A DNA stretch of 64,000 nt from Chloracidobacterium sp. N. GTDB lineage: Bacteria > Acidobacteriota > Blastocatellia > Chloracidobacteriales > Chloracidobacteriaceae. Shown in pieces: positions 1 to 64,000 of this stretch. The position numbers were made by a program, and so were the translations under genes. Below the pieces are notes generated by a model. It was not told where the DNA came from, did not search any database, and was given only the letters and a program-made list of their open reading frames with translations. Location of the stretch: positions 1,641,819 through 1,705,818 of the forward strand of contig NZ_CP072642.1 of NCBI RefSeq assembly GCF_018304765.1, read 5' to 3'. Every line of letters begins with the position of its first letter. Within the stretch, counting starts at the first letter, position 1.

Positions 1-360
1 CCTGAACAGTTCGACACCATCAACCGCCTGTTTCAGTTGACATTCCAGGTGGGAGACCGCCTTGGCTCGGAGTCGAGCGATCCGGCACAACTGCTGCTTA
101 CGTCGCAGCCGAATCTGGAAGGCTGTCAGGCGTACTTCCCGGCCGAATACACCCTGGAGCCACTTGAAGCCGGGCAGTGGCAGGAACACCTGGCCGATGC
201 TCCCGCCCTGGCCGAAATGGTCTGTATCCTGGACGCATCTCCGCTGTCCTGTGGGCTTTACCGGCAGGATGAGGTTTCCTGGTGGGTCTGCGCCTTCTGG
301 GCGGCCCAGGAACAGCTCGGCACGAACCTCCTGTTTCGCGCCCACCGGGTCGAAACGTAG
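1..360 (+). CDS. C-terminal part of an unrecognised protein (5' end outside window)
   Basis: The reading frame is open from the first base of the window and stops with TAG at 358-360, so this is the last 119 residues of a longer gene. The visible part is acidic and rich in Leu, Glu and Gln, with a Trp pair near its end (SWWVC). I see no signal peptide, membrane segment or known motif. A TTG at 37 could be read as a start, but the open frame upstream and the lack of a ribosome site make a truncated gene more likely. It ends about 60 bases before the convergent end of the next gene. Function unknown. Confidence 0.6.
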   Translation, partial: PEQFDTINRLFQLTFQVGDRLGSESSDPAQLLLTSQPNLEGCQAYFPAEYTLEPLEAGQWQEHLADAPALAEMVCILDASPLSCGLYRQDEVSWWVCAFWAAQEQLGTNLLFRAHRVET

Positions 361-417
361 GCGTACCGCGCGGCATCCGTTCGGCAATGTGCCTGCGACG
401 AAGTGGATGACTCCGGG

Positions 418-741
418 CTAACTGATGGATTCTTCTGTCCCAAAGCCCAAGTAGTCGCTCACACTCATGCCAATGCGCTTGGCAAAGAGCTGTCCCATGG
501 AGTGAATCTCGCCCAGGGATTCATCGAGCAGTATCCGCTCGACGCGCCACATGGGGAAAAAGCTGTGGGTCAGTCCAATGTTGCTTTCCCCATTGGCAAT
601 GGCGCTGAGCCAGTCATCGAAAGCGTTGATGTCAAGCCCCCGCAGATGGACCCCGGATGGCTCCAGGCTGGTCAAAATCCCCCAGAGTTTTTCGCGCGGG
701 CTATGCAGCCCAAGAACCACACAAGCGCCTGGACGAATCAT
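418..741 (-). CDS. Small conserved-looking protein downstream of the FHA gene, function unknown
   Basis: This 107-residue cytoplasmic protein has no signal peptide or membrane helix. The start at 741 is well supported: an AGGAGG sits five bases before the ATG. The N-terminal half is hydrophobic and strand-rich (GACVVLGLHSPREKLWG), followed by a FFPMWRVERILLDE stretch that looks like a conserved core. The gene begins 30 bases after the FHA-protein stop, on the same strand, so the two are probably co-transcribed and may act together in phosphopeptide-dependent signalling. That link is inferred from position only. I do not recognise the family with certainty. Confidence 0.7.
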   Translation of the reverse strand: MIRPGACVVLGLHSPREKLWGILTSLEPSGVHLRGLDINAFDDWLSAIANGESNIGLTHSFFPMWRVERILLDESLGEIHSMGQLFAKRIGMSVSDYLGFGTEESIS

Positions 742-771
742 ATAAGCCTCCTGGGATTCGGTTGCGGCACG

Positions 772-1770
772 TCATTCGGAGTCGAGGACCTTGCTCGTTT
801 CAAAGATAATTTCGCTGCGCATCACCCGCACGGTCGCATTGCCCGATGTTGGGTTGGCTTCATCGGGCACTGTCTCCACCTCAGCCGCCAAATCGGACAA
901 CTCGGTCACCGGGGGATCAAGCTCAAAGCGAACCAGGGCCGTGCCCAGACGCAGGATGTCGTCATTCTCCAGCCGGATGCCGGTGGCATCACCCGGTGGC
1001 GTCTCGATGGATTGCCCGGCCCGCTCGACGGCCGTCCCATTGGCGCTCCCGGTGTCAAACAGGTAGAAGTCACCATTGTCAAAAACAATCGAGGCATGCT
1101 GGCGGGAGACGCTTTTGTTGGGGGAGCCGCTCTGGTCGTGGCGTGCATAGACAAAATCATTCCGCCGCAACACTTCGCCGGATTTCAGATCGAGTACCGT
1201 CCGCAGGCGGCCCAGAAACGTCGTGCGCTTGGTGATAATGAACGGTGAGCGATAGACCTCACCGTTGAGCGCCGTCAGACGCGCCAGCCGTGGAATCTGC
1301 GGCTTGACGCCTTTGACCTCGACGATACGCCCGGCCTGCTCATCCACCGTGACGGCAAGGCCTTCGGCCGGCTCAGCCGGTGAGGACCATTCAAAACTCA
1401 CCGAACAATGGGGCGGTGCGCCGGCCGCAGCCACCAGGGGACGAATCTCAACGACCAGCGGCTCCAGCAACCGGAAACCCGACCCCGTAATGTAGTCATA
1501 GACCATCTTCGTAAACACGATGGAGTTGAACAGCACTTCGAGTTCTTCGAGCTTGGCCGGGCGCAGGTTGGGCACCGTAAAGACCATGCGATTGGGCACG
1601 AAGGTCTGGTTCCCAACCCAGATGAAACGCTTGAGCGAAAGCTCGTCCAGAATCTGCCGCACCAGCAGATGGGGCTTGACATCCTCCGGCGTCAGCACCG
1701 GATTGACACGGATGGCTTCGGTCAGGAAACGTTCGAGTTCAAGCAAACTTCGGCGAGTGTCACTGTTCAT
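772..1770 (-). CDS. FHA-domain protein
   Basis: FHA domains bind phosphothreonine peptides and usually read the output of Ser/Thr kinases. The 332-residue protein has an N-terminal region of about 180 residues without recognised motifs, then a C-terminal FHA domain. The diagnostic FHA positions are visible: FLGR at 185-188, SRQH at 222-225 and SANGT at 242-246, in the usual order and spacing. No membrane segment or signal peptide is present. The upstream neighbour is a PPP-type protein phosphatase, which suggests a phospho-signalling group. An acidic linker follows the FHA fold. The partner kinase is not in this window. Confidence 0.85.
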   Translation of the reverse strand: MNSDTRRSLLELERFLTEAIRVNPVLTPEDVKPHLLVRQILDELSLKRFIWVGNQTFVPNRMVFTVPNLRPAKLEELEVLFNSIVFTKMVYDYITGSGFRLLEPLVVEIRPLVAAAGAPPHCSVSFEWSSPAEPAEGLAVTVDEQAGRIVEVKGVKPQIPRLARLTALNGEVYRSPFIITKRTTFLGRLRTVLDLKSGEVLRRNDFVYARHDQSGSPNKSVSRQHASIVFDNGDFYLFDTGSANGTAVERAGQSIETPPGDATGIRLENDDILRLGTALVRFELDPPVTELSDLAAEVETVPDEANPTSGNATVRVMRSEIIFETSKVLDSE

Positions 1771-1859
1771 CGGAAGGCACCCACATCACAGGAACATTGC
1801 AAAAGCCAACCGGGACGCGCTGCCAGTCGCCACGGCTGGCAGCCCTCCCGCAACCACCC

Positions 1860-2600
1860 CTAAGCCGAAAAGTCCGCAAGACACGGAATCTCGATTTCGT
1901 AGGCTGAAACCGGCAGCGTGGGATACTTCTGATAGACCACCTGGGCTTCAACGTGGAGACAGCTCAAACAGTCTTCCTCCGTGCAGCCGGTATCCAGCCC
2001 GATGGCGCTGCCGAAGACATAGATTTCACCCGGATTCCGTACACCCTCCGCTGGCAGCAGACGCGCCGGAGTATGCCCAAAAAAACAGGGCTTGCCGTCA
2101 TAGAGCGTGAAAAAATTCAAATCGCGGGTCCACATCAGCACTTCCGGTTCACATTCCGCCGGGTGCTTGCCGGCGGCAATACCGGCGTGAACATACAGGG
2201 CCCTTTCATCTTCGTAAAAAAACGGCAGACTCCGCAAAAATTCAATGTGTGATTCGGGAATGCCAATGGCCAGTGAAGCCGTATTCTCATCAATGTCAAA
2301 GCCGTACTGCTGAAGGGTCTGAATACCGCCGTTTTCGGGAATCAGCCACAGCGGATCGCCGTAATCGAGCAGGTCCAGCAACATCTGCTCGTGATTGCCG
2401 CGCAGACACACCACGTTGGGATTGCGGCGGCGCAGTTGCAGGACGCACTCAACGACTTCCGGTGATTCGTCTCCCCGATCAATGAGGTCTCCCACAAAGA
2501 TCACCCGGTCATGACGCTCATCATAATCCACGGCTTCGAGGATTTCCCGCAGTTGCCGGGCGCGCCCGTGAATATCTCCAAAAACGTACGTGTTACCCAT
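1860..2600 (-). CDS. PPP-family metallophosphoesterase (Ser/Thr protein phosphatase-like)
   Basis: The 246-residue protein carries the full PPP metallophosphatase signature: GDIHG at 8-12, GDLIDRG at 37-43, GNHE at 68-71, and the metal-binding histidines of VHAG (137-140) and GHTP (175-178). These residues bind two metal ions and catalyse phosphomonoester hydrolysis; relatives dephosphorylate proteins or act as diadenosine tetraphosphatases. An ATG at 2600 was chosen because GDIHG then sits at the usual distance from the N-terminus; an upstream ATG at 2672 would add 24 residues with no homology-like features. A Cys cluster (CTEEDCLSC) near the C-terminus is unusual. The gene lies directly upstream of the FHA gene on the same strand. 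Confidence 0.88.
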   Translation of the reverse strand: MGNTYVFGDIHGRARQLREILEAVDYDERHDRVIFVGDLIDRGDESPEVVECVLQLRRRNPNVVCLRGNHEQMLLDLLDYGDPLWLIPENGGIQTLQQYGFDIDENTASLAIGIPESHIEFLRSLPFFYEDERALYVHAGIAAGKHPAECEPEVLMWTRDLNFFTLYDGKPCFFGHTPARLLPAEGVRNPGEIYVFGSAIGLDTGCTEEDCLSCLHVEAQVVYQKYPTLPVSAYEIEIPCLADFSA

Positions 2601-2686
2601 ACCCTGAACCCTGTTCAAGCCCCGGAAAATTACGTGTTTCCACCCGCCAATTGCACCTGTGCAATTGCGCATCAGCCAAAGTCAAC

Positions 2687-2950
2687 CTAGTGCGCCAGCT
2701 CCTTCCCCGGCTTGAAACGGATGGTCTTGCCGGGCGGAATGTCGGCAATTTCACCCGTGCGCGGGTTCCGCCCGACGCCACGTTTGCGGGGCTTGACCAC
2801 AAACACCCCAAACCCGCGCAACTCAATCCGTTCGCCACGTTCGAGCGCCTGCTTGAGGCCCTCGAGCAGGGCATCTACGGCAACCTCCGCCTTGGACTTG
2901 GCAATTCCGGTGGCCCCGGCAACGCGATTGACGATGTCAAGCTTGATCAC
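2687..2950 (-). CDS. HU/IHF-family DNA-binding protein
   Basis: This 87-residue protein has the length and sequence of a bacterial HU: an N-terminal helical dimerisation part, GFGVF, then the DNA-binding arm with GRNPRTGE and the RFKPGKEL end. HU dimers bend DNA and help organise the nucleoid. The start codon is GTG at 2950; no ATG is available in frame near the expected N-terminus. It stands first in the minus-strand run of phosphatase, FHA and small-protein genes, but with an 86-base gap, so co-transcription is uncertain. Which paralogue (HU alpha, beta or IHF) cannot be decided from the sequence. Confidence 0.93.
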   Translation of the reverse strand: MIKLDIVNRVAGATGIAKSKAEVAVDALLEGLKQALERGERIELRGFGVFVVKPRKRGVGRNPRTGEIADIPPGKTIRFKPGKELAH

Positions 2951-3080
2951 GGTTCACTCACACCCAAAACGTCATGATTGATGACCTGTCCCCTGCTGCG
3001 GCGCGGGGCAGCCCAGTCCACCTCGTGGACAGCCTTGTGTACGGCGTGTGAAGGCAACGTAAGGGTCACTTGAAACGCTG

Positions 3081-4121
3081 TCAAGCCGGAAGTGACTCAT
3101 CCAGTGTTTCCCCGTCGCCAACTCCCGTTTCTTCTGTCAATTGCCCCCAACTCAGGCGTTCACGCAGAAACAGAATCAGCCCCAGCAGGGTCAAAGGGAC
3201 ATACCACACAATATGGGAAACAAACGAAAATGCGAGGGCGGCTTCCTTCTCAACACCAAAGGCGCTGAGGCTGTGCGTACAAAACCACTGGTATGTGCCC
3301 ACATAGCCCGGTGCGGAAGGCAACATCGCCCCCAGGTTGACATAGCACATGACGTAGAGGATTTGCGTCACCCCTACGTCCAGATTGCAGGCCAGCGCCA
3401 CGAACCAGGTCATGTAGAGACTCGCGATCCAGATACCGAACGAATCCACCCAGACCCAGGCCAGCGTACGCAGGGAGCCGCCGCAACTGACCCCGCGCAG
3501 AAAACGGTCGGTCATATCCGCAAGGCGCGCGGCATAGCGTCCCAGGCGGACGGCTGTCAGACCGCGCTCGACCAGGCGCACGACGGTTGGGCGGAGGACG
3601 ATAGCGGCCACGAGGCCGGCGGCACACCCGAAGCCCAACCAGGCCACGCCGGTGGCAATGACCTTGCTTTCCGGCGGGAGCTTCAGGGTCAGCAGCGTGA
3701 AGGAAATGAGTAACAGCAGCATGAGCACGTCAGCCAGCCGCTCGGTCACGATGGTGCCAAAGGCAAAGCTTTTGGTCGTCCGGGTTTTGCGCCCGACCAG
3801 ATAGGCACGCGCCACTTCCCCGATGCGCGCCGGCAGGATGTTGTTGGCCATGTAGCCAACGGTCATCACGGAAAAGCAGTCGCCAAAATGAATCGCATCA
3901 TCCGCCGGGCGTCCGACATCGAGCAGCCGTTTCCAGCGCACGGTACGCCAAGCAAAACCGGCCCACATGAGAACAAAGGCCACCGCCAGGTAGGGCCACT
4001 GGACAGCCCGCAGCGCCAGCCCCGTTTTTCGCCAGTCAATGCCGTAAAACGCAAGTCCGGCAAACACGATGCTGAGCAGGATACCGAGCCAGATTGTGAC
4101 CGTTTTGAGCTTGCCCTTCAT
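3081..4121 (-). CDS. Lysylphosphatidylglycerol synthase-like / flippase-like membrane protein (UPF0104 type)
   Basis: The 346-residue protein has about eight hydrophobic membrane segments and the pattern of the LPG-synthase transmembrane (UPF0104) family: an N-terminal WRKTG segment, a central FAFGTIVTERLADVL motif and a late APGYVGTYQW motif. Members of this family include the flippase half of MprF and uncharacterised proteins near glycolipid genes. No soluble aminoacyl-transferase half is present, so it is not a full MprF. Its substrate cannot be read from the sequence. An imperfect hairpin (GTCCAC/GTGGAC) lies in the gap to the HU gene and may end this transcript. Confidence 0.85.
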   Translation of the reverse strand: MKGKLKTVTIWLGILLSIVFAGLAFYGIDWRKTGLALRAVQWPYLAVAFVLMWAGFAWRTVRWKRLLDVGRPADDAIHFGDCFSVMTVGYMANNILPARIGEVARAYLVGRKTRTTKSFAFGTIVTERLADVLMLLLLISFTLLTLKLPPESKVIATGVAWLGFGCAAGLVAAIVLRPTVVRLVERGLTAVRLGRYAARLADMTDRFLRGVSCGGSLRTLAWVWVDSFGIWIASLYMTWFVALACNLDVGVTQILYVMCYVNLGAMLPSAPGYVGTYQWFCTHSLSAFGVEKEAALAFSFVSHIVWYVPLTLLGLILFLRERLSWGQLTEETGVGDGETLDESLPA

Positions 4122-4229
4122 TTGGCTTTGGAAAGGACTGGAAGCTGGTCTCCCTGCGGTTCAGCTAAGTGGCTGGCTGACAGCTTTAGCCCCCGGCGGC
4201 GCACGGCAGCCAAGCGTAGGGCGCACGGT

Positions 4230-6257
4230 TCAGCGGTCATAGTAGCCACGGCGCGTACGGATGATGACGCCGGGACGCCGGGACGTTACCTTGACCCGCC
4301 GCCACCGGCTGCTGTGTTCGACTTGGGTGGGGTAATAGGCCAAACCATACACCGTACGCAACTCGGCAATGACTTTCTGGTACACGCCGGCGAGGTCCTC
4401 GACCCGTGCGGCGACATAGAGCACAGCGCCGGACGCATCCGCCACCTGCTGGAGTTGCGTACGCGCCAGCGCATAGACCTCGGCCGTCTCCCCCCAGTGA
4501 TTCCGAAAGTTTTCCTCTTCGGTGTCCAGGTAAATGGGATAGACCAGCGTGCCGGATTCCAGAATCGCCTCCAGCATCTGACGAAAAGAAACCCGCGACG
4601 GCGCCGGGTAGGCGGCGCTGATGCTGTTGTCCACGCCATCGGTCATGACGACGACGGCGTTGCGTTCGTCCTGAAACGGAGCCAGCACTTCGGTAAGGGT
4701 AAACCACATGGCTTCGTAGTAGGCGGTTCCCCCGTCGGTGGCGCGCATTTCGGCAATCCGCTGCTTGAGCAGCGCACGGTCATTCGTCGGGCGGCAGAGC
4801 ACATGCACGCTGCGGGTGAAGGTGACGATGGCAACCCGGTCCTGGGGACTGGTCAGCTCGACGAAGCGCCAGGCGCCTTTGCGGATGGCTTCGATCTTTT
4901 CGCGGGTGCTGCCGCTCAAATCCAGCAGCAGCACCAGATTGAAGGGCGTGTTGGTCGGCTTGAAGTGGGCAATTTCCTGCTTGGTTTCTTCGTCGAAGAT
5001 GGCGAAATCCTCGGCTGTCAGGTTGGTGACAGCCCGCCCGTCCTGGGTGGTGGCAATGACGTTGAGGTTGACCAGCCGGGCATTGAGGCGAATGGTGTCC
5101 GCATCAACGCCCGTCTCGTCGGCTTCATCCACCGGAATATCCAGGGCGCGCCGGCGGAGTGTCGGGCGACCGTCCGGCGTTGTGCGCAGGGGGTCGCGGC
5201 GTGGCAGGTTGGCCAGTGCCTCGTCAGCAGCCGAGAACTGTCCGGCGTCATGGTTTGGCATATCTCCGGTGCTTCCGCGGTTGTCGCCGCCGGCCGGTGG
5301 CAGACCGCGCATTCCCGCAGCGGGGTCCGAAGCCGGGCTGCGGCCCCCCGGTGGAGGGATGATGCGCACGCCAATACCGCCTGACATGGTAGTGTCATCC
5401 CCGAAACGTCGCTGCTGCCGTCCGATACCACCCACGCCGCCGTAGGTGGCGCTGGAGTCATCCTGTGATTGCGTGCCGCCGCCGAAAATGGGCGTCAGCG
5501 GACGGTCAGACGGTCGCTCATCAGGCGGCGGGAAGCGTGTCGGTTGCGAGGGAATGGCGTCATCCGCCACGGCCACAGAGGGCGTTGAAGCCGGTTCCAC
5601 GATGGCGACACTCGACCGCAGGGACTTGAGCGCAACATGACCGGCGGCCGACCGGACGATGATTGCACGCCCGCCGCGTCCCAGCCGCCCCTTGATGGCC
5701 CGACTGCCTTTTTCGTCATACCTTGCCAGGCTGAGGTGACTGGTGGCCGTCCCGTTGGCTGAAGAGAGTTCAACATCGGCATCGAACCAACGTGGGACTT
5801 CAACAGCAACATCACCGCTGTCGGTTTCCACCGTGGCGCTGGCCACCGGACCAATGAGTTCGATTGTCCCGGAATGGGACAAAAGACGGACGTGGGACTC
5901 GGCCGGAATGTAGAGCTTCAGATTAATCCCGCCCATTTTCGGGATGCAGCGCACCGTGAACTGCGAGGGAGTGGCGACAATTTTGATGTCCCGCTCATCC
6001 ACCCAGCGCCCATCGGGGCGGGCCGCCATGATGTGGATGAGGTCTTCGCCCCAGACCTCCACTTTGGTCGTCCCGGAAGTATTTTCAACCTGAATGGTGC
6101 GTCCCAGGCCGGCCTCGAAACTGCGCTCAAAGACCTTGAGCTGCCCGGTCGCCGGGCGCTGGGCGCTCACCGGCAGACCACCCAGCCCCGTACATGCCAG
6201 CAGGGATAACAGAACCCACGTTGCCCGCTGCCGCCACGTCCATCCGTTGGTTGCCAT
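4230..6257 (-). CDS. Secreted VWFA-related-domain protein with adhesin-like N-terminal beta region
   Basis: After a signal peptide (hydrophobic stretch ending near SAQ at about residue 33), residues 40-190 look like a repetitive beta-structured DUF4097-type region (SGTIELIG, SGDVAVEV, SANGTATS). A Pro/Gly-rich linker follows, then from about residue 385 a von Willebrand A domain of the VWFA-related type common in Acidobacteriota. The metal-ion-dependent adhesion site DLSGS is at about 445-449, and a MTDGVDNS motif follows. The start at 6257 is chosen because AAGGAG lies at correct spacing; upstream ATGs lack this. The protein is probably extracellular or periplasmic and involved in binding. 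Its ligand is unknown. Confidence 0.85.
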   Translation of the reverse strand: MATNGWTWRQRATWVLLSLLACTGLGGLPVSAQRPATGQLKVFERSFEAGLGRTIQVENTSGTTKVEVWGEDLIHIMAARPDGRWVDERDIKIVATPSQFTVRCIPKMGGINLKLYIPAESHVRLLSHSGTIELIGPVASATVETDSGDVAVEVPRWFDADVELSSANGTATSHLSLARYDEKGSRAIKGRLGRGGRAIIVRSAAGHVALKSLRSSVAIVEPASTPSVAVADDAIPSQPTRFPPPDERPSDRPLTPIFGGGTQSQDDSSATYGGVGGIGRQQRRFGDDTTMSGGIGVRIIPPPGGRSPASDPAAGMRGLPPAGGDNRGSTGDMPNHDAGQFSAADEALANLPRRDPLRTTPDGRPTLRRRALDIPVDEADETGVDADTIRLNARLVNLNVIATTQDGRAVTNLTAEDFAIFDEETKQEIAHFKPTNTPFNLVLLLDLSGSTREKIEAIRKGAWRFVELTSPQDRVAIVTFTRSVHVLCRPTNDRALLKQRIAEMRATDGGTAYYEAMWFTLTEVLAPFQDERNAVVVMTDGVDNSISAAYPAPSRVSFRQMLEAILESGTLVYPIYLDTEEENFRNHWGETAEVYALARTQLQQVADASGAVLYVAARVEDLAGVYQKVIAELRTVYGLAYYPTQVEHSSRWRRVKVTSRRPGVIIRTRRGYYDR

Positions 6258-6322
6258 AGCGACTGTCTCCTTCATCCACCGCGCCGAAAGCCCCGGAACA
6301 ACAGCTCCGTCCCATCGTCCGG

Positions 6323-7159
6323 TCAGCGCAGCCAACCGGGAGGGACCCCCAGACGCCGGGCTTCTTCCTGCAGGACCGTGTATTGCACATACAACCCGGT
6401 CAGCCGCGCCTGGGCATCCCGGATGCGCTCATTGACGTTGATCAGTTCCCGTTTTTCAGCCGTCATGACTTCCTGTGGCACCAGCACCCGGTTGCCGAAA
6501 GCATCCCGCCCCAAAAGAAAGGTTGTTCCTTGTTGGTCAATCCGGCGTTGCAGCCCCTGAGCCTGGCTGGACAGCGAACGGATGATTTCCTGCTGGGTAT
6601 AGATTTCCATCAGAAGACTCCGCGCCCGCCCCCGCCAGTAGGCTTCGTCATTCGCCCTCGCCAGGTTCGGGTCCGGGCTGGACGAAACCGAACCGGTCGT
6701 CCGTTCCGCCGTATTTGGCACCGGCGCACTCTGCCGGGGACGCGCCGCCGCATGGCGCATCGTGCCGCCAAAATCGGCATTGGTCAGCGTGCGCACCGGC
6801 TTCTGCGCCGCTGTGGAAACCGGCCTGGAGGGGATCGGCGGGGGCGTCGCCGCGGCCAGCGGCGTCGTGTGCTCATCGGCGCCAATGGCGCGCGGCGGGC
6901 GGGCCTGCGCCCGAAACGCGCCATCCCCCTGCCCGTTGACCCGCTCGGTAGCCGCAATGTCAATGTTGGCCAGAGCAATCGAAATCCGCTGCCCGTCGGA
7001 GGTCGTAAAAATCGCCACTTCGTTGACGATGCGGTACTCGTTCCGGACTTCCAGCCGTTTCCCATCCCGGAGCACCAGCACGTAATCAGCGGCCAAGGCC
7101 ACACCTGACCACAGTGCCATCCCCAGCCAGACGACCGTTGCGGCTACCCAGCGTGTCAT
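6323..7159 (-). CDS. Secreted protein with low-complexity linker and C-terminal coiled coil
   Basis: A 278-residue protein beginning with a clear signal peptide (MTRWVAATVVWLG, cleavage after VALAA). The mature N-terminus has a short strand-rich stretch (YVLVLRDGKRLEV) resembling small SH3-like modules seen in exported acidobacterial proteins. A Pro/Ala/Thr-rich linker follows, then a helical C-terminal third with heptad-like spacing. The ATG at 7159 is preceded by GGAGG six bases upstream; the ATG at 7172 would overlap that site. It lies 65 bases upstream of the VWA gene on the same strand, so both may reach the envelope together. No enzymatic motif is visible. Confidence 0.75.
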   Translation of the reverse strand: MTRWVAATVVWLGMALWSGVALAADYVLVLRDGKRLEVRNEYRIVNEVAIFTTSDGQRISIALANIDIAATERVNGQGDGAFRAQARPPRAIGADEHTTPLAAATPPPIPSRPVSTAAQKPVRTLTNADFGGTMRHAAARPRQSAPVPNTAERTTGSVSSSPDPNLARANDEAYWRGRARSLLMEIYTQQEIIRSLSSQAQGLQRRIDQQGTTFLLGRDAFGNRVLVPQEVMTAEKRELINVNERIRDAQARLTGLYVQYTVLQEEARRLGVPPGWLR

Positions 7160-7285
7160 CGCGTTCCTCCTCATCGAAAGCCGGCTTTTTCCTGAAAACG
7201 CTTCCCTGGATGGGCCCTGAGTGAGCGATTGTTATCCAACGATAGCACGTCATTTTGCCATTCGGCGATATAACGTGCTTAGATA

Positions 7286-8863
7286 GTGCCAGGTTTCACC
7301 CCAACAACGGCGGCCACGCCCGTGATTCATTCGGAAATTGCGCTCATTCTTGACTTTGGCTCGCAGTACACCCAGCTCATTGCCCGCCGCACCCGTGAAC
7401 TGGGGATTTACTGCGAGATTGTTCCGTGTCACACGCCACTGGATGAAATTCGCTCCAAATCCCCCCGCGCCCTGGTGCTCTCTGGCGGGCCGGCTTCGGT
7501 GTATGCCGCCGACGCCCCGCACTGCGATCCCGGTGTGTTCGCGCTGGGCGTCCCTGTCCTTGGCATCTGCTACGGCTTGCAAACCATCGCCGCCCGGTTT
7601 GGCGGAACGGTGTCCCCTTCAACCCGCCGCGAGTTTGGCGCGGCACGCCTGCGGCAGTACCAGACCAGCCGCCTGTTTGCAGGATTGCCGGAGGAATTCG
7701 ATGTCTGGATGAGCCACGGCGACCACGTGGTGCAGCCACCGCCGGGATTTACCGTCACTGCGCAAACGGAGGACGCACTCGGCGCGCTCGAAGACCCGGC
7801 GCGGCAGCTTTACGGCTTGCAGTTTCACCCGGAAGTCGTCCACACCCCGCTTGGGCGGGACATCCTGCGCAACTTTTTCATCGGCATTGCCGGCATGCGG
7901 GCCGACTGGAACATGCAGAGTTTCGTCGAGGCCGCCATCGCCGACATTCGCGCCCGGATTGGACCCACCGGACGCGCCATCTGCGGACTTTCCGGCGGCG
8001 TTGACTCAACGGTTGCGGCGGCGCTCGTGGCAGAAGCCATCGGCGACCGCCTGACCTGCCTGTTTGTGGACAACGGCCTGTTGCGGCTGGGTGAGTTTGA
8101 CGAAGTGCTGGCGATGTTCCGGGATGCGATGCACCTGAACGTCAAAGGCATTGCCGCCGGCGAACGTTTCCTGACGGCCCTGGCGGGCGTGGACGATCCC
8201 GAAGTCAAGCGCAAAACCATTGGACGGGTGTTTGTCGAGGTCTTTCAGGAAGAGGCTGCCAGACTCGGTCAGGTGGAGTTTCTCGTCCAGGGCACGCTCT
8301 ACCCGGATGTCATTGAATCCGTGTCGGTCAAGGGGCCGTCAGCGGTCATCAAGAGCCACCACAACGTCGGCGGTCTGCCCGAAACGCTCCACCTGAAACT
8401 GGTCGAGCCGCTCCGGGAACTGTTCAAGGACGAAGTACGCGCCGTCGGCCGGCAGCTCGGCCTGCCGGAAGCCCTGCTGCGCCGGCATCCTTTTCCCGGC
8501 CCGGGGCTGGCCGTACGCATCGTCGGAGAAGTCACCCCGGCGCGGGTGGCCCTGCTGCAACGCGCCGATGCCATTGTCACGGAGGAAATCCGCGCGGCCG
8601 GGCTGTATGACGACATCTGGCAGGCTTTCGCCGTGCTGCTGCCGGTACGCAGCGTGGGTGTGATGGGCGATGAGCGGACGTATGAGCACGTCTGCGCCAT
8701 CCGCGCCGTCACCAGCCAGGACGGGATGACCGCCGACTGGGTTCGCCTGCCCTACGACGTACTGCACCGCATCAGCCGCCGCATCATTGCCGAAGTGCGG
8801 GGCATCAACCGCGTGACGTACGATATTTCCTCGAAGCCGCCAGCCACCATCGAGTGGGAATGA
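7286..8863 (+). CDS. guaA: GMP synthase (glutamine-hydrolysing)
   Basis: GuaA converts XMP to GMP using ATP and glutamine ammonia. The glutaminase domain has GSQYTQ, the nucleophile Cys in GICYGLQ (about residue 95) and the FHPEV histidine-glutamate pair near 182. The ATP-pyrophosphatase domain has the SGGVDS loop near 235, and the C-terminal dimerisation domain ends with the typical [15 protein letters not shown]. The full length of about 515-525 residues is normal. No ATG is available: the start is GTG at 7286 or GTG at 7322, and neither has a strong ribosome site. No purine riboswitch is recognisable upstream. Confidence 0.96.
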
Positions 8864-8960
8864 GCCGGCGCGGGGCCGGTTGGAACCTGTCCACGCCCGG
8901 AAAACCCGGTCAGGCTGCCGTAACACCCGGGCTGTCGGGCGATATGGTGGAGAATGGCGT

Positions 8961-9230
8961 ATGAGCACAAAGTCAGACCGCTTTCCCGATGACGATGCCA
9001 ACTGGTTGGCTGGCATCAAGCAACGCATCGTCGCCGCCCGCCAGTGCGCGGCCCTGCGGCCAATGCCGAATTGATTGGGCTGTATTGATTGGGCTGTACT
9101 GTGGCAGGTTGGCCGCGAGATTCTGGAGCGGCAGGTAGCACAGGGCTGAGGCAGCAAAGTCATCGAGCGGCTGGCGCGTGATTTATGCACGACGTTCCCG
9201 GACATGAGGCAGGCACACCCGAGGAAAACC
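8961..9230 (+). pseudogene. Remnant of a YhcG/DUF1016-type PDDEXK nuclease gene (N-terminal part)
   Basis: The ATG at 8961 opens a 37-residue frame with a recognisable DUF1016 start (LAGIKQRIVAARQCAALR). The rest of the domain continues in other frames: ELIGLY at about 9068-9083, then WQVGREILERQVAQG, an in-frame TGA where the family has Trp, then SKVIERLARDL and TTFPDM. At least one single-base loss and a 14-base tandem duplication (9070-9097) shift the frame. The C-terminal nuclease domain is missing entirely. Full-length relatives are proteins of about 340 residues found near restriction and defence genes. This copy cannot make a functional product. Confidence 0.75.
9070..9097. repeat. 14-bp perfect tandem duplication inside the YhcG remnant
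   Basis: Two adjacent identical copies of ATTGATTGGGCTGT. The insertion of 14 bases changes reading frame and creates the TGA that closes the short ORF in a second frame. Confidence 0.9.
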
Positions 9231-9393
9231 AGGCATGAACCGTGACACGGCAACCCAAACCTGTCCCGGGCCAGGCCCAGGCTACAGCGGTGTTTTGGCG
9301 TGACGTGGCGGCACTTTCCGGCTCCCACGGCGCGCAACAATGACTTGATGTGCTTTCCGGGACGACTGAAGATTGAGCAGGAGTAGATAAACG

Positions 9394-10209
9394 ATGTTCG
9401 TGGATTCACACTGTCACGTGGACTTTCACAGCTATGACGACGACCGGGAGGAAGTCCTCAACCGGGCACGCGCTGCCGGCGTCGGGATGATGCTTGAAAT
9501 CTGCGGCGGCGACATTGCCCGTGGCTCGCTTGACATCGGTATGCGCATCGTTGACCGTGAACCCGACATCTACGGCGCGGTCGGGGTGCATCCCCACGAT
9601 GCCGCCGCCTACGGGCCCCCGCTCGAAGCCCGGCTGCTCGATCTGATGACGCACCCGAAAGTCATTGCCTGGGGCGAAATCGGGCTGGATTACTACTATG
9701 ACCGCTCACCACGTGACGTACAGCGGCGCGTCTTTGCCCGCCAGATGACCCTTGCCCGCGAACGCCAGCTTCCCATCATCCTGCACATCCGGGACGCCGA
9801 CGAAGACATGATCGCCATGCTGCGCGACTACTGGACGGAGGTTGAACGGCCCGGCATCTTCCACTGCTTCAGCGGCTCGTGGAAACTCATGGAAGCCGGC
9901 GTCGAACTGGGCTTCCACATTTCCTTTTCGGGCAACGTCACCTTCAGGAAAAACCACGAGTTGCGTGAGATTGCCCGTGCCGTGCCGCGTGAACGTCTGC
10001 TGATTGAAACCGACTGCCCCTTCCTGTCGCCGGAACCCTACCGTGGCAAACGCAATGAGCCGGTGCGCGTCATTGAAGTCGCCCGCCAGTTGGCACAGCT
10101 TCACGAAATGGATGTCGCCGACCTCGGCCGGCTGACGACCATGAACTTCTGCCGCCTTTTCCGGCTTGAAGCCGCCGTGCCCTCGGCGGTAACCACTGCC
10201 AAGGCATGA
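9394..10209 (+). CDS. tatD: TatD-family metal-dependent hydrolase / DNase
   Basis: The 271-residue protein follows the TatD pattern: SHCHVDF at residues 5-11 with metal-binding histidines, GEIGLDYYY in the middle, LHIRDAD, FHCFSGS, and the C-terminal ETDCPFLSPEP. TatD enzymes are TIM-barrel metal-dependent nucleases with 3'-5' exonuclease activity. Length is normal. Residues usually found at GVHPH are conserved. The stop codon is immediately followed, without any gap, by the ATG of the glycosyltransferase gene, which suggests translational coupling of the two genes although no functional relation is obvious. Confidence 0.93.
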   Translation: MFVDSHCHVDFHSYDDDREEVLNRARAAGVGMMLEICGGDIARGSLDIGMRIVDREPDIYGAVGVHPHDAAAYGPPLEARLLDLMTHPKVIAWGEIGLDYYYDRSPRDVQRRVFARQMTLARERQLPIILHIRDADEDMIAMLRDYWTEVERPGIFHCFSGSWKLMEAGVELGFHISFSGNVTFRKNHELREIARAVPRERLLIETDCPFLSPEPYRGKRNEPVRVIEVARQLAQLHEMDVADLGRLTTMNFCRLFRLEAAVPSAVTTAKA

Positions 10210-12117
10210 ATGACCCTGCTGCGTCAAGCCGCCCTTGATCTCGTCATTGTCGGGCTGCTGTTTTCCGGCCTTCGCTTTGGCGGCCGGGTGTGCCGGCGTC
10301 TGCTCCTGCCCGGCACTGTCCACAGCGCCCTTGACGATCTCGCCTTGGGGAGCATCGGCGCGGGCTGGCTGGTCTTTGCGGCCCAGACGTTTGGCGGTTA
10401 CGGGCGGCCGCTGGCACTGCTGTTCCTTGGCCTTGGCGTGCTGGGGCTGCTTGATCGCGCGTGGTGGACAGCCCTTGCCGGGGGCTGGACGCACTGGCGG
10501 CAGATGCCTTGGACGAACCGCGCCGCGCTGGGGGTCATTCTCATCAGCTTCGGCAGCGCCGGCCTTGCCGCTTTGGCTCCGCCCACAGCCAAGGACGCGC
10601 TCGTGTATCACCTTGCCGTCCAGAAAACCTATCTGGCCGCCGGGCGCTTCGTTGAACTTCCCAACAACATCTTTGCCTACTTTCCACAGTTGGTCGAAGG
10701 GCTGTACGCCTGCGGCATGAGCGCCGGGAGTGACCGGACGGCCGCGCTCATCCACACCGGCTTCGGACTGCTGCTGTGCCTTGGTACATACCGGCTGGCC
10801 CGCGCCACGGGGCTGTCGTCCACCGGCGGATGGCTGGCGGCCGCCGTTCTCGCCAGCACCCCCATGGTCTGGCTCGAAGCCGGCTGGCCCTATGTGGATT
10901 TGGCGCTGGCGTTCTACGTCGTACAGGCGCTGCACCGCCTTCTGGACTGGCACGCCACAGGCCGCACTTCGGCGCTGGTGCTGGCCGGCGTGTTTTTTGG
11001 CGGCGCGGCCAGCATCAAATACCTGGCGCTGCCGCTGGCGCTGGCGCTGCTACCGGTACTGCTGGGATGGCTGGCCGTCACCTCTCCGGCACCTTCTCCG
11101 GGCCGCGTCATTCGGACCCTGGCGCTGTTTTTCGGGCCGCTGCTGGTCGTCGCAGCACCCTGGTACGGGCGCAATCTGTGGCTGGTTCACAACCCGGTCT
11201 TCCCGCTGCTCTACACCCTGTTTCCGACGCAGAGCACCGGTTGGGATGCTGACCGCGCCCGCCTGCATCTGCTGTTTCTGCAGGGCTACGGCAGCGCCAC
11301 GAAAGACTGGCTCGACTATCTCACCCTTCCCTGGCGGGTGTGCTGGCTGGCCCGCACTGACGACATCCGGCACTACGACGGCGAAGTTGGTGCGGTTTAT
11401 TTCCTGTTCGTTCCGGCGCTGGCGCTGTGGCGGTGGATGGACAGCCGCCTGCGGGGACTGACCGCCTTTGCTGGCCTGTTTTTCGGGCTGTGGGCGCTGT
11501 CGTCGCAGCAGGTACGCTTTCTGCTCCCCGTCCTGCCGCCGGTGGCGGTGGTGAGCGTCTGGTTTGCCGCCGACTGGCTTGGCATCAACCGGAGGTTGCG
11601 CCGGATCGGTCTCGTCTGCCTGGGACTGTTCATCACGGCCAATGTCCTGCGCACCGCTGATCTGGCCGTTGAAGGACAGGCCGTGGCGGCGGGGCTGGGC
11701 CTTGTTCCGGCCGGGGATTACCTTCGGTCGAAGCTGCCCGAATACGGACTGTTCCGCTTTCTTGCCGAACATACCGAACCGCAGGCGCGCATCTGGCTGG
11801 TCACGACGGGCGCCCGGACGTACTACCTCGAACGCCCGTTTCTGACCGATTACGCTTTTGAGGACTACACCCTGGCGCGCCTTGTCTGGGGCGCCCGCAC
11901 GGCGGACGAGCTGGCCGCAGCCGTGGCCCGGCTCGATGTGGACTGGCTGCTCATCGCGCCCGGCATCGTACTCGATCCCAAGACAACGCCGTTTGAAAAC
12001 GAAGCGGAACGGGCACGATTTGTGGCGTACCTGCGGAGGTACGCCACACTCGTCCGGCAGGATGGGCAACTGGCCCTGTTCTGGTTGGAAGGGGCAGGCG
12101 CGGAACCTGCCCGTTAG
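10210..12117 (+). CDS. GT-C type membrane glycosyltransferase (GT39/ArnT-like)
   Basis: A 635-residue integral membrane protein with about eleven hydrophobic segments and a short soluble C-terminal part. The first large loop contains APPTAKDALVYHL, the acidic-residue motif that GT-C enzymes use near the catalytic site, followed by a FAYFPQLVEGLYA segment typical of this family. Such enzymes move sugars or mannose from polyprenyl-phosphate donors to lipids or proteins at the outer face of the membrane. Donor and acceptor cannot be inferred. It begins directly after the tatD stop codon. Confidence 0.8.
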   Translation: MTLLRQAALDLVIVGLLFSGLRFGGRVCRRLLLPGTVHSALDDLALGSIGAGWLVFAAQTFGGYGRPLALLFLGLGVLGLLDRAWWTALAGGWTHWRQMPWTNRAALGVILISFGSAGLAALAPPTAKDALVYHLAVQKTYLAAGRFVELPNNIFAYFPQLVEGLYACGMSAGSDRTAALIHTGFGLLLCLGTYRLARATGLSSTGGWLAAAVLASTPMVWLEAGWPYVDLALAFYVVQALHRLLDWHATGRTSALVLAGVFFGGAASIKYLALPLALALLPVLLGWLAVTSPAPSPGRVIRTLALFFGPLLVVAAPWYGRNLWLVHNPVFPLLYTLFPTQSTGWDADRARLHLLFLQGYGSATKDWLDYLTLPWRVCWLARTDDIRHYDGEVGAVYFLFVPALALWRWMDSRLRGLTAFAGLFFGLWALSSQQVRFLLPVLPPVAVVSVWFAADWLGINRRLRRIGLVCLGLFITANVLRTADLAVEGQAVAAGLGLVPAGDYLRSKLPEYGLFRFLAEHTEPQARIWLVTTGARTYYLERPFLTDYAFEDYTLARLVWGARTADELAAAVARLDVDWLLIAPGIVLDPKTTPFENEAERARFVAYLRRYATLVRQDGQLALFWLEGAGAEPAR

Positions 12118-12137
12118 CGATTGGGTGGCCGTGACCT

Positions 12138-12881
12138 TCAGGCGGCTCTGGCCCCCGTCAGGATTTCCTGCATCCGGGCGCGGGCCTTGTGCAGTTGCGA
12201 CTTCGATGTGCCGGCGCTGATGCCGAGCAGGCCGCCGATTTCCTCGTGTTCATAACCGTTCAGGTCGTGCAGGATGAGCACGGTACGATACCCACGGGGC
12301 AGCTTTTTGACGGCGGACAGCAGCGCCAGTTTGTCCACGAATGGCGTTTGCGATTGCCGGATCGTGACCGGCGTGACTTCTTCCGGCATATCGCCTTCTT
12401 CGGTCACGCTCTCCATCCGGTTGGACTTTTTACGGAAGTGCATCAGCACCTGATTGACGGCAATCCGGTGCAGCCAGGTGGTGAACGCCGCTTCGCCACG
12501 GAAGCTGTCCAGCTTGCGGAGCACCTGTACAAACACCTCCTGGGTCAGGTCTTCCGCATCATCCGGGTTGCCGGTCATGCGCAGGCAGATGGCATAGACC
12601 CGCCGGTAATGCTGGCGATAGAGGGTGTCAAAGGTTTCGGCTGCCGCCGGCGAGGGCGGCTCCGGTTCCGTCGTGGACTCCGGGGTGACATCTTCTTCCA
12701 GTTCTGCAACTTCATCCAAACCGGGAACGCCCGGTTCGAGACCAAATTCGCGTCCCAGCAGATGGTTTTCAGATATATCGCCAAGTGAACTGTCGGCAAA
12801 GTCAGATGAGGGAGGAAACGTGGCAGGCGAGGGGGTAAAGGCAACTGACAATAAGGTGTCTTCAGTCGTCAAACGGCACAT
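12138..12881 (-). CDS. ECF-type RNA polymerase sigma factor with acidic N-terminal extension
   Basis: The 247-residue protein contains sigma region 2 (about residues 87-155: YRQHYRRVYAICLRM, DAEDLTQEVFVQVLRKL, FTTWLHRIAVN) and region 4 (about 190-245: LPRGYRTVLILHDLNGY and the helix-turn-helix ISAGTSKSQLHKAR). Typical ECF sigmas are about 180-200 residues. This one carries an extra acidic, Pro/Ser/Glu-rich N-terminus of some 80 residues. The ATG at 12881 is preceded by AGGAGG at correct spacing, whereas an upstream start at 12947 has no such site. No anti-sigma factor gene is adjacent. It probably directs an envelope or stress regulon, but the target promoters are unknown. Confidence 0.88.
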   Translation of the reverse strand: MCRLTTEDTLLSVAFTPSPATFPPSSDFADSSLGDISENHLLGREFGLEPGVPGLDEVAELEEDVTPESTTEPEPPSPAAAETFDTLYRQHYRRVYAICLRMTGNPDDAEDLTQEVFVQVLRKLDSFRGEAAFTTWLHRIAVNQVLMHFRKKSNRMESVTEEGDMPEEVTPVTIRQSQTPFVDKLALLSAVKKLPRGYRTVLILHDLNGYEHEEIGGLLGISAGTSKSQLHKARARMQEILTGARAA

Positions 12882-13016
12882 GATGGAAAGCCTCCTAATC
12901 GTGAACTGGCAATCACTGGCTTTATGTAAAAACAAATCACGTGCCAAAGTTCCCGGAAGGCCGGGCAGAAAACGACAACCTCTTTGCTTTCAACCACCTG
13001 GCAGGCAACAAAGAAC

Positions 13017-13058
13017 CGCCGGCCGACCGTGGTCAGAAAACAACCACGGCCGGCCGGC
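13017..13058 (-). terminator. Stable hairpin downstream of the M14 peptidase gene
   Basis: A stem of about 15 base pairs with one bulge (CCGGCCG-CCGTGGT pairing with ACCACGGCCGGCCGG) encloses an A-rich loop. On the minus strand it follows the peptidase stop at 13094 by some 35 bases and is followed by a loosely T-rich stretch, so it is a probable intrinsic terminator. Confidence 0.55.
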
Positions 13059-13093
13059 TCATTCGGGCGCACGATTTGGTGCAGTGGCAGCCC

Positions 13094-15967
13094 CTAGCGC
13101 AAACCGGTGCTGAACGTAATCGTCGGGCCGAAGATCAAGCCGTTGAGAAACAGGCGGCGCTGGGCATGCCAGATGCCCCGGTAGTGGGGGTCGTCGGCAA
13201 ACAGAATGACGTGCCCGGCGCCAATCTGCTCCTCGATGACGGGCGCCGTCTGACGGACAAACCGCTCCGTATTTCCCTCCCAGACGAAGCCGGACAGTGG
13301 CTTGGGATTTTCGATGGTCAGCACGTTGGTGCCGGTTTTTGAGGGACGGAAGAAACGCTGGGTCAGCAACACGGGAAGCTCCGCCTGCTCATGGCTGAAG
13401 GTCAGAAAATGCTCCCGATTGACCACCGCCCGAAAAATGGCTCCCGGCAGCGGCAACGGTTCCTTGCCCAATCCGGCATCGGGGGAGGTCGCCGCATCAG
13501 CCGTTGGCTCAACGGTTTTCTGGCTCTCCCTGGCGGTTGTTTTTTTGCGCCCCTGCTCCCGATAGCGTGCTGGTGTGCTGCCGGTTTCCGGTGCTCCGGC
13601 AGCTTCATCCGACGCCGCGCCGGGCTTGTCAGCCGGTGCTGACGCCGGGCCGTCTTTTTCGGCGTCGCCTTCTTCTCCAACCAGCCGCGCGCCCGTCAGG
13701 TCAACGTCCTTGTGGGCGGCAAAGGCGGCAGCGCCCCCAAAGCAAATCAGCGTTCCGCCTTCGCGGCACCAGAGCTTGAGCCGCTCGATACCCTCCTTGC
13801 CAAAGGCCCGCCGGTACGCCCCCGGTGAGCCATCCGGCAGAATGAGTACATTGAATTCACTGAGGCGCAAATCCAGAAAGGTCTCGACGGTGATGGGCGT
13901 AAATTCCGTCCCGATGTCCCTGGACAGCATAAACCACAGCGCCCCGTATGAAGTCTGGCTGACGCCTTCCTGGGCAATGACGGCAATGCGTGGCGGACGC
14001 AACGTGTAAACGCCTTCGGAGCCGACACCCGTAATGCCGGTGTCGGTGTAGGCGGAGTTGATGGCCTGCACCTCAACCCCGCATTCACCGGCCAGCAGGG
14101 ACAGGCGGGTGTGGAGGGTTTCAGGGTTGCGCTCGGTGCGCAGGATGAAACTCCCACGCGGATAGGTGCGCTCTCCGGCCCGCAGGGGGCGAACCGCCGT
14201 CGCCAGCCGGTAGCCTTCCTGAAGCAGGCGCAGCGCCAGTCTGGCCTCGGCATCCGACGTGTAGCCAAAGACATACGCCGTTTTGGCCGGGGGCGGAAGC
14301 GGCGGTGCCGGTGGCACGACCGAGGTGACCGGTGTGGTTTGGACCGTCGGCCGGCTCCCCGCCCAGTATGCCGGCACGTCCAGCGCCAGCGGCAGTGACC
14401 AGGCCGTGATGTCGTAAAACTCGGTTTCTTCCTTGGGGGCGTTGGGTCCGCGTTTGGTATTGCGCCGCGCCTTTTCAAGCTGCCGCTCGATGAAGGCCTG
14501 GTCCTGCCGGGTGTCCGGTTCCAGCAGCGCCCGGGCCATGCGTCCCCGTGGCTGATCGAACGTGACCATCAGTGTGCCGGCCGGAAACTCCCGCGTCGGC
14601 TGGACGCCGCCGAAGTAGTCGTGGACGGCTTTGAGGGTGAAGGGAGCTTTGGCCATCTGAATCTCCACGCCCTGGTGGAGCAGGGCCTCCACGAGCCGCT
14701 GGCGACGCCCCGCGTCCCCTTCCGGTGGGAACACCACACACTGCAGGGGGCCCTGCCGCCCTTCGGTGATGGAGCGGACGAAAAACGCCCGGTAGTCCCG
14801 CAGCCGTTCCACGCGGTGCGCCGCCGCCGTTTGCAGTGTCGCCAGCGAGGCCGTGAAGTGCCGGGCGATGCCGTCCCGCAGCGTGAGAATACTTTCGTCG
14901 TCCCGCCGCCAGTTGAGTCCTTTCCAACCGCCGCCGTCGGTCTCATACGTCATGCCGGTCGCGCCGTTGAGCGATGACCAGCTATCCCAGTAGCCCGGAT
15001 AAAACAGATCGAACACATCCCGGACGTAATACTGCCACCCGTGACGATCAAAGGCGGCCGCGTTGCCGCGCCCGAAAACCTCCAGCCACTTGTCCGACTG
15101 CCCACGGTCAAGATTCGGATTGATGGGCAAAGCCGCCGGCGGGAAGAAATAGTTGACCGTCTGCCCGTGGTGGTCGGCGCAGACCTGCGGATGCCATTCC
15201 AGAAAGGACTGCATGGCCGACTGCGATTCCACCTGCGAGGCCATGACCAAATCCCGGTTGAGATCAAACAGGTAGTGGTTCAGCCGCCCGTAGATGCTCC
15301 ACGGCTCACGGTGCTCGATGGCAAAGGGTTCAGGACGACCAATGCCGACGGCGTTGTACCAGGTGACGAACCGCTCGTGGCCATCCGGGTTTTGACACGG
15401 ATTGATGACCACCACGGTCTGGTCGAGCAGCTCGGTAATCGTCGGATGCTGGCTGGCCACGAGCGTGTAGAGCACTTCGAGCATAGCCTCGAAGGCCGCC
15501 GACTCATTGCCGTGAATGCTGTAGGCCAGCCAGACGATGATCGGCAGGTTTTGGATGAGCGGCTCGGCCGCCTCGTCCGAAAGCTGGCGGGGGTCGGCCA
15601 ACCGGGACGCGTCGGCCTTGATGGCTTCCAACCGGGCCAGATTTTTCGGGGCGCTGATGACCAGCGTGTAGAGCATCCGGTGTTCCTCCGTGCGTCCGCG
15701 CTCGAAGACACGCAGGCGGTCGGACCTGGCGGCATAGTCGCGGAGGACACGCTCAAAGCCAGCATAGTTGGTGTGAAAGCTGCCAATTTCGTAACCCAGC
15801 GTCGTCCAGGGAGAAACGAAATCCGGGGCGTAAGGCGCAAACTGCCGGAAATCGAAAGCGACGGTGGCTGTCGTGGGCGGCGACGGAAACTGGGCAAAGG
15901 AAGGGGGCAGCGGCATCAGCAGAAACAGGCAAAGCAGCGCAGTGAAGGAAGCTTTCAAAATTTTCAT
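13094..15967 (-). CDS. Secreted M14-family zinc carboxypeptidase with C-terminal extension
   Basis: A 957-residue exported protein: signal peptide at residues 1-25 (cleavage after FAQ), then an M14 peptidase domain. The zinc site HxxE is visible as SIHGNES (His152, Glu155), with NPDGHERF and CADHHGQ supplying the usual substrate and third zinc positions. The second half (about residues 400-900) shows a glutamine-amidotransferase-like region with VLILPDGSPG and long Pro/Ala/Glu-rich inserts. Large M14 proteins of this plan are frequent in Acidobacteriota and probably trim periplasmic or extracellular peptides. The gene follows bamD by 93 bases on the same strand. Confidence 0.88.
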   Translation of the reverse strand: MKILKASFTALLCLFLLMPLPPSFAQFPSPPTTATVAFDFRQFAPYAPDFVSPWTTLGYEIGSFHTNYAGFERVLRDYAARSDRLRVFERGRTEEHRMLYTLVISAPKNLARLEAIKADASRLADPRQLSDEAAEPLIQNLPIIVWLAYSIHGNESAAFEAMLEVLYTLVASQHPTITELLDQTVVVINPCQNPDGHERFVTWYNAVGIGRPEPFAIEHREPWSIYGRLNHYLFDLNRDLVMASQVESQSAMQSFLEWHPQVCADHHGQTVNYFFPPAALPINPNLDRGQSDKWLEVFGRGNAAAFDRHGWQYYVRDVFDLFYPGYWDSWSSLNGATGMTYETDGGGWKGLNWRRDDESILTLRDGIARHFTASLATLQTAAAHRVERLRDYRAFFVRSITEGRQGPLQCVVFPPEGDAGRRQRLVEALLHQGVEIQMAKAPFTLKAVHDYFGGVQPTREFPAGTLMVTFDQPRGRMARALLEPDTRQDQAFIERQLEKARRNTKRGPNAPKEETEFYDITAWSLPLALDVPAYWAGSRPTVQTTPVTSVVPPAPPLPPPAKTAYVFGYTSDAEARLALRLLQEGYRLATAVRPLRAGERTYPRGSFILRTERNPETLHTRLSLLAGECGVEVQAINSAYTDTGITGVGSEGVYTLRPPRIAVIAQEGVSQTSYGALWFMLSRDIGTEFTPITVETFLDLRLSEFNVLILPDGSPGAYRRAFGKEGIERLKLWCREGGTLICFGGAAAFAAHKDVDLTGARLVGEEGDAEKDGPASAPADKPGAASDEAAGAPETGSTPARYREQGRKKTTARESQKTVEPTADAATSPDAGLGKEPLPLPGAIFRAVVNREHFLTFSHEQAELPVLLTQRFFRPSKTGTNVLTIENPKPLSGFVWEGNTERFVRQTAPVIEEQIGAGHVILFADDPHYRGIWHAQRRLFLNGLIFGPTITFSTGLR

Positions 15968-16060
15968 GGACGTGGCGCAGGCCGGGCACCGCCCAAGGCA
16001 GCGCGATGGAAGCGCCGGCCCTGACGCATGCCGGGAGAAAAGATGAAAATACGCGCAAAG

Positions 16061-17248
16061 CTAGCGGGGCGGCTGGGCTTTCGACTTCTTGCTTTTCTTT
16101 GGCTCGACAACTTTGGGCGTCGGTTCGTCCGCCCGCTTGGGCGTCGGCTCGGACTCGGTAGCCGTTGGGCGCGCGGCCTCGGTTTGCCCGTTCGTGGCGC
16201 GCTGCCCGTAGGTCTGGATTTGCTTGCCCTGTCCGGTGATGGTGGATTCGGGGGTGATGACATCCGTCCGCACACCCAGGCTCACCAGCAACTCCTCGAC
16301 TTCAGGATCAATGGTGTCGTCTTTCTTGAGGATGATGCCTTCCTTTGTCACGCTGGCGCTGGGGCCGAAAATTTCCTCGAACTTGCGTTTGATGAAGCTT
16401 TTGCGCACCACCTGCTTGACTTCGGCACCCTCGGCGGGAGCTGGCACTTCCACGCCAAACCGTTCGAGATATTCCGCCGCCTTGTCGCGCCACTCACTGT
16501 TGGGATACTCCCGCACGATTCGGGCAAAGGACTTGGCCGCTTCGGGCGTATCCTCCAGTTGGGTCAGGGAGACGCCATGCAGAAACAGCGTCTCGTCCAT
16601 GTAGGTGAAGTCAGGATAGTTCCGAATGATGCTCTCGCAGCGTCCCTTGACGGCGACGTACTTCTGTTGCTTGAAGTACAGGCGCGCCACGCCCAGGCTG
16701 TGCATGCCAAGCTGCTCGCGGGTGAACTTCAGGTATTCCTGCACCTGGGGCTGGAGCTTCGACTGCGGATACTCCCGGACCAGCCGCAGCAACTCCCGCT
16801 CTGCCCGCCGTGCTTCCGTGTTGTCGAGATTGGCCGGGCCAATCTGCCGGACGTGAATCTGGGCGATCTTGAGCAGGACATCATCCGCCAGCGGATGCTG
16901 GGGAAAAAACTGCAACCACTCGCGGTATTCCACATCGGCCTGCGCCAGACTGGAAGCGCCACCTTCCCGGTAAAACGAGTCGGCAATCAGAAGCTTGGCG
17001 AGCGGAAGCAGCGGGCTGCCGTCGTAGCTTCCAATCAGGGTGCTCAGCAGCAGGCGGCCTTCCTCGTAGCGCCGCTTGCGCATGGCGCGCAGCCCTTCGG
17101 CATACAGCTCCCGGTCGCGCCCCTCACGAACTTCCTCAGTCGTGACCTTTTTCTTGGGGCTTCCACAGGCCAGGGAAGCCGCCAGGCAGGCGGTCAGGGC
17201 CAGCAGCGCCCAACTCCGCTTCAGCGTCGGCTCAAACCATTTTGACAT
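16061..17248 (-). CDS. bamD: BamD-like outer-membrane assembly lipoprotein (TPR)
   Basis: The 395-residue protein starts with a lipoprotein signal ending in LTAC (Cys21; a second Cys at 28 could also serve). Five or so TPR-like helical pairs follow (ADVEYREWLQFFPQHPLADD, AKSFARIVREYPNSEW), the arrangement of BamD/YfiO, which helps the BAM complex insert beta-barrel proteins. BamD of E. coli is about 245 residues; this one has an extra C-terminal stretch rich in Lys, Pro and Thr. The ATG at 17248 was chosen over a GTG at 17281 because it places the lipobox correctly. It is 60 bases downstream of rpe and probably in its operon. Confidence 0.85.
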   Translation of the reverse strand: MSKWFEPTLKRSWALLALTACLAASLACGSPKKKVTTEEVREGRDRELYAEGLRAMRKRRYEEGRLLLSTLIGSYDGSPLLPLAKLLIADSFYREGGASSLAQADVEYREWLQFFPQHPLADDVLLKIAQIHVRQIGPANLDNTEARRAERELLRLVREYPQSKLQPQVQEYLKFTREQLGMHSLGVARLYFKQQKYVAVKGRCESIIRNYPDFTYMDETLFLHGVSLTQLEDTPEAAKSFARIVREYPNSEWRDKAAEYLERFGVEVPAPAEGAEVKQVVRKSFIKRKFEEIFGPSASVTKEGIILKKDDTIDPEVEELLVSLGVRTDVITPESTITGQGKQIQTYGQRATNGQTEAARPTATESEPTPKRADEPTPKVVEPKKSKKSKAQPPR

Positions 17249-17308
17249 CAACAACTTCCAAGCCCTCCACCAGAGAAGCACGGGAGACAGCCCCCGGCTT
17301 CGATGACT

Positions 17309-18028
17309 TCATACAGCCGCCGGCACGGCCTCGCCGGACTCACCATCGGGCGACGCGACACCCAGCGCCGCCGCCCGGAGTTGCCTGACGGCCAGCCCCG
17401 GATCAGGCGCGCCGAACACGGCCGAACCGGCGACGATCCACTGCGCGCCGCGCTCCACAAGTGCGCGTACGTTGTGCTGACCAATGCCGCCATCCACCTC
17501 AATGGCCACGTCCAGACCACGTTCGTCAATCATCCGGCGCAGGCGGGCCACCTTGGGCAGACAGGCTTCGATGAAACGTTGCCCGCCAAAGCCCGGATTG
17601 ACCGTCATCACCAGTACGAAATCCACAAAGGGCAGCACCTCTTCCAGCAGGACCAGCGACGTTCCGGGATTGAGCACCACTCCAGGCCGCGCTCCCAGTG
17701 ACCGGATGGCTTCAAGGGTGCGATGAAGGTGATGAACGACCTCCACATGGACGGAAATGCTGTCGGCGCCGGCATCCCGAAAGTCCTTCAGGAAGGCATC
17801 CGGGTTGGTCATCATCAGGTGCACGTCGAGCGGCAGGCGCGTCACCCGGCGCAGCGCCGCCACCACGGGCGGCCCAATCGTCAGGTTGGGGACATAGTGC
17901 CCATCCATGACATCCACGTGCAGCAGGTCCGCGCCGGCCGCTTCCACCCGCTGGATTTCTTCCGCAAGGCGCGCAAAGTCGGCCGATAGAATCGAAGGCG
18001 CTATTTTGACTTCAGTCTGACCTGTCAT
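17309..18028 (-). CDS. rpe: Ribulose-phosphate 3-epimerase
   Basis: This cytoplasmic TIM-barrel enzyme interconverts ribulose 5-phosphate and xylulose 5-phosphate in the pentose phosphate and Calvin pathways. All signatures are present in 239 residues: APSILSADF at 10-18, LHVDVMDGHYVPN, VHLMM, NPGFGGQ and the phosphate-binding EVDGGI. Metal-binding His and Asp residues are conserved. The C-terminal 20 residues are Ala/Gly-rich and not conserved in the family. It lies between the PASTA gene and bamD, on the same strand with short gaps. Confidence 0.95.
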   Translation of the reverse strand: MTGQTEVKIAPSILSADFARLAEEIQRVEAAGADLLHVDVMDGHYVPNLTIGPPVVAALRRVTRLPLDVHLMMTNPDAFLKDFRDAGADSISVHVEVVHHLHRTLEAIRSLGARPGVVLNPGTSLVLLEEVLPFVDFVLVMTVNPGFGGQRFIEACLPKVARLRRMIDERGLDVAIEVDGGIGQHNVRALVERGAQWIVAGSAVFGAPDPGLAVRQLRAAALGVASPDGESGEAVPAAV

Positions 18029-18085
18029 TTCCCACCAAACCGTTCATTTTAGTGGCCGCACGGGCGAAAAACGCGCCGAGGTCAC

Positions 18086-18433
18086 TCACTGGGGGCGACT
18101 GACATTGATCTTCACCGGAAAGGGACGGCGGACGACACTGCCCGCCTTCGGGTTTTGGCGCACGACCGTGCCCACCGGCTCCGGCGCGTTCGGCACTTCA
18201 ATGATCACGACGCGCAATCCCTGCTTTTCCAGTATCTCACGGGCTTCAGGTTCGGTTTTTCCGACCACGTTCGGAACCGTCACCCGCTCCCCACGTGTCA
18301 CGTAGCACGTGGCAATGCTGCCGGTAATGAAAGCCACAACGAGCAGAGACACAAACATCACCCGCCATACAAGGCGCTTCAGCCAGGACCCAATCGTGCG
18401 CTGCGGCTGGCTACTGCTGACTACGCTCGCCAT
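18086..18433 (-). CDS. Membrane-anchored single-PASTA-domain protein
   Basis: The chosen start at 18433 gives 115 residues: a basic N-terminus, one membrane helix at about 25-45 (VMFVSLLVVAFITGSIA), then one PASTA domain at about 53-115 with VPNVVGKTEPEAREILEKQG and a VVRQNPKAG turn. PASTA domains bind muropeptides or peptidoglycan, usually attached to Ser/Thr kinases or penicillin-binding proteins. No kinase or transpeptidase is fused here. The orientation puts the PASTA domain in the periplasm. A longer frame back to 18616 would overlap the divergent exporter gene and is not preferred. Confidence 0.8.
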   Translation of the reverse strand: MASVVSSSQPQRTIGSWLKRLVWRVMFVSLLVVAFITGSIATCYVTRGERVTVPNVVGKTEPEAREILEKQGLRVVIIEVPNAPEPVGTVVRQNPKAGSVVRRPFPVKINVSRPQ

Positions 18434-18614
18434 GGGGCGCGACTCTATCACCCACGCCAGAACAGCGGCAACCGATTCGTTGGCCCCACCTTGCCAGGTT
18501 GAAACGCCAGTGTGACCCGGAGGTACATCACCCACTCCCGATTGCCTGGCGGGCACGACTTCCCGGCTGCACAGGCGATGGACAGCGCGGTGATTTGCTC
18601 TAAAGTTGTCCGCC

Positions 18615-20408
18615 ATGAAAGACCTGCTGCGCCTTCTGGGCTATGCACGCCCCCATGCCGGACGGATTGTCATTGCCGTCCTGGCCGCTGCCGGTGTTGG
18701 TCTCTTCGAGGCTGGCCGCACGGCGCTCATCCAGCCCATTTTCGATGGTCTGGGCCTCGGCAGTGATACCTTCCCGACGACCATCGGGGGCGTGACCGTA
18801 CCCCGGTTGCAGACCTGGCTCCCGGCCGGCAGCGCCTACTGGATGGTCGTGCTGGGGCTGCTCATTGGCTTCAGTCTCCTGCGCGGGCTGGCGGAATTTG
18901 CCGCCAACTTCCTGCTGACCTCCGTGGGGCAGTCGGTCATTGTCACCCTGCGCATGGCGCTCTTTACCCATGCGCTCGACCAGTCGGCGGCCTTTTTCGA
19001 CCGCCGCCGAACGGCCGAACTGACCAATGCGCTCATCACCGATGTGGAGAAAGTACAGTCCGGGGTGGCGCAATACCTGGCGGATGCCCTGCGGGAAGGC
19101 TTCACGCTGGTCTGCCTGCTGGCGCTGGCGCTTGTGCTGTCGTGGAAGCTGACCCTGCTCACCCTGTCCGTCGTGCCGCTGCTGGCGCTGCTGACGGCGA
19201 CGTTCGGACGCCGCCTCCGGCAGTCCAGCCGCGCCACCCAGCAGGCGATTGAAGACGTGCTGGCGCTGGCGACGGAAGTGCTGTCCGGCTACCGCATCGT
19301 CCAGGCGTACGGCGCACAGGCGACGGAGCAGGCGCGTTTTCAGGCGGCCGTTCAGCGGCTGCGGCGCTTCAACCTCCGTACGGCCCGCGCCCTGTTTCTG
19401 CCCTCCCCCCTGCTGGATGTGCTGGGCGTCGTGGTGGGTGCGGGCGTCATCTTCTACACCCACCACCTCATAGCCAGCGGCGAACTGACGCCCGGCGCTT
19501 TTACCGCCACACTGCTGGCGCTCGTGCGCCTGTATGACCCACTGCGCAAGCTGACCCAGACCTACCAGGCCTATCAGCAGGTGATTGTCTCTGCCGGTCG
19601 GCTCTTTGCCCTGCTCGATGAGTCTTCGCCGGTTACGGATGCGCCAACGGCGCTGACGACGGCCACCTTCCAGCAGACTTTGGCGCTGACCGACGTGGTG
19701 TTCACGTATCCCGAAACGGCGCGGCCGGCGCTTGATGGCGTCACCTTCAACATCCGCCGGGGGGAAACTGTCGCGCTGGTCGGGCCGAGCGGCGGCGGGA
19801 AAAGTACGGTCTTTGCCCTGCTCCTGCGCTTCTATGACCCCGTCCGTGGAAGTATCACCCTGGATGGCGTGGACATCCGCCACGTCACCCGCGCGGCCCT
19901 GCGGCAGCTTGTGGCCTATGTTCCCCAGGAAACGGTCCTTTTCGACGGCACTTTTGCCGAAAACATCGCCTATGGACGGCCCGGCGCCACCCGCGCCGAA
20001 ATCGAGCAGGCCGCGCGCGCGGCCTACGCCCACGAGTTCATTCTCGAACGGGGCGGCTATGACGCGCGGATTGGCGAAGCCGGACGGGCACTTTCCGGCG
20101 GACAGCGCCAGCGGATTGCCATTGCCCGCGCCCTGCTGCGCAACGCCCCCATTCTGCTGCTCGATGAGGCGACCTCGGCGCTGGATGCGGAATCCGAACA
20201 CCTCGTCCAGGCGGCGCTGACGACCCTGATGCAGGGACGCACCACGCTGGTCATCGCCCATCGGCTGGCGACGGTCCAGCGCGCCGACCGGATTTTGGTC
20301 TTTGAGCGCGGGCGCATCGTCGAAGCCGGCGACCACGCCACCCTGACGGCGGCCCAGGGAACGTACCGGCGGCTCTACGAGCTTCAGTTCACGTCCCAGA
20401 GCAGCTAA
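18615..20408 (+). CDS. ABC exporter, MsbA-like (fused membrane and ATPase domains)
   Basis: A 597-residue half-transporter. Six membrane helices in residues 1-320 are followed by a nucleotide-binding domain with Walker A GPSGGGKS near 390, signature LSGGQ near 494, Walker B ILLLDEATSALD near 513, and the H-loop IAHR. This is the plan of MsbA/lipid and multidrug exporters that work as homodimers. The start ATG at 18615 is used; a TTG three codons earlier is in frame. The next gene, a UbiA-type prenyltransferase, begins 74 bases after the stop, so an envelope lipid role is plausible but not proven. Confidence 0.92.
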   Translation: MKDLLRLLGYARPHAGRIVIAVLAAAGVGLFEAGRTALIQPIFDGLGLGSDTFPTTIGGVTVPRLQTWLPAGSAYWMVVLGLLIGFSLLRGLAEFAANFLLTSVGQSVIVTLRMALFTHALDQSAAFFDRRRTAELTNALITDVEKVQSGVAQYLADALREGFTLVCLLALALVLSWKLTLLTLSVVPLLALLTATFGRRLRQSSRATQQAIEDVLALATEVLSGYRIVQAYGAQATEQARFQAAVQRLRRFNLRTARALFLPSPLLDVLGVVVGAGVIFYTHHLIASGELTPGAFTATLLALVRLYDPLRKLTQTYQAYQQVIVSAGRLFALLDESSPVTDAPTALTTATFQQTLALTDVVFTYPETARPALDGVTFNIRRGETVALVGPSGGGKSTVFALLLRFYDPVRGSITLDGVDIRHVTRAALRQLVAYVPQETVLFDGTFAENIAYGRPGATRAEIEQAARAAYAHEFILERGGYDARIGEAGRALSGGQRQRIAIARALLRNAPILLLDEATSALDAESEHLVQAALTTLMQGRTTLVIAHRLATVQRADRILVFERGRIVEAGDHATLTAAQGTYRRLYELQFTSQSS

Positions 20409-20429
20409 CCGGCCAGAGCAGCTAACCGG
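20396..20429. repeat. 17-bp perfect tandem duplication spanning the exporter stop codon
   Basis: Two identical adjacent copies of CCAGAGCAGCTAACCGG. The first contains the TAA stop of the ABC exporter gene (20406-20408). Confidence 0.92.
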
Positions 20430-20482
20430 ACCGGACGGACGCCCTACTCCCCGGCCGGGCCCGTCGGCTATAGTCACCGGCT

Positions 20483-21391
20483 ATGCCAACTGCCGTTGTT
20501 TCATCCGGTCTCACCCTGCCCCTGGCCCTGCTCAAGGCGATGCGTCCGCAGCAGTGGACGAAAAACGTGCTGCTGTTTCCGGCGCTGCTCTTTTCGCAAA
20601 ACCTCTTTCACTGGCGGGAAACGGTGCTGGTGTGTGCCGCATGCGCCGTGTTCTGCCTGCTGAGCAGCGGCGTCTATCTGCTCAACGACCTGCTCGACAT
20701 CGAAAATGACCGCGCCCATCCGCTCAAGCGCCACCGGCCGCTGGCCTCCGGGGCGCTGCCAGTCCCGGTTGGCATTGCGGCCTGTGGCGGTCTGTCGGCG
20801 GGGGCGCTGGCGGCGGCCTTCTGGCTTTCAACGCCGTTTGCCTGGACGGCCGTGGCGTACTTCCTGCTGCAAGTCGCCTACACGGTACGCCTCAAGCACG
20901 TCGTCATTCTCGACGTGGGGTGCATTGCAGCCGGATTCGTGCTGCGGGCCGTTGCCGGCGGACAGGTCATCGCCGTGACGATTTCTGCCTGGCTGCTCAT
21001 CTGCGCCATGCTGCTGTCGCTGTTTCTGGCGCTTGGCAAGCGGCGGCACGAACTGCTGCTGCTCGAAGACGGAGCAACGGCCCACCGGCGGATTCTGGGT
21101 GAATACACACCCGATCTGCTTGACCAGATGATTTCGATTGTCACGGCCGCGACCGTCGTCTGCTATACCTTCTACACCGTCGCCCCTGAAACGGTGGCCA
21201 AGTTTGGCACGACGCGGCTGGTGTTCACCGTGCCGTTCGTGCTCTACGGCATCTTTCGCTACCTGTATCTCATCCACCGGCGGCAGATGGGCGGCAGCCC
21301 GGAAAAGGCGCTGCTCAACGACGGCGCATCGCTGGCCAACCTTGTGCTGTATGGGCTGGCGGTTGTCGCCATTCTCTACTGGTTGCGCTGA
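20483..21391 (+). CDS. UbiA-family prenyltransferase (DPPR-synthase-like)
   Basis: The 302-residue membrane protein has about nine helices and both aspartate-rich UbiA motifs: NDLLDIENDRAHPLKRHRP near residues 68-86 and a second, weaker one near LGEYTPDLLDQM. The N-terminal RPQQWTKN and the HPLKRHRPLASG pattern are those of the decaprenylphosphoryl-phosphoribose synthase branch, which attaches phosphoribose to polyprenyl phosphate as a sugar donor for cell-wall glycans. A role in quinone or chlorophyll-type prenylation is less likely on motif grounds. The stop codon is covered by a 19-bp tandem duplication. Confidence 0.85.
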   Translation: MPTAVVSSGLTLPLALLKAMRPQQWTKNVLLFPALLFSQNLFHWRETVLVCAACAVFCLLSSGVYLLNDLLDIENDRAHPLKRHRPLASGALPVPVGIAACGGLSAGALAAAFWLSTPFAWTAVAYFLLQVAYTVRLKHVVILDVGCIAAGFVLRAVAGGQVIAVTISAWLLICAMLLSLFLALGKRRHELLLLEDGATAHRRILGEYTPDLLDQMISIVTAATVVCYTFYTVAPETVAKFGTTRLVFTVPFVLYGIFRYLYLIHRRQMGGSPEKALLNDGASLANLVLYGLAVVAILYWLR

Positions 21392-21410
21392 TCTCTACTG
21401 GTTGCGCTGA
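21373..21410. repeat. 19-bp perfect tandem duplication shared by two convergent gene ends
   Basis: Copies at 21373-21391 and 21392-21410 (TCTCTACTGGTTGCGCTGA). Copy one holds the stop of the prenyltransferase; copy two encodes the last four residues and TAG stop of the convergent redoxin gene. Confidence 0.93.
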
Positions 21411-22561
21411 GCCTCGCCGGGCGTCTGGCGCACAATGGCGCATCCAATGGCCGGCCGGCACAGGACATTGACCGGACGCCCGGACAAAACCGCTTCCAGA
21501 GCTTCCTGCAACAGGTGGGCCGTCACCCGCTCCGGGTGATAGGTGTTGTCGTCAATGCGCCCGTGGTACTGGAGCCGCCCGGCGGCATCCACCAGAAAGC
21601 ATTCCGTCATGCACGTAGCACCCAGCAGGTCAGTGGCCTGACGGCCTTCATCCACGACGACCGGAAAGACGAACGGCTTGGCCTTCTGCCGCTCGCGGAT
21701 TTCCGTCAGGGACTCATTGGCGTTCGGGTTGAAACCGATAAAGACCACCTGGCGCGGGGCATAGGTGCCGGCCAGGGCGTTGAGGCGGGCGCGGTAGGCT
21801 TCGACGCACGGGCAGCGCGTTCCAATCGCCACCAGAACGACGATGCGGCCACGGTAGTGGCTCAGGCGGACGGTCTGCCCGTCGAGGCTCTTGAAGGCGA
21901 CATCCGGGACCAGCGCGCCAATGGCGATCAGGCTGTCATCACCGGAGATGACGTGGCCAAGGTGATCGAGATCATCGCCCAGCGCGCGTCCGGTGAACAC
22001 GTCGTAGCCCAATCCGGCCGCAGTCAGCACCAAAGCGGCCACGGTCAGCCCTCCGGCTGCGCCGGAAGCGGCCAGCGGCTGGAGCCGTTCCCACCACCGG
22101 CTGTTGGAAAACAGCGACCGCGCCACATCTCCGGGCAACGCGCCAAAGCCAAAGCACAGCATCGCCACGGCTGCCTGCCGGATTTCCCAGGTCGTCAGGG
22201 CAAGCAGCAGGGCTGCCAGCAGCAGCGAAGAAACCCGGATGACCACGGCAAACGGATGTCCCAGCCGGGGTGCAACCCAGGGGCGGCGTCCCAGCCGCCA
22301 GCGCCAACCCAGCCACCCCAGCGCCAACAGCAATAGCCCCACAGCCGGGACGAAGAACACCTGCCGCCCAAAACCCATCAGGAACGCCGCTTCGGCCACC
22401 CAGACACCAAGCTGTCCGGCGAGAATCCCCAGCGCCCCACACCACAGCAGGCGGGCCAAGGATTGCCCCAGAAGGACCCGAACCGGCCAGACCCGTTCGC
22501 GGGGCGGCGACCACAAACCATCCAGAATTCCCAGGACAAAGGCACAGGCAAGGAGAAACAT
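21395..22561 (-). CDS. Membrane protein fused to a redoxin (AhpC/TSA-like) domain
   Basis: With the ATG at 22561 the protein has 388 residues. Residues 1-200 hold about six membrane helices with a FLLACAFVLGILDGLW start. The C-terminal half is a thioredoxin-fold redoxin: DVAFKSLDGQTVRLSHYRGR, then TRCPCVEAY with a Cys-x-Cys pair in the place of the usual active site, FIGFNPNANE, and ECFLVDAAGRLQYHGRIDD. It ends near CRPAIGCAI, a further Cys pair common in this redoxin group. It may relay reducing power across the membrane. An upstream GTG at 22582 is an alternative start. The C-terminus was reshaped by the 19-bp duplication. Confidence 0.75.
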   Translation of the reverse strand: MFLLACAFVLGILDGLWSPPRERVWPVRVLLGQSLARLLWCGALGILAGQLGVWVAEAAFLMGFGRQVFFVPAVGLLLLALGWLGWRWRLGRRPWVAPRLGHPFAVVIRVSSLLLAALLLALTTWEIRQAAVAMLCFGFGALPGDVARSLFSNSRWWERLQPLAASGAAGGLTVAALVLTAAGLGYDVFTGRALGDDLDHLGHVISGDDSLIAIGALVPDVAFKSLDGQTVRLSHYRGRIVVLVAIGTRCPCVEAYRARLNALAGTYAPRQVVFIGFNPNANESLTEIRERQKAKPFVFPVVVDEGRQATDLLGATCMTECFLVDAAGRLQYHGRIDDNTYHPERVTAHLLQEALEAVLSGRPVNVLCRPAIGCAIVRQTPGEAQRNQ

Positions 22562-22753
22562 AGATTTTGTATTGTTGATCACTGTCGGCCACAGAACAAC
22601 CCGGTGTCCCCGCGCCGGCTTTCCCGGCCGCCCTTGTGCAGCCAGCATCTATGGCACCGCGCTGAAGTTCGGCCGTAGCGCCGGGCACACTTTTCGACTA
22701 TTTTTTGCCGCCATGTGCTGACTTCCAGCCAACAGACGCCCGACCCAGACGCA

Positions 22754-24532
22754 ATGTATTCCCTCGTCATTCACCTGCCCAACACACCACCGCGCCGGAT
22801 ATTGCTGGTCAAACCCCGCTACACCCTTGGGCGCAGCGTGCGCGCCGACATCATGGTGCCGGACTCCTTTGCCTCGCGCATCCACGCTGCACTTCAGCAG
22901 GATGGACAGACCTACATCCTGGAAGACCTCCGCAGCGCCAATGGCACCTACTACCAGGGACAGCGCCTTGCGCAGCCCATCCGCCTCCACCCAGGGGAAC
23001 GCTTCCGCATTGGCGAAACCGAACTCGAACTCGTCCCCGAAACGCACTTTACCCAGACTGCCGCGCCGTCGGTGACGTACTCCCAGACTTCTGCGGCTAC
23101 GGTCCCGGAAGCGCAGATCGGGATGGGGACGGTCAACACAGCAGAAGAAATTCTGCATCGCGCCTTTGAGCGCAGTTCCGGGGGACTCCCCAGAGGTTCC
23201 CAGTCTGTGCCGGAGGAAACCATCCTTCTGACCGCAACACCAGGTGCAGCCCCGGCGGAGACTTTCCCGAAAACAAAGCTGGAGCCGCAGCGCCCTGACC
23301 TGCTGGCGCTCGTGAGCAAGGTTGGTGTCACGCTGCTTTCCAATGCCAGTTTCAGTGAAACGCTGGAAGAAGTCATGAGCCTGGTCTTCGAGTCGCTGCC
23401 GGCGGAGCGGGGATTCCTGCTGACCTACAACCACGCGCAGTATCAGCTTGAATGCCGTGTGGCGCGCACCCGCACCACTCGCCTGCCTTGTGAGGAAGCT
23501 GTCGTCTGCCAGAGCATCACCGAACGGGTGTTGACAACCAAAGCGGCAGTGCTGACCTCCGACGCCCGGCAGGACCCGCGCTTCGCCGGCAGCCAGTCCA
23601 TTCTGCTCGGCGACATTCGCTCCGTGATGTGTGTTCCGCTGTTGTTTCGGGAGCAGCTCCACGGGCTGATTTACGTCGAAAACCCCTACCAGCGCCGTTT
23701 TACGCCGGACGACCTGGAGGTGCTGACCACGATTGCCAGCGTGGCAGCCGTCAAGATTGAAAACACACGCCTTCTCGAAGAAGAAATGAAACGGCAGCGG
23801 CTCCAGGCCGAAGTGGCCCTGGCCGCCCGCATCCAGGCTTCAATGCTGCCCCAGTGTGAGCCGCTGATTGCCGGCTTCGAGGTGGCGGGGCTGTCACGTC
23901 CGGCAGAAGACATCGGGGGTGACTATTACGACTACATCCACGTCGGCGAGGAACGGCTGGCCGTGGTCATCGGAGACGCCTCCGGCCACGGCATCTCTTC
24001 GGGACTGCTGATGGCGCTGGCCAAAGGCGCGCTGTTCAACCAGCTTGGTATCTCGCCCGACCCGGTGCACGTGATGCAGACCCTGAACAAACTCATCCAT
24101 GAAAATGGCACGCGCCGCGACCTGATGACGTTTTGCTACACGCTGCTCGACGTGCCGACCGGACATATCACCATCGCCAATGCCGGACACCCCTACCCCA
24201 TGGTGTACTGCGCCGCCACGAAAACCGTCCATAGCCTGGAAGGGGGAGCTTACCCGCTGGGGGTACGGCCGATGCTGGGCAGGCTCCCCATCCTGACCCA
24301 CGTACTCAACCCACAGGATGTCCTCGTGATGTACAGCGACGGTATCCCGGAACTCAAAAACCGCACGGGAAACTACTTCGGCTATGATGGGCTGAAAGCT
24401 GTCATCCACCGCCATGTCCACCTGCCGGCGCGCGAGCTGTGTGAAACCATTGTCGAAAAAGCTCTGACCTTTGCCTCCGGGTCCATCCCGGAGGATGACA
24501 TCACGGTGGTCGTCGTCAAGTGCACGCGCTGA
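22754..24532 (+). CDS. FHA-GAF-PP2C (SpoIIE/RsbU-type) phosphatase
   Basis: The 592-residue protein combines three modules. FHA (about 1-100): YTLGRS, SRIHAAL and RSANGTYY are visible. GAF (about 185-335): a sensory domain with LPCEEAVVCQSI and LIYVENPYQRRF. A coiled-coil linker with AARIQASMLPQ leads into a PP2C/SpoIIE domain (about 365-590) with GGDYYD, GDASGHG, AGHPYP and YSDGIPE, the metal-binding residues of this phosphatase class. RsbU-type enzymes activate anti-anti-sigma factors by dephosphorylation. The FHA part suggests control by a Ser/Thr kinase. No anti-sigma antagonist gene is nearby. The ATG at 22754 is used; a GTG at 22715 is possible. Confidence 0.9.
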   Translation: MYSLVIHLPNTPPRRILLVKPRYTLGRSVRADIMVPDSFASRIHAALQQDGQTYILEDLRSANGTYYQGQRLAQPIRLHPGERFRIGETELELVPETHFTQTAAPSVTYSQTSAATVPEAQIGMGTVNTAEEILHRAFERSSGGLPRGSQSVPEETILLTATPGAAPAETFPKTKLEPQRPDLLALVSKVGVTLLSNASFSETLEEVMSLVFESLPAERGFLLTYNHAQYQLECRVARTRTTRLPCEEAVVCQSITERVLTTKAAVLTSDARQDPRFAGSQSILLGDIRSVMCVPLLFREQLHGLIYVENPYQRRFTPDDLEVLTTIASVAAVKIENTRLLEEEMKRQRLQAEVALAARIQASMLPQCEPLIAGFEVAGLSRPAEDIGGDYYDYIHVGEERLAVVIGDASGHGISSGLLMALAKGALFNQLGISPDPVHVMQTLNKLIHENGTRRDLMTFCYTLLDVPTGHITIANAGHPYPMVYCAATKTVHSLEGGAYPLGVRPMLGRLPILTHVLNPQDVLVMYSDGIPELKNRTGNYFGYDGLKAVIHRHVHLPARELCETIVEKALTFASGSIPEDDITVVVVKCTR

Positions 24533-24558
24533 CCGGGAAGGCAACCCTGGTCATCATC

Positions 24559-24586
24559 TGGTAAGGTTCGGGTGGTAAGGTTCAGG
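24559..24586. repeat. 14-bp tandem duplication (13/14 identical) upstream of the Arg-rich gene
   Basis: Adjacent copies TGGTAAGGTTCGGG and TGGTAAGGTTCAGG in the gap after the PP2C phosphatase stop. Confidence 0.85.
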
Positions 24587-24628
24587 GCCGTCATGAGTTT
24601 CTCGAAATCATACGGAAAGGAATGTTCC

Positions 24629-25372
24629 ATGCTGCACAGGAGTCGGACGCTGTGCGCCAGACTGGCACTCGTCATCGCATGTTTACTCGTGGGAGCCGGG
24701 CTTCCCGCCCCGATGTTTCCCGACGCCCACGCTGAAGAAGTCATCCGCCCCCAAAAACGGCGTGCGGCCGGTCAGCAGCGCGCCCAGAGCCGACGGGCCC
24801 GGAGCGGCCGCAGTCGTGGCGCAGCGGCACGGAGCCGCCGGGGACCGTCTGCCCGTGGTCGGGCTGCCCGCGGTCGGGGACGTGCCAGCCGGGCACGTGG
24901 ACGTAGCGCACGGATGCGCAGTACGCGGGGCCGCAGTTACCGCAGTCGCAGTTACCGCAGCCGCCGGGGGCGTGTCGTGCGGGGACGGAGCGGACGCGCC
25001 TACCGCGTCCGGGGCGGACGCTACGGCCGCCGGAGCCGCGTGACGGCCGCCTATGGCACAGGGGCGGCTGCGCCAGCGACGCCCTACCGCCCGCCGCGCA
25101 GTCTGGTCATCCCGGAAGCGCGTACCCGCGAAATTCAGGAAAAGCTCAGGGAAGCCGGTTTCTACCAGGGCGAGATCACGGGGCAGTATGATGAAAGCAC
25201 CCGCGAAGCCATGCGGAACTTCCAGCGTGCCAACGGTTTGAAAGAAACCGGCACGCCAACGGCGCCGGCCCTGCTGCGGCTCGGACTCACCCGACACACG
25301 TCGGAAGCCGGCGACACCTCGGCCCCGCCCGTCCAGCTTCCGCCGCCGACCGATCAGCCACCGCCGCAGTGA
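24629..25372 (+). CDS. Exported Arg-rich protein with peptidoglycan-binding domain
   Basis: The ATG at 24629 has GGAAAGGA upstream. Residues 1-35 form a signal peptide ending near AHA. Residues about 42-145 are a low-complexity basic region of repeated Arg-Ser-Gly-Arg units (for example RSYRSRSYRSRR), partly built by in-frame 15-bp tandem repeats. Residues about 170-225 match a peptidoglycan-binding 1 domain (IQEKLREAGFYQGEITGQYDESTREAMRNFQ shortened here: LREAGFYQG, TREAMRNFQRANG). The tail is Pro-rich. The strongly positive middle could bind anionic wall polymers, LPS or nucleic acid. No enzyme domain is present. Confidence 0.8.
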   Translation: MLHRSRTLCARLALVIACLLVGAGLPAPMFPDAHAEEVIRPQKRRAAGQQRAQSRRARSGRSRGAAARSRRGPSARGRAARGRGRASRARGRSARMRSTRGRSYRSRSYRSRRGRVVRGRSGRAYRVRGGRYGRRSRVTAAYGTGAAAPATPYRPPRSLVIPEARTREIQEKLREAGFYQGEITGQYDESTREAMRNFQRANGLKETGTPTAPALLRLGLTRHTSEAGDTSAPPVQLPPPTDQPPPQ

Positions 25373-25415
25373 ACGGTTGCCCGGCCTCCGGCGGCCCGCC
25401 TTCGGCAGCTACGTT

Positions 25416-26342
25416 TCAGGGAAGGTGGGCCGTCTCCGCTTTGCCGGTTTCCTCGGTCACACTGGTGAGCAGGACGGACGTGGCCTCGGCTGTGGAGAGC
25501 TTTTCCAGCCGGTGTTCAAGTTCCAGAATGGCCAGCCGACGGTTGAAAACCGCTCCGACCAGGAACACGAAGGTGATGACGTACATCCAGACAAGCAGCA
25601 CGATGACCGTGCCGATGCTGCCATAAATGCGGCCGTAGGCGCTGAAATTGGCCACGTAAATGCCGAAACCCAGCGTGGCCAATCCCCACAGCGTCGTGGC
25701 AAAAACGGCCCCCGGCAGAATGTGCCGCCAGCGTGGCGGGCGGCTCGGCGCCAGGCGGTACAGGAGCATCTGAATCAGAAACACACTCAGCACGACCAGA
25801 AACCACCGCCCGGCGGCCCACAGATAACCAAAGGTGACGTAACCGCCGCTCCAGCGGGTGATGAGGTGTTCCAGATGGGCGCCGACCACGCCGGCAATGG
25901 ACGCCAGCACCAACGGCAACCCGACGACAAACACCAGCTCCAGGCATAGCAACTGCTCCCGCCAGAAGGGGCGCCGGGGGGAAATCCCATAGATGCGGTC
26001 CAGCGCCCGCGACAGCGTGGCAATCAGCCCGATGGCCGGCAGGAGCGTGGCGACAAAGGACAGCAACGCCACCCGTCCGGGCCGTCCCTGCATAAGCTGC
26101 TGCAAGTAGCTTTCCACCACGCTGAACGTTCCCGGCGGCATGATGCGCCGCAGGGCGTCCAGAATCGCCGCCGTCTGCTCGCTGCCCAGCGCCGCAAACG
26201 CCGCCACAAAAAAGAGCAGCAGCGGGAAGAAGGTCAGGACGAAGGAATAGGCCGCTTCCTTGGCAAAGCCGATGCAGTCGTACTCAAGCGTATCGAGCGT
26301 CGTTTTCCAAAGCAGTTCCCGCAGTTGCCGAAGTCGGCCCAT
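25416..26342 (-). CDS. YihY/BrkB-family membrane protein
   Basis: A 308-residue protein with about six membrane helices. The family marks are visible: an N-terminal FAKEAAYSFVLTFFPLLLF stretch, RALDRIYG, and the late SIGTVIVLLVWMYV segment. The family was once annotated as ribonuclease BN but members are now viewed as membrane proteins of unclear function, perhaps transporters. The ATG at 26342 has GGGAG eight bases before it. The hydrophilic C-terminal 40 residues are unremarkable. It begins 30 bases after the glgC stop on the same strand. Confidence 0.9.
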   Translation of the reverse strand: MGRLRQLRELLWKTTLDTLEYDCIGFAKEAAYSFVLTFFPLLLFFVAAFAALGSEQTAAILDALRRIMPPGTFSVVESYLQQLMQGRPGRVALLSFVATLLPAIGLIATLSRALDRIYGISPRRPFWREQLLCLELVFVVGLPLVLASIAGVVGAHLEHLITRWSGGYVTFGYLWAAGRWFLVVLSVFLIQMLLYRLAPSRPPRWRHILPGAVFATTLWGLATLGFGIYVANFSAYGRIYGSIGTVIVLLVWMYVITFVFLVGAVFNRRLAILELEHRLEKLSTAEATSVLLTSVTEETGKAETAHLP

Positions 26343-26371
26343 GGCAGCCACTCCCTTCGTTCCTGCCGCGT

Positions 26372-27661
26372 TCAGATGGTGGTGTTGTCCGGGATAACGG
26401 CTTCCTTGGGGATAATGATGATACCGTCACGGATACAGTAGTTCGGACCGTCGGCCTCCCTGACGCCGCTTTCATTCAGCAGACGGACGTTGTTGCCAAT
26501 CCGCACCCCCTTGTCGAGGATGGCGTTCCGCACCGTGCAGAACTTCCCGACGCCAATATCCGGCCGCCCGGCCGCCCGGTTCTGCTGAAGTTCATCCACG
26601 GTTTCATATTCGTCAGCCCCCATCATCAGCACGTGGTCAAAGTGGGTGCCGCTTTCAATCCGGCTGCGGATGCCAACAATCGAACGCCGAATCGTGGCTT
26701 CGTTGATGATGCACCCTTCGTTGATGATCGAGTTGATGATCTGGGCGTTGCGCACCTTTGTACCGGGCAGAAACCGGGGCCGGGTGTAGATGGGCGCAGA
26801 CATGTCGAAGAAGTTGAAGCGGGGCAGGACATCCGTCAGCTCGATGTTGGCGCGGAAGAAGGCACTGATCGTCCCGATGTCTTCCCAGTAGCCGTTGAAA
26901 AGATACGCTCCCACCCGGTGGGTTTCGAGGGCGTGCGGAATGACCTCCTTGCCGAAATCCACCCGGCTGGTGTCGCGCAGCAGCGACTCCAGCACATCCA
27001 TTTTGAAGACATAGATTCCCATGGAAGCGAGATACGGGCGCTTGGCCGCTTCCTCCGGCGCAAGGCCAAACCGGGTCGTGTCCACGCGCATCTCCTCAAG
27101 CGCCGCACCCGTGGGCTTTTCCCGAAACTCAATCACCCGCCCGTCTTCATCCACCTTGAGCAGCCCGAATTCCGAAGCCTCGTCGGGAGGGATGGCCGTG
27201 ACGGAAACCGTGATGTCATTGTCGAACGACTCGTGGTAGGCAATGAACTTGGCGTAGTCCATGCGGTAGAGATGATCGCCCGACAGGATGAGAATCGTCG
27301 TTGCGTGCGTGCTTTTCAGATGGCGGAAGTTCTGACGGACAGCATCGGCCGTGCCCTGAAACCAGTCGGGATTTTCCGGCGTCTGCTCCGCCGCCAGGAT
27401 TTCGACAAAACCATTGGCGAACTGACTGAACCGATAGGTACGGGCAATGTGGCGGTTCAGGGACGCCGAGTTGAACTGTGTCAACACCAGTATCCGTGAG
27501 ATACCGGAGTTGATGCAGTTGCTGATGGGAATATCCACCAGACGATACTTGCCGCCGAGCGGGACAGCCGGCTTTGAGCGTTCCCGCGTGAGCGGATACA
27601 GGCGGGTGCCTTTGCCGCCGCCCAGAATAACAGCCAGAACTTTTTCCATCGCGCCAATCAT
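26372..27661 (-). CDS. glgC: Glucose-1-phosphate adenylyltransferase (ADP-glucose pyrophosphorylase)
   Basis: GlgC makes ADP-glucose, the committed step of bacterial glycogen synthesis. The 429-residue protein has [13 protein letters not shown] at the N-terminus (nucleotide site), the [11 protein letters not shown] activator region, [20 protein letters not shown] and the C-terminal left-handed beta-helix with repeats such as ISSGCII-like [11 protein letters not shown]. Length fits the family. GGGAG lies seven bases before the ATG at 27661; a second ATG at 27649 gives the common [12 protein letters not shown] start. Neighbouring glycogen genes are not in this window. Confidence 0.94.
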
Positions 27662-27748
27662 CGGACTGCTCCCACAACGTAGTCGTTGTCTTTGGTCTGA
27701 GATGCCGGCCGGGTCAGGTGGCTTTGGTGAAGGCTGGGGCGGGTTCTC

Positions 27749-28147
27749 TCAGTCCTTTGGCAGACGTGGACGCGACGCGACGAAAAGCCGCCGGTGGCGA
27801 TGTGTCCACGCGCGACGCCCACGTGGCACCGGAGGTGTCATACTGCCCCGGCGCAGCAGGGCTATGTCGGCCGACAGACGTTCAATCTGCGCCCGCATGT
27901 ACCGCTGCTCGGCCTCCAGCTTTTCCAGTACGTCAATCGAGCGGGACTGCACATTCACCAGGCGTCCGAGCGTTTGCTGAAGGGAGTTCGAGAGGCGCGT
28001 CCCGATTTCCGCAAACAGACGCTCGACACACTCCACCAGATACGCTTCAAACCGCTGCTTGGCCACGCCATCCGACCGCTCTACCGCACCACCGGACAGC
28101 GCACCCGGCGCATCCGGCCCGGCATCAGAAAACGATTCCTTGGACAT
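27749..28147 (-). CDS. Small predicted coiled-coil protein, function unknown
   Basis: From an ATG at 28147 this encodes 132 residues. The central part (about 30-105) is helical with heptad spacing (LFAEIGTRLSNSLQQTLG, VLEKLEAEQRYMRAQIERL), suggesting a coiled coil. The C-terminal 35 residues are basic and Arg-rich. No clear ribosome site is seen before this start, and the frame remains open upstream to 28291, so the true start is uncertain. No domain is recognised. It sits between glgC and cvpA on the same strand. Confidence 0.5.
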   Translation of the reverse strand: MSKESFSDAGPDAPGALSGGAVERSDGVAKQRFEAYLVECVERLFAEIGTRLSNSLQQTLGRLVNVQSRSIDVLEKLEAEQRYMRAQIERLSADIALLRRGSMTPPVPRGRRAWTHRHRRLFVASRPRLPKD

Positions 28148-28351
28148 TGGATATGGATGAGAACTCTTCCACAGAATTTTTGCGTCCGAGGTGTCGCCCC
28201 CGGCACGCCTCATGCTAACACTGCCTGACCAGCCGTGACCAAGCCCTGACGCATTACCTGCATAACATCCGGCGCTGCGCGCGCCTGTCATTCAGCAGCT
28301 CACCAATCAAACGGGCGACGTATCGCCGTCGTCACCAGCAGTAGCAGCGTC

Positions 28352-29002
28352 TTACCGTGGCCAGGTCGGTGGCGTCGTTGTCGTACGGCGGGATGAAGGC
28401 GGCGTGGCAGGCGCGCCCGGGCTTCCTGCACGGCCCCCGTCGCGCGCCACATCCGGCGACGCGCCCGGTTTTTTCGGGCGCAGCGCGGTTTCCTTCATCC
28501 GGCGCAGTTCGGCAATCCCCTGCTCGAAACGGTTTTTCAGGTCGGCTTTCCCAAGTTCGGTCAGAAGCCGCGCGCCGGGTTTGACCAGCGGCGTGACCCG
28601 CGCATGAAGCACAAACGCCGGTTGCGCCGGAAAAGCCGTCAGCACCAGATAGATGACCGACAGTACAAGCCAGGCACGTCCGATGCCCAGCGCGCCGCCA
28701 CCCAGGCGGTCAAGCGTGGCCAGTGGCGTTTTGCGGAAGCGCCGGCGCAGATGACGCACCAGCCACCACCCGCCCAGCCCTGCCAAGGCCACCGGCAGCA
28801 GGAACCCCACCCCGTAAGCCACCGGTGCCGTGATACCCAGGTGCTTCAGTCCGGCAGCGAGGTCATCGTAAAACACCAGCGCCAGCGCCAATCCCATGAG
28901 AAAAGCGACGCTGGAAATGACCGTTTTCGTCAGCCCCCGGACAGCGCCGCTCACGGCCGAAAACGCCACGACCACCAGCGCCAGCCAATCAAATGCCGTC
29001 AC
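28352..29002 (-). CDS. CvpA-family membrane protein
   Basis: The 216-residue protein has four membrane helices and the CvpA look: an N-terminal FDWLALVVVAFSAVSGAVRG motif, a KTVISSVAFLMG helix and GGGALGIGRAWL. CvpA was first linked to colicin V production; its molecular role is unsettled. The start is GTG at 29002, set by GGAGG six bases upstream; the in-frame GTG at 29035 lacks a site. The C-terminal 35 residues are Pro/Thr/Arg-rich and not part of the family. The gene follows radA by 83 bases on the same strand. Confidence 0.85.
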   Translation of the reverse strand: MTAFDWLALVVVAFSAVSGAVRGLTKTVISSVAFLMGLALALVFYDDLAAGLKHLGITAPVAYGVGFLLPVALAGLGGWWLVRHLRRRFRKTPLATLDRLGGGALGIGRAWLVLSVIYLVLTAFPAQPAFVLHARVTPLVKPGARLLTELGKADLKNRFEQGIAELRRMKETALRPKKPGASPDVARDGGRAGSPGAPATPPSSRRTTTTPPTWPR

Positions 29003-29085
29003 GAGCAACCTCCACGTGGAAACACTCCCCGTCACACACGCCTCGCCTCTGCTTTCGCCCGCCGGGGCCCATCAGAAGGGGCACA

Positions 29086-30474
29086 TCAGAACAGGACATC
29101 GAGCGCCTCCAGAACCGACCGGACGCCAATGACCTGCAACCCGTCCGGCCATTCCAGACCTGGCACATTTCCCGCCGGCATCACCACCCGCGCAAAGCCC
29201 ATGGCAGCCACTTCCCGGAGCCGCGTGGCCGGCTGGCTGGTGGCACGCACCTCGCCCGCTAGGCCGACTTCCCCAAAGACGACCGTCGTCGGATCAACCG
29301 CCGTGTTCCGAAAGCTGGACGCCAGCGCCGCCACGATGCCCAGGTCCGCCGCCGGCTCGGCCAGCGTCAAGCCGCCGGCCACGTTGACAAACACATCATC
29401 ACCCAGCATGTGCAGCCCGGCCCGTTTTTCGAGCATGGCAATGAGCAACGCCACGCGGTTGGGTTCGACGCCTTCGACCGTCCGGCGACCCGTCCCGTAC
29501 TTGCTGCTGCTGACCAGCGCCTGCAACTCCACCAGCATCGGGCGCGTGCCTTCCATGCAGGCCACGACGACCGACCCGGCCACGCCAACCGGACGCTGCT
29601 CCAGAAACAGCGCCGACGGATTGCTCACCGGCACAAGTCCCGCGCCGGTCATCTCAAACAGGCCGAGTTCGTTCGTCGCTCCAAAGCGGTTTTTGGTCGC
29701 ACGAATGAGGCGGTGGTTGTGGTGGCGCTCCCCCTCGAAGTAGATGACGGTATCCACAATGTGTTCGAGCGTCTTCGGCCCGGCCAGAACGCCATCCTTG
29801 GTGACGTGCCCGATGAGAAAAATGGGAATGCCCTGCTGCTTGGCAATCAGCAGGCACTGCCCGGCGGTTTCGCGCACCTGGGAAACACTGCCCGGTGCAC
29901 TGTCCAGCCGTTCGGAATAGGCCGTTTGCACCGAATCCACCACGATGAGCGTCGGCTTGAGGTTCGTGACCACCTCCCACACGCGCTCCAGACAGGTTTC
30001 CGGCAACAGGTGCAGATCGCCCGGACGCAGGCCCAGCCGGTCTCCCCGCAGCTTGATTTGCCGCTCGGATTCTTCCCCGCTGACATACAGCACCCGTTCC
30101 CCGGCAGCGCTTAGGCCCGCGGCCATCTGAAGCAGCAGCGTGGATTTGCCAATGCCCGGATCGCCGCCGATGAGGAGCAGGCTGCCCGGCACGATGCCCC
30201 CGCCCAAAACACGGTCCAGCTCGGCGATGCCGGAGGAAAGGCGCGCGTCATCCTGGCTCGGAACCTGCTCGTAGCGCGTCGGCGCAATTTTTGCCTTTGC
30301 GCCTTTGCCGGACGCCCCGCCCAGCCCACGCGCCAGCGCCGCCGCCGAAAGGGTGCTGTCTTCGCGTTCCTCGACCAGCGAGTTCCACGCGCCACAGTCC
30401 GGGCAGCGCCCCAGCCACTTTCGGCTTTGGTAGCCACACTGCTGGCAGGTATAAACGGTTTTTTCTTTCGGCAT
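29086..30474 (-). CDS. radA: DNA repair protein RadA (Sms)
   Basis: RadA is a RecA-like branch-migration ATPase used in recombinational repair. The 462-residue protein has the N-terminal zinc finger (Cys10, Cys13, Cys24, Cys27 in CQQCG and CPDCG), Walker A GGDPGIGKS near residue 98, the RadA-specific KNRFG motif near 255-260, and a C-terminal Lon-like domain (EVGLAGEVRATSQ). The ATG at 30474 puts the zinc finger at the usual place. It is divergent from queA; the 97-base gap should hold both promoters, but none is clear. Confidence 0.95.
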   Translation of the reverse strand: MPKEKTVYTCQQCGYQSRKWLGRCPDCGAWNSLVEEREDSTLSAAALARGLGGASGKGAKAKIAPTRYEQVPSQDDARLSSGIAELDRVLGGGIVPGSLLLIGGDPGIGKSTLLLQMAAGLSAAGERVLYVSGEESERQIKLRGDRLGLRPGDLHLLPETCLERVWEVVTNLKPTLIVVDSVQTAYSERLDSAPGSVSQVRETAGQCLLIAKQQGIPIFLIGHVTKDGVLAGPKTLEHIVDTVIYFEGERHHNHRLIRATKNRFGATNELGLFEMTGAGLVPVSNPSALFLEQRPVGVAGSVVVACMEGTRPMLVELQALVSSSKYGTGRRTVEGVEPNRVALLIAMLEKRAGLHMLGDDVFVNVAGGLTLAEPAADLGIVAALASSFRNTAVDPTTVVFGEVGLAGEVRATSQPATRLREVAAMGFARVVMPAGNVPGLEWPDGLQVIGVRSVLEALDVLF

Positions 30475-30571
30475 GGCGGCTTGCTTCCGGCGCCTGATTT
30501 CAGCAATGAACCACTGGCCCGATGCCAAAGCTTTTCACGAACCCGTGCTTTCCGACAACGCCCCGTAACCA

Positions 30572-31615
30572 ATGCGCCTTTCCGACCTGCACTACGACCT
30601 TCCCCCGGAACGCATTGCCCAGCATCCCTGCGAACCGCGTGACCAGGCCCGCCTGCTGGTGCTGGATCGGCGCACCGGCGCACTTGAAGATGCACACGTC
30701 AAGGACCTTCCCCGCTGGCTGTGCGCTGGCGATGTTCTCGTACTCAATGATACGCGCGTCTTCCCGGTGCGACTCATCGGCCGGCGCGAACCGACCGGCG
30801 GACTCGTTGAGGTGTTCCTGGTACGTGAAACCGCCCCGCAAACCTGGACGGCGCTCGTCAAACCCGGACGCCGGGTGCGCGTCGGCGACCGGCTCACCTT
30901 CGGTCAGGACGAGCTGCGGGGTGTTGTCACGGGCCGGCTGGAAGACGGACGCCGTACGATTGCTTTTACCTGTGAGGGTGATTTTTTTGCACTGCTCGAC
31001 CGGATCGGGCGCACGCCGCTACCGCCCTACATTGCCCGTGAAGCCGACACCCCGTCCGACCGGGAACGATACCAGACGGTCTATGCCGCCACGCCCGGCT
31101 CGATTGCGGCCCCGACGGCCGGCCTGCACTTCACGCCGGAGCTGCTCTCCACTCTGGCTGCCCAGGGCGTGGAGATTGTCAAGCTGACCCTGCACGTGGG
31201 TTACGGAACGTTTCAGCCCGTCCGCACGGAAAATCTGGCGGCGCACCGCGTCGAACCGGAAGTCTATGTCGTGCCGGAAGCCACAGCGCAGCGCATCAAT
31301 GCAGCCAGGCGCGAAAGGCGCCGGGTCATCGCCGTCGGAACGACCTCGACGCGCACGCTCGAAACCGTGGCCCAGGACGGCGTGGACGGCAACCTTGTCC
31401 GTGCCGGCCAGGGCATGACGGATTTGACGATTGTGCCGGGCTTCCGCTTCCGGGTTCTCGACGGACTGCTCACCAACTTTCACCTGCCGCAGTCGTCCCT
31501 GCTGGCGCTGGTCGTCGCCTTCGGCGGCTATGAACCCGTCATGCGCGCCTACCGCCATGCCGTGGCGGTAGGCTACCGGTTTTACAGCTATGGCGACGCC
31601 ATGCTGCTGATATGA
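30572..31615 (+). CDS. queA: S-adenosylmethionine:tRNA ribosyltransferase-isomerase
   Basis: QueA transfers the ribosyl part of SAM to preQ1 in tRNA and isomerises it, giving epoxyqueuosine. The 347-residue protein starts MRLSDLHYDLPPERIAQHP and has the family motifs DVLVLNDTRVFPVR, TPSDRERYQTVYA, PTAGLHFT and VGTTSTRTLE, ending HLPQSSLLALV. Length and order are normal. The enzyme for the following step, epoxyqueuosine reductase, is encoded at 48027, so the last two queuosine steps are both in this window although far apart. Confidence 0.96.
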   Translation: MRLSDLHYDLPPERIAQHPCEPRDQARLLVLDRRTGALEDAHVKDLPRWLCAGDVLVLNDTRVFPVRLIGRREPTGGLVEVFLVRETAPQTWTALVKPGRRVRVGDRLTFGQDELRGVVTGRLEDGRRTIAFTCEGDFFALLDRIGRTPLPPYIAREADTPSDRERYQTVYAATPGSIAAPTAGLHFTPELLSTLAAQGVEIVKLTLHVGYGTFQPVRTENLAAHRVEPEVYVVPEATAQRINAARRERRRVIAVGTTSTRTLETVAQDGVDGNLVRAGQGMTDLTIVPGFRFRVLDGLLTNFHLPQSSLLALVVAFGGYEPVMRAYRHAVAVGYRFYSYGDAMLLI

Positions 31616-31714
31616 TTCGGTGTTGCCATAATCTCTCTGAAACCCTTACAGTCTGCCCACGTTTGTAGCGTTGGCAATACTCAATCATCCTTTCTGTCCG
31701 AGGTTTCCCGCCTT

Positions 31715-34513
31715 ATGAAGTTCGCCTTTTTGCGTGGGCTGGCCAGTGTTTGTCTGGCAACCGCCCTGTGCCTGCCAAGTCCCCTGCTGCTTGTGGTCGT
31801 CAAGGCCGACACGCCGGCCAAAACCATCACCCTGCCGCCTGGCGTCACGCGCGTCACGAGTGTGGAAGGCATCACCGAGTACCGTCTGGAAAACGGGCTG
31901 CGGGTGCTGCTCTTCCCCGACGAATCCAAGCAGACCATCACCGTCAACATCACCTATCTGGTCGGTTCGCGTCATGAAAACTACGGCGAAACCGGCATGG
32001 CGCACCTGCTGGAACACCTTGTGTTCAAGGGCACCCCACGCCACCCGGACATTCCCAAGGAACTGACCGAGCGTGGCGCGCGCCCGAACGGGACCACCTG
32101 GCTTGATCGCACCAACTACTTCGAGACCTTTCAGGCAACCGAGGACAACCTCCGGTGGGCGCTCGATCTGGAAGCCGACCGCATGGTGAACAGCTTCATT
32201 GCCAAGAAAGACCTCGATTCGGAAATGACCGTCGTGCGCAACGAGTTTGAGGCCGGGGAAAACAGTCCCTACCGGGTGCTGCTGCAACGCACGCATGCGG
32301 TGGCCTACGACTGGCACAACTACGGCAACTCGACGATTGGCGCGCGGGCGGACATTGAAAACGTCCCCATCGAGCGGTTGCAGGCGTTCTACCGGAAGTA
32401 TTACCAGCCGGACAACGCCGTGCTGCTCGTGGCCGGGAAGTTCGATGAAGAAAAGACCCTGAAGATGATTCACGAGTATTTCGGCCCCATCCCGAAACCC
32501 ACCCGCGTGCTGGAGCCGACCTACACACTCGAACCAACCCAGGATGGCGAACGCACCCTGACGATTCGGCGCGTGGGCGATACCAAGGTCATCCTCGTCT
32601 GCTACCACGTGCCGGCCGCGGCGCATCCCGACAAACCGGCCGTACAACTGCTGGCCGGCGTCATTGGCGATACCCCAAGCGGACGGCTCCACAAGGCGCT
32701 GGTCGAAACCAAAAAAGCCGCCTTTGTGCAGGGCTTCAGCTTCGATACCAAAGAGCCGGGGCTGGTCAATTTTGCGGCCATTTTACCGACCAGTGCTGAC
32801 ATCGAAGCCGTCCGTCAGACCCTGCTGGCGACCATTGAAGAAACTGCCGGCAGCAAGCCGCCGACGGCTGAAGAAGTGGAACGCATCCGGCGGCAGTACC
32901 TGGTCAGCATCGAACAGACCCTCAACAACTCCGAGCGGCTGGGGCTGGAACTCAGCGAGTGGATTGCTGCTGGCGACTGGCGGCTCTTTTTCCTCAATCG
33001 GGACCGGCTCAAGGCCGTCACGGTTGAAGACGTACAACGGGTGGCCAGAACCTACCTCAAGCCCGACAACCGGACGGTTGGCATGTTCATTCCGACTGAC
33101 AAGCCCGACCGGGCCGAAATCCCGCCGACGCCGGACATCACGGCGCTTCTGGCTGATTACAAAGGAAGTGCGGCTGTTGCTGCCGGTGAAGCCTTTGACC
33201 CCACCCCGGAAAACATCGAAGCGCGATCCATCCTGCCCAAAGCCCAGGGTGGTTTACAGATGGTGCTGCTGCCGAAAAAGACCCGTGGCAATACGGTAAC
33301 GTTGACGATGTCCATCCGGTTGGGCAATGAGCAGGCCCTGCGCAACCAGCGGGAAGTCGGATTCTTTGCCGGAGCCATGCTCGACCGTGGCACGAAGAAG
33401 AAAACCCGGCAGCAGATCAGCGATGAATTCGACCGCCTCAAGGCACAGGGGGGCGTTTTCGGCAGCGCCAGGCAAGCGAATTTCAGTGTCACGACAACCC
33501 GCGAGCATCTCGCGGACGTCATGCGGCTGGGCGCGGAAATTCTGCGGGAGCCATCGTTCCCGGAAAGCGAGTTTGAGCAGCTCAAACAGGAGATCATTAC
33601 CAGCACCGAGCAAAACCGCCGGGAACCGACCAGGGTGGCCGTCAGGGCCTTTTCACGCCACCTCAATCCCTATCCCAAAGAAGATGTACGCTATACCCCT
33701 CTGCCAGACGAGGAGATCGAACGCATCAAGGCCGTGACGCTGGACGATGTCAAACGCTTCTATGAAACGTTTTATGGCATCTCCAACGCCCAGATTGCCG
33801 TCGTCGGGGACTTCGATCCGGCTGAAGTTGAAAAACTGGCGACGGAACTCTTCGCCGGCTGGACCGCCAAAACGCCCTTCGCACGTCTGGAAAACCGGTT
33901 TCGTCCCATTCCGGCTGCCGATGAGACCTTTGAGACGCCAGACAAAGCCAATGCCTTCTTCATTGCCGGCATGCCGCTTGAAATGCGCGATGATGACCCG
34001 GACTACCCGGCGCTGGCGCTCGCCGTGTACATTTTCGGCGATGGTTTCCTGAACTCCCGCCTGGCCGTCCGCATCCGGCAGAAAGAGGGCATCAGCTACG
34101 GTGTCGGCGCCGGGTTGCAGGTTGGTTCACTGGACCGCCTGGGCACATTCACCGTCTCGGCCATTTACGCGCCACAAAATCTGGCCCGTCTGGAAGCGGC
34201 CTTCAAAGAGGAAGTCGAGCGTGCCGTGCGTGAGGGCTTCACAGCCGAGGAGGTCGAAACCGCCAAGACGGGCTACCTGCAGGATCAGCAGGTGTCGCGG
34301 GCGCAGGACCGGGAACTGGCGTCAAGACTGGAGAGCTATCTCTATCTCGGACGACGTCCCACCTGGGACGCTGAATTCGAGGCCAAAATCAAGGCCCTGA
34401 CGCCGGAACAGGTCTCGGCGGCCTTTGCCAGGTACATCAGCTATGAGCGGATGAGCCGCTTCAAGGCCGGCGACTTTGCCAAGGCCAAAGAGGCCAAAGC
34501 CACGCAGCCGTAA
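31715..34513 (+). CDS. M16-family metallopeptidase, two-domain, exported
   Basis: A 932-residue protein with a signal peptide (cleavage near residue 30). The first half has the inverted zinc motif HxxEH in GMAHLLEHLVFKGT (about residue 95), with a downstream Glu in EMTVVRNEFE, so this half should be catalytic. The second half repeats the fold (about residues 490-920) without HxxEH, as in other clamshell M16 proteins where it binds substrate. Such peptidases degrade peptides in the periplasm. The start ATG at 31715 is supported by the signal peptide position. The insertion element begins about 30 bases after the stop. Confidence 0.92.
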   Translation: MKFAFLRGLASVCLATALCLPSPLLLVVVKADTPAKTITLPPGVTRVTSVEGITEYRLENGLRVLLFPDESKQTITVNITYLVGSRHENYGETGMAHLLEHLVFKGTPRHPDIPKELTERGARPNGTTWLDRTNYFETFQATEDNLRWALDLEADRMVNSFIAKKDLDSEMTVVRNEFEAGENSPYRVLLQRTHAVAYDWHNYGNSTIGARADIENVPIERLQAFYRKYYQPDNAVLLVAGKFDEEKTLKMIHEYFGPIPKPTRVLEPTYTLEPTQDGERTLTIRRVGDTKVILVCYHVPAAAHPDKPAVQLLAGVIGDTPSGRLHKALVETKKAAFVQGFSFDTKEPGLVNFAAILPTSADIEAVRQTLLATIEETAGSKPPTAEEVERIRRQYLVSIEQTLNNSERLGLELSEWIAAGDWRLFFLNRDRLKAVTVEDVQRVARTYLKPDNRTVGMFIPTDKPDRAEIPPTPDITALLADYKGSAAVAAGEAFDPTPENIEARSILPKAQGGLQMVLLPKKTRGNTVTLTMSIRLGNEQALRNQREVGFFAGAMLDRGTKKKTRQQISDEFDRLKAQGGVFGSARQANFSVTTTREHLADVMRLGAEILREPSFPESEFEQLKQEIITSTEQNRREPTRVAVRAFSRHLNPYPKEDVRYTPLPDEEIERIKAVTLDDVKRFYETFYGISNAQIAVVGDFDPAEVEKLATELFAGWTAKTPFARLENRFRPIPAADETFETPDKANAFFIAGMPLEMRDDDPDYPALALAVYIFGDGFLNSRLAVRIRQKEGISYGVGAGLQVGSLDRLGTFTVSAIYAPQNLARLEAAFKEEVERAVREGFTAEEVETAKTGYLQDQQVSRAQDRELASRLESYLYLGRRPTWDAEFEAKIKALTPEQVSAAFARYISYERMSRFKAGDFAKAKEAKATQP

Positions 34514-34585
34514 AGCCACGGTCAGCGGACAGACTGACATAACCCCTGCCAGGGTTTGAACAGCTTAAATAAAAGTTGACCTTTA

Positions 34586-34846
34586 TTGCTCAGTAGTGTG
34601 CATTTTGCGCATGTCGCGCAAGATAGTCAGCACTTTGGCGCGGAACTGGTGTTCGCCATCTGCGAGGCGAAGAACGTCGCAGTGGTGATCCTAAACCAAG
34701 GCGAGGACACGCGCTTCGAGGAAGACTTGGCGAAGGACGTGCTGGAGATCATCACGGTCTTCAGCGCCCGGTTGTATGGTAGTCGTTCGCGCAGGAATCA
34801 GAAGCTGCTCGATGGCGTGAAGGCCGCCGTGGAGGCTGCGCAGTGA
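34586..34846 (+). pseudogene. C-terminal remnant of an IS607-type serine recombinase (TnpA)
   Basis: Residues 18-86 of this frame match the C-terminal part of IS607 recombinases: ELVFAICEAKNVAVVILNQ, EDLAKDVLEIITVFSARLYG and a final NQKLLDGVK. The N-terminal helix-turn-helix and the catalytic serine of the resolvase domain are absent, and no frame in the 70 bases upstream supplies them. The first 17 residues are unrelated. The TGA at 34844-34846 overlaps the GTG start of tnpB, the usual arrangement in these elements. Confidence 0.75.
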
Positions 34847-36066
34847 TCATCGCACACCGCATCGCGCTCGATCCGAACAACGCGCAGGCAACTTACTTTG
34901 CGCGCGCATGTGGCGTCGCGCGCTTCGCCTACAACTGGGCCTTGGCCGAGTGGCAGCGCCAGTACGAGGCGGCAAAGGCCGATCCAGCGCTGCCCAAGCC
35001 GTCGCAAGCGGCGCTGCGCCGCCAGCTCAACGCCATCAAGTGTGAGCAGTTTCCGTGGATGCTGGAAGTGACCAAGTGCGCGCCGCAGATGGCGATCATC
35101 CAGTTGGGCAAAGCGTTCAGGAACTTCTTTGCGGGCCGGGCCCGCTATCCGCAGTTTCGCAAGAAGGGCGTGCACGACCGCTTTACGCTTTCCAACGACC
35201 AGTTCGACATTGACGGCTGTCGCATACGCATCCCCAACCTTGGCTGGGTGCGCATGCGCGAGTCGTTGCGTTTCACTGGCAAGATCATGTCGGCCACCAT
35301 CTCCCGTGTGGCCGACCGCTGGTATGTCAGCATCACCGTGGACACACCAGACCGTTCGCATCTGCCCAAAGCTGAGAACCAAGGCGCAGTGGGCGTGGAT
35401 GTGGGTGTCTCTGCGCTGGCCACGCTCTCGACGGGAGAGACCATCCCCGGTCCCAAGCCGCACACGGCTTTGCTCAAACGCCTGCGCCGGCTTTCAAAAA
35501 GCCTGTCCAGAAAGTGCAAAGGCTCGCAGAACCGCAAGCGGGCTAAGGCGCGGCTGGCCAAGCTGCATGCGCGCATCGCCAACATCCGCCAGGACGCCTT
35601 GCACAAGCTCACGACCAGCCTCACGCACCGATTTCACACCATCGGCATCGAAAACCTGAATGTGCGCGGCATGGTGAAGAACCGGCATCTGGCGCGCTCC
35701 ATCATGGACATAGGCTTCTACGAATTTCGGCGGCAACTGGAATACAAGGCCGCGATGCGAGGCGGGCAGGTGGTGGTGGCGGATCGCTTCTTTGCCAGCA
35801 GCAAGACGTGCTCGGTATGTGGGCACAAGCTCGATGATTTGCCACTCTCAGTGCGCGAATGGACTTGCCCGGATTGTGGAAGCATCCACGACCGGGACGT
35901 GAATGCCGCCAGGAATCTCCTGGCGTATGGCTTGGCCGCCCTCAGCGGGCCTACGGCGAGTTCCGCCGGATGTCAAGCCTGTGGAGAGGAAGGCTCTGGC
36001 CGCCGTCGCAAGACGGCAGCGAAACCGGCCTCTGTGAAGCAGGAAGTCAGCTTTGTTCCTGTGTGA
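34843..36066 (+). CDS. tnpB: TnpB RNA-guided nuclease of an IS605/IS607-type element
   Basis: TnpB proteins are RuvC-type nucleases guided by an RNA from the element's 3' end and are ancestors of Cas12. The 407-residue protein is full length. The three RuvC acidic residues are present: Asp186 in GVDVGVS, Glu270 in IENLNV and Asp352 in DRDVNAARN. The zinc finger has Cys323/Cys326 (CSVC) and Cys342/Cys345 (CPDC). The C-terminus ends with the basic tail CGEEGSGRRRKT and KPASVKQE common in the group. The GTG start overlaps the recombinase stop. Nothing in the sequence suggests it is inactive. Confidence 0.93.
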   Translation: MIIAHRIALDPNNAQATYFARACGVARFAYNWALAEWQRQYEAAKADPALPKPSQAALRRQLNAIKCEQFPWMLEVTKCAPQMAIIQLGKAFRNFFAGRARYPQFRKKGVHDRFTLSNDQFDIDGCRIRIPNLGWVRMRESLRFTGKIMSATISRVADRWYVSITVDTPDRSHLPKAENQGAVGVDVGVSALATLSTGETIPGPKPHTALLKRLRRLSKSLSRKCKGSQNRKRAKARLAKLHARIANIRQDALHKLTTSLTHRFHTIGIENLNVRGMVKNRHLARSIMDIGFYEFRRQLEYKAAMRGGQVVVADRFFASSKTCSVCGHKLDDLPLSVREWTCPDCGSIHDRDVNAARNLLAYGLAALSGPTASSAGCQACGEEGSGRRRKTAAKPASVKQEVSFVPV

Positions 36067-36114
36067 GCAGGAATGAGTAAGTCTGATGGAACGGTTTGCC
36101 AAACCCTGGCAGGG
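35940..36114 (+). ncRNA. Possible omega RNA (TnpB guide RNA scaffold)
   Basis: By analogy with other TnpB systems, the guide RNA should overlap the last part of tnpB and run to the right end of the element. The region contains a GCCA-TGGC hairpin next to the right inverted repeat. The exact ends are not determined by the sequence alone. Confidence 0.25.
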
Positions 36115-36252
36115 CACACCACCGGGCAGGAATTCCCTGGAACTCGCTTTGATGGTCGTCGTGTGTGAAGGCAGATGACTTCACGCTGTGGGCAGCCCTG
36201 GTGCCCGCACGGTCAGGCTGCCACAAGTTTTTCCATGTTGAGGCTCAACACC

Positions 36253-37314
36253 ATGTCGTCCACCTTGTCGTCGTTCACTCCCGTTTCCCACAGTCCGGCG
36301 CGGCTGATTCGGCGTTTCTGCCAGACTCTGTTGACGCTGGCGCTTCCACTGTCGCTCGCAACGGCCGCACTGGCGGCCGATACCCGGCCGGTGGAGGACG
36401 CACCGGCCGGACAGGGGCCGCAAACGCCCGGCGCGTCACCGGCTGAACCCCGGACGCCCGGCATCTACCTGGGTGTCTTTCCACAAACGCTTTCCGAGCA
36501 GCAGGCAGCAGACCTTGGCGTATCACCGGCCCAGGGGGTACATCTGATGAAGGTCATTCCCAGCAGTCCGGCGGACAAAGCCGGGCTTCAGCGTGGCGAT
36601 GTGATCGTTTCCATCAACGGCCAGCCGGTCGTCAACGTCGAGCACTTCCGGGACCTGCTGCGCAAACAGACGCCGGGACAGGCCATGACGCTGGGCATCG
36701 TCCGCAACAAACAGCTCAACACGGTCACGGTCGTGCCGGAAAAGCCGCAGGTCAGCGTCATGATGCTGCCGGACGGACCATTTTCCATCACCGTCCACCC
36801 GCCACTTGACGCCGCACAGCTCCAGGAAATTAAGGAGATGGCTGAGCAGATGCGCAGGCAGGGTGAACAATTACGGGAAAAACTCAAGCCGCAACCGGAA
36901 TTTTTCACCTTCTCAGTGAGCGACCGGGGACGGCTCGGTATTCGGACGCAGCCGCTGTCCGAACAGCTTGCGCGCTACTTCGGCGCACCTGGCGGTCTGT
37001 TGATTACAGAAGTGAGACCCGGCTCGCCGGCGGACAAAGCCGGTCTGCGCGCGGGAGATTGCATCCTCAAAATCGGCGACCGGGAAGTGCGCAGCAGCCG
37101 CGACCTGCTCCAAGAGTTGCGCCAGGTTGAAACCGGTGACGTCAAGTTGACGCTCATCCGTGACAGACAGCCGCTGGTTGTCACCCTGAAACCGGAGCCG
37201 TGCGCTCCGCAGGGCGCTTACCGGTACGATTTCCGTGTGCCGTTGAACGGGACCATCACCCTGTCCCCCTCCGTGCAGGTCTGGTGGGGAACGCTCATTC
37301 CGGGTCTGATGTGA
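36253..37314 (+). CDS. Exported protein with two PDZ domains
   Basis: The ATG at 36253 is preceded by GAGG at nine bases and gives 353 residues. A signal peptide is followed by a Pro-rich linker, PDZ 1 at about 75-165 (GVHLMKVIPSSPADKAGLQRGDVIVSING shortened: SSPADKAGLQRGD), a charged helical stretch at about 185-220 (EMAEQMRRQGEQLREKL) and PDZ 2 at about 225-320 (GSPADKAGLRAGDCILKIGD). No Ser-protease domain with His-Asp-Ser is present, so it is a PDZ adaptor rather than a DegP/HtrA enzyme. It may bind C-termini of periplasmic proteins. Confidence 0.82.
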   Translation: MSSTLSSFTPVSHSPARLIRRFCQTLLTLALPLSLATAALAADTRPVEDAPAGQGPQTPGASPAEPRTPGIYLGVFPQTLSEQQAADLGVSPAQGVHLMKVIPSSPADKAGLQRGDVIVSINGQPVVNVEHFRDLLRKQTPGQAMTLGIVRNKQLNTVTVVPEKPQVSVMMLPDGPFSITVHPPLDAAQLQEIKEMAEQMRRQGEQLREKLKPQPEFFTFSVSDRGRLGIRTQPLSEQLARYFGAPGGLLITEVRPGSPADKAGLRAGDCILKIGDREVRSSRDLLQELRQVETGDVKLTLIRDRQPLVVTLKPEPCAPQGAYRYDFRVPLNGTITLSPSVQVWWGTLIPGLM

Positions 37315-37336
37315 GCACGGGCACAGGGCACTATGA

Positions 37337-37374
37337 TGCCGGGTCGGGGGAAATTCCTCCGGCCCGGCAGTTTT
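37337..37374. terminator. Bidirectional hairpin terminator between PDZ and glutathione peroxidase genes
   Basis: Arms TGCCGGGTCGGGGG and CCTCCGGCCCGGCA pair over about 14 positions (two wobbles) around a short AAATT loop, followed by TTTT on the plus strand. It lies between two convergent stop codons (37314 and 37399). Confidence 0.75.
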
Positions 37375-37398
37375 GTGTCCGGCGGTTTTTGTCAGGCT

Positions 37399-38061
37399 TT
37401 ACGCCGCCGGTTCGGCCAACGCGGCTTCAATGGCCTTTGTCAGCTCATCCGACATCGGATCAACGCTTGATGGGAACACCGCCCGCAGCTTGCCATCCCG
37501 TCCGATGAGATACTTCTGAAAGTTCCAGCGGACTTCGCCGGCCAGCTTTTCATTGCCCCCGCCAGAGGTGAGGTACTGGTAAAGCGGGTGCTTGTTCGGT
37601 CCCTTGACGGTGATTTTCGAGAACATATCGAACTGCACACCATAGTTTGAGGTGCAGAATTCCTTGATTTCCGCATCCGTGCCCGGCTCCTGGGCGCCAA
37701 AGTCGTTGGCTGGAAAGCCCAGCACCCGCAGCCCCCTGGCGCGGTACTTCTGGTTGAGGGCTTCGAGTCCCTTGTACTGCGGCGTGTACCCACAGCGGGA
37801 GGCGACATTGACGATGAGCAGGACGTTGCCCTTGTACGCACACAGGTTGATGTCCTTGCCATCAATGCTCTTCATCGTGAAGTCGAGCGCCGGTGGGCAG
37901 CCGGGCGTAGGATTGGGATTCGTGTCAGCAGGGCTGGTCACAGGTGAGGTACCTCCTTCGGGTTGGGACGTTGCGGATGACCGCGCCGGGTCGGCCGCGG
38001 CCATGCAGCCGGCACCGAGCAGTGCCGTCAGCACCAGTGAAAACAATACATTTCGGTTCAT
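37399..38061 (-). CDS. Glutathione peroxidase family protein, Cys-type, exported
   Basis: A 220-residue protein with an N-terminal lipoprotein-like signal (LLGAGC, Cys at 19). The GPx core follows a linker: VASRCGYT with a peroxidatic Cys where selenoprotein relatives have Sec, GFPANDFGAQEPG with the active-site Gln, and FQKYLIG after the active-site Trp. The Cys form usually uses thioredoxin rather than glutathione. The protein should reduce peroxides in the periplasm. The ATG at 38061 has GAGG nine bases upstream. The gene is convergent with the PDZ gene. Confidence 0.9.
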   Translation of the reverse strand: MNRNVLFSLVLTALLGAGCMAAADPARSSATSQPEGGTSPVTSPADTNPNPTPGCPPALDFTMKSIDGKDINLCAYKGNVLLIVNVASRCGYTPQYKGLEALNQKYRARGLRVLGFPANDFGAQEPGTDAEIKEFCTSNYGVQFDMFSKITVKGPNKHPLYQYLTSGGGNEKLAGEVRWNFQKYLIGRDGKLRAVFPSSVDPMSDELTKAIEAALAEPAA

Positions 38062-38241
38062 GACGAACTTCCTCAGCAACCGAATCCGGCATCGTCGGGG
38101 GGATTCGGCAGGTTTGACGCGAGCGGGTCAGGAGCAATGTGCTTCGTGGGCGCGAACCTGACCGTACGTTTGCCCCCACTTGGCTCACTGAAATGGCTTT
38201 CTGAAAAAGCCACCCGTTTTGGAAACACGCAACCTGTCCGT

Positions 38242-38267
38242 CCTATGTCTTGGGCCTATGCCTTGGG
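38242..38267. repeat. 13-bp tandem duplication (12/13 identical) at the zinc-ribbon gene stop codon
   Basis: Copies CCTATGTCTTGGG and CCTATGCCTTGGG. The gene-proximal copy contains the stop codon (38256-38258, minus strand). Confidence 0.88.
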
Positions 38268-38855
38268 CGAGGACTGATAGGGATCGTTGAGCAGTTGCGT
38301 CGTGTGCTCGGTCACACTGGGCGGCGCGGCAACGGTTGGCGGCGCCGGGAAGGCTCCCCGGTAAGGTGTCTCGCCGCCGGAAATGGCGGAAGGTGGCGCA
38401 GCGGCACTCCCCAGCGGACCTGGCGGAGGCGTCGGAACGATGACGACCTGCGGAAGCGGTTCCGGCTTGAACGCCATGCGTGCATACACGAGCAGGAGGA
38501 TGCCGGCAAAAAACATCAACCCGCCAAAGCCACTGAAAGACACAACGAAACGGGCCAACCAGTGGCTGATGTGCTCCAGTACCGAGGCGGAAATGCCGAG
38601 TGCCGCGGACAAAAGCGGGCCGCCGACCACAAGCCCCCACTCGGCCCGGCGCAACTTTGTTCGCCACAGGCGGTCTTTTGAATGCTGGAGGCTGGCCAAC
38701 TGCCCGGCCACCGCTGCTGCCATATCGCTGCCTGCACCAGATGGACCGGGACTCGCCTGCAAGGCACTGGTGACGAGGGTCAGGTTCAGGCCGCAGGCCT
38801 TACAGAAGTTTTGCTCCGGCAGTTGGGTCGGCGTACCACAGGTCGGACAGAACAT
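38256..38855 (-). CDS. Zinc-ribbon membrane protein, function unknown
   Basis: The 199-residue protein opens with a zinc ribbon (CPTCG at 3-7, CKACG at 18-22), followed by a Ser/Gly-rich linker and two membrane helices near 75-125 (GLVVGGPLLSAALGISASV, GFGGLMFFAGILLLVYA). The C-terminal 70 residues are Pro/Ala-rich. Proteins of this plan, a zinc ribbon joined to two helices, are frequent in Acidobacteriota and lack assigned roles. Upstream lies a short leader ORF followed by a hairpin that may control it. Confidence 0.75.
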   Translation of the reverse strand: MFCPTCGTPTQLPEQNFCKACGLNLTLVTSALQASPGPSGAGSDMAAAVAGQLASLQHSKDRLWRTKLRRAEWGLVVGGPLLSAALGISASVLEHISHWLARFVVSFSGFGGLMFFAGILLLVYARMAFKPEPLPQVVIVPTPPPGPLGSAAAPPSAISGGETPYRGAFPAPPTVAAPPSVTEHTTQLLNDPYQSSPKA

Positions 38856-38912
38856 AAGCGGATAAAGCCCCGAGAGGAGATAGTCAACAAAAGCACAATC
38901 CGTCGCGGTTGG

Positions 38913-39071
38913 CTACGTTGACGGGGCACCACGGGTTTCACCATTCGTTCGGGCTGCGGCAGCCGACGAGTGAAAACGCGGGATGAGACCAGCATCCCGT
39001 GTTTGGCATCCCGCGTCTTTCCTTTGGTCCAGGCAGACCTCATTGGGGCAAGATACCTGGGTGGAGTCCAT
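38913..39071 (-). CDS. 52-codon ORF ahead of the zinc-ribbon gene; leader peptide or transposase remnant
   Basis: The ATG at 39071 has a strong AGGGAGG site six bases upstream. The peptide starts MDSTQVSCPNEVC, similar to the N-terminal zinc finger of IS1-type transposases, but the rest (RKDAGCQTRDAG, then ETRGAPST) shows no further cysteines. It runs through a 42-bp repeat and hairpin. It could be a degraded transposase start or a translated leader. Neither can be settled from one copy. Confidence 0.3.
   Translation of the reverse strand: MDSTQVSCPNEVCLDQRKDAGCQTRDAGLIPRFHSSAAAARTNGETRGAPST
38942..38983. repeat. 42-bp direct repeat, copy 1
   Basis: Matches 40571-40612 with two mismatches (offset 1629). 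It contains a GGCTGC-G-GCAGCC hairpin and ends in AAAACGCGGGA, the first arm of a larger hairpin that differs in its loop between the copies. Confidence 0.9.
38976..39016 (-). promoter_or_regulatory. Alternative hairpins with T-run (possible attenuator) before the zinc-ribbon gene
   Basis: The arm 38976-38985 (ACGCGGGATG) can pair exactly with 39007-39016 or, with one wobble, with 38993-39002. On the minus strand a TTTT follows the 3' arm. The two structures exclude each other and overlap the short ORF at 38913-39071. Confidence 0.4.
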
Positions 39072-39241
39072 GGCATTCCTCCCTGGTTGTAAAATAGATT
39101 AAGGATATGCTACGGACACCGCCAATTTCTTCAACTTTCAGCCCCTGTCACGGTTTTGCGAACACCTGCCTAGTAACTCGTGGAATACTCTTTTTTGTGG
39201 TGTACGCGAATTTCCAAAGATAGTTTGTAAGGAGAGGAATT

Positions 39242-39445
39242 ATGCGCTTCAAAGTTGTACTTGAGGCAAGCGACGAAGGTGGGTACACAGTTTACGTCCC
39301 GTCTTTGCCTGATTGTATCAGCGAAGGAGAGACAGTAGAAGAAGCCTTGAGAAATATACAAGAGGCGATTGAACTGTGTCTTGAGCCAGTCGAAGATGAT
39401 CTGGTTATGGATGAGAACACGCTGGTGCACGAGATTGAATTGTGA
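39242..39445 (+). CDS. hicB: HicB-family antitoxin
   Basis: A 67-residue protein with the HicB-like fold: MRFKVVLEASDEGGYTVYVPSLPDC, then SEGETVEEALRNIQEAIELCLE and an acidic end. An ideal ribosome site (AAGGAGAGG) stands just before the ATG. HicB antitoxins neutralise HicA mRNA-cleaving toxins and often repress their own operon. This short version has no visible DNA-binding C-terminal domain. Its stop overlaps the GTG of the next gene, which is a frameshifted hicA. Reversed gene order (antitoxin first) is common among the short HicB types. Confidence 0.88.
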   Translation: MRFKVVLEASDEGGYTVYVPSLPDCISEGETVEEALRNIQEAIELCLEPVEDDLVMDENTLVHEIEL

Positions 39446-39656
39446 AAGTGCCCAGTCTGCCATATCAGCAAATTATTCGTGCCTTGCAAAGAAACGGGTG
39501 GGCCGTGGTACGTCAGCGCGGCAGTCACACTCGGTTACAGAAACACACAGGGATCGAAGTGCTCAAGATAACGGTAGTCCAGTCAAATGCTCTACATTGG
39601 TACATATTTTAAAGCAAGCACGACTGGAGGTTGATGATTTCCTGAAATTGTTATGA
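39442..39656 (+). pseudogene. hicA: Frameshifted HicA toxin gene
   Basis: The GTG at 39442 starts VPSLPYQQIIRALQRNGW, then VRQRGSHTRL with the catalytic-type His, and HTGIEVLKITV, a good HicA. About codon 46 the frame changes: the original frame ends at TAA (39600), while the plus-two frame continues the family C-terminus PVKCSTLVHILKQAR and DDFLKLL to TGA at 39656. A short deletion or base change near 39575 explains this. The normal linker between ITV and the KCSTL part is also missing a few residues. The toxin is probably inactive unless ribosomal frameshifting restores it. Confidence 0.78.
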
Positions 39657-39800
39657 GTAATACAAAAGAGAAAAAGCCCGCTCAACCGGCATCCAGCCGA
39701 CGTCACTCTGCTGCGCCTCGTGGTGCGGCTGAAGTGCTGGCCGTTGGTCGCACTTTTAGGTATGCTATGTGTACGGTAGCGAGATATGGAGCGAAGCTTT

Positions 39801-40130
39801 ATGAAGACCCTTCAAGAGATTGAACAACTCCTCACCAAGATCACACCTGCAGAAAAGGCGCAAGTATTGCAATGGATTGTGCGTGATTTGGGAGATGCCT
39901 TTCCTGGGGTCGAGAGTATACCGAACGTTTGTGGTAGTGAACCGTGCATTGTACGTACACGAATCCCTGTGTGGGTGTTGGTGCAAGCCAGACGACTGGG
40001 CGCGAGTGAGGCAGACCTATTGCGTAGTTATCCCAGCCTGCGGTCAGAAGATTTGGTCAATGCCTGGGCTTATTACCGCCTCCATCGAGAAGAAATTGAA
40101 CAACAGATCGCTGAGAATGAGGCGGCGTAA
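39801..40130 (+). CDS. DUF433-domain antitoxin-like protein
   Basis: The ATG at 39801 has GGAG nine bases upstream and gives 109 residues. The C-terminal part matches DUF433: CGSEPCIVRTRIPVWVLVQ, ASEADLLRSYPSLRSEDLVNAWAYY, a winged-helix DNA-binding module that serves as antitoxin partner to DUF5615/VapC-like toxins. The N-terminal 40 residues are helical. The next gene, a DUF5615 toxin, starts three bases after the stop, the usual pair arrangement. Confidence 0.85.
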   Translation: MKTLQEIEQLLTKITPAEKAQVLQWIVRDLGDAFPGVESIPNVCGSEPCIVRTRIPVWVLVQARRLGASEADLLRSYPSLRSEDLVNAWAYYRLHREEIEQQIAENEAA

Positions 40131-40133
40131 ACA

Positions 40134-40472
40134 ATGGCACGTTTATATGCCAATGAAAATTTTCCTCTTCCAGCCGTGGAGGCATTGCGACGGTTAGGAC
40201 ATGATGTGCTCACCAGCTATGAAAGTGGTCGGGCGGGGCAGGCAATCCCCGATGAAGAGGTGCTGGCGTTTGCTGTAGCGGAAGCGCGTATCCTGATAAC
40301 GCTCAATCGTAAGCATTTTGTTCGTTTGCATCAAAGGTATGTGGACCATACGGGTATCATTGTCTGTACCGTTGATCCAGATTTTAAGGCTTTGGCGCAG
40401 CGTGTTCATGCTGCGTTGATGACTCAACATCAAATGGCAGGACAACTGGTGCGCATTAATCGTCCCGGATAA
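40134..40472 (+). CDS. DUF5615 PIN-like toxin
   Basis: The 112-residue protein has the DUF5615 PIN-like pattern: LYANENFPLPAVEALRRLGHDV at the start, then SGRAGQAIPDEEVLAFA, ARILITLNRKHFVRLH and a HTGIIVCT segment. PIN enzymes use a few acidic residues to cut RNA. Here the usual LYADED is ANEN, so one first-position Asp has become Asn, while later acidic residues remain. It forms a pair with the upstream DUF433 gene. Activity cannot be judged from sequence alone. Confidence 0.82.
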   Translation: MARLYANENFPLPAVEALRRLGHDVLTSYESGRAGQAIPDEEVLAFAVAEARILITLNRKHFVRLHQRYVDHTGIIVCTVDPDFKALAQRVHAALMTQHQMAGQLVRINRPG

Positions 40473-40570
40473 CCAGCAGGATATGCACCCAACAGGCGCT
40501 TGCAACCGAGGGACCGCTCGGTTCCGGTAGCAGCATGCTGTTCCACCTTGTATCTTGTGGACAAGACAAC

Positions 40571-40612
40571 CAATCGTTCAGGCTGCGGCAGCCGACGAGT
40601 GAAAACGCGGGA
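40571..40612. repeat. 42-bp direct repeat, copy 2
   Basis: Second copy of the element at 38942-38983; the two enclose the hicBA and DUF433/DUF5615 genes. Its hairpin is perfect here (CGCGGGAGG and CCTCCCGCG). Confidence 0.9.
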
Positions 40613-40633
40613 GGTATTCAGCCTCCCGCGTTT
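40602..40633 (-). terminator. Intrinsic terminator of the signalling operon
   Basis: A perfect 12-bp stem AAACGCGGGAGG/CCTCCCGCGTTT with a seven-base loop lies 26 bases after the stop at 40659 and is followed on the minus strand by TTTT. Confidence 0.75.
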
Positions 40634-40658
40634 GGCACCAATGCCTGGGGTTGCCCGT

Positions 40659-41798
40659 TCAGACCTCCAGCTTGGCTTCGATCTGGGTCAGCTTGTGCCG
40701 GGCCAGCGCAAGGTTGCCGGTGTCTTTCTTGATGGCCACGTAGAGAAAAAGATTCGGCGCGCTTTTGAGCAGGCGGATGAGGTGATACTGGGTGTCGAGG
40801 GTGATGAGAATGTCCTCGATGGTTTCCTTGAGGTTGAGATTGGCCATGGCTTTCATTTTTGCCCGGATAACCTCGGTATTTCCCGCAGCGGCAATTTCGA
40901 GGTTGTAGGTCGGCGTGCCGCCAATCGTGCCAAGGCACATGCCGCTTTTCCAGTCGGCCAGTGCCGCACCGACGGTGCCTTCAATTTCCATAACAGCGAC
41001 CAGGGATTCTTTGATGTTGCCCATAGTGAAGTTCTCCTGTGAGATGTGACCGGCCCGGGGGCCGGTGGGTTGAAAGGGTTCGACCGGAGGGCCAGATGTT
41101 TGGCCTTCCGGCGAAAGAACCTGTTCCCGCACCTGCTCATCCAGCATCTGGTGTGCATTCAGCAGCAGGTGGTCGAGGGGGGTATGCACGTTTACCGGCT
41201 GCTTTTTGACAACGCCGGACATCTCGATTTCAGGCTGTGACCAACCGATGACCTCATAGACCGCCGCTTCACCTTCCCGGTGTTCGGTCCGGGCATTCAC
41301 CAGTTCGCCTTCCTGGAAAATGAGTGTCGCAAGCTGTTGCCCCTGGCGGATGTTGAGCGTGCAGGTTTTGCGTTCGATATTGAGCAGTTGCAGGAAACTT
41401 GACAGGTTGATGCCCCGCAAAAAACCCGCGCTGCGTTTGGCCAGCGTGTTCTCGACGAGGCTGGCCAGCGCATGCAGATCAATGGGCTTTTCGATGTAAC
41501 CAATGGCCCCGATTTCCCGGACGCGCTTCTCGATTTCGCTCGTTCCAAAGGCGGTCATCACAATCGCCGAAACCTGTGGCTGCTCCGACGCCACACAGGC
41601 CAGCAGGTGAAAGCCATCCATCACGGGCATCTTCAGGTCGGTCACAAGCAGGTCCACACCCCCCTGACGGATGATCTCCAGCGCCTCAGCCCCCTGGTTT
41701 GCCGTCAGTATCCTGACCCCATCCAGGAGATTGGCGATCCCTTCGGAAACACTGCTGAGGAACAGCTTTTCATCATCCACGATGAGCACGGTCGGCAT
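40659..41798 (-). CDS. Response regulator with DUF4388 and roadblock-like C-terminal domain
   Basis: The 379-residue protein has a receiver (about 1-120: VLIVDDEKLF, phospho-Asp in LLVTDLKMP, Lys in YIEKPID), a DUF4388/PATAN-like middle (about 125-245: INLSSFLQLLNIERKTCTL) and a C-terminal part of about 120 residues resembling roadblock/LC7 proteins. An in-frame internal ATG at 41024 with AGGAG at proper spacing could yield the last part alone. Such proteins act in gliding and chemosensory pathways. It is the last gene of the three-gene signalling operon and is followed by a terminator. Confidence 0.82.
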   Translation of the reverse strand: MPTVLIVDDEKLFLSSVSEGIANLLDGVRILTANQGAEALEIIRQGGVDLLVTDLKMPVMDGFHLLACVASEQPQVSAIVMTAFGTSEIEKRVREIGAIGYIEKPIDLHALASLVENTLAKRSAGFLRGINLSSFLQLLNIERKTCTLNIRQGQQLATLIFQEGELVNARTEHREGEAAVYEVIGWSQPEIEMSGVVKKQPVNVHTPLDHLLLNAHQMLDEQVREQVLSPEGQTSGPPVEPFQPTGPRAGHISQENFTMGNIKESLVAVMEIEGTVGAALADWKSGMCLGTIGGTPTYNLEIAAAGNTEVIRAKMKAMANLNLKETIEDILITLDTQYHLIRLLKSAPNLFLYVAIKKDTGNLALARHKLTQIEAKLEV

Positions 41799-41943
41799 TG
41801 GCTTTACCTGCACCACAGAACGGTCTGCCCACTTGCAGCGCAAGCTCTGTGCCAGCACCGGAAAAATCCGTAAACCACTGGAAATCAAAGATGTATTGGG
41901 AAAACACCGGCTGACTTCGTGGCGCAGATGCCAGCCTGACGTG

Positions 41944-43323
41944 TCATTTTGAAAGGGGGGCTTCCAAATTGGCAGGGGATGCGGCAGCCGTGGGGCGCAC
42001 CCCATATTCGGTCAACTTGCGCCGGAGCGTGGACAGGGAGATGTCCAGTGCTTGGGCCGTCGCCGTCAGGTTGCGGCCGCAGCGTTCAAACACGGCGAGG
42101 ATGTGCTGCCGTTCGACATCAGCCAGACGCCGGAGGGGTTCCGCCGGGTGCGGCTGGGACGCCGCCGCCGGGTTGAAAATCAACCGGCACGGGAAAATGT
42201 ACTGCCCGTCGTGGAGGATCAGGCTGCGTTCAATGAGGTTGCGCAGCTCGCGGACGTTTCCGGGAAACGTATATTCAGCCAGGCGCGCAATTTCGTCCTC
42301 CGGGATGTCCACGGCCCGTCCCGGCGCCAAGGTGGCGATGAAGTGCCGGCACAGGGCCGGCAAGTCGTCGAGCCGTTCCCGCAGCGGCGGCAGGTGGATG
42401 TGGATGACATTCAGCCGGTAGTAGAGATCACGCCGGAACGTGCCCGCCGCAATGGCCTTTTCCGGGTCAACGTTGGTGGCGGCCAGAACGCGGACGGACA
42501 CCGTGCGCTGCACTTCACTGCCCAACCGGCGCAGGGACTGGTCTTCGAGCACCCCAAGCAGTTTGGATTGCAGCGCCAGCGGCATTTCGGTGATTTCGTC
42601 GAGAAACAGCGTCCCGCCATCGGCCAGCTCAAACAGTCCCTTGCGGGTGGCTGTGGCCCCAGTAAAGGCCCCCTTTTCGACGCCAAACAGCTCGGCTTCA
42701 ATGAGCGATTCCGGCAGGGCCGCGCAGTTGACGCTGATGAACGGTTTTTCGGCCAGACGCGAGGCGTAGTGAATCGCCTTGGCGACGAGGCTTTTTCCCG
42801 TCCCCGTTTCACCGGTGATGAGCACCCGCACCTCGGTGGCCGCCGCCCGTTCGATGAGGCGGTGGATGTCAGCAAAGCGCGCCCCGGCGCCAACCAGCAG
42901 CGCCGTCCGGCTCTCCTGATGCGCCTGAAAACGGTGAACTTCCTCGACCTTTTCCAGCGCCGTCGTATGCAGCAGCCGCTCGACGGTCAGGATGACTTCC
43001 TCCACCTCGACCGGCTTGGAAAGATAATCGTGAATGCCGGACTTGAGCGCCTGGACGGCATTTTCATAACTCGGAAACGCCGTCAGCAGCAGGATTTTCA
43101 CGGCGTCATTTGACCGCAGAAGTTCCGGGACCAGCGCCAGTCCGCCGCCATCCGGCAGCTTGTTGTCGAGCAGTACGATGTCAAAGGGCATCCGGTGCAA
43201 CAGTTGCCGCGCCGCCGCCAGGCTCGACGCCAGGGAAACCAAAAAACCCCGTCCGCTGAACACCTCGGCCAGGGTTTCCCGAAACAAAGGCTCGTCATCA
43301 AGGATGAGCATCCGCCTGGACAT
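41944..43323 (-). CDS. NtrC-type sigma-54-dependent response regulator
   Basis: The 459-residue regulator has a receiver with Asp53 (LLDNKLPD) and Lys103 (LSKPVE), a sigma-54 interaction AAA+ domain with Walker A GETGTGKS at 171-178, the sigma-54 loop GAFTGA at 218-223, GGTLFLDEI, and a Fis-type helix-turn-helix near 415-440 (LTATAQALDISLSTLRRKL). It should activate sigma-54 promoters on phosphorylation. It starts 6 bases after the kinase stop, so the two form a cognate pair. No sigma-54 promoter is seen in the neighbouring gaps. Confidence 0.95.
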   Translation of the reverse strand: MSRRMLILDDEPLFRETLAEVFSGRGFLVSLASSLAAARQLLHRMPFDIVLLDNKLPDGGGLALVPELLRSNDAVKILLLTAFPSYENAVQALKSGIHDYLSKPVEVEEVILTVERLLHTTALEKVEEVHRFQAHQESRTALLVGAGARFADIHRLIERAAATEVRVLITGETGTGKSLVAKAIHYASRLAEKPFISVNCAALPESLIEAELFGVEKGAFTGATATRKGLFELADGGTLFLDEITEMPLALQSKLLGVLEDQSLRRLGSEVQRTVSVRVLAATNVDPEKAIAAGTFRRDLYYRLNVIHIHLPPLRERLDDLPALCRHFIATLAPGRAVDIPEDEIARLAEYTFPGNVRELRNLIERSLILHDGQYIFPCRLIFNPAAASQPHPAEPLRRLADVERQHILAVFERCGRNLTATAQALDISLSTLRRKLTEYGVRPTAAASPANLEAPLSK

Positions 43324-43328
43324 CCGGC

Positions 43329-46295
43329 CTATTCCTTCGGAGCAACGGCTTCGAGCGTCACAATGGCTTCACATCCGCCGGTCGGCCCGGGACGCAGTTC
43401 GACCGTACCGTTCATCTTGGTGATGAGCTTCCGGGTGATGACGAGTCCCAGACCTGTGCCGTGCGGCTTCGAGGTGTAAAACGGCTTGAAGAGCTGGTCA
43501 AGCTGCTGGGGCGTCAACCCAACGCCGTTATCCGCAATGACAATACTCACCAGATGCTCGCGCCGAAAAACGCGCAGCGTAATGGTCGGATCATCGCAGC
43601 CCTCAAGGGCATCCGCTGCATTGGTGACGAGGTTGAGCAGGGCCTGATGCAGCGCCCGCTGGTCGGCGCGGACCGTACCGGCATCCTTTTCAAACCGGTA
43701 TTCCAGCCGGATGCCGCGCTTGGCAAAGTCCTCCTCGATGAGTGAACAGAAACGCTCCAGAAACGGCGCAACCGGCAGCGGCTCCAACACCGGCGTTTCG
43801 TACAGGCTAAAGGAACGCAGGGTTTTGAGCAGGTATTCCACCCGGCTGATTTCTGCCAGCGAACGGTCGAGATACTTTGCGATGGTGGCGCGCGAAGGAT
43901 TCTCCATCTGCTTCAGTACTGTCAGTGCCGTTTTGACAGAGTTGATGGGATTGCCCATTTCGTGCCGGATGCCGGAGAAGATATATCCGGTCGTCTCCAT
44001 GACATTGACGGCCTCGGCAATGGATTCGTAGCGGAGCTGTTCGGTGACATCCCGGCACACGGCGACAATGTTCTGGAGACGGCCGGCTTCGTCCCACACG
44101 GGAGACACTGAGGCTTCTTCCTGGTAGGTCGTGCCGTCTTTGCGGCGGGCCGTGTAGATACCGTGCCACTCGCGCCCGGATTGCAGCGCCCGGAAGATTT
44201 CGTCGCGGAGGCTGGCCTGAACGGGGCCCACCGGCAGCTCAAAGAACTGGCAGCCATAGGCAGACTCACGCACCAGCCCCGTGGTCTTTTCAAACGCCGG
44301 ATTGACGTACTGGACATAGCCGGAGCCGTCCAGCATGACGACGGCCTCGGCAATCTGCTCAATGGCCGCCGTCAGCCGCCGCATCGCACTGTCTGCCTGA
44401 CGGCGTGCAGTGATGTCCTTGATGACGTGTACCCATCCTGTTCCAATCCCGCGTTCCTGCGGAATCCAGTAGCTGCTCATCTCAAACCACTGATCGCGGC
44501 CGGGAAACTGAAACTCCGGCTGGTCGCCGACGGCTTCACGCAGGGTTTTGGCTGTGGCGGACAGATGCGGAAAGAAATAACGAACGGTCGGCTGGCCGAT
44601 GAGGCGCTGGTAGGTCGCGCCGAGAAAGGTCGTTACCGCCCGATTGCACCGGCGCAGCCGTCCTTGGGAATCCTCCAGCAGGATGAGGTCTGAAATGGCA
44701 TCCACCGTGGCCGACCATTCCTCATCGCGGCGGCGGAGCACCTCCACCATGGCCTTCTGTGGCGTCAGGTCTTCGACAATGACCACGAGAGTCTGGTCGG
44801 ACATCACCGGCACCAGGGACAGCCGAACCGGCACAAAACATCCATCCTTTCGGCGTACACTGGTTTCGATGTCTTCGACGCCACCACCCTGGTGCAGCAG
44901 CCGGCGGACGGCTTCCCGCAGGGCGGGGCGACGGTGACGGGTCAGGAAGCCGCTCACGCGCTGACGGAGAAGTTCTGACGCCGGAACGCCCAGGATGTGG
45001 CTCAGCGCCCGATTGGCAAGCTTCAGGCGTCCGTGGGCATCCAGCACCCCGATGCCGTCGGGAATGGCCTCGATGACCCGGCGCATAAACTGGTTCGCCT
45101 GCTGGAGTTGCTCCCGCGCCAGGTGTTGTTCAGTAGATTCCTCGTGGGCCACGACGATCGGCGCTTCCGGCAAATCCGCCAACCGGGCAACGCGCGCTAT
45201 GAACCACCGTCTGGCCCATGGGCTGTGACGGGGATACTCCAGGGTGTAAGCCGCCTTTCCAGCCATGACCTGCCGGATGCCACGGGCCAGGGCGTGAGCA
45301 ACCTCGCTTTCAGGGCCTGTCGCCTGCTCACACAGGGCCAGATAGTTCATCCCGATGCCGAAGTTGCCAGTCTGAAGCCCGTTTTCCCGCGCAAAGCGTT
45401 TCCACGCTTCATTGACCTCCAGAATGACGCCGTTCTGATCCAGAACGGCAATGTGGGCGGACAGGGTATCGAGCGTGGACTGGAGCATCACCTGCCACTC
45501 CCGAAGCTGGTTCTCGGCCTTTTTGCGCTCGGTGATGTCCCGGACAATGAGGGTATAAAACCGCCTGCTGCCGGAATGAAACTCCCCGGCTGTGACTTCA
45601 ACCATCCGCCCCGGCGCACCCGGAAAACAACTCTCCGTCTCCACCGGGAGCGCGCCCAGGTTTTCCGGTGCGATGGCAAGCAGTTCACCAATCGACCGTC
45701 CGATGAGATGCTCCGTCGCCGCAGCAAACAGGTGCGCCGCTGACGGATTGGCGGAAACGACGGTCAGTGTCTGGTCAAGTGTCAGGATGGCATCCGACGC
45801 ATGGCGAATGACGGATTGCAGCCGGGTTTCTGTTTCGCGCAGTTGACGGTTGCGGCGGTGGGCATTGATCAGTCCGGCAGCCCGAAACCGAAGTGCCAGC
45901 GGGCTGGGCGGTTTGGTCATGTAATCGGTCGCGCCGGCGACAAACGCCTGCTCAATGCTCTCCTCCTCAATGACCGCCGTCAGCATCAGGATTGGCGTGT
46001 GGGCGGTTTTCGGCCGTTTGCGAAGCTCGGCGCAGGTCTGGATGCCGTCCAGGTGCGGCATGTGGATGTCGAGCAGCACGAGGTCGGGGGTGATGGTTTC
46101 CACCAGCCGGAGGGCTTCCTCACCATTCCAGGCTTTCAAGACCTCAAAGCCGTCACTTTCGAGCAGGTCGCCGAGAAACTCGCAGAGCTGAAAGTCATCA
46201 TCCACCACCAGAACGACTGGTGTCCCATTCGGTGCAGAGGTGGCTTCCACAACCGGATACAGTGCCGGGTTTGAAGTGGCGCAAGCCGAAACCAT
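43329..46295 (-). CDS. Hybrid sensor histidine kinase with N-terminal receiver and about five PAS domains
   Basis: From the ATG at 46295, 988 residues. Receiver first (Asp76 in LLDIHMP), then PAS-like units starting near LQSVIRHASDAIL, LQSTLDTLSAHIAV, RRVIEAIPDGIGV, WSATVDAISDLIL and LTAAIEQIAEAVV, then the kinase core. The phospho-acceptor is His778 in SGIRHEMGNPINS, an NtrB-like H box; N, G1 and G2 boxes follow (NLVTNAADAL, ADNGVGL, GTGLGL). No membrane helix is present, so it senses cytoplasmic signals. The start is uncertain, as no ribosome site stands out and the frame is open further upstream. Confidence 0.9.
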   Translation of the reverse strand: MVSACATSNPALYPVVEATSAPNGTPVVLVVDDDFQLCEFLGDLLESDGFEVLKAWNGEEALRLVETITPDLVLLDIHMPHLDGIQTCAELRKRPKTAHTPILMLTAVIEEESIEQAFVAGATDYMTKPPSPLALRFRAAGLINAHRRNRQLRETETRLQSVIRHASDAILTLDQTLTVVSANPSAAHLFAAATEHLIGRSIGELLAIAPENLGALPVETESCFPGAPGRMVEVTAGEFHSGSRRFYTLIVRDITERKKAENQLREWQVMLQSTLDTLSAHIAVLDQNGVILEVNEAWKRFARENGLQTGNFGIGMNYLALCEQATGPESEVAHALARGIRQVMAGKAAYTLEYPRHSPWARRWFIARVARLADLPEAPIVVAHEESTEQHLAREQLQQANQFMRRVIEAIPDGIGVLDAHGRLKLANRALSHILGVPASELLRQRVSGFLTRHRRPALREAVRRLLHQGGGVEDIETSVRRKDGCFVPVRLSLVPVMSDQTLVVIVEDLTPQKAMVEVLRRRDEEWSATVDAISDLILLEDSQGRLRRCNRAVTTFLGATYQRLIGQPTVRYFFPHLSATAKTLREAVGDQPEFQFPGRDQWFEMSSYWIPQERGIGTGWVHVIKDITARRQADSAMRRLTAAIEQIAEAVVMLDGSGYVQYVNPAFEKTTGLVRESAYGCQFFELPVGPVQASLRDEIFRALQSGREWHGIYTARRKDGTTYQEEASVSPVWDEAGRLQNIVAVCRDVTEQLRYESIAEAVNVMETTGYIFSGIRHEMGNPINSVKTALTVLKQMENPSRATIAKYLDRSLAEISRVEYLLKTLRSFSLYETPVLEPLPVAPFLERFCSLIEEDFAKRGIRLEYRFEKDAGTVRADQRALHQALLNLVTNAADALEGCDDPTITLRVFRREHLVSIVIADNGVGLTPQQLDQLFKPFYTSKPHGTGLGLVITRKLITKMNGTVELRPGPTGGCEAIVTLEAVAPKE

Positions 46296-46563
46296 GGTGT
46301 CAACGCAGCATTTCCGATGAGATACGGCATCCCGGAACAGGGCCAAGGCCAGCGGGGGCGCTTCCCGGAGTGTATTCCACTTGCTGACACGTTTGCACGC
46401 CTTTTTGTGATAAAAAACACACTTGATATAAACAGGCGAGGTATATCTGGAAAACACCACGACGCAGCGCATCCAGCAACGTGTATCATCTGCCTTTGCA
46501 ACTGCGCCACGGCGGGAACGTCCTCCCCTGGCGACGCCTCCTGTCCCCTGGCCCAAACCAACG

Positions 46564-48003
46564 ATGCCGCACCCAACCCCACCACTTCTGCCCGAAAGCA
46601 CCACGCCCGACGACGGGATTCCCATCGAGCAGCTCTCCGACCTCGTGGATGAGCTGCCGCCCGCGCTGCAACCGCCCCAACCGTTACCCAGTGTGGTCAT
46701 CCTGGGGCGGCCGAACGTCGGCAAATCCACGCTGTTCAACAAGCTGGTCGGCCGTCGTCAGGCTATTGTCGGCGACGAGCCGGGCATTACCCGTGACCGT
46801 CACTACGGCGTTGTCGAATGGCTGGGGCGCAGCTTTGAACTTGTGGACACCGGCGGCATCGTGCCCGATGAGGAAGCCATCATCCCGGCCAATATCTTCA
46901 AGCAAGCTTCGCGCGCCATCGGGGAAGCCGATTTACTGCTGTGGGTGGTGGACGCGCGCGAAGGCATCACACCGCTTGACGAAGAACTCGCGCGGCATCT
47001 CCATACCACGGGCAAGCCGGTGTTTGTCGTGGCCAACAAGGTGGAGTCGGACCAGGTCCGTACGGCTGCCGGTGAGTTTTACCGGTTTGGCTTTGACCAG
47101 CTCTTTCCGGTCTCAGCCGAGCATGGGACCGGCACGGCCGAACTTCTCGATGAGATTCTCGCCGTGACGAACGCTCCGGCAGCGGCACCGCCGCGGCCGG
47201 AGCGCATCCGGGTGGCTGTCATTGGTCGCCCCAACGTCGGCAAGTCATCGCTGGTCAACGCCATCCTCGGCGAGGAACGGGTTATCGTGAGTCCGATTCC
47301 CGGCACGACCCGCGACGCCATAGATACCGACCTCATCCACAACGGACGGCCCTTCACGCTCATTGACACGGCCGGCATCCGCCGCAAAGGACGGACCACC
47401 GCCATGGCCGAGAAACTTTCGGTCATCATGGCGCGCAAAGCCCTAGCGCGGACCGATGTGGCCATTCTGCTGCTCGATGCCGTGGAAGGCCCGACCCATC
47501 TGGATGAAGTCATTGCCGGCTACGCCCTCGAAAGCGGCACATCCATCCTGATTGCCCTCAACAAATGGGACCTCGTGGAAAAAGACACCCACACCGCCAG
47601 ACTCTACGAACGACAACTGCGCGAGCGGGTGAAGTTTCTGGATTATGCCCCGGCGGTCTTCGTTTCGGCCCTGACCGGGCAACGGGTGACGCGCCTGCTT
47701 GACCTTGCCGCGCGTGCCTATGACGCGCGTTACCGGCGGATACCCACCGGCGAACTCAACCGTTTCTTTGCGGAATACCTCGAAACACCGCGCGCCACCC
47801 TGCCGAGCAACACGCCGGTCAAGGTGCACTATGTGACGCAGGCGCGCAGCGTGCCGCCGACGTTCGTCCTGTTTACGAACACGACCGAAAAGCTCCATTT
47901 TTCTTATGTCCGCTATGTGGAAAACCGGCTGCGCGAAAACTTCGACTTTTTTGCGACGCCGCTGCGCATTGTGTCGCGCCCCCGGACGGCCAAAAAACGC
48001 TAA
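46564..48003 (+). CDS. der: Ribosome biogenesis GTPase Der (EngA)
   Basis: Der has two tandem GTPase domains and a KH-like C-terminal domain and is needed for 50S subunit assembly. Both P-loops are present (GRPNVGKS at about 44 and 222), each with DTGGI/DTAGI switch motifs and NKxE/NKWD guanine-specificity motifs. Total length 479; the first 40 residues form a Pro-rich extension not usual in Der. The ATG at 46564 starts this extension. It is divergent from the histidine kinase gene, with a 268-base A/T-richer gap between them that should carry both promoters. Confidence 0.95.
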   Translation: MPHPTPPLLPESTTPDDGIPIEQLSDLVDELPPALQPPQPLPSVVILGRPNVGKSTLFNKLVGRRQAIVGDEPGITRDRHYGVVEWLGRSFELVDTGGIVPDEEAIIPANIFKQASRAIGEADLLLWVVDAREGITPLDEELARHLHTTGKPVFVVANKVESDQVRTAAGEFYRFGFDQLFPVSAEHGTGTAELLDEILAVTNAPAAAPPRPERIRVAVIGRPNVGKSSLVNAILGEERVIVSPIPGTTRDAIDTDLIHNGRPFTLIDTAGIRRKGRTTAMAEKLSVIMARKALARTDVAILLLDAVEGPTHLDEVIAGYALESGTSILIALNKWDLVEKDTHTARLYERQLRERVKFLDYAPAVFVSALTGQRVTRLLDLAARAYDARYRRIPTGELNRFFAEYLETPRATLPSNTPVKVHYVTQARSVPPTFVLFTNTTEKLHFSYVRYVENRLRENFDFFATPLRIVSRPRTAKKR

Positions 48004-48026
48004 CCCCCCATCGTTTGCATCTGCCC

Positions 48027-49001
48027 ATGCCGCCTCCTGCCGATGACCAGCCAGCGGCGGTAGCCGCGTTTACAGCCCGCCTCAAAGCCCAGGCGCTGGC
48101 GCTGGGGTTCTCCAAAGTGGGCATTGCGCGCGCCGAACCACTGGCGGCCGAAGGCATGCGGCTCCACGAATGGCTTGCCCGTGGCTACCACGCCACCATG
48201 CACTGGATGGCGCGTACGGCGGACAAGCGTACGGACCCGGCTCAACTCCTCCCCAACGTCAAATCAGTAGTGGCCGTGGCGCTCAACTACGACACGCCGC
48301 CGCGCCACGTCGAAGCCCCGGACATCGGCAAAATTTCGCGCTACGCCTGGGGCGATGACTACCACGATGTCATGGGCGAAAAGCTGAAGGCGCTGCTGGC
48401 GTGGGTGACAGCCGAACGCCCGGAAGCCCACGGCTACATCGCCGTGGACGCCCAACCCGCCATGGACAAAGCCTGGGCCGTGCGCGCCGGACTCGGCTGG
48501 CTTGGCAAGCACGGCAACGTCATCACCCGTGAGTTTGGCTCGTGGGTCTTTCTCGGCGAACTGTTCCTCGACATTGACCTCGAACCCGAAACGGAACTCG
48601 TTCCCGACCACTGCGGCACGTGTACGGCCTGCCTGGAAGCCTGTCCGACCCAGGCGATTGTCGCGCCGTATGTCGTGGACGCCCGGCAATGTATTGCCTT
48701 TGCCACCATCGAGTCGAAAAGCGAAACCCCGGAGCTGCCCACGCACGGGTGGGTCTTCGGGTGCGATGTGTGTCAGGACGTATGTCCGTGGTCACGGTTT
48801 CGCCAGCCGACGACCGAAGCGCGCTTCCTACCCCGCCCCGGCATGGTTGCCCCACGTCTGGACGAACTCGCCGCGCTGACGCCGGAAGCCTTCCGGGAGC
48901 GGTTTGCCGGCACGCCCGTCATGCGCGCCAAACAGCGCGGACTGCTCCGCAACGTCGAAGCGGCACGCCCACAGACCACCGCGCCGGAGCAACCGGATTG
49001 A
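48027..49001 (+). CDS. queG: Epoxyqueuosine reductase
   Basis: QueG is a cobalamin- and iron-sulfur-dependent enzyme that reduces epoxyqueuosine to queuosine in tRNA. The protein of 324 residues shows the N-terminal GFSKVGIARAE, the SRYAWGDDYH motif, an MDKAWAVRAGLGWLGK segment, and two 4Fe-4S clusters (CGTCTACLEACP and CDVCQDVCPW). An in-frame TTG at 48015 is an alternative start. It lies 23 bases after der, likely in one transcript. QueA at 30572 provides its substrate. Confidence 0.94.
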   Translation: MPPPADDQPAAVAAFTARLKAQALALGFSKVGIARAEPLAAEGMRLHEWLARGYHATMHWMARTADKRTDPAQLLPNVKSVVAVALNYDTPPRHVEAPDIGKISRYAWGDDYHDVMGEKLKALLAWVTAERPEAHGYIAVDAQPAMDKAWAVRAGLGWLGKHGNVITREFGSWVFLGELFLDIDLEPETELVPDHCGTCTACLEACPTQAIVAPYVVDARQCIAFATIESKSETPELPTHGWVFGCDVCQDVCPWSRFRQPTTEARFLPRPGMVAPRLDELAALTPEAFRERFAGTPVMRAKQRGLLRNVEAARPQTTAPEQPD

Positions 49002-49022
49002 AAATACCGTGGAAAGACCGGC

Positions 49023-51041
49023 TCAGGGTGCCAGCGCGGCTTCAAAGCCTTCGAGCGAGCCATGCAGACGCTTGTACACGGCTTCCAGTTTGGTGCGGCG
49101 CTCGGCAGCCGTCGGGGCCTGGGCGTCGTAGCCGAGCCGGTACGCCTCGAAGGCTTCCGCGTCCTGCTTCATTGCTTCAAGAACCGTCCCTAACCGCCAG
49201 GCGGCTTCACGGCGTGACGGCGCATTCGGATAGGCTTTCACCGCCTCCCGCAGCCGGACGGTGGCCGCTGCCGTCTCGCCCTGCCGGTAGAGTATCCAGC
49301 CCAGTGTCATCTGTGCGCGCACGTAAAACTCCGCCAGGCGGTCTTCGGCCCGTGGGCTGTCCACGCCTCCCCCGGCCACGCGCGCGGCATCCGACGTGGC
49401 ATCAATGGCCTGCCGGGCAAAACGTTCAGCCATGCCGAGTTCACCCACTTCGGTCAACATCCCGGCGGCGCGCAACAACCGCCATCCGCGTCCGGGGTCC
49501 TTGCCGGCGACAAATTCCTTGGCCGCAACTTCAAGCGGCGACTCGGTCAGTCCGCCTTTTGGCAGGCTGCCGGCGCGGGCCTGCTTGGCCAGCATGGCAA
49601 AGCGTACGTAACGCTCGATAAATGCCATTTCCTCGTCGGTAAGCAGCGGGGAAGCCACCAGCAATGAGGCGCGGCGTTCGAGGTCGAGCAACCGCGAGAG
49701 ACGTGCGCTGCGCACCGGCAGCGTCCCGCCCAGAACGGCCTCAAATTCGCCGTCGGGTGTGACCTTGAGGAAGGCTTCAAAGGGTTCCAGCGCCTGTTCG
49801 TAGGCGTTGGCCAGAATCAGTGTCGCCCCCAGTTCAAACTGGAGCGTGGCAAACTGGGCGGTTTGCAGGGCTTCGCCCAGAATGTTCTCCGCCTCGGCCA
49901 AGTCGCCGGCCCGCCGCATCAGATGGGCTTCGACGATGCGCAGCCAGGGATAGTTCGGCTGAAGGCGCTTGGCCTGCGTGCCGGCGGCAATGGCGGCGGC
50001 CACATTCCCGTTGGCAGCCTGCGTGTAGGCCAGTTGGGTCAGAAAACGCACATCCCGGGGATTGATGGTGAGCATGCGCGCCATAGGGGCAATGGCTTCG
50101 CTTTCCTGCCCCCGGGCCAGATAGCACATGGCCAGCCCGCCCCACGCCGTCGGGTGCTCCGGCTCGATGTCAAGCTGTCGGCGGTAGTTGGCTTCAGCTT
50201 TTTCGTAATCCCCGGCTGCGCGCTGGAGATCAGCCAGCGCCGCCCAGGCCACCCGGCTTTTTGGATCGAGTTCAAGCGCCCGCTGAAAGGCGGCAGCCGC
50301 ATCGTCCAGACGGAGGCCCATCTGATAGGCCACGCCCAGACTGTGCCACAGCGTTGCAGATGTGGCATCAAGTTCGAGAGCGCGCTTGAACACTTGCTGA
50401 GCGTCGGCCGGGACTTCCAGACTCAGGTAAAACAGCCCGACCTGTTCGAGCGCTTTAGCTTCATTCCAGGCCCGTGGCTGGAACTCGCGCATCAGCAGGA
50501 CGGCTTCCGTACGTCGCCCCTGAGTCGCCAGCAGCAACGGCATCGGCAGGATGAGCGATTGAAAGACCGGAGCGGCTTCCGCTTCGGGCAACGTGTTGAA
50601 CGCCTGGCGAAACGTGCGCTGCGCCGCTTCGACATCCCCGGCGCGCAACTGCCGCTCACCAAGCTGGCCCTGCACGCGCACGAGTGCCTGCCGGGCCGCA
50701 CGCTGGAGCGGCGAGGCCGGGTGGGTCCGCAAAAACGTCTCAAGCTGGCGGGCCTGTTCGTCAAGCGTCGCGGCGGCAAGGGCTGCGTCGAGGTCCGTCT
50801 GCTCACGCAGCAGGTCAATGGTGGTCGTGGGGGGCGTCAACACCACCATGGACACCGGCGGTTCATCACGGGTCGGTTCCGCCGCGGCCGGCGGCTTGGG
50901 GCGGGAAGTGCCGGCCGCCGCGCCGGATTGGGCTGGAACGAACTGGGCCACGGCCACGGAAGCCGGCCAGCCCAGAAGACAACACAGGGAAACACAGCGG
51001 ACGGCACGGCGCAGCACAGTGGCAGGTACAGCAGACAGCAT
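49023..51041 (-). CDS. Exported TPR-repeat protein
   Basis: A 672-residue protein with a signal peptide (cleavage near VAVAQ) and a Pro/Ala/Ser-rich stretch, then many TPR helices from about residue 90 to 640. Clear repeats are visible, for example QQVFKRALELDATSATLWHSLG and AFQRALELDPKSRVAWAALA. TPR arrays serve as scaffolds for protein complexes. The ATG at 51041 lies five bases after the stop of the BmpC-type permease upstream, so both are probably co-transcribed. The protein itself is periplasmic by prediction. Its partner is unknown. Confidence 0.8.
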   Translation of the reverse strand: MLSAVPATVLRRAVRCVSLCCLLGWPASVAVAQFVPAQSGAAAGTSRPKPPAAAEPTRDEPPVSMVVLTPPTTTIDLLREQTDLDAALAAATLDEQARQLETFLRTHPASPLQRAARQALVRVQGQLGERQLRAGDVEAAQRTFRQAFNTLPEAEAAPVFQSLILPMPLLLATQGRRTEAVLLMREFQPRAWNEAKALEQVGLFYLSLEVPADAQQVFKRALELDATSATLWHSLGVAYQMGLRLDDAAAAFQRALELDPKSRVAWAALADLQRAAGDYEKAEANYRRQLDIEPEHPTAWGGLAMCYLARGQESEAIAPMARMLTINPRDVRFLTQLAYTQAANGNVAAAIAAGTQAKRLQPNYPWLRIVEAHLMRRAGDLAEAENILGEALQTAQFATLQFELGATLILANAYEQALEPFEAFLKVTPDGEFEAVLGGTLPVRSARLSRLLDLERRASLLVASPLLTDEEMAFIERYVRFAMLAKQARAGSLPKGGLTESPLEVAAKEFVAGKDPGRGWRLLRAAGMLTEVGELGMAERFARQAIDATSDAARVAGGGVDSPRAEDRLAEFYVRAQMTLGWILYRQGETAAATVRLREAVKAYPNAPSRREAAWRLGTVLEAMKQDAEAFEAYRLGYDAQAPTAAERRTKLEAVYKRLHGSLEGFEAALAP

Positions 51042-51045
51042 AGGT

Positions 51046-52107
51046 TCAGACTTCAGACTTGGTGAGCCGGGCGAAGGCCGCACGCACCGGATATTCGCAA
51101 GCCACGCACAGGATGATGACCGCCTGTAAAACAATCGTCAGGTCCTTGGAAACGCGGTCGGTAAAAATCCCGATGAAAAGCTGGGAGCGAATCAACGCGC
51201 CGAACAGAATCGCCGCCAGCACGATGCCCACCGGATGGTTGCGCCCCAGCAAAGCGACGGCAATGCCGGTGAAGCCGTAGCCCGGCGAAAAGCCATCGTA
51301 GTACCGATGCCGGTAGCCCAGCACCTCGCTGGTGGCCACCAACCCGGCCAGCGCCCCGCTGAGCGCCATGGCCAGCACCATGTTGCGTGGCACACTGATG
51401 CCGCCATACTCGGCGGCCGTCGGGCTGCTCCCGACGGCGCGCAGTTCATAGCCCCATTTCGTTTTCCAGAGAAAGACATAGACGGCCGCACAGGCCAGCA
51501 GGGCGATGAAAAAGCCCAAGCTCAGCGGGATGCGTTCGGGAATGGCCGGAATCAACCGGTGCATGCGCGCCAGCCAGGCCCCCGGCGCAATTTCGTGCGT
51601 CTGGAGAATCGGATCGCCGACCTCGCGGTAGTGATACTGCACCAGGTAACTGACCAGACCGGCAGCGATGAAGTTCATCATGATGGTGTTGATGACTTCA
51701 TGCGCGCCAAAGCGCGATTTGAGCAGGCCCGGCACGGCCGCCCACAGGGCGCCGGCCAGCATTGCCGCCAGAATGCAGGCCGGCAGCAGCAGTGGTGACG
51801 GAAGACCCGTCAGCGTGAAGCCCACCCAGGCGGCCGCAAAGGCTCCGACGGTGAGTTGTCCCTCCGCGCCGATGTTGAGCAAACCGCACTTCAAGGCCAC
51901 CGCCACGGCCAACCCTGTAAAGATCAGCGGCGTCGCGTAAAAGAGCGTGTAACTGATGCCATCCAGTGAGCCAAAGGCGCTTGAAAAGAACAGCTCATAC
52001 ACCGCCAGGGGGCTGTCGCCCATAACCAGAACAATGCCGCCCCCCAGAACGAACGCAAACACGACAGCCAGCGCCGGAAACAACAGATCGAGAACAAACT
52101 TTTTCAT
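51046..52107 (-). CDS. BmpC/YufP-type nucleoside ABC transporter permease
   Basis: A 353-residue inner-membrane protein with about nine helices and the branched-permease pattern of the nucleoside (BmpA-type) ABC systems: GLLNIGAEGQLTVGAFAA, INTIMMNFIA, RAVGSSPTAAEYGGI and YGFTGIAVALLG. Partners of this family, a binding protein, an ATPase and a second permease, are not adjacent. The ATG at 52107 has AGGG six bases before it. The next gene downstream is a TPR protein and the upstream gene is divergent, so the rest of the transporter is elsewhere or missing. Confidence 0.88.
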   Translation of the reverse strand: MKKFVLDLLFPALAVVFAFVLGGGIVLVMGDSPLAVYELFFSSAFGSLDGISYTLFYATPLIFTGLAVAVALKCGLLNIGAEGQLTVGAFAAAWVGFTLTGLPSPLLLPACILAAMLAGALWAAVPGLLKSRFGAHEVINTIMMNFIAAGLVSYLVQYHYREVGDPILQTHEIAPGAWLARMHRLIPAIPERIPLSLGFFIALLACAAVYVFLWKTKWGYELRAVGSSPTAAEYGGISVPRNMVLAMALSGALAGLVATSEVLGYRHRYYDGFSPGYGFTGIAVALLGRNHPVGIVLAAILFGALIRSQLFIGIFTDRVSKDLTIVLQAVIILCVACEYPVRAAFARLTKSEV

Positions 52108-52291
52108 CAGTGCCCTACCAGACATCACCACCGGGATGCCCTACGATACCACCAAATCCCGCGCCTGATTTCCAGATGCAAAGCAGCCCGGCGGCGGGTT
52201 ACACTGCCTGACGCAGCCACCGGCGCGCGGCAGCCACGGTTTCACCCGGCCGCGTGCAACCTTGTCCCGGCATCCTACACGGCGCACGGTC

Positions 52292-53146
52292 ATGAACTTC
52301 CTGCGCTTGCTTTTCGATTGCAGCCCCCTGCTCATCGCTACGGCGCACGGTTACGGCGCGGCCTGGCTGGCGGTCAGGATGCTCTTTCGCCCGCTCAAGC
52401 CGGTCTATGTCTTTGGCTGGAAACTGCCGTTTACGCCGGGACTGCTTCCGGCCGAACGGGAACGTTTCGTGGATGCCCTGGCCGGCGTCATCGCCGAAAA
52501 ACTCCTCACGGCGGACATCCTGGCGGCCGCTTTCCATGAACTCCGGCTGGACACCGACGTGGAACGCCTCGCCCGCTCGCGCTATGCCGAACGGTCGCAG
52601 CCCGACGCCCTGCTTCCGGTCGTCGCCGGACGCATCACGGAGATGCTGACCACGCTCAAAAACTCCTCCGAGGCCAAGTGGCGTATTGCCCACGAACTGC
52701 GCGCCGTGGTCATCCGGCGGCTCGAACGCGATTACCACCCGGCTGTCCGCCAGACGGCGACCTTTCTGGTGGGCGATGCGCTGGTGTACCGCATTGTGGA
52801 CCGCGCTATCAACAACCTGGCTGACCAGCTCTCCGAAAGTATGGCCATCCGGGAAGTCATGGACGAAGCCCTACGCCGCCTGCCGGAAGCCATCTTCACC
52901 AGCGAGCGCCCCCTGCAACAGCGCATTGCCCAGGACATCGTCCGTCACCTCAGCGAACGCCTCGACATCAAGGGCATCATCAAGCGGCGTTTTGAGACCT
53001 TCTCGAATGACATCTTTGAGAGTCTCGTCTATGAAACAGCCGGACGGGAACTGCGGGGCATCATGGTGTTTGGAACGTATGTCGGTTTTGCGGTCGGCGT
53101 CCTGCAAACCGGCGTCAACCTCTGGCGCACTCTGGCCGGTCATTAG
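52292..53146 (+). CDS. DUF445-family membrane protein
   Basis: The 284-residue protein has one helix at each end and a long soluble helical middle, the plan of DUF445. The N-terminal GYGAAWLAVRMLFRPLKP and PFTPGLLPAERERF segments are typical of this family, as is a C-terminal GFAVGVLQTGVN helix. DUF445 proteins are conserved but of unknown function. The start is the ATG at 52292; an earlier ATG at 52262 adds ten residues without a family match. The tRNA-Arg gene follows on the other strand. Confidence 0.85.
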   Translation: MNFLRLLFDCSPLLIATAHGYGAAWLAVRMLFRPLKPVYVFGWKLPFTPGLLPAERERFVDALAGVIAEKLLTADILAAAFHELRLDTDVERLARSRYAERSQPDALLPVVAGRITEMLTTLKNSSEAKWRIAHELRAVVIRRLERDYHPAVRQTATFLVGDALVYRIVDRAINNLADQLSESMAIREVMDEALRRLPEAIFTSERPLQQRIAQDIVRHLSERLDIKGIIKRRFETFSNDIFESLVYETAGRELRGIMVFGTYVGFAVGVLQTGVNLWRTLAGH

Positions 53147-53196
53147 CTGCCAGCAGCCACTCCCACGGCACGGCTTCGGCCATACCCACCGGTGGA

Positions 53197-53270
53197 TGCG
53201 CCCGGAGAGACTCGAACTCCCAACCCTCAGATCCGAAGTCTGATGCTCTATCCAATTGAGCTACGGGCGC
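53197..53270 (-). tRNA. tRNA-Arg (anticodon TCG)
   Basis: The minus strand folds as a tRNA: acceptor arms GCGCCCG/CGGGCGC, D arm with GCTC/GAGC, anticodon stem TCAGA/TCTGA around the loop CTTCGGA (anticodon TCG, reading CGA), and a T arm GGGAG-TTCGAGT-CTCTC. The 3' CCA is not encoded. It lies alone between the DUF445 and DUF2499 genes. Confidence 0.95.
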
Positions 53271-53342
53271 AGACGCGGCCGGCGTTCTGCCGTATAGCGC
53301 GCCGCGGCCCGGCTTTTCAAGCGTCTGCCAAGGGAACGGTTT

Positions 53343-54056
53343 TCAGGCTGGGACAGTCGTCGCCAGCGCTGGCGCAGTTTCCAGCGACCGCAATGACCGC
53401 CGCAACCCAAGCACCAGCACCAGGTTGGCCACCGTCATCGTGCCCTCGGCAATGCCGTGCAGCCAGTCCACATGGGTCAATGACGGCGCGCGATAGACCG
53501 TCCGTGCCACAATGCTCAGGGCAATGGTGACGACGACAAACAGGATGAGCAGCCCGTACCCGACAATCGTCTGGACGTTGAAGGCCGCGCGGTCCCACCG
53601 CCGGTTGACCGCCAGAAAGACCACGAACAGCAGGTAGGCCAATCCGGCCGACTGAATCATTGCGCCCCGCGTCCCGCCATAGGGCAGCCAGGCCCGCGCC
53701 AGCAGAAAGCCGCCGACAGTCAGCGTCGCCACGGCCGTGGCGGCCAGAACGAACCGGGGGTAGCGCCGCGGCCATTCGCGCAGATGCAGCGCAGCCGTCG
53801 CCAGCCCGACACTTCCGATGAGTGTCAGCAGTTCGTGCGTACGTGGAATCCACATCAGGCTGGTGTTGTCATTGGTGGCATGCCAGGCCAGGACGCACAT
53901 CCCGGCGCCCCAGTGCGGCAGCATCGCCACGGCCAGGCGCCGGATGTCTGTCCGGCCCAGCACCGTTCCCAACCGCCACACCAAGGCGATGGCCAGCGTC
54001 CACTCGGTCACGCTGGCAATGTGAATGCCCCATACCGGGGGTGACAGCAAACTCAT
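53343..54056 (-). CDS. DUF2499-DUF3593 (Ycf49-like) fused membrane protein
   Basis: A 237-residue protein with about six membrane helices. Residues 1-95 resemble DUF2499/Ycf49: VWGIHIASVTEWTLAI, then AMLPHWGAGMCVLAWHATN (Cys54, His59) and LLTLIGSVGLATAAL. Residues 130-225 resemble DUF3593: VYRAPSLTHVDWLHGIAEG (VDWLHG at 196-201) and LVLVLGLRR. In cyanobacteria and plants these two families are, as far as I recall, separate genes with roles linked to photosynthetic membranes. Here they are one protein. The family assignment is from memory of conserved motifs. The ATG at 54056 is the natural start. Confidence 0.75.
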   Translation of the reverse strand: MSLLSPPVWGIHIASVTEWTLAIALVWRLGTVLGRTDIRRLAVAMLPHWGAGMCVLAWHATNDNTSLMWIPRTHELLTLIGSVGLATAALHLREWPRRYPRFVLAATAVATLTVGGFLLARAWLPYGGTRGAMIQSAGLAYLLFVVFLAVNRRWDRAAFNVQTIVGYGLLILFVVVTIALSIVARTVYRAPSLTHVDWLHGIAEGTMTVANLVLVLGLRRSLRSLETAPALATTVPA

Positions 54057-54068
54057 GGCGGCACCTCC

Positions 54069-54100
54069 CCACGAACGAAGTGGCCCACAAACGAAGTGGC
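54069..54100. repeat. 16-bp tandem duplication (15/16 identical) between divergent genes
   Basis: Copies CCACGAACGAAGTGGC and CCACAAACGAAGTGGC start 12 bases upstream of the DUF2499-DUF3593 start codon, in the intergenic region. Confidence 0.88.
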
Positions 54101-54180
54101 GGTTGAATCAACCTCCCGTTTTCACCATACTGCGCCCACCGTACGAAAAGGGCCAGAAATGTTTGCGGAAAAAGCCAGCG

Positions 54181-55119
54181 ATGCGACCGGTCGTTGAAAT
54201 CGAGCAGCTTTCCATGGAGTACGTCACTGGCTTCTGGCGCAACAAGCGCGTCCGGTCACTGGTTGACCTGAGCCTTGAAGTCTATGCCGGCGAAGTCTTC
54301 GGGTTTCTCGGACACAACGGCGCCGGAAAAACGACGACGCTCAAAATCCTCATGCGGATTGTCTATCCGACGGGTGGCACGGCGCGGATTCTCGGCTGCC
54401 CGCTGGATGACATGAGCATGCGGCGGCGCATCGGCTACCTGCCGGAGTCGCCGTACTTCTACGACTACCTGACCGGGTGGGAACTGCTTGACTACGTCGG
54501 CCGGCTCTGCGGTCTGGATGCGGCGCAGCGGGCCCGGCGCATTCCCGAAATGCTGGCGCTGGTTGGCATGCAGCATGCCGCCCACCGTCCGCTGCGCAAG
54601 TATTCCAAGGGCATGCTCCAGCGGATCGGCATTGCCCAGGCTATTCTGCACGACCCGGAAGTGGTCTTTCTGGACGAACCGATGACGGGACTTGATCCCA
54701 TTGGACGGCGGGAAGTCCGCGACATCATGGCCAACCTGCGGGACCAGGGCAAAACGGTGTTTTTCTCGACGCACATCCTGTCGGATGTCGAGGCGCTCTG
54801 CGACCGCGTGGCCATTCTCAAGCAGGGCCGCCGCGTGGCCTATGGGACGCTGGCGGAAATTCAGGCGGGCCGGGCGGCCACGCTTGAAATCGTGGCCACG
54901 GAGACGACACCCGAAGCCGTGGCGGCACTGGAGCGTTTTGCGGCCCGCCTTCGCCGGACAGCCGCCGGGTTGCACTGCGAGTTGAAATCAGCCGACCAGG
55001 TGGGCGAAGCCGTCGCCGAGCTGCACCGCCATGGCGGACGCCTGGTTTCCATCACGCCGATCAAATCCGCGCTGGAAGAATTTTTCGTCCGGGACGAAAC
55101 CCTCAGCGAGACCTTCTGA
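54181..55119 (+). CDS. ABC transporter ATP-binding protein
   Basis: A 312-residue soluble ATPase: Walker [11 protein letters not shown] at about 47-55, Q-loop at GYLPESPYF, signature SKGMLQRIG in a slightly altered form, Walker [14 protein letters not shown] near 160, and the H-loop STH. The C-terminal 90 residues form a small extra domain. This is the ABC-2 type seen with separate permeases. The next gene is on the other strand, so no cognate permease is adjacent. The ATG at 54181 gives a normal N-terminus; longer frames upstream are non-homologous. Confidence 0.9.
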
Positions 55120-55147
55120 CCGCCGGCGGGAGATGTTTGCCGGCGCG

Positions 55148-56644
55148 TCATTCCAGCGCGAACAACCGCTTGATTTGCGCCAGCAACTGCGTTGATTTGC
55201 TGTCCATGTGGGCCATATCCGGCACGGCCGCCGAACGTGCCGCTTCAAGGCTCAGGCGACGCGCTTCCAGACGTTCCGCCAGCACCCGGCTGAAGGTCTC
55301 CGCCAGACGGGGGTTGGTTCGCAACAGGTGACAGAATACGTCCCGGTGAATGGTGCGGACGGTCACTTCCCCAACCGCGCGAATCGTGGCCGAACGCGGC
55401 TCACCGGTCATCAGCGCCATTTCGCCAAAGCAATCGGGAGCGTGCATCTGTCCGACTTCCAGCCCATCCACTTCAACGCATACCGTCCCGGCTTCCAGAA
55501 TGAACAGGGCGTCTCCCGGCTCACCCTGCCGCACCAGGGCTTCGCCCGGCGCATAGCGCAACAACCGCATCCCTTCGGCTGCGACCAGGCGTTCGGACTT
55601 GGACAGGCAGGCCAGCAACGGCACGGCCCCAAGCAACTGTTCCGAGGCGGCCACAAGCTGCTGCTGCTTCACCTCCGGCGACACCGGCCGCCGCAGCTCG
55701 ATTCCCGTCAGGGGCAGCGGCAACTCAACCGCCGCCCGGTCCAGGGCATACCACGCCCGGTCGCGCACCAGACTGGCAATGGCTTCCCGCCGCCCGAAGT
55801 TCGCAATGAAGTAGCGGATGGCGTAGCGGATAGTCGCATTTTCGAGAAAAGCGAAGGTGGCCACGACCGGCGGCGGGTCGGCACAAATCTCCGGGATGTC
55901 CCGTATCGTCGTCAGAATGGCCGCCCGTACGTGCTCCGGTGGAATGTGATAGGGCGCCTGCACAAAAACCGTCTGCCGTGCCAAGGAGGACGGTTTCGTA
56001 TAGGTCACAATCTGGCTTTTGGCCAGCAACCCGTTGGGAATGGTCACTTGCTCCTGATCGAGAGTGAAAATCCTGACGGCGCGCCAGTTGATTTCCACGA
56101 CTTCGCCGGCCCGCTGCCCGTCATCGAGCTGAATCCAGTCGCCGACTTCAAAGGGCTGCTGCACCTGCAGGGTCAGTCCGGCCACGATGTTGCCCAGCGT
56201 ATCCTGCAGGGACAGACCAATGATGGCCGTAAACAGTGCCGATGTGACGAGCAGGGATGTCACCTGCACGCCAGACCAACTCAGCGCCAGCAGGGCCACA
56301 GCGGCATAGACAATCCCCTGAATGATGTCCCGGAAAATCCGTTCTGCCGTCAGCCCCAACCGCCGGGCAATCCCGGCATCAAAAAAGGCCAGAACCGACA
56401 ACCGTCCCAGCGCCAGAGCCAGACCGATAGCCGAGAGGTGACGAAAGAGCGCCGGCGGGGCAAAGCTGGACAGGAAGGCATCCGCCAGCGCCGCCGCCAC
56501 CGCCACGGCCACACACCACGCTGGAAAACGGAGCGCCTCCCGTACTTCCGCCGGGGCGGTTTTCCTGATGAACAGCATAGTCAGCGCGGCCGTCAGCACA
56601 CCAACCACAATCCACCAGTAATAGGTAAAGTCCGTCGGGTTCAT
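55148..56644 (-). CDS. MscS-type channel with C-terminal cyclic-nucleotide-binding domain
   Basis: The 498-residue protein has four or five N-terminal helices, an MscS pore and beta domain (SALFTAIIGLSLQDTLGNIVAGL, FEVGDWIQL, TIPNGLLAKS), and from about 355 a cyclic-nucleotide-binding domain (GEALVRQGEPGDALFILEAG, CFGEMALMTGEPRSATIRA with the phosphate-binding cassette). Such fused channels are probably gated or tuned by cAMP or cGMP as well as tension. The ATG at 56644 is used; an upstream codon at 56692 is possible. It is convergent with the ABC ATPase gene. Confidence 0.92.
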   Translation of the reverse strand: MNPTDFTYYWWIVVGVLTAALTMLFIRKTAPAEVREALRFPAWCVAVAVAAALADAFLSSFAPPALFRHLSAIGLALALGRLSVLAFFDAGIARRLGLTAERIFRDIIQGIVYAAVALLALSWSGVQVTSLLVTSALFTAIIGLSLQDTLGNIVAGLTLQVQQPFEVGDWIQLDDGQRAGEVVEINWRAVRIFTLDQEQVTIPNGLLAKSQIVTYTKPSSLARQTVFVQAPYHIPPEHVRAAILTTIRDIPEICADPPPVVATFAFLENATIRYAIRYFIANFGRREAIASLVRDRAWYALDRAAVELPLPLTGIELRRPVSPEVKQQQLVAASEQLLGAVPLLACLSKSERLVAAEGMRLLRYAPGEALVRQGEPGDALFILEAGTVCVEVDGLEVGQMHAPDCFGEMALMTGEPRSATIRAVGEVTVRTIHRDVFCHLLRTNPRLAETFSRVLAERLEARRLSLEAARSAAVPDMAHMDSKSTQLLAQIKRLFALE

Positions 56645-56820
56645 TGGACGCTTTCCATCAGGGAAGTCTGCGCCCCCGGTTGTAAAGGCCACGGGCCACG
56701 GCTGGCAAGCGCCACACCGCCACGGCAGCGCGATTTCCCCGGCCAGTTTGCGTGACTTTGACTCGCGCCGTCCTGCCGGACATCATCGGTCACTGACATT
56801 TTTCAACCGCTCACCCCACT

Positions 56821-57774
56821 ATGGTTACTTCCCGTTCGGCACTGGTCATCGGCTGTGGCATCTCCGGGCTGGCCTGCGCCCGGCGACTGCAAGCCGCCGG
56901 CTACCACGTCACCATCATCACCCGCGAACAGCCAAAATCCACGACTTCCAACGTCGCCGCGGCGCTCTGGTATCCCTACCGCTGCGCTCCCCGCGAAAAA
57001 GCCCTGCCATGGTCGAAGGCCACCTTTGAAGAACTCCTGCGCCAGCACCGGGACGGCGTTCCGGGCGTCACCCCGACGACATTCATTGAGCTTTTTGACC
57101 ACAACCGCCCCACACCCTGGTGGGCTGAAGCGACCGGCGGCGTCACCCGTCTCACCGGAAACGACCTGCCGCCCGGTTATGCCGTCGGCTTTGCCGCCAC
57201 CGTACCGGTCGTGGAAACACCGCTGTATCTCCCCTACCTCGTGGCACAGTTCTCAGCGGCAGGCGGTACACTCCAGATCGGCGAACTCACCAGTCTGGAT
57301 GAGGCCTGCGCTGCGTACCCGCTGGTCATCAACTGCTCCGGTCTGGGGGCACGGACGCTCGCCAATGACCCCGAAGTGTTTCCCATCCGCGGGCAGGTCG
57401 TACGGGTTTCCAATCCCGGCGTACGGCGTGCCCTGACCGATGACGACGGCCCACGCCGCATCAGCTACACGATCCCACGCCAGACGGATGTCATTCTGGG
57501 CGGCACGGCGCTGTCCCACGTCTGGGATACCACTCCCGATGCAGCGACAACCGAAAGAATCTTGCGCCACTGCCGCGAGCTTGAGCCGGCGCTGGCCTCA
57601 GCACAGGTGCTTGAAGTGCGGGTCGGGCTGCGTCCGGGGCGGACGGCCGTCCGCCTAGAACGGGAACACCGTGGCGTGGGCGTCGTCATTCACAACTACG
57701 GCCACGGCGGCGCGGGCTTCACCCTCGCCTGGGGCTGTGCGGACGAGGTGCTTCACCTGGCGCGTGCAACGTAA
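56821..57774 (+). CDS. FAD-dependent D-amino-acid oxidase family protein
   Basis: A 317-residue flavoprotein. The dinucleotide motif GCGISGLACARRL is at residues 11-23, followed by NVAAALWYPYR, and the C-terminus ends with a GHGGAGFTLAWGCADEV segment, the DAAO family FAD motif. RPGRTAVRLE provides the conserved Arg that binds the substrate carboxylate. Members oxidise D-amino acids to keto acids and make hydrogen peroxide. Length is slightly shorter than eukaryotic enzymes. No signal peptide is present, and the neighbours do not suggest a pathway. Confidence 0.86.
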   Translation: MVTSRSALVIGCGISGLACARRLQAAGYHVTIITREQPKSTTSNVAAALWYPYRCAPREKALPWSKATFEELLRQHRDGVPGVTPTTFIELFDHNRPTPWWAEATGGVTRLTGNDLPPGYAVGFAATVPVVETPLYLPYLVAQFSAAGGTLQIGELTSLDEACAAYPLVINCSGLGARTLANDPEVFPIRGQVVRVSNPGVRRALTDDDGPRRISYTIPRQTDVILGGTALSHVWDTTPDAATTERILRHCRELEPALASAQVLEVRVGLRPGRTAVRLEREHRGVGVVIHNYGHGGAGFTLAWGCADEVLHLARAT

Positions 57775-57823
57775 CCTGCCCCCGGCGGCGGGGCTTCACA
57801 CCGGCTGACACGGCGCGTACGGC

Positions 57824-60800
57824 TTAGCGGATGGCATCGGCACAAACATTGGCATAGCGGCAAAGCTGACACCGCGCGCCGGGTTTGGCCTCGAAGTCGG
57901 TTTCGGCAAACGTCCGAATCGCCACCAGCTCGTTGATGACCTTGTTGACGGCGTGGGCAGCGGCTTCCTTTCCGGCCTGATTGGCTGGCAGCTCAAACTT
58001 CTCATCCGGGGCCAGAAAGTGCAGCGTGGCGCGTACTTCCTTCACCTTGGGCGTCAGTTCCCGCAGCGCCAGGGCGTAGATTTGCAACTGCAAGCGGTAC
58101 CAGGCGACCTTTTCGGCCTTTTCCGCCTCGAAGCCCGGCTCTCCGGGCCGGGTCGCAAAGGCATTGGTTTTGAAGTCCACTATGTGCGCCGTCACCCCCT
58201 GCCCGCCGGAATGGGGCATAATCAGCACCTTGTCCATGGCTCCCGTGACCAATGCTGCACCGCACCGGATGGTGAAGACGCGCTCACTCCAGACTTCGCA
58301 GCCGCTGGACGGCTCCCGCGCCTGACGCTGTACCGCATCAATTTCCTTCCGAAAGTCGCTTTCGGCATATCGCTTTGCCAGCCACCACACGTCGTCCAGG
58401 ATGGCCTCGTCATCAAGCATCACACCTTCCAGCCGTCCCTCCGCCCGCAGCGACGCCACGGCGCGTTGCAGGGCCGCCCGCAGCGCCCGGTTATCGGTAT
58501 CTTCGGGTTGCAGATCCTCGCACAGCCTGTGAACGATGAGACCACGTATGGCCGGCGAAAGCCGCGCCTGCCCCTCCGGGCGTTCGGTATCTTCGACGGG
58601 CCGGCGCTCCGGCCCGGCCTCGTCTTCCAGCGGGTCGAGAAAGCGCGCAAAGTAGTATTGGCGGGGGCAGTGGGCAAAGCTGTTCAACTGGGCCACCGAG
58701 TAGTGGTACCGCCCCACCATGGCTTCTGGGTCAGGCTCAACCGTTTCCAGTTGGTCTTCGAGTTGCCGGATGAGTTCCCGGCGCGCCCATTCGCGCTGCC
58801 CGGCGTCGGCTGCCGCCTGCACGACAAACGCCTCCCGGCTGGATGGTTCCGGGTGAGGGATTGGGGCGGCATCCCCGGCCACGACCGGCGCGCTGTCCCG
58901 CAGGACGAGAATCCGGGCCGCGTCGAGTTGCACTTCCGTTCTGGCGGAACCGGCTTCCGGCGCAGCACTTCCGGCATCCTCTTTGGGCAGCAGCCACGGA
59001 CTCAGCCAGTCCAGAAAACTCTGGACGGAACTGCCTTCCGCGTTTCCGGTTTTGGGTCGCGCCGCGGCCGAGAGAATGAGGGCGTCTTGGGCGCGCGTCA
59101 TGGCGACGTAAAGCTGGCGCATCCGCTCGAACTGCTCCCGGCGCTCAATCCTTTCCAGCGCCATGCTTTTCAGCGCCGTGGGCCGCCGCCGGCCCAGCAT
59201 GTCGGGCACATCGAAGCCCAGGCCGCTGTTCCGCTCGAAAACGAACTTCCCGGCGCTTTGCCGCCAGCGACGTTGCAAATCCGGCAGGACGACAACCGGA
59301 AACTCCAGCCCCTTGGACTTGTGAATCGTCAGCAGCGCCACGGCGTCGAGACCAAGTTCAAGCTGGGCTTCGGCTTCGCGGGCATCGAGGCGGCGAAACT
59401 CGCGGATGTAGGCAACGAAATCCCGCAGCAGATGCGTCTCGCGGCTGGCAAAGCCCCGGGCCAGCGCCACCAGCTTGTCGAGATTGGACAACCGCTGTGG
59501 GCCGTCTTCGGCTCCGGCGCACACGATGTCATAGCCTGTCCGGCGAATGGCCTGCTCGATGAGGTCAGGCAGCGGCAGGCGGTTCCGTACGGCCAGCAGC
59601 TCTTCCAGAATTTCGACAGCCTCTTCCAGCAGCGCGCGCTGCTCACTGGCAAGTGCGGCCTGTTTCTGTTCGGCTTCGCGGCGCAGTTGGCTGTACAGCG
59701 AAACCCACTGGTCGGACGCATTGGCAGCCGTCCACCGCAGCCACAGCAGGGTTTCATCCGACAGCCCGAACAGCGGCGAGCGCAGGATGCCGGCCAGGGC
59801 AATGTCATCGGCACGATTGTCGAGAAACGCCAGCAGGTTCAGCAGGTCAGAGACCTCCGGGCGTCCGTAGAAGCCGTGCCCGGCGACGACATAGCACGGC
59901 ACACCGGCCCGCCGCAGCGCGCGTTCGTAGGTCTTGACATCCGTCAGCGCCCCAAACAGGAAGGCAATGTCGCGGTAGGTCGGCGGCCGGGGCGTCCCCT
60001 GCGCGGTATTGACCAGCGGGATTTGCTGCTCCACCAGCTCCCATACGTACCTGGCCAGCCGTTCGGCCTCAACGTCGCGCAGCGATTCGTCGTAAGGCGA
60101 CGGATTCTCATCGCCCTTGGGCATTTCCGTGTAGAGAAAGACTACCGCTGGCTGCCCTGTGTTGAGCGCCGCGCGAAAGGCCACGCCCGGCTCGTGCGCC
60201 ACGAATCCGCTCTGCCGCAGTTCGGCCGGCTGGCTTCCTTCCGGCGCGGCCATGATGCGGCTGAACACAGCGTTGAAAAAATCCACCAGGCGCGGGTCGC
60301 TGCGAAAGTTGACCTCCAGCCGGAGATGCTGCCCCCCTTTTGCCGTCACCGAATCAATGGTTTCATCGAAGACCTCGACTTCTGCCCCGCGAAAGGCATA
60401 GATGGATTGCTTGCGGTCGCCGACGAAGAAAAACGTCCGGTTGCCCCGGGTGCAGGTGTTGGCAAGGGTATCGAGACCAAGAGCATCAATGATGCTCCGC
60501 TGGAGGTGATTCGTGTCCTGAAACTCATCCACCAGAAAGTGCCGGTAGCGTTCCTGGACGCGCCGTCGGATGTCGGCAGACTCCAGCAGCTTACGCGCCC
60601 GCAGTTGCAGGTCCTCGAAATCGAGCGCCGCCGATTCGCTTTTGGCCTTGGTGTAGAGAAACTCCATGCCCCGCAACACCTCGAAGACAACCTTCTGATA
60701 CGCCTGTGCGCAGACATCGAAATAGATGGCTTCGAGCTGTCCCCCGCCCTGGCTGCGGGTTCCGAGCGACTCCTGCAGCGGTTTGACCGCCTTGCCCACA

Positions 60801-61660
60801 TTGCCGCGCGCAGCCGGCAGGGCTTCGCGCAACCGCGCCAGCGCCGCCAGAAACGCCGGCAACCCGTTCACTGACGGAGCCGCCGCCTGCAACCCATCGG
60901 CTTCCCGGTTCCAGACCGCCAGAAACACCTCGGCTGCTTCCAGGGTTTTGCCGGTCTTTTTGGCGCGCTTTTCCTCGTCAATGGCCGTTTTCAGCGCCGC
61001 CACTTGCTGCCTCGTGGACTCCAAGGCAGTTGTGTAATCAGCCAGCGTCAGGGTGTTCTGCGTGGTGATGCGCTCGGCTTCCTCCAGCGGAATGCCCAGG
61101 CTGCGGAGCTGGTTGAATACCTGCTTGAGTTCGGTGACGAGTGTTGCCCGGCCGTAAGCGGCCACCAGTTCCGCCACCAGGTCATCGCCTTGGTCAATCG
61201 CGCCGGTGACGGCCTGCTGTGCCGCCTGATCGAGCATGACAGCGGCCGTGTACTCATCGAGCGTGGTAAAGGTCGGATCAACTCCGGCGGCAAGCGGAAA
61301 TTCGTGCAGCAGCCGCGAACAAAAGCTGTGAATCGTGCCGATGGCGGCGGCTTCGAGCTGGCGCTTGCGTTGCCGCCACTGAAGCTCGGCGCCTGTCCCC
61401 TGGTGCTTCACAATCTGCGCCTCGATGCGCTGCCGGATGCGCTCGCGCATTTCGTTCGCGGCCTTGTTCGTAAAGGTAATGGCTACGATGTTTTCGACGC
61501 CGACACCCGGCTGTTCGAGCAGGTGCAGGAAACGCTCGGTCAGCACGCGCGTCTTGCCGGCGCCCGGTCCGGCCGTGACGACCAGCGGGCGGTCAAGGAC
61601 CTCGATGGCCGCCTGCTGGGCATCCGTCAAGCCTGTCGTGGGATTGAGTGTGACAACCAT
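57824..61660 (-). CDS. UvrD/AddA-type helicase-nuclease
   Basis: A 1278-residue SF1A helicase: Walker A AGPGAGKTRV near residue 26, motif Ia ITFTNKAANEMRERI, motif II LVDEFQDTN near 390, motif IV VGDRKQSIYAFRGA, and motif V/VI with LTIHKSKGLEFPVV and YVAMTRAQDAL. The C-terminus has a PDDEXK-type nuclease region (VTGAMDKVLI, IVDFKTN) with a Cys cluster (CQLCRYANVC) like the iron-sulfur staple of AddAB nucleases. This is the plan of AddA, which resects DNA breaks; an AddB partner is not in this window. The ATG at 61660 is preceded by CAGGTG. Confidence 0.9.
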   Translation of the reverse strand: MVVTLNPTTGLTDAQQAAIEVLDRPLVVTAGPGAGKTRVLTERFLHLLEQPGVGVENIVAITFTNKAANEMRERIRQRIEAQIVKHQGTGAELQWRQRKRQLEAAAIGTIHSFCSRLLHEFPLAAGVDPTFTTLDEYTAAVMLDQAAQQAVTGAIDQGDDLVAELVAAYGRATLVTELKQVFNQLRSLGIPLEEAERITTQNTLTLADYTTALESTRQQVAALKTAIDEEKRAKKTGKTLEAAEVFLAVWNREADGLQAAAPSVNGLPAFLAALARLREALPAARGNVGKAVKPLQESLGTRSQGGGQLEAIYFDVCAQAYQKVVFEVLRGMEFLYTKAKSESAALDFEDLQLRARKLLESADIRRRVQERYRHFLVDEFQDTNHLQRSIIDALGLDTLANTCTRGNRTFFFVGDRKQSIYAFRGAEVEVFDETIDSVTAKGGQHLRLEVNFRSDPRLVDFFNAVFSRIMAAPEGSQPAELRQSGFVAHEPGVAFRAALNTGQPAVVFLYTEMPKGDENPSPYDESLRDVEAERLARYVWELVEQQIPLVNTAQGTPRPPTYRDIAFLFGALTDVKTYERALRRAGVPCYVVAGHGFYGRPEVSDLLNLLAFLDNRADDIALAGILRSPLFGLSDETLLWLRWTAANASDQWVSLYSQLRREAEQKQAALASEQRALLEEAVEILEELLAVRNRLPLPDLIEQAIRRTGYDIVCAGAEDGPQRLSNLDKLVALARGFASRETHLLRDFVAYIREFRRLDAREAEAQLELGLDAVALLTIHKSKGLEFPVVVLPDLQRRWRQSAGKFVFERNSGLGFDVPDMLGRRRPTALKSMALERIERREQFERMRQLYVAMTRAQDALILSAAARPKTGNAEGSSVQSFLDWLSPWLLPKEDAGSAAPEAGSARTEVQLDAARILVLRDSAPVVAGDAAPIPHPEPSSREAFVVQAAADAGQREWARRELIRQLEDQLETVEPDPEAMVGRYHYSVAQLNSFAHCPRQYYFARFLDPLEDEAGPERRPVEDTERPEGQARLSPAIRGLIVHRLCEDLQPEDTDNRALRAALQRAVASLRAEGRLEGVMLDDEAILDDVWWLAKRYAESDFRKEIDAVQRQAREPSSGCEVWSERVFTIRCGAALVTGAMDKVLIMPHSGGQGVTAHIVDFKTNAFATRPGEPGFEAEKAEKVAWYRLQLQIYALALRELTPKVKEVRATLHFLAPDEKFELPANQAGKEAAAHAVNKVINELVAIRTFAETDFEAKPGARCQLCRYANVCADAIR

Positions 61661-61777
61661 CGCTTTCACCTGAAGAACCAACCTGCCGGGGCGACGCGCC
61701 GAAAACAACCGTTCGCCGGGCCGAAAGGATTAGGCTATAGTCCGGCGTTCCACTTCATACCGTTTCACCGTCCTGCC

Positions 61778-62791
61778 ATGTCATCCGAACTTGTAGAGTC
61801 ACCGCCGGCCACCGTACCGCACCCGTCCCTTTCACGGGAACAACAGCACGAAATTTACCACTACCTCAAGCTCACCCGGTTGCTCGAGGAGCGGCTCGTC
61901 AACCTGTACCGCCAGACGAAAGTCGTCGGCGGGCTGTACCGTTCGCTGGGGCAGGAAGCCACCGCTGTCGGGAGCGCCTACGCAATGGACAAGGCGCACA
62001 ACGACATGATTGCCCCGCTCATTCGTGACCTTGGGGCGATGCTCGTCATGGGCGCGACGCCACGGGAACTGCTCCTGCAGTACATGGCCAAGCGCGACAG
62101 CCCCACCCGTGGGCGCGACCTGCAGATTCACTATGCCGATTTGCAGCGGGGCTTCATCGGTCCCATTTCCCACCTGGGCGACATGCTGCCGGTGATGTGC
62201 GGCATTGCGCTGGGCTCCCGTCTGCGGCGCGAATCGCGCGTCTGTCTGGTCTATATGGGCGATGGCGCTTCCTCGACCGGCGCGTTTGCCGAAGGCATGA
62301 ACTTCGCCGCCGTGCAGCGGCTTCCTGTGGTCGTCATCGTCGAAAACAACGGCTACGCCTACTCGACGCCAACCAGCCGCCAGATGGCCGTCGAGCGCAT
62401 CGTGGACAAAGCCGTGGGCTTTGGCGTCCGGGGCGAGCGGGTTGACGGGAACGATGTTCTCGCGGTGTACGATGTCACACGGCGCGCCGTCGAGCACGCC
62501 CGTGCCAGCGGCGGTGTCACGCTCATCGAGGCCGTCACTTTTCGGATGAAAGGCCACGCCGAGCACGACGACCAACGCTACGTGCCAAAAGAACTGCTGG
62601 CGGCGTGGGCCGCCAAAGACCCTCTGCAACGCTATGAGCGGTATCTGCTCGAAACCGGACTGGCGACGCCGGACGAACTGGAAGCCATCACGCAGCGGAT
62701 TTCCCGGCAACTCGATGACGACGTAGCTTTTGCCGAAGCCAATCCCATGCCCGAACCGGCTTCGGCGCTGCTCGATGTCTATGCGTCCTGA
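61778..62791 (+). CDS. 2-oxoacid dehydrogenase E1 component, alpha subunit
   Basis: The 337-residue protein has the E1-alpha pattern: the LTRLLEERL start, GLYRSLGQEA, and the thiamine-pyrophosphate motif GDGASSTGAFAEGMNFAAV with VENNGYAYS. The closest groups are pyruvate, acetoin and branched-chain dehydrogenases. An E1-beta subunit and E2 would be expected next, but the following gene is thyX. Substrate is not determined by the visible motifs. The ATG at 61778 gives the usual length; a longer open frame upstream overlaps the helicase start and has no family match. Confidence 0.9.
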   Translation: MSSELVESPPATVPHPSLSREQQHEIYHYLKLTRLLEERLVNLYRQTKVVGGLYRSLGQEATAVGSAYAMDKAHNDMIAPLIRDLGAMLVMGATPRELLLQYMAKRDSPTRGRDLQIHYADLQRGFIGPISHLGDMLPVMCGIALGSRLRRESRVCLVYMGDGASSTGAFAEGMNFAAVQRLPVVVIVENNGYAYSTPTSRQMAVERIVDKAVGFGVRGERVDGNDVLAVYDVTRRAVEHARASGGVTLIEAVTFRMKGHAEHDDQRYVPKELLAAWAAKDPLQRYERYLLETGLATPDELEAITQRISRQLDDDVAFAEANPMPEPASALLDVYAS

Positions 62792-62818
62792 CCACCATCT
62801 GCCACGAAAGGTCTGGTC

Positions 62819-64000
62819 ATGTCCGTTGCCCTTCCGTCGCCTTCGTTTCGTTCCGCGCCGCCGCTGGTCAGCCTGACCAAAGCCTTTCCGACGCCTTTCA
62901 AAAACGTCATTGCCACGGCGCGAACGTGCTATTCGGCGCGCGGCATCGTCCGCGACGAAGACATCCAGACCGGATTTGAGCCACTGGCGCAGAGCATCTA
63001 CGAAGCCGGACACCACACGACCTACCAGCACGCCCACTTCCAGTTTGCCCTGGCGAACGTGTCGCGGCAGTTCATCTGGAGCTTTCTGCACGCCCACCCG
63101 TTTTACAACTCCGAGCAGGTCAGCCAGCGGTACGTGCCGGTCAAACCGGGGACGTACTTCATTCCCGCGCTGTCTGGCGAGGCGCTGGCGGTGTATGAAG
63201 CGGCTGTTGCGCGCCAGTTCGACGCCTACCGGACGCTGACCGAACGCTTGCAGCCGGTCGTCGCGGCCGAGTACCGCAAGCTGTTTTCCAAACACGACCC
63301 GCAGCACCCCAAAGTACGCCGCAAAATCGAGAAGCGCGCCATGGAGGTCGCGCGGTACGTCCTGCCCGTGGCCACCTTTGCCTACCTGTACCACACGGTT
63401 TCGGGCATCACGCTGCTGCGCTACTGGCGGCTGTGCGAGCAGTACGACGCACCTGAAGAAACGCGCGCCGTGGTAGGTGCGATGGTGGCGGCGCTGCTGG
63501 CGCACGATCCGCTCTACCAGACGGTGCTGGAAGAACCCCTGCCGCTGGAAGCCACGCTGGAGTTCGACTTTGCCGGGTGGGGAACCTCTGACGGGCAGCG
63601 GCAGGTCTTCCGGCAGGAATTCGATGCGAGCCTGGGCGGGCGGATTTCGCGCCTTGTGGATTGGAAGCCGCAGAATGAAACCCTGCTGGCGGCGACTGTC
63701 CGGGAAGTTCTGGGACTGCCGGCGGCGGCGCTGTCCGACGATGACGCCGTGGCGCTCGTGCTTGATCCGGCGCGCAACCGGCTGCTGGGTGAAAAACTCA
63801 ACCTGACAACGCACGCGAAGCTGACGCGGGCGCTGGCGCATCCGCACTACACCTTCCGCAAGAAACTGAGCCACACGGCGGATTCACAGGACCAACGCCA
63901 CCGGCTGACGCCCGGCTCGCGCCCCCTGCTGGTCGGACATCTCGACGCCGAGCCGGATTACGAAACCCCGGCGCTCATTCGTCTCGACGAACAACTGGGA
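62819..64000 (+). CDS. thyX: FAD-dependent thymidylate synthase (ThyX), long form, 3' end outside window
   Basis: From the ATG at 62819 the frame is open to the end, 394 residues so far. ThyX makes dTMP from dUMP with FAD. Its marks are seen: SRQFIWSFLHAHPFYNSEQ with the SxRYV-like SQRYVPV, where the usual RHR is altered, then a second region near 340-365 with HYTFRKKLSHTADSQDQRHR that contains RHR. This fits a long ThyX with a duplicated fold, larger than the common 220-residue form. The gene follows the E1-alpha gene by 27 bases. Confidence 0.82.
   Translation, partial: MSVALPSPSFRSAPPLVSLTKAFPTPFKNVIATARTCYSARGIVRDEDIQTGFEPLAQSIYEAGHHTTYQHAHFQFALANVSRQFIWSFLHAHPFYNSEQVSQRYVPVKPGTYFIPALSGEALAVYEAAVARQFDAYRTLTERLQPVVAAEYRKLFSKHDPQHPKVRRKIEKRAMEVARYVLPVATFAYLYHTVSGITLLRYWRLCEQYDAPEETRAVVGAMVAALLAHDPLYQTVLEEPLPLEATLEFDFAGWGTSDGQRQVFRQEFDASLGGRISRLVDWKPQNETLLAATVREVLGLPAAALSDDDAVALVLDPARNRLLGEKLNLTTHAKLTRALAHPHYTFRKKLSHTADSQDQRHRLTPGSRPLLVGHLDAEPDYETPALIRLDEQLG

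What the first reader, a model, noticed from the sequence alone, without database searches (positions are those of the whole stretch)
34544..36114. Orphaned but intact TnpB in an element with exact 15-bp inverted ends
TnpB keeps all three RuvC acidic residues and its zinc finger while the recombinase has lost its catalytic half. The ends at 34544-34558 and 36100-36114 are exact reverse complements, which is unusual for IS607 elements. A TnpB that outlives its transposase is a candidate for co-option as an RNA-guided regulator or for a selfish maintenance role.
Basis: partly seen in the sequence, partly recalled or inferred. Interest (0 to 1): 0.6.

Follow-up and report, generated by a model that had tools for sequence, protein, structure and literature searches.

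The report
IS607 element inside a gene-end hairpin
A common type of jumping gene, which has lost most of its own moving enzyme but keeps its RNA-guided DNA cutter, landed in the middle of a hairpin at the end of a neighbouring gene, so its striking mirror-image "ends" are the two halves of that pre-existing hairpin and not a feature of the element.

Summary
The sequence facts hold; the reading of the ends does not. The exact 15-bp inverted repeat exists and occurs nowhere else in the genome, but it is not the element's termini. A close relative lacks the element and carries an intact hairpin there (CCCTGCCAGGGTTTGG-TTTG-CCAAACCCTGGCAGGG). Family alignment puts the real borders at 34555 and 36094, at GG cores, so the element sits inside the hairpin. 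Rejoining the flanks gives a perfect 31-nt palindrome. Of 22 family elements with both ends called, only this one lies in a palindrome longer than 4 bp. Four other genus members also have a strong hairpin just after the same upstream gene, so it is probably that gene's terminator. The recombinase lost 388 bp internally. TnpB (D186/E270/D352, zinc finger) and its guide-RNA scaffold are intact. Its predicted guide matches only its own right border in this genome, where the TAM is missing. That fits a self-retention nuclease; no co-opted target was found. TnpB with no or broken TnpA is common in this family (40 of 74 loci) and already published (PMC11061315).

The parts
31715..34513 (+). Upstream host gene, M16-type metallopeptidase (932 aa); the split hairpin lies just after its stop codon
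   Evidence: Pfam Peptidase_M16 / M16_C; ORF
34544..34554 (.). Host-derived part of the left hairpin arm, CCCTGCCAGGG, ending in the GG target core
   Evidence: Close relative's empty site (L064); conserved left ends of relatives start right after GG
34555..36094 (+). The IS607-type element itself (1540 bp), between GG cores; no terminal inverted repeat
   Evidence: Left end TTTGAACAG and right end TGAGTAAGTCTGATGGAACGG conserved in relatives
34555..34632 (+). Left end of the element plus the first seven codons of the recombinase (ATGTCGCGCAAGATAGTCAGC)
   Evidence: Aligns with full-length relatives L103 and L101 up to a 388-bp deletion; sister recombinase starts MSRRMVS
34630..34846 (+). Recombinase (TnpA) remnant: C-terminal part only, after a 388-bp internal deletion with about 3 bp shared at the breakpoint
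   Evidence: NCBIfam transpos_IS607, model 132-187 of 187; deletion mapped
34843..36066 (+). Intact TnpB RNA-guided endonuclease, 407 aa, RuvC D186/E270/D352, zinc finger C323/C326/C342/C345
35970..36094 (+). Predicted guide-RNA (omega/reRNA) scaffold overlapping the 3' end of tnpB
   Evidence: 46-sequence alignment, 40 predicted pairs, 30 with compensatory changes; weak RAGATH-18 match at 35978-36045, 25.2 bits, below the cut-off 44.9
36095..36114 (+). Predicted 20-nt guide, TTTGCCAAACCCTGGCAGGG, which is host DNA and contains the right hairpin arm (36100-36114)
   Evidence: First 20 nt after the conserved right end
36175..37314 (+). Downstream host gene, PDZ-domain protein
   Evidence: Pfam PDZ_6 / PDZ_2

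Best explanation
This is an ordinary IS607-type insertion that carries a TnpB. Its recombinase joined GG-core ends to a (G)GG target in a palindromic hairpin just after an M16 peptidase gene, most likely that gene's transcription terminator. The hairpin was split, leaving its arms on either side as an apparent 15-bp inverted repeat. A 388-bp internal deletion has since removed, or had already removed, most of the recombinase; the order of events is unknown. TnpB and its guide-RNA scaffold stayed intact. Inferred mechanism: TnpB processes the transcript of the right end into a guide RNA whose guide is the host sequence beyond the border, TTTGCCAAACCCTGGCAGGG. It would cut any allele that lacks the element, where CAGGG precedes that sequence, so that repair from an occupied copy restores the element. 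The occupied right border reads AACGG and is spared. Shown here: borders, empty site, hairpin, intact catalytic residues, RNA covariation, absence of other targets. Inferred: transcription, cleavage, retention, terminator function.
For: Empty, unsplit hairpin in relative G001. Element borders fixed by conserved ends: right end found in 73 of 84 loci, left end called in 27. Every called left flank ends in GG, and 23 of 26 in GGG, matching the published (G)GG target preference, absence of terminal inverted repeats and absence of target duplication of IS607 (PMC6188088). Sister insertions L083 and L084 checked against their own empty sites also sit at GG without target duplication. Only the window's element among 22 lies in a palindrome: 14 bp in that test, the rest 4 bp or less. 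A strong hairpin of -25 to -34 kcal/mol, unrelated in sequence except between the window genome and G001, follows the same gene in five relatives. The scaffold RNA covaries. TnpB dN/dS is 0.15 against its nearest relative. Predicted TAM GGG is present on the empty allele and absent on the occupied border, agreeing with the GGG TAM measured for the IS607 element ISXfa1 (PMC10711439).
Against: The relative's empty site is 36 nt, not the 31 nt predicted by rejoining the flanks; it has one extra GTTTG unit. So one small duplication in G001 or one small deletion in the window lineage must be assumed, and G001 could in principle be an excision scar. The hairpin has no T-rich tail in this genome, so its terminator role rests on its position and on relatives. 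The dN/dS value covers time before the recombinase was lost. The predicted guide folds on itself (-7.1 kcal/mol), which might weaken targeting. No expression data were available.
Confidence: 0.92

Rival explanations
1. The 15-bp repeats are true terminal inverted repeats of an atypical IS607 element or of a larger composite element.
For: They are exact, sit within a few bases of the element borders, and are unique to this locus in the genome.
Against: The same two arms sit together, without any element, in the close relative. Related elements share the inner ends but not these arms. IS607 elements have no terminal inverted repeats (PMC6188088).
Confidence: 0.02
2. The TnpB has been co-opted by the host as an RNA-guided regulator.
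For: TnpB is intact, with a history of purifying selection, although its recombinase is gone. Splitting the terminator might let peptidase-gene transcripts run into tnpB (inference).
Against: RuvC residues are intact, unlike known TnpB-derived repressors (PMC13418256). The predicted guide has no other TAM-adjacent site with up to 1 mismatch over the TAM plus 12 nt in the genome. The element is absent at this site in all five other genus members whose intergenic region was read. Young insertions stay intact without being useful.
Confidence: 0.04
3. A simple fossil: the element is in the split hairpin as described, but TnpB is intact only because the deletion is recent, and it does nothing now. 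This rivals only the mechanism part of the best explanation.
For: No sigma-70-type promoter match in 34300-36400. The self-folding guide could be poor. Purifying selection cannot be dated to after the deletion.
Against: Scaffold, ends and catalytic residues are all intact. TnpB-only relatives have evidently spread in other genomes.
Confidence: 0.3
4. The relative G001 is not pristine but is an excision scar of a former insertion, so the hairpin there was re-formed after loss of the element. This rivals only the order of events.
For: G001 has one extra GTTTG unit exactly at the insertion point, and that change also removes the TAM-guide adjacency.
Against: A simple 5-bp tandem duplication explains it equally well. 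G001 retains no bases that can only be element sequence: TTTG is also host sequence.
Confidence: 0.15

Closest known systems
ISXfa1 (IS607 family, Xylella fastidiosa) TnpB and reRNA, PMC10711439
   Same: IS607 GG-core ends, a guide RNA of about 150 nt crossing the right border, GGG target-adjacent motif
   Different: The recombinase here is truncated. Sequence relation to ISXfa1 itself was not measured.
RAGATH-18-associated IS607 TnpBs (ISFba1), PMC11061315
   Same: IS607 TnpB with a structured right-end RNA and a G-rich TAM (AGGAG or GAGGG); about 30% of TnpAs in that set are pseudo-proteins while TnpB is kept
   Different: Only a sub-threshold RAGATH-18 match here, and the RNA overlaps the tnpB coding end, which it does not in ISFba1.
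ISDra2 TnpB (PDB 8bf8, 8exa)
   Same: Same protein family, E = 1e-69, same RuvC triad and zinc finger
   Different: ISDra2 belongs to the IS200/IS605 family with a different transposase and an AT-rich TAM (TAM contrast from PMC11061315).
TldR (TnpB-like nuclease-dead repressors), PMC13418256
   Same: TnpB-derived, keeps a guide RNA, separated from a working transposase
   Different: TldRs have inactivated RuvC domains and host-gene targets; neither was found here.

Membership tests
IS607-type insertion element | IS607 serine recombinase gene upstream of tnpB | tested here: met
   Remnant only, model positions 132-187 of 187; intact in sister copy L014/L083 and in 34 of 74 relatives
IS607-type insertion element | Insertion at GG with no target duplication | tested here: met
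   GG cores at both borders; sister copies checked against empty sites. The window site itself needs one 5-bp indel relative to G001.
IS607-type insertion element | No terminal inverted repeats | tested here: met
   The apparent repeat lies outside the element, except for 4 bases (TTTG) on the left
TnpB RNA-guided endonuclease | RuvC D-E-D triad and zinc finger | tested here: met
TnpB RNA-guided endonuclease | Structured guide RNA at the right end | tested here: met
   Covariation in 46 sequences; transcription not tested
TnpB RNA-guided endonuclease | Guide-directed DNA cleavage next to a TAM | not testable with these tools
   Needs a cleavage assay; sequence is consistent
RAGATH-18 RNA | Match at or above the Rfam gathering score | tested here: not met
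   25.2 bits against a cut-off of 44.9
TldR nuclease-dead repressor | Inactivated RuvC domain | tested here: not met
   All three acidic residues present
TldR nuclease-dead repressor | Guide matching a host target other than the insertion site | tested here: not met
   No other TAM-adjacent match at the mismatch levels searched

The most novel reading that the evidence does not exclude
The palindromic target matters functionally. Rejoined, it offers TnpB two overlapping, oppositely oriented TAM-adjacent sites (0 and 1 mismatch), and the extra GTTTG in the relative is a repair footprint that made its empty allele resistant to cutting.
Probability: 0.07. Interest if true: 0.5.

Novelty: new member of a known kind. 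Interest (0 to 1): 0.2.

Why it matters
It is a clean warning case. Exact inverted repeats around a mobile element can be the split halves of the target, and a target palindrome can mimic terminal inverted repeats almost to the base. It also gives a natural pair of occupied and empty alleles in two close genomes on which the retention model for IS607 TnpB could be tested.

Tried and rejected
Genome-wide search for the 15-mer, to see whether it is a dispersed repeat: only the two arms. Hairpin-loop targeting as a family habit: rejected, 21 other family insertions show junction palindromes of 4 bp or less; flanks of seven copies of a second IS607 element on replicon 2, looked at by eye, show none split by the element. 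Second genomic target of the guide: none. Promoter and terminator pattern scans: nothing. A first attempt to call left ends failed because of a mis-spaced pattern and was redone; a few of those left-end calls in distant loci (for example L118, L138, L148) are doubtful. The L085 row of the dN/dS table is out of frame and was discarded. No structure prediction was run, because the family has solved structures.

Full report
What was checked. The 15-bp inverted repeat at 34544-34558 and 36100-36114 is exact, and its sequence occurs nowhere else in the 3.7-Mb, two-replicon genome even with one mismatch. The ORF at 34843-36066 is a full TnpB that aligns along its length with ISDra2 TnpB; the RuvC residues are D186, E270 and D352, and the zinc-finger cysteines are in place. 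Upstream, only the last part of an IS607 recombinase is recognisable. Against relatives L101 and L103, 388 bp are missing at about 34630-34632, with roughly 3 bp shared at the breakpoint. Since 388 is not a multiple of three, the seven N-terminal codons left at the front are out of frame with the C-terminal remnant. The genome size and two replicons suggest Chloracidobacterium thermophilum; that name is from my own knowledge and was not tested.

Where the repeats come from. The closest held relative, G001 (98% identical in the upstream M16 peptidase), has the same intergenic region without the element: CCCTGCCAGGGTTTGGTTTGCCAAACCCTGGCAGGG. So the two arms exist there as one hairpin. The element's real ends were fixed by comparison: the right end [AT]TGAGYAAGTCTGAYGGAACGG or a close variant was found in 73 of 84 loci, and a left end starting directly after GG with TTTGAACAG or a variant was called in 27 loci. 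Two sister insertions, L083 and L084, were compared with their own empty sites and fit a GG core with no target duplication. This matches the experimental description of IS607: GG exchange site, (G)GG preferred target, no terminal inverted repeats, no target duplication (PMC6188088).

Applied to the window, the element is 34555-36094. The right arm is wholly host DNA. The left arm is host up to 34554; its last four bases, TTTG, are the element's own first bases, which coincide with the TTTG that follows the target GG in the host. Rejoining the flanks at one GG gives CCCTGCCAGGGTTTGCCAAACCCTGGCAGGG, a perfect 31-nt palindrome around one central C. G001 differs from it by one extra GTTTG unit: a tandem duplication there, a small deletion here, or an excision scar. 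The data do not decide.

Is the hairpin a property of the element? No. Among 22 family elements with both ends called, the junction palindrome is 14 bp here by the scan used and 4 bp or less in all others. Is it a terminator? Probably. The five genus relatives read here all carry a strong hairpin of -25 to -34 kcal/mol within about 20-60 nt of the stop codon of the same gene. Apart from G001 these are unrelated in sequence to the window's, and some are followed by T-rich tails. The window genome and G001 have no T-rich tail, so this remains an inference.

What the element does now. The last roughly 125 nt of the element, overlapping the end of tnpB, align in 46 relatives with strong covariation: 40 predicted pairs, 30 with at least one compensatory change. 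The window copy keeps the structure. This is the guide-RNA scaffold expected for IS607 TnpB, where the RNA runs over the border and the host sequence beyond it serves as guide (PMC10711439). A RAGATH-18 match exists but is below the curated threshold. The predicted guide, TTTGCCAAACCCTGGCAGGG, is preceded by CAGGG on the rejoined empty site but by AACGG at the occupied border; the family's left flanks carry GGG in 23 of 26 cases, and GGG is the TAM measured for ISXfa1 (PMC10711439). The genome holds no other match to GGG plus 12 guide bases with up to one mismatch. The only evident target is therefore an allele lacking the element, which is the retention role proposed for TnpB. G001's 36-nt allele has TTTGG before the guide match, so it may escape cutting; this is untested.

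Selection and company. TnpB shows dN/dS of 0.15 against its nearest relative, an 87%-identical protein in a Hydrogenophaga metagenome assembly. On the window's own branch 42 synonymous and 29 non-synonymous changes were polarised. This cannot be dated to after the recombinase was lost. Loss of the recombinase is common here: of 74 loci with enough upstream sequence, 34 had a full recombinase, 8 (the window included) a partial one and 32 none. In one Malikia genome, seven TnpB-only elements, most with a shared left end, sit at different GGG sites, so such forms do spread, presumably helped in trans. A published survey likewise found about 30% of IS607 TnpAs to be pseudo-proteins beside TnpB (PMC11061315). 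The window genome itself has a 75%-identical sister with an open recombinase frame and seven copies of a second IS607 element.

Verdict. Co-option is not supported by anything found. Interest is low; the case is useful mainly as an occupied/empty pair and as a caution about inverted repeats.

Noticed in passing
L064 (G001), M16-PDZ intergenic region: The empty site carries an extra GTTTG unit exactly at the insertion point, which also separates the GGG motif from the guide match.
   Followed up: partly
L007-L013 (replicon 2 of the window genome): Seven 97-99% identical copies of a second IS607 element (about 2034 bp, left end GGAGCCGGACTCTAGCTTGC), all on the smaller replicon.
   Followed up: partly
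L084 (G001): A relative of this element whose tnpB has one in-frame TAG stop, 92% identical at DNA level to the intact sister in the window genome but at a different site.
   Followed up: no
L105, L108, L117, L124, L131, L137, L147 (one Malikia genome): Seven TnpB-only IS607-type elements, most with a shared left end, at different GGG sites and with no recombinase within 1.1 kb upstream.
   Followed up: partly
L154, L161 (Thiothrix): TnpB-only elements with only about 154 nt between the left end and tnpB, nearly the same in two species; a compact form that has moved.
   Followed up: no
window 34514-34543 against L064: The roughly 30-40 nt between the peptidase stop and the hairpin differ strongly between the two close genomes, although the right flank is 98.9% identical over 1.3 kb.
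   Followed up: no
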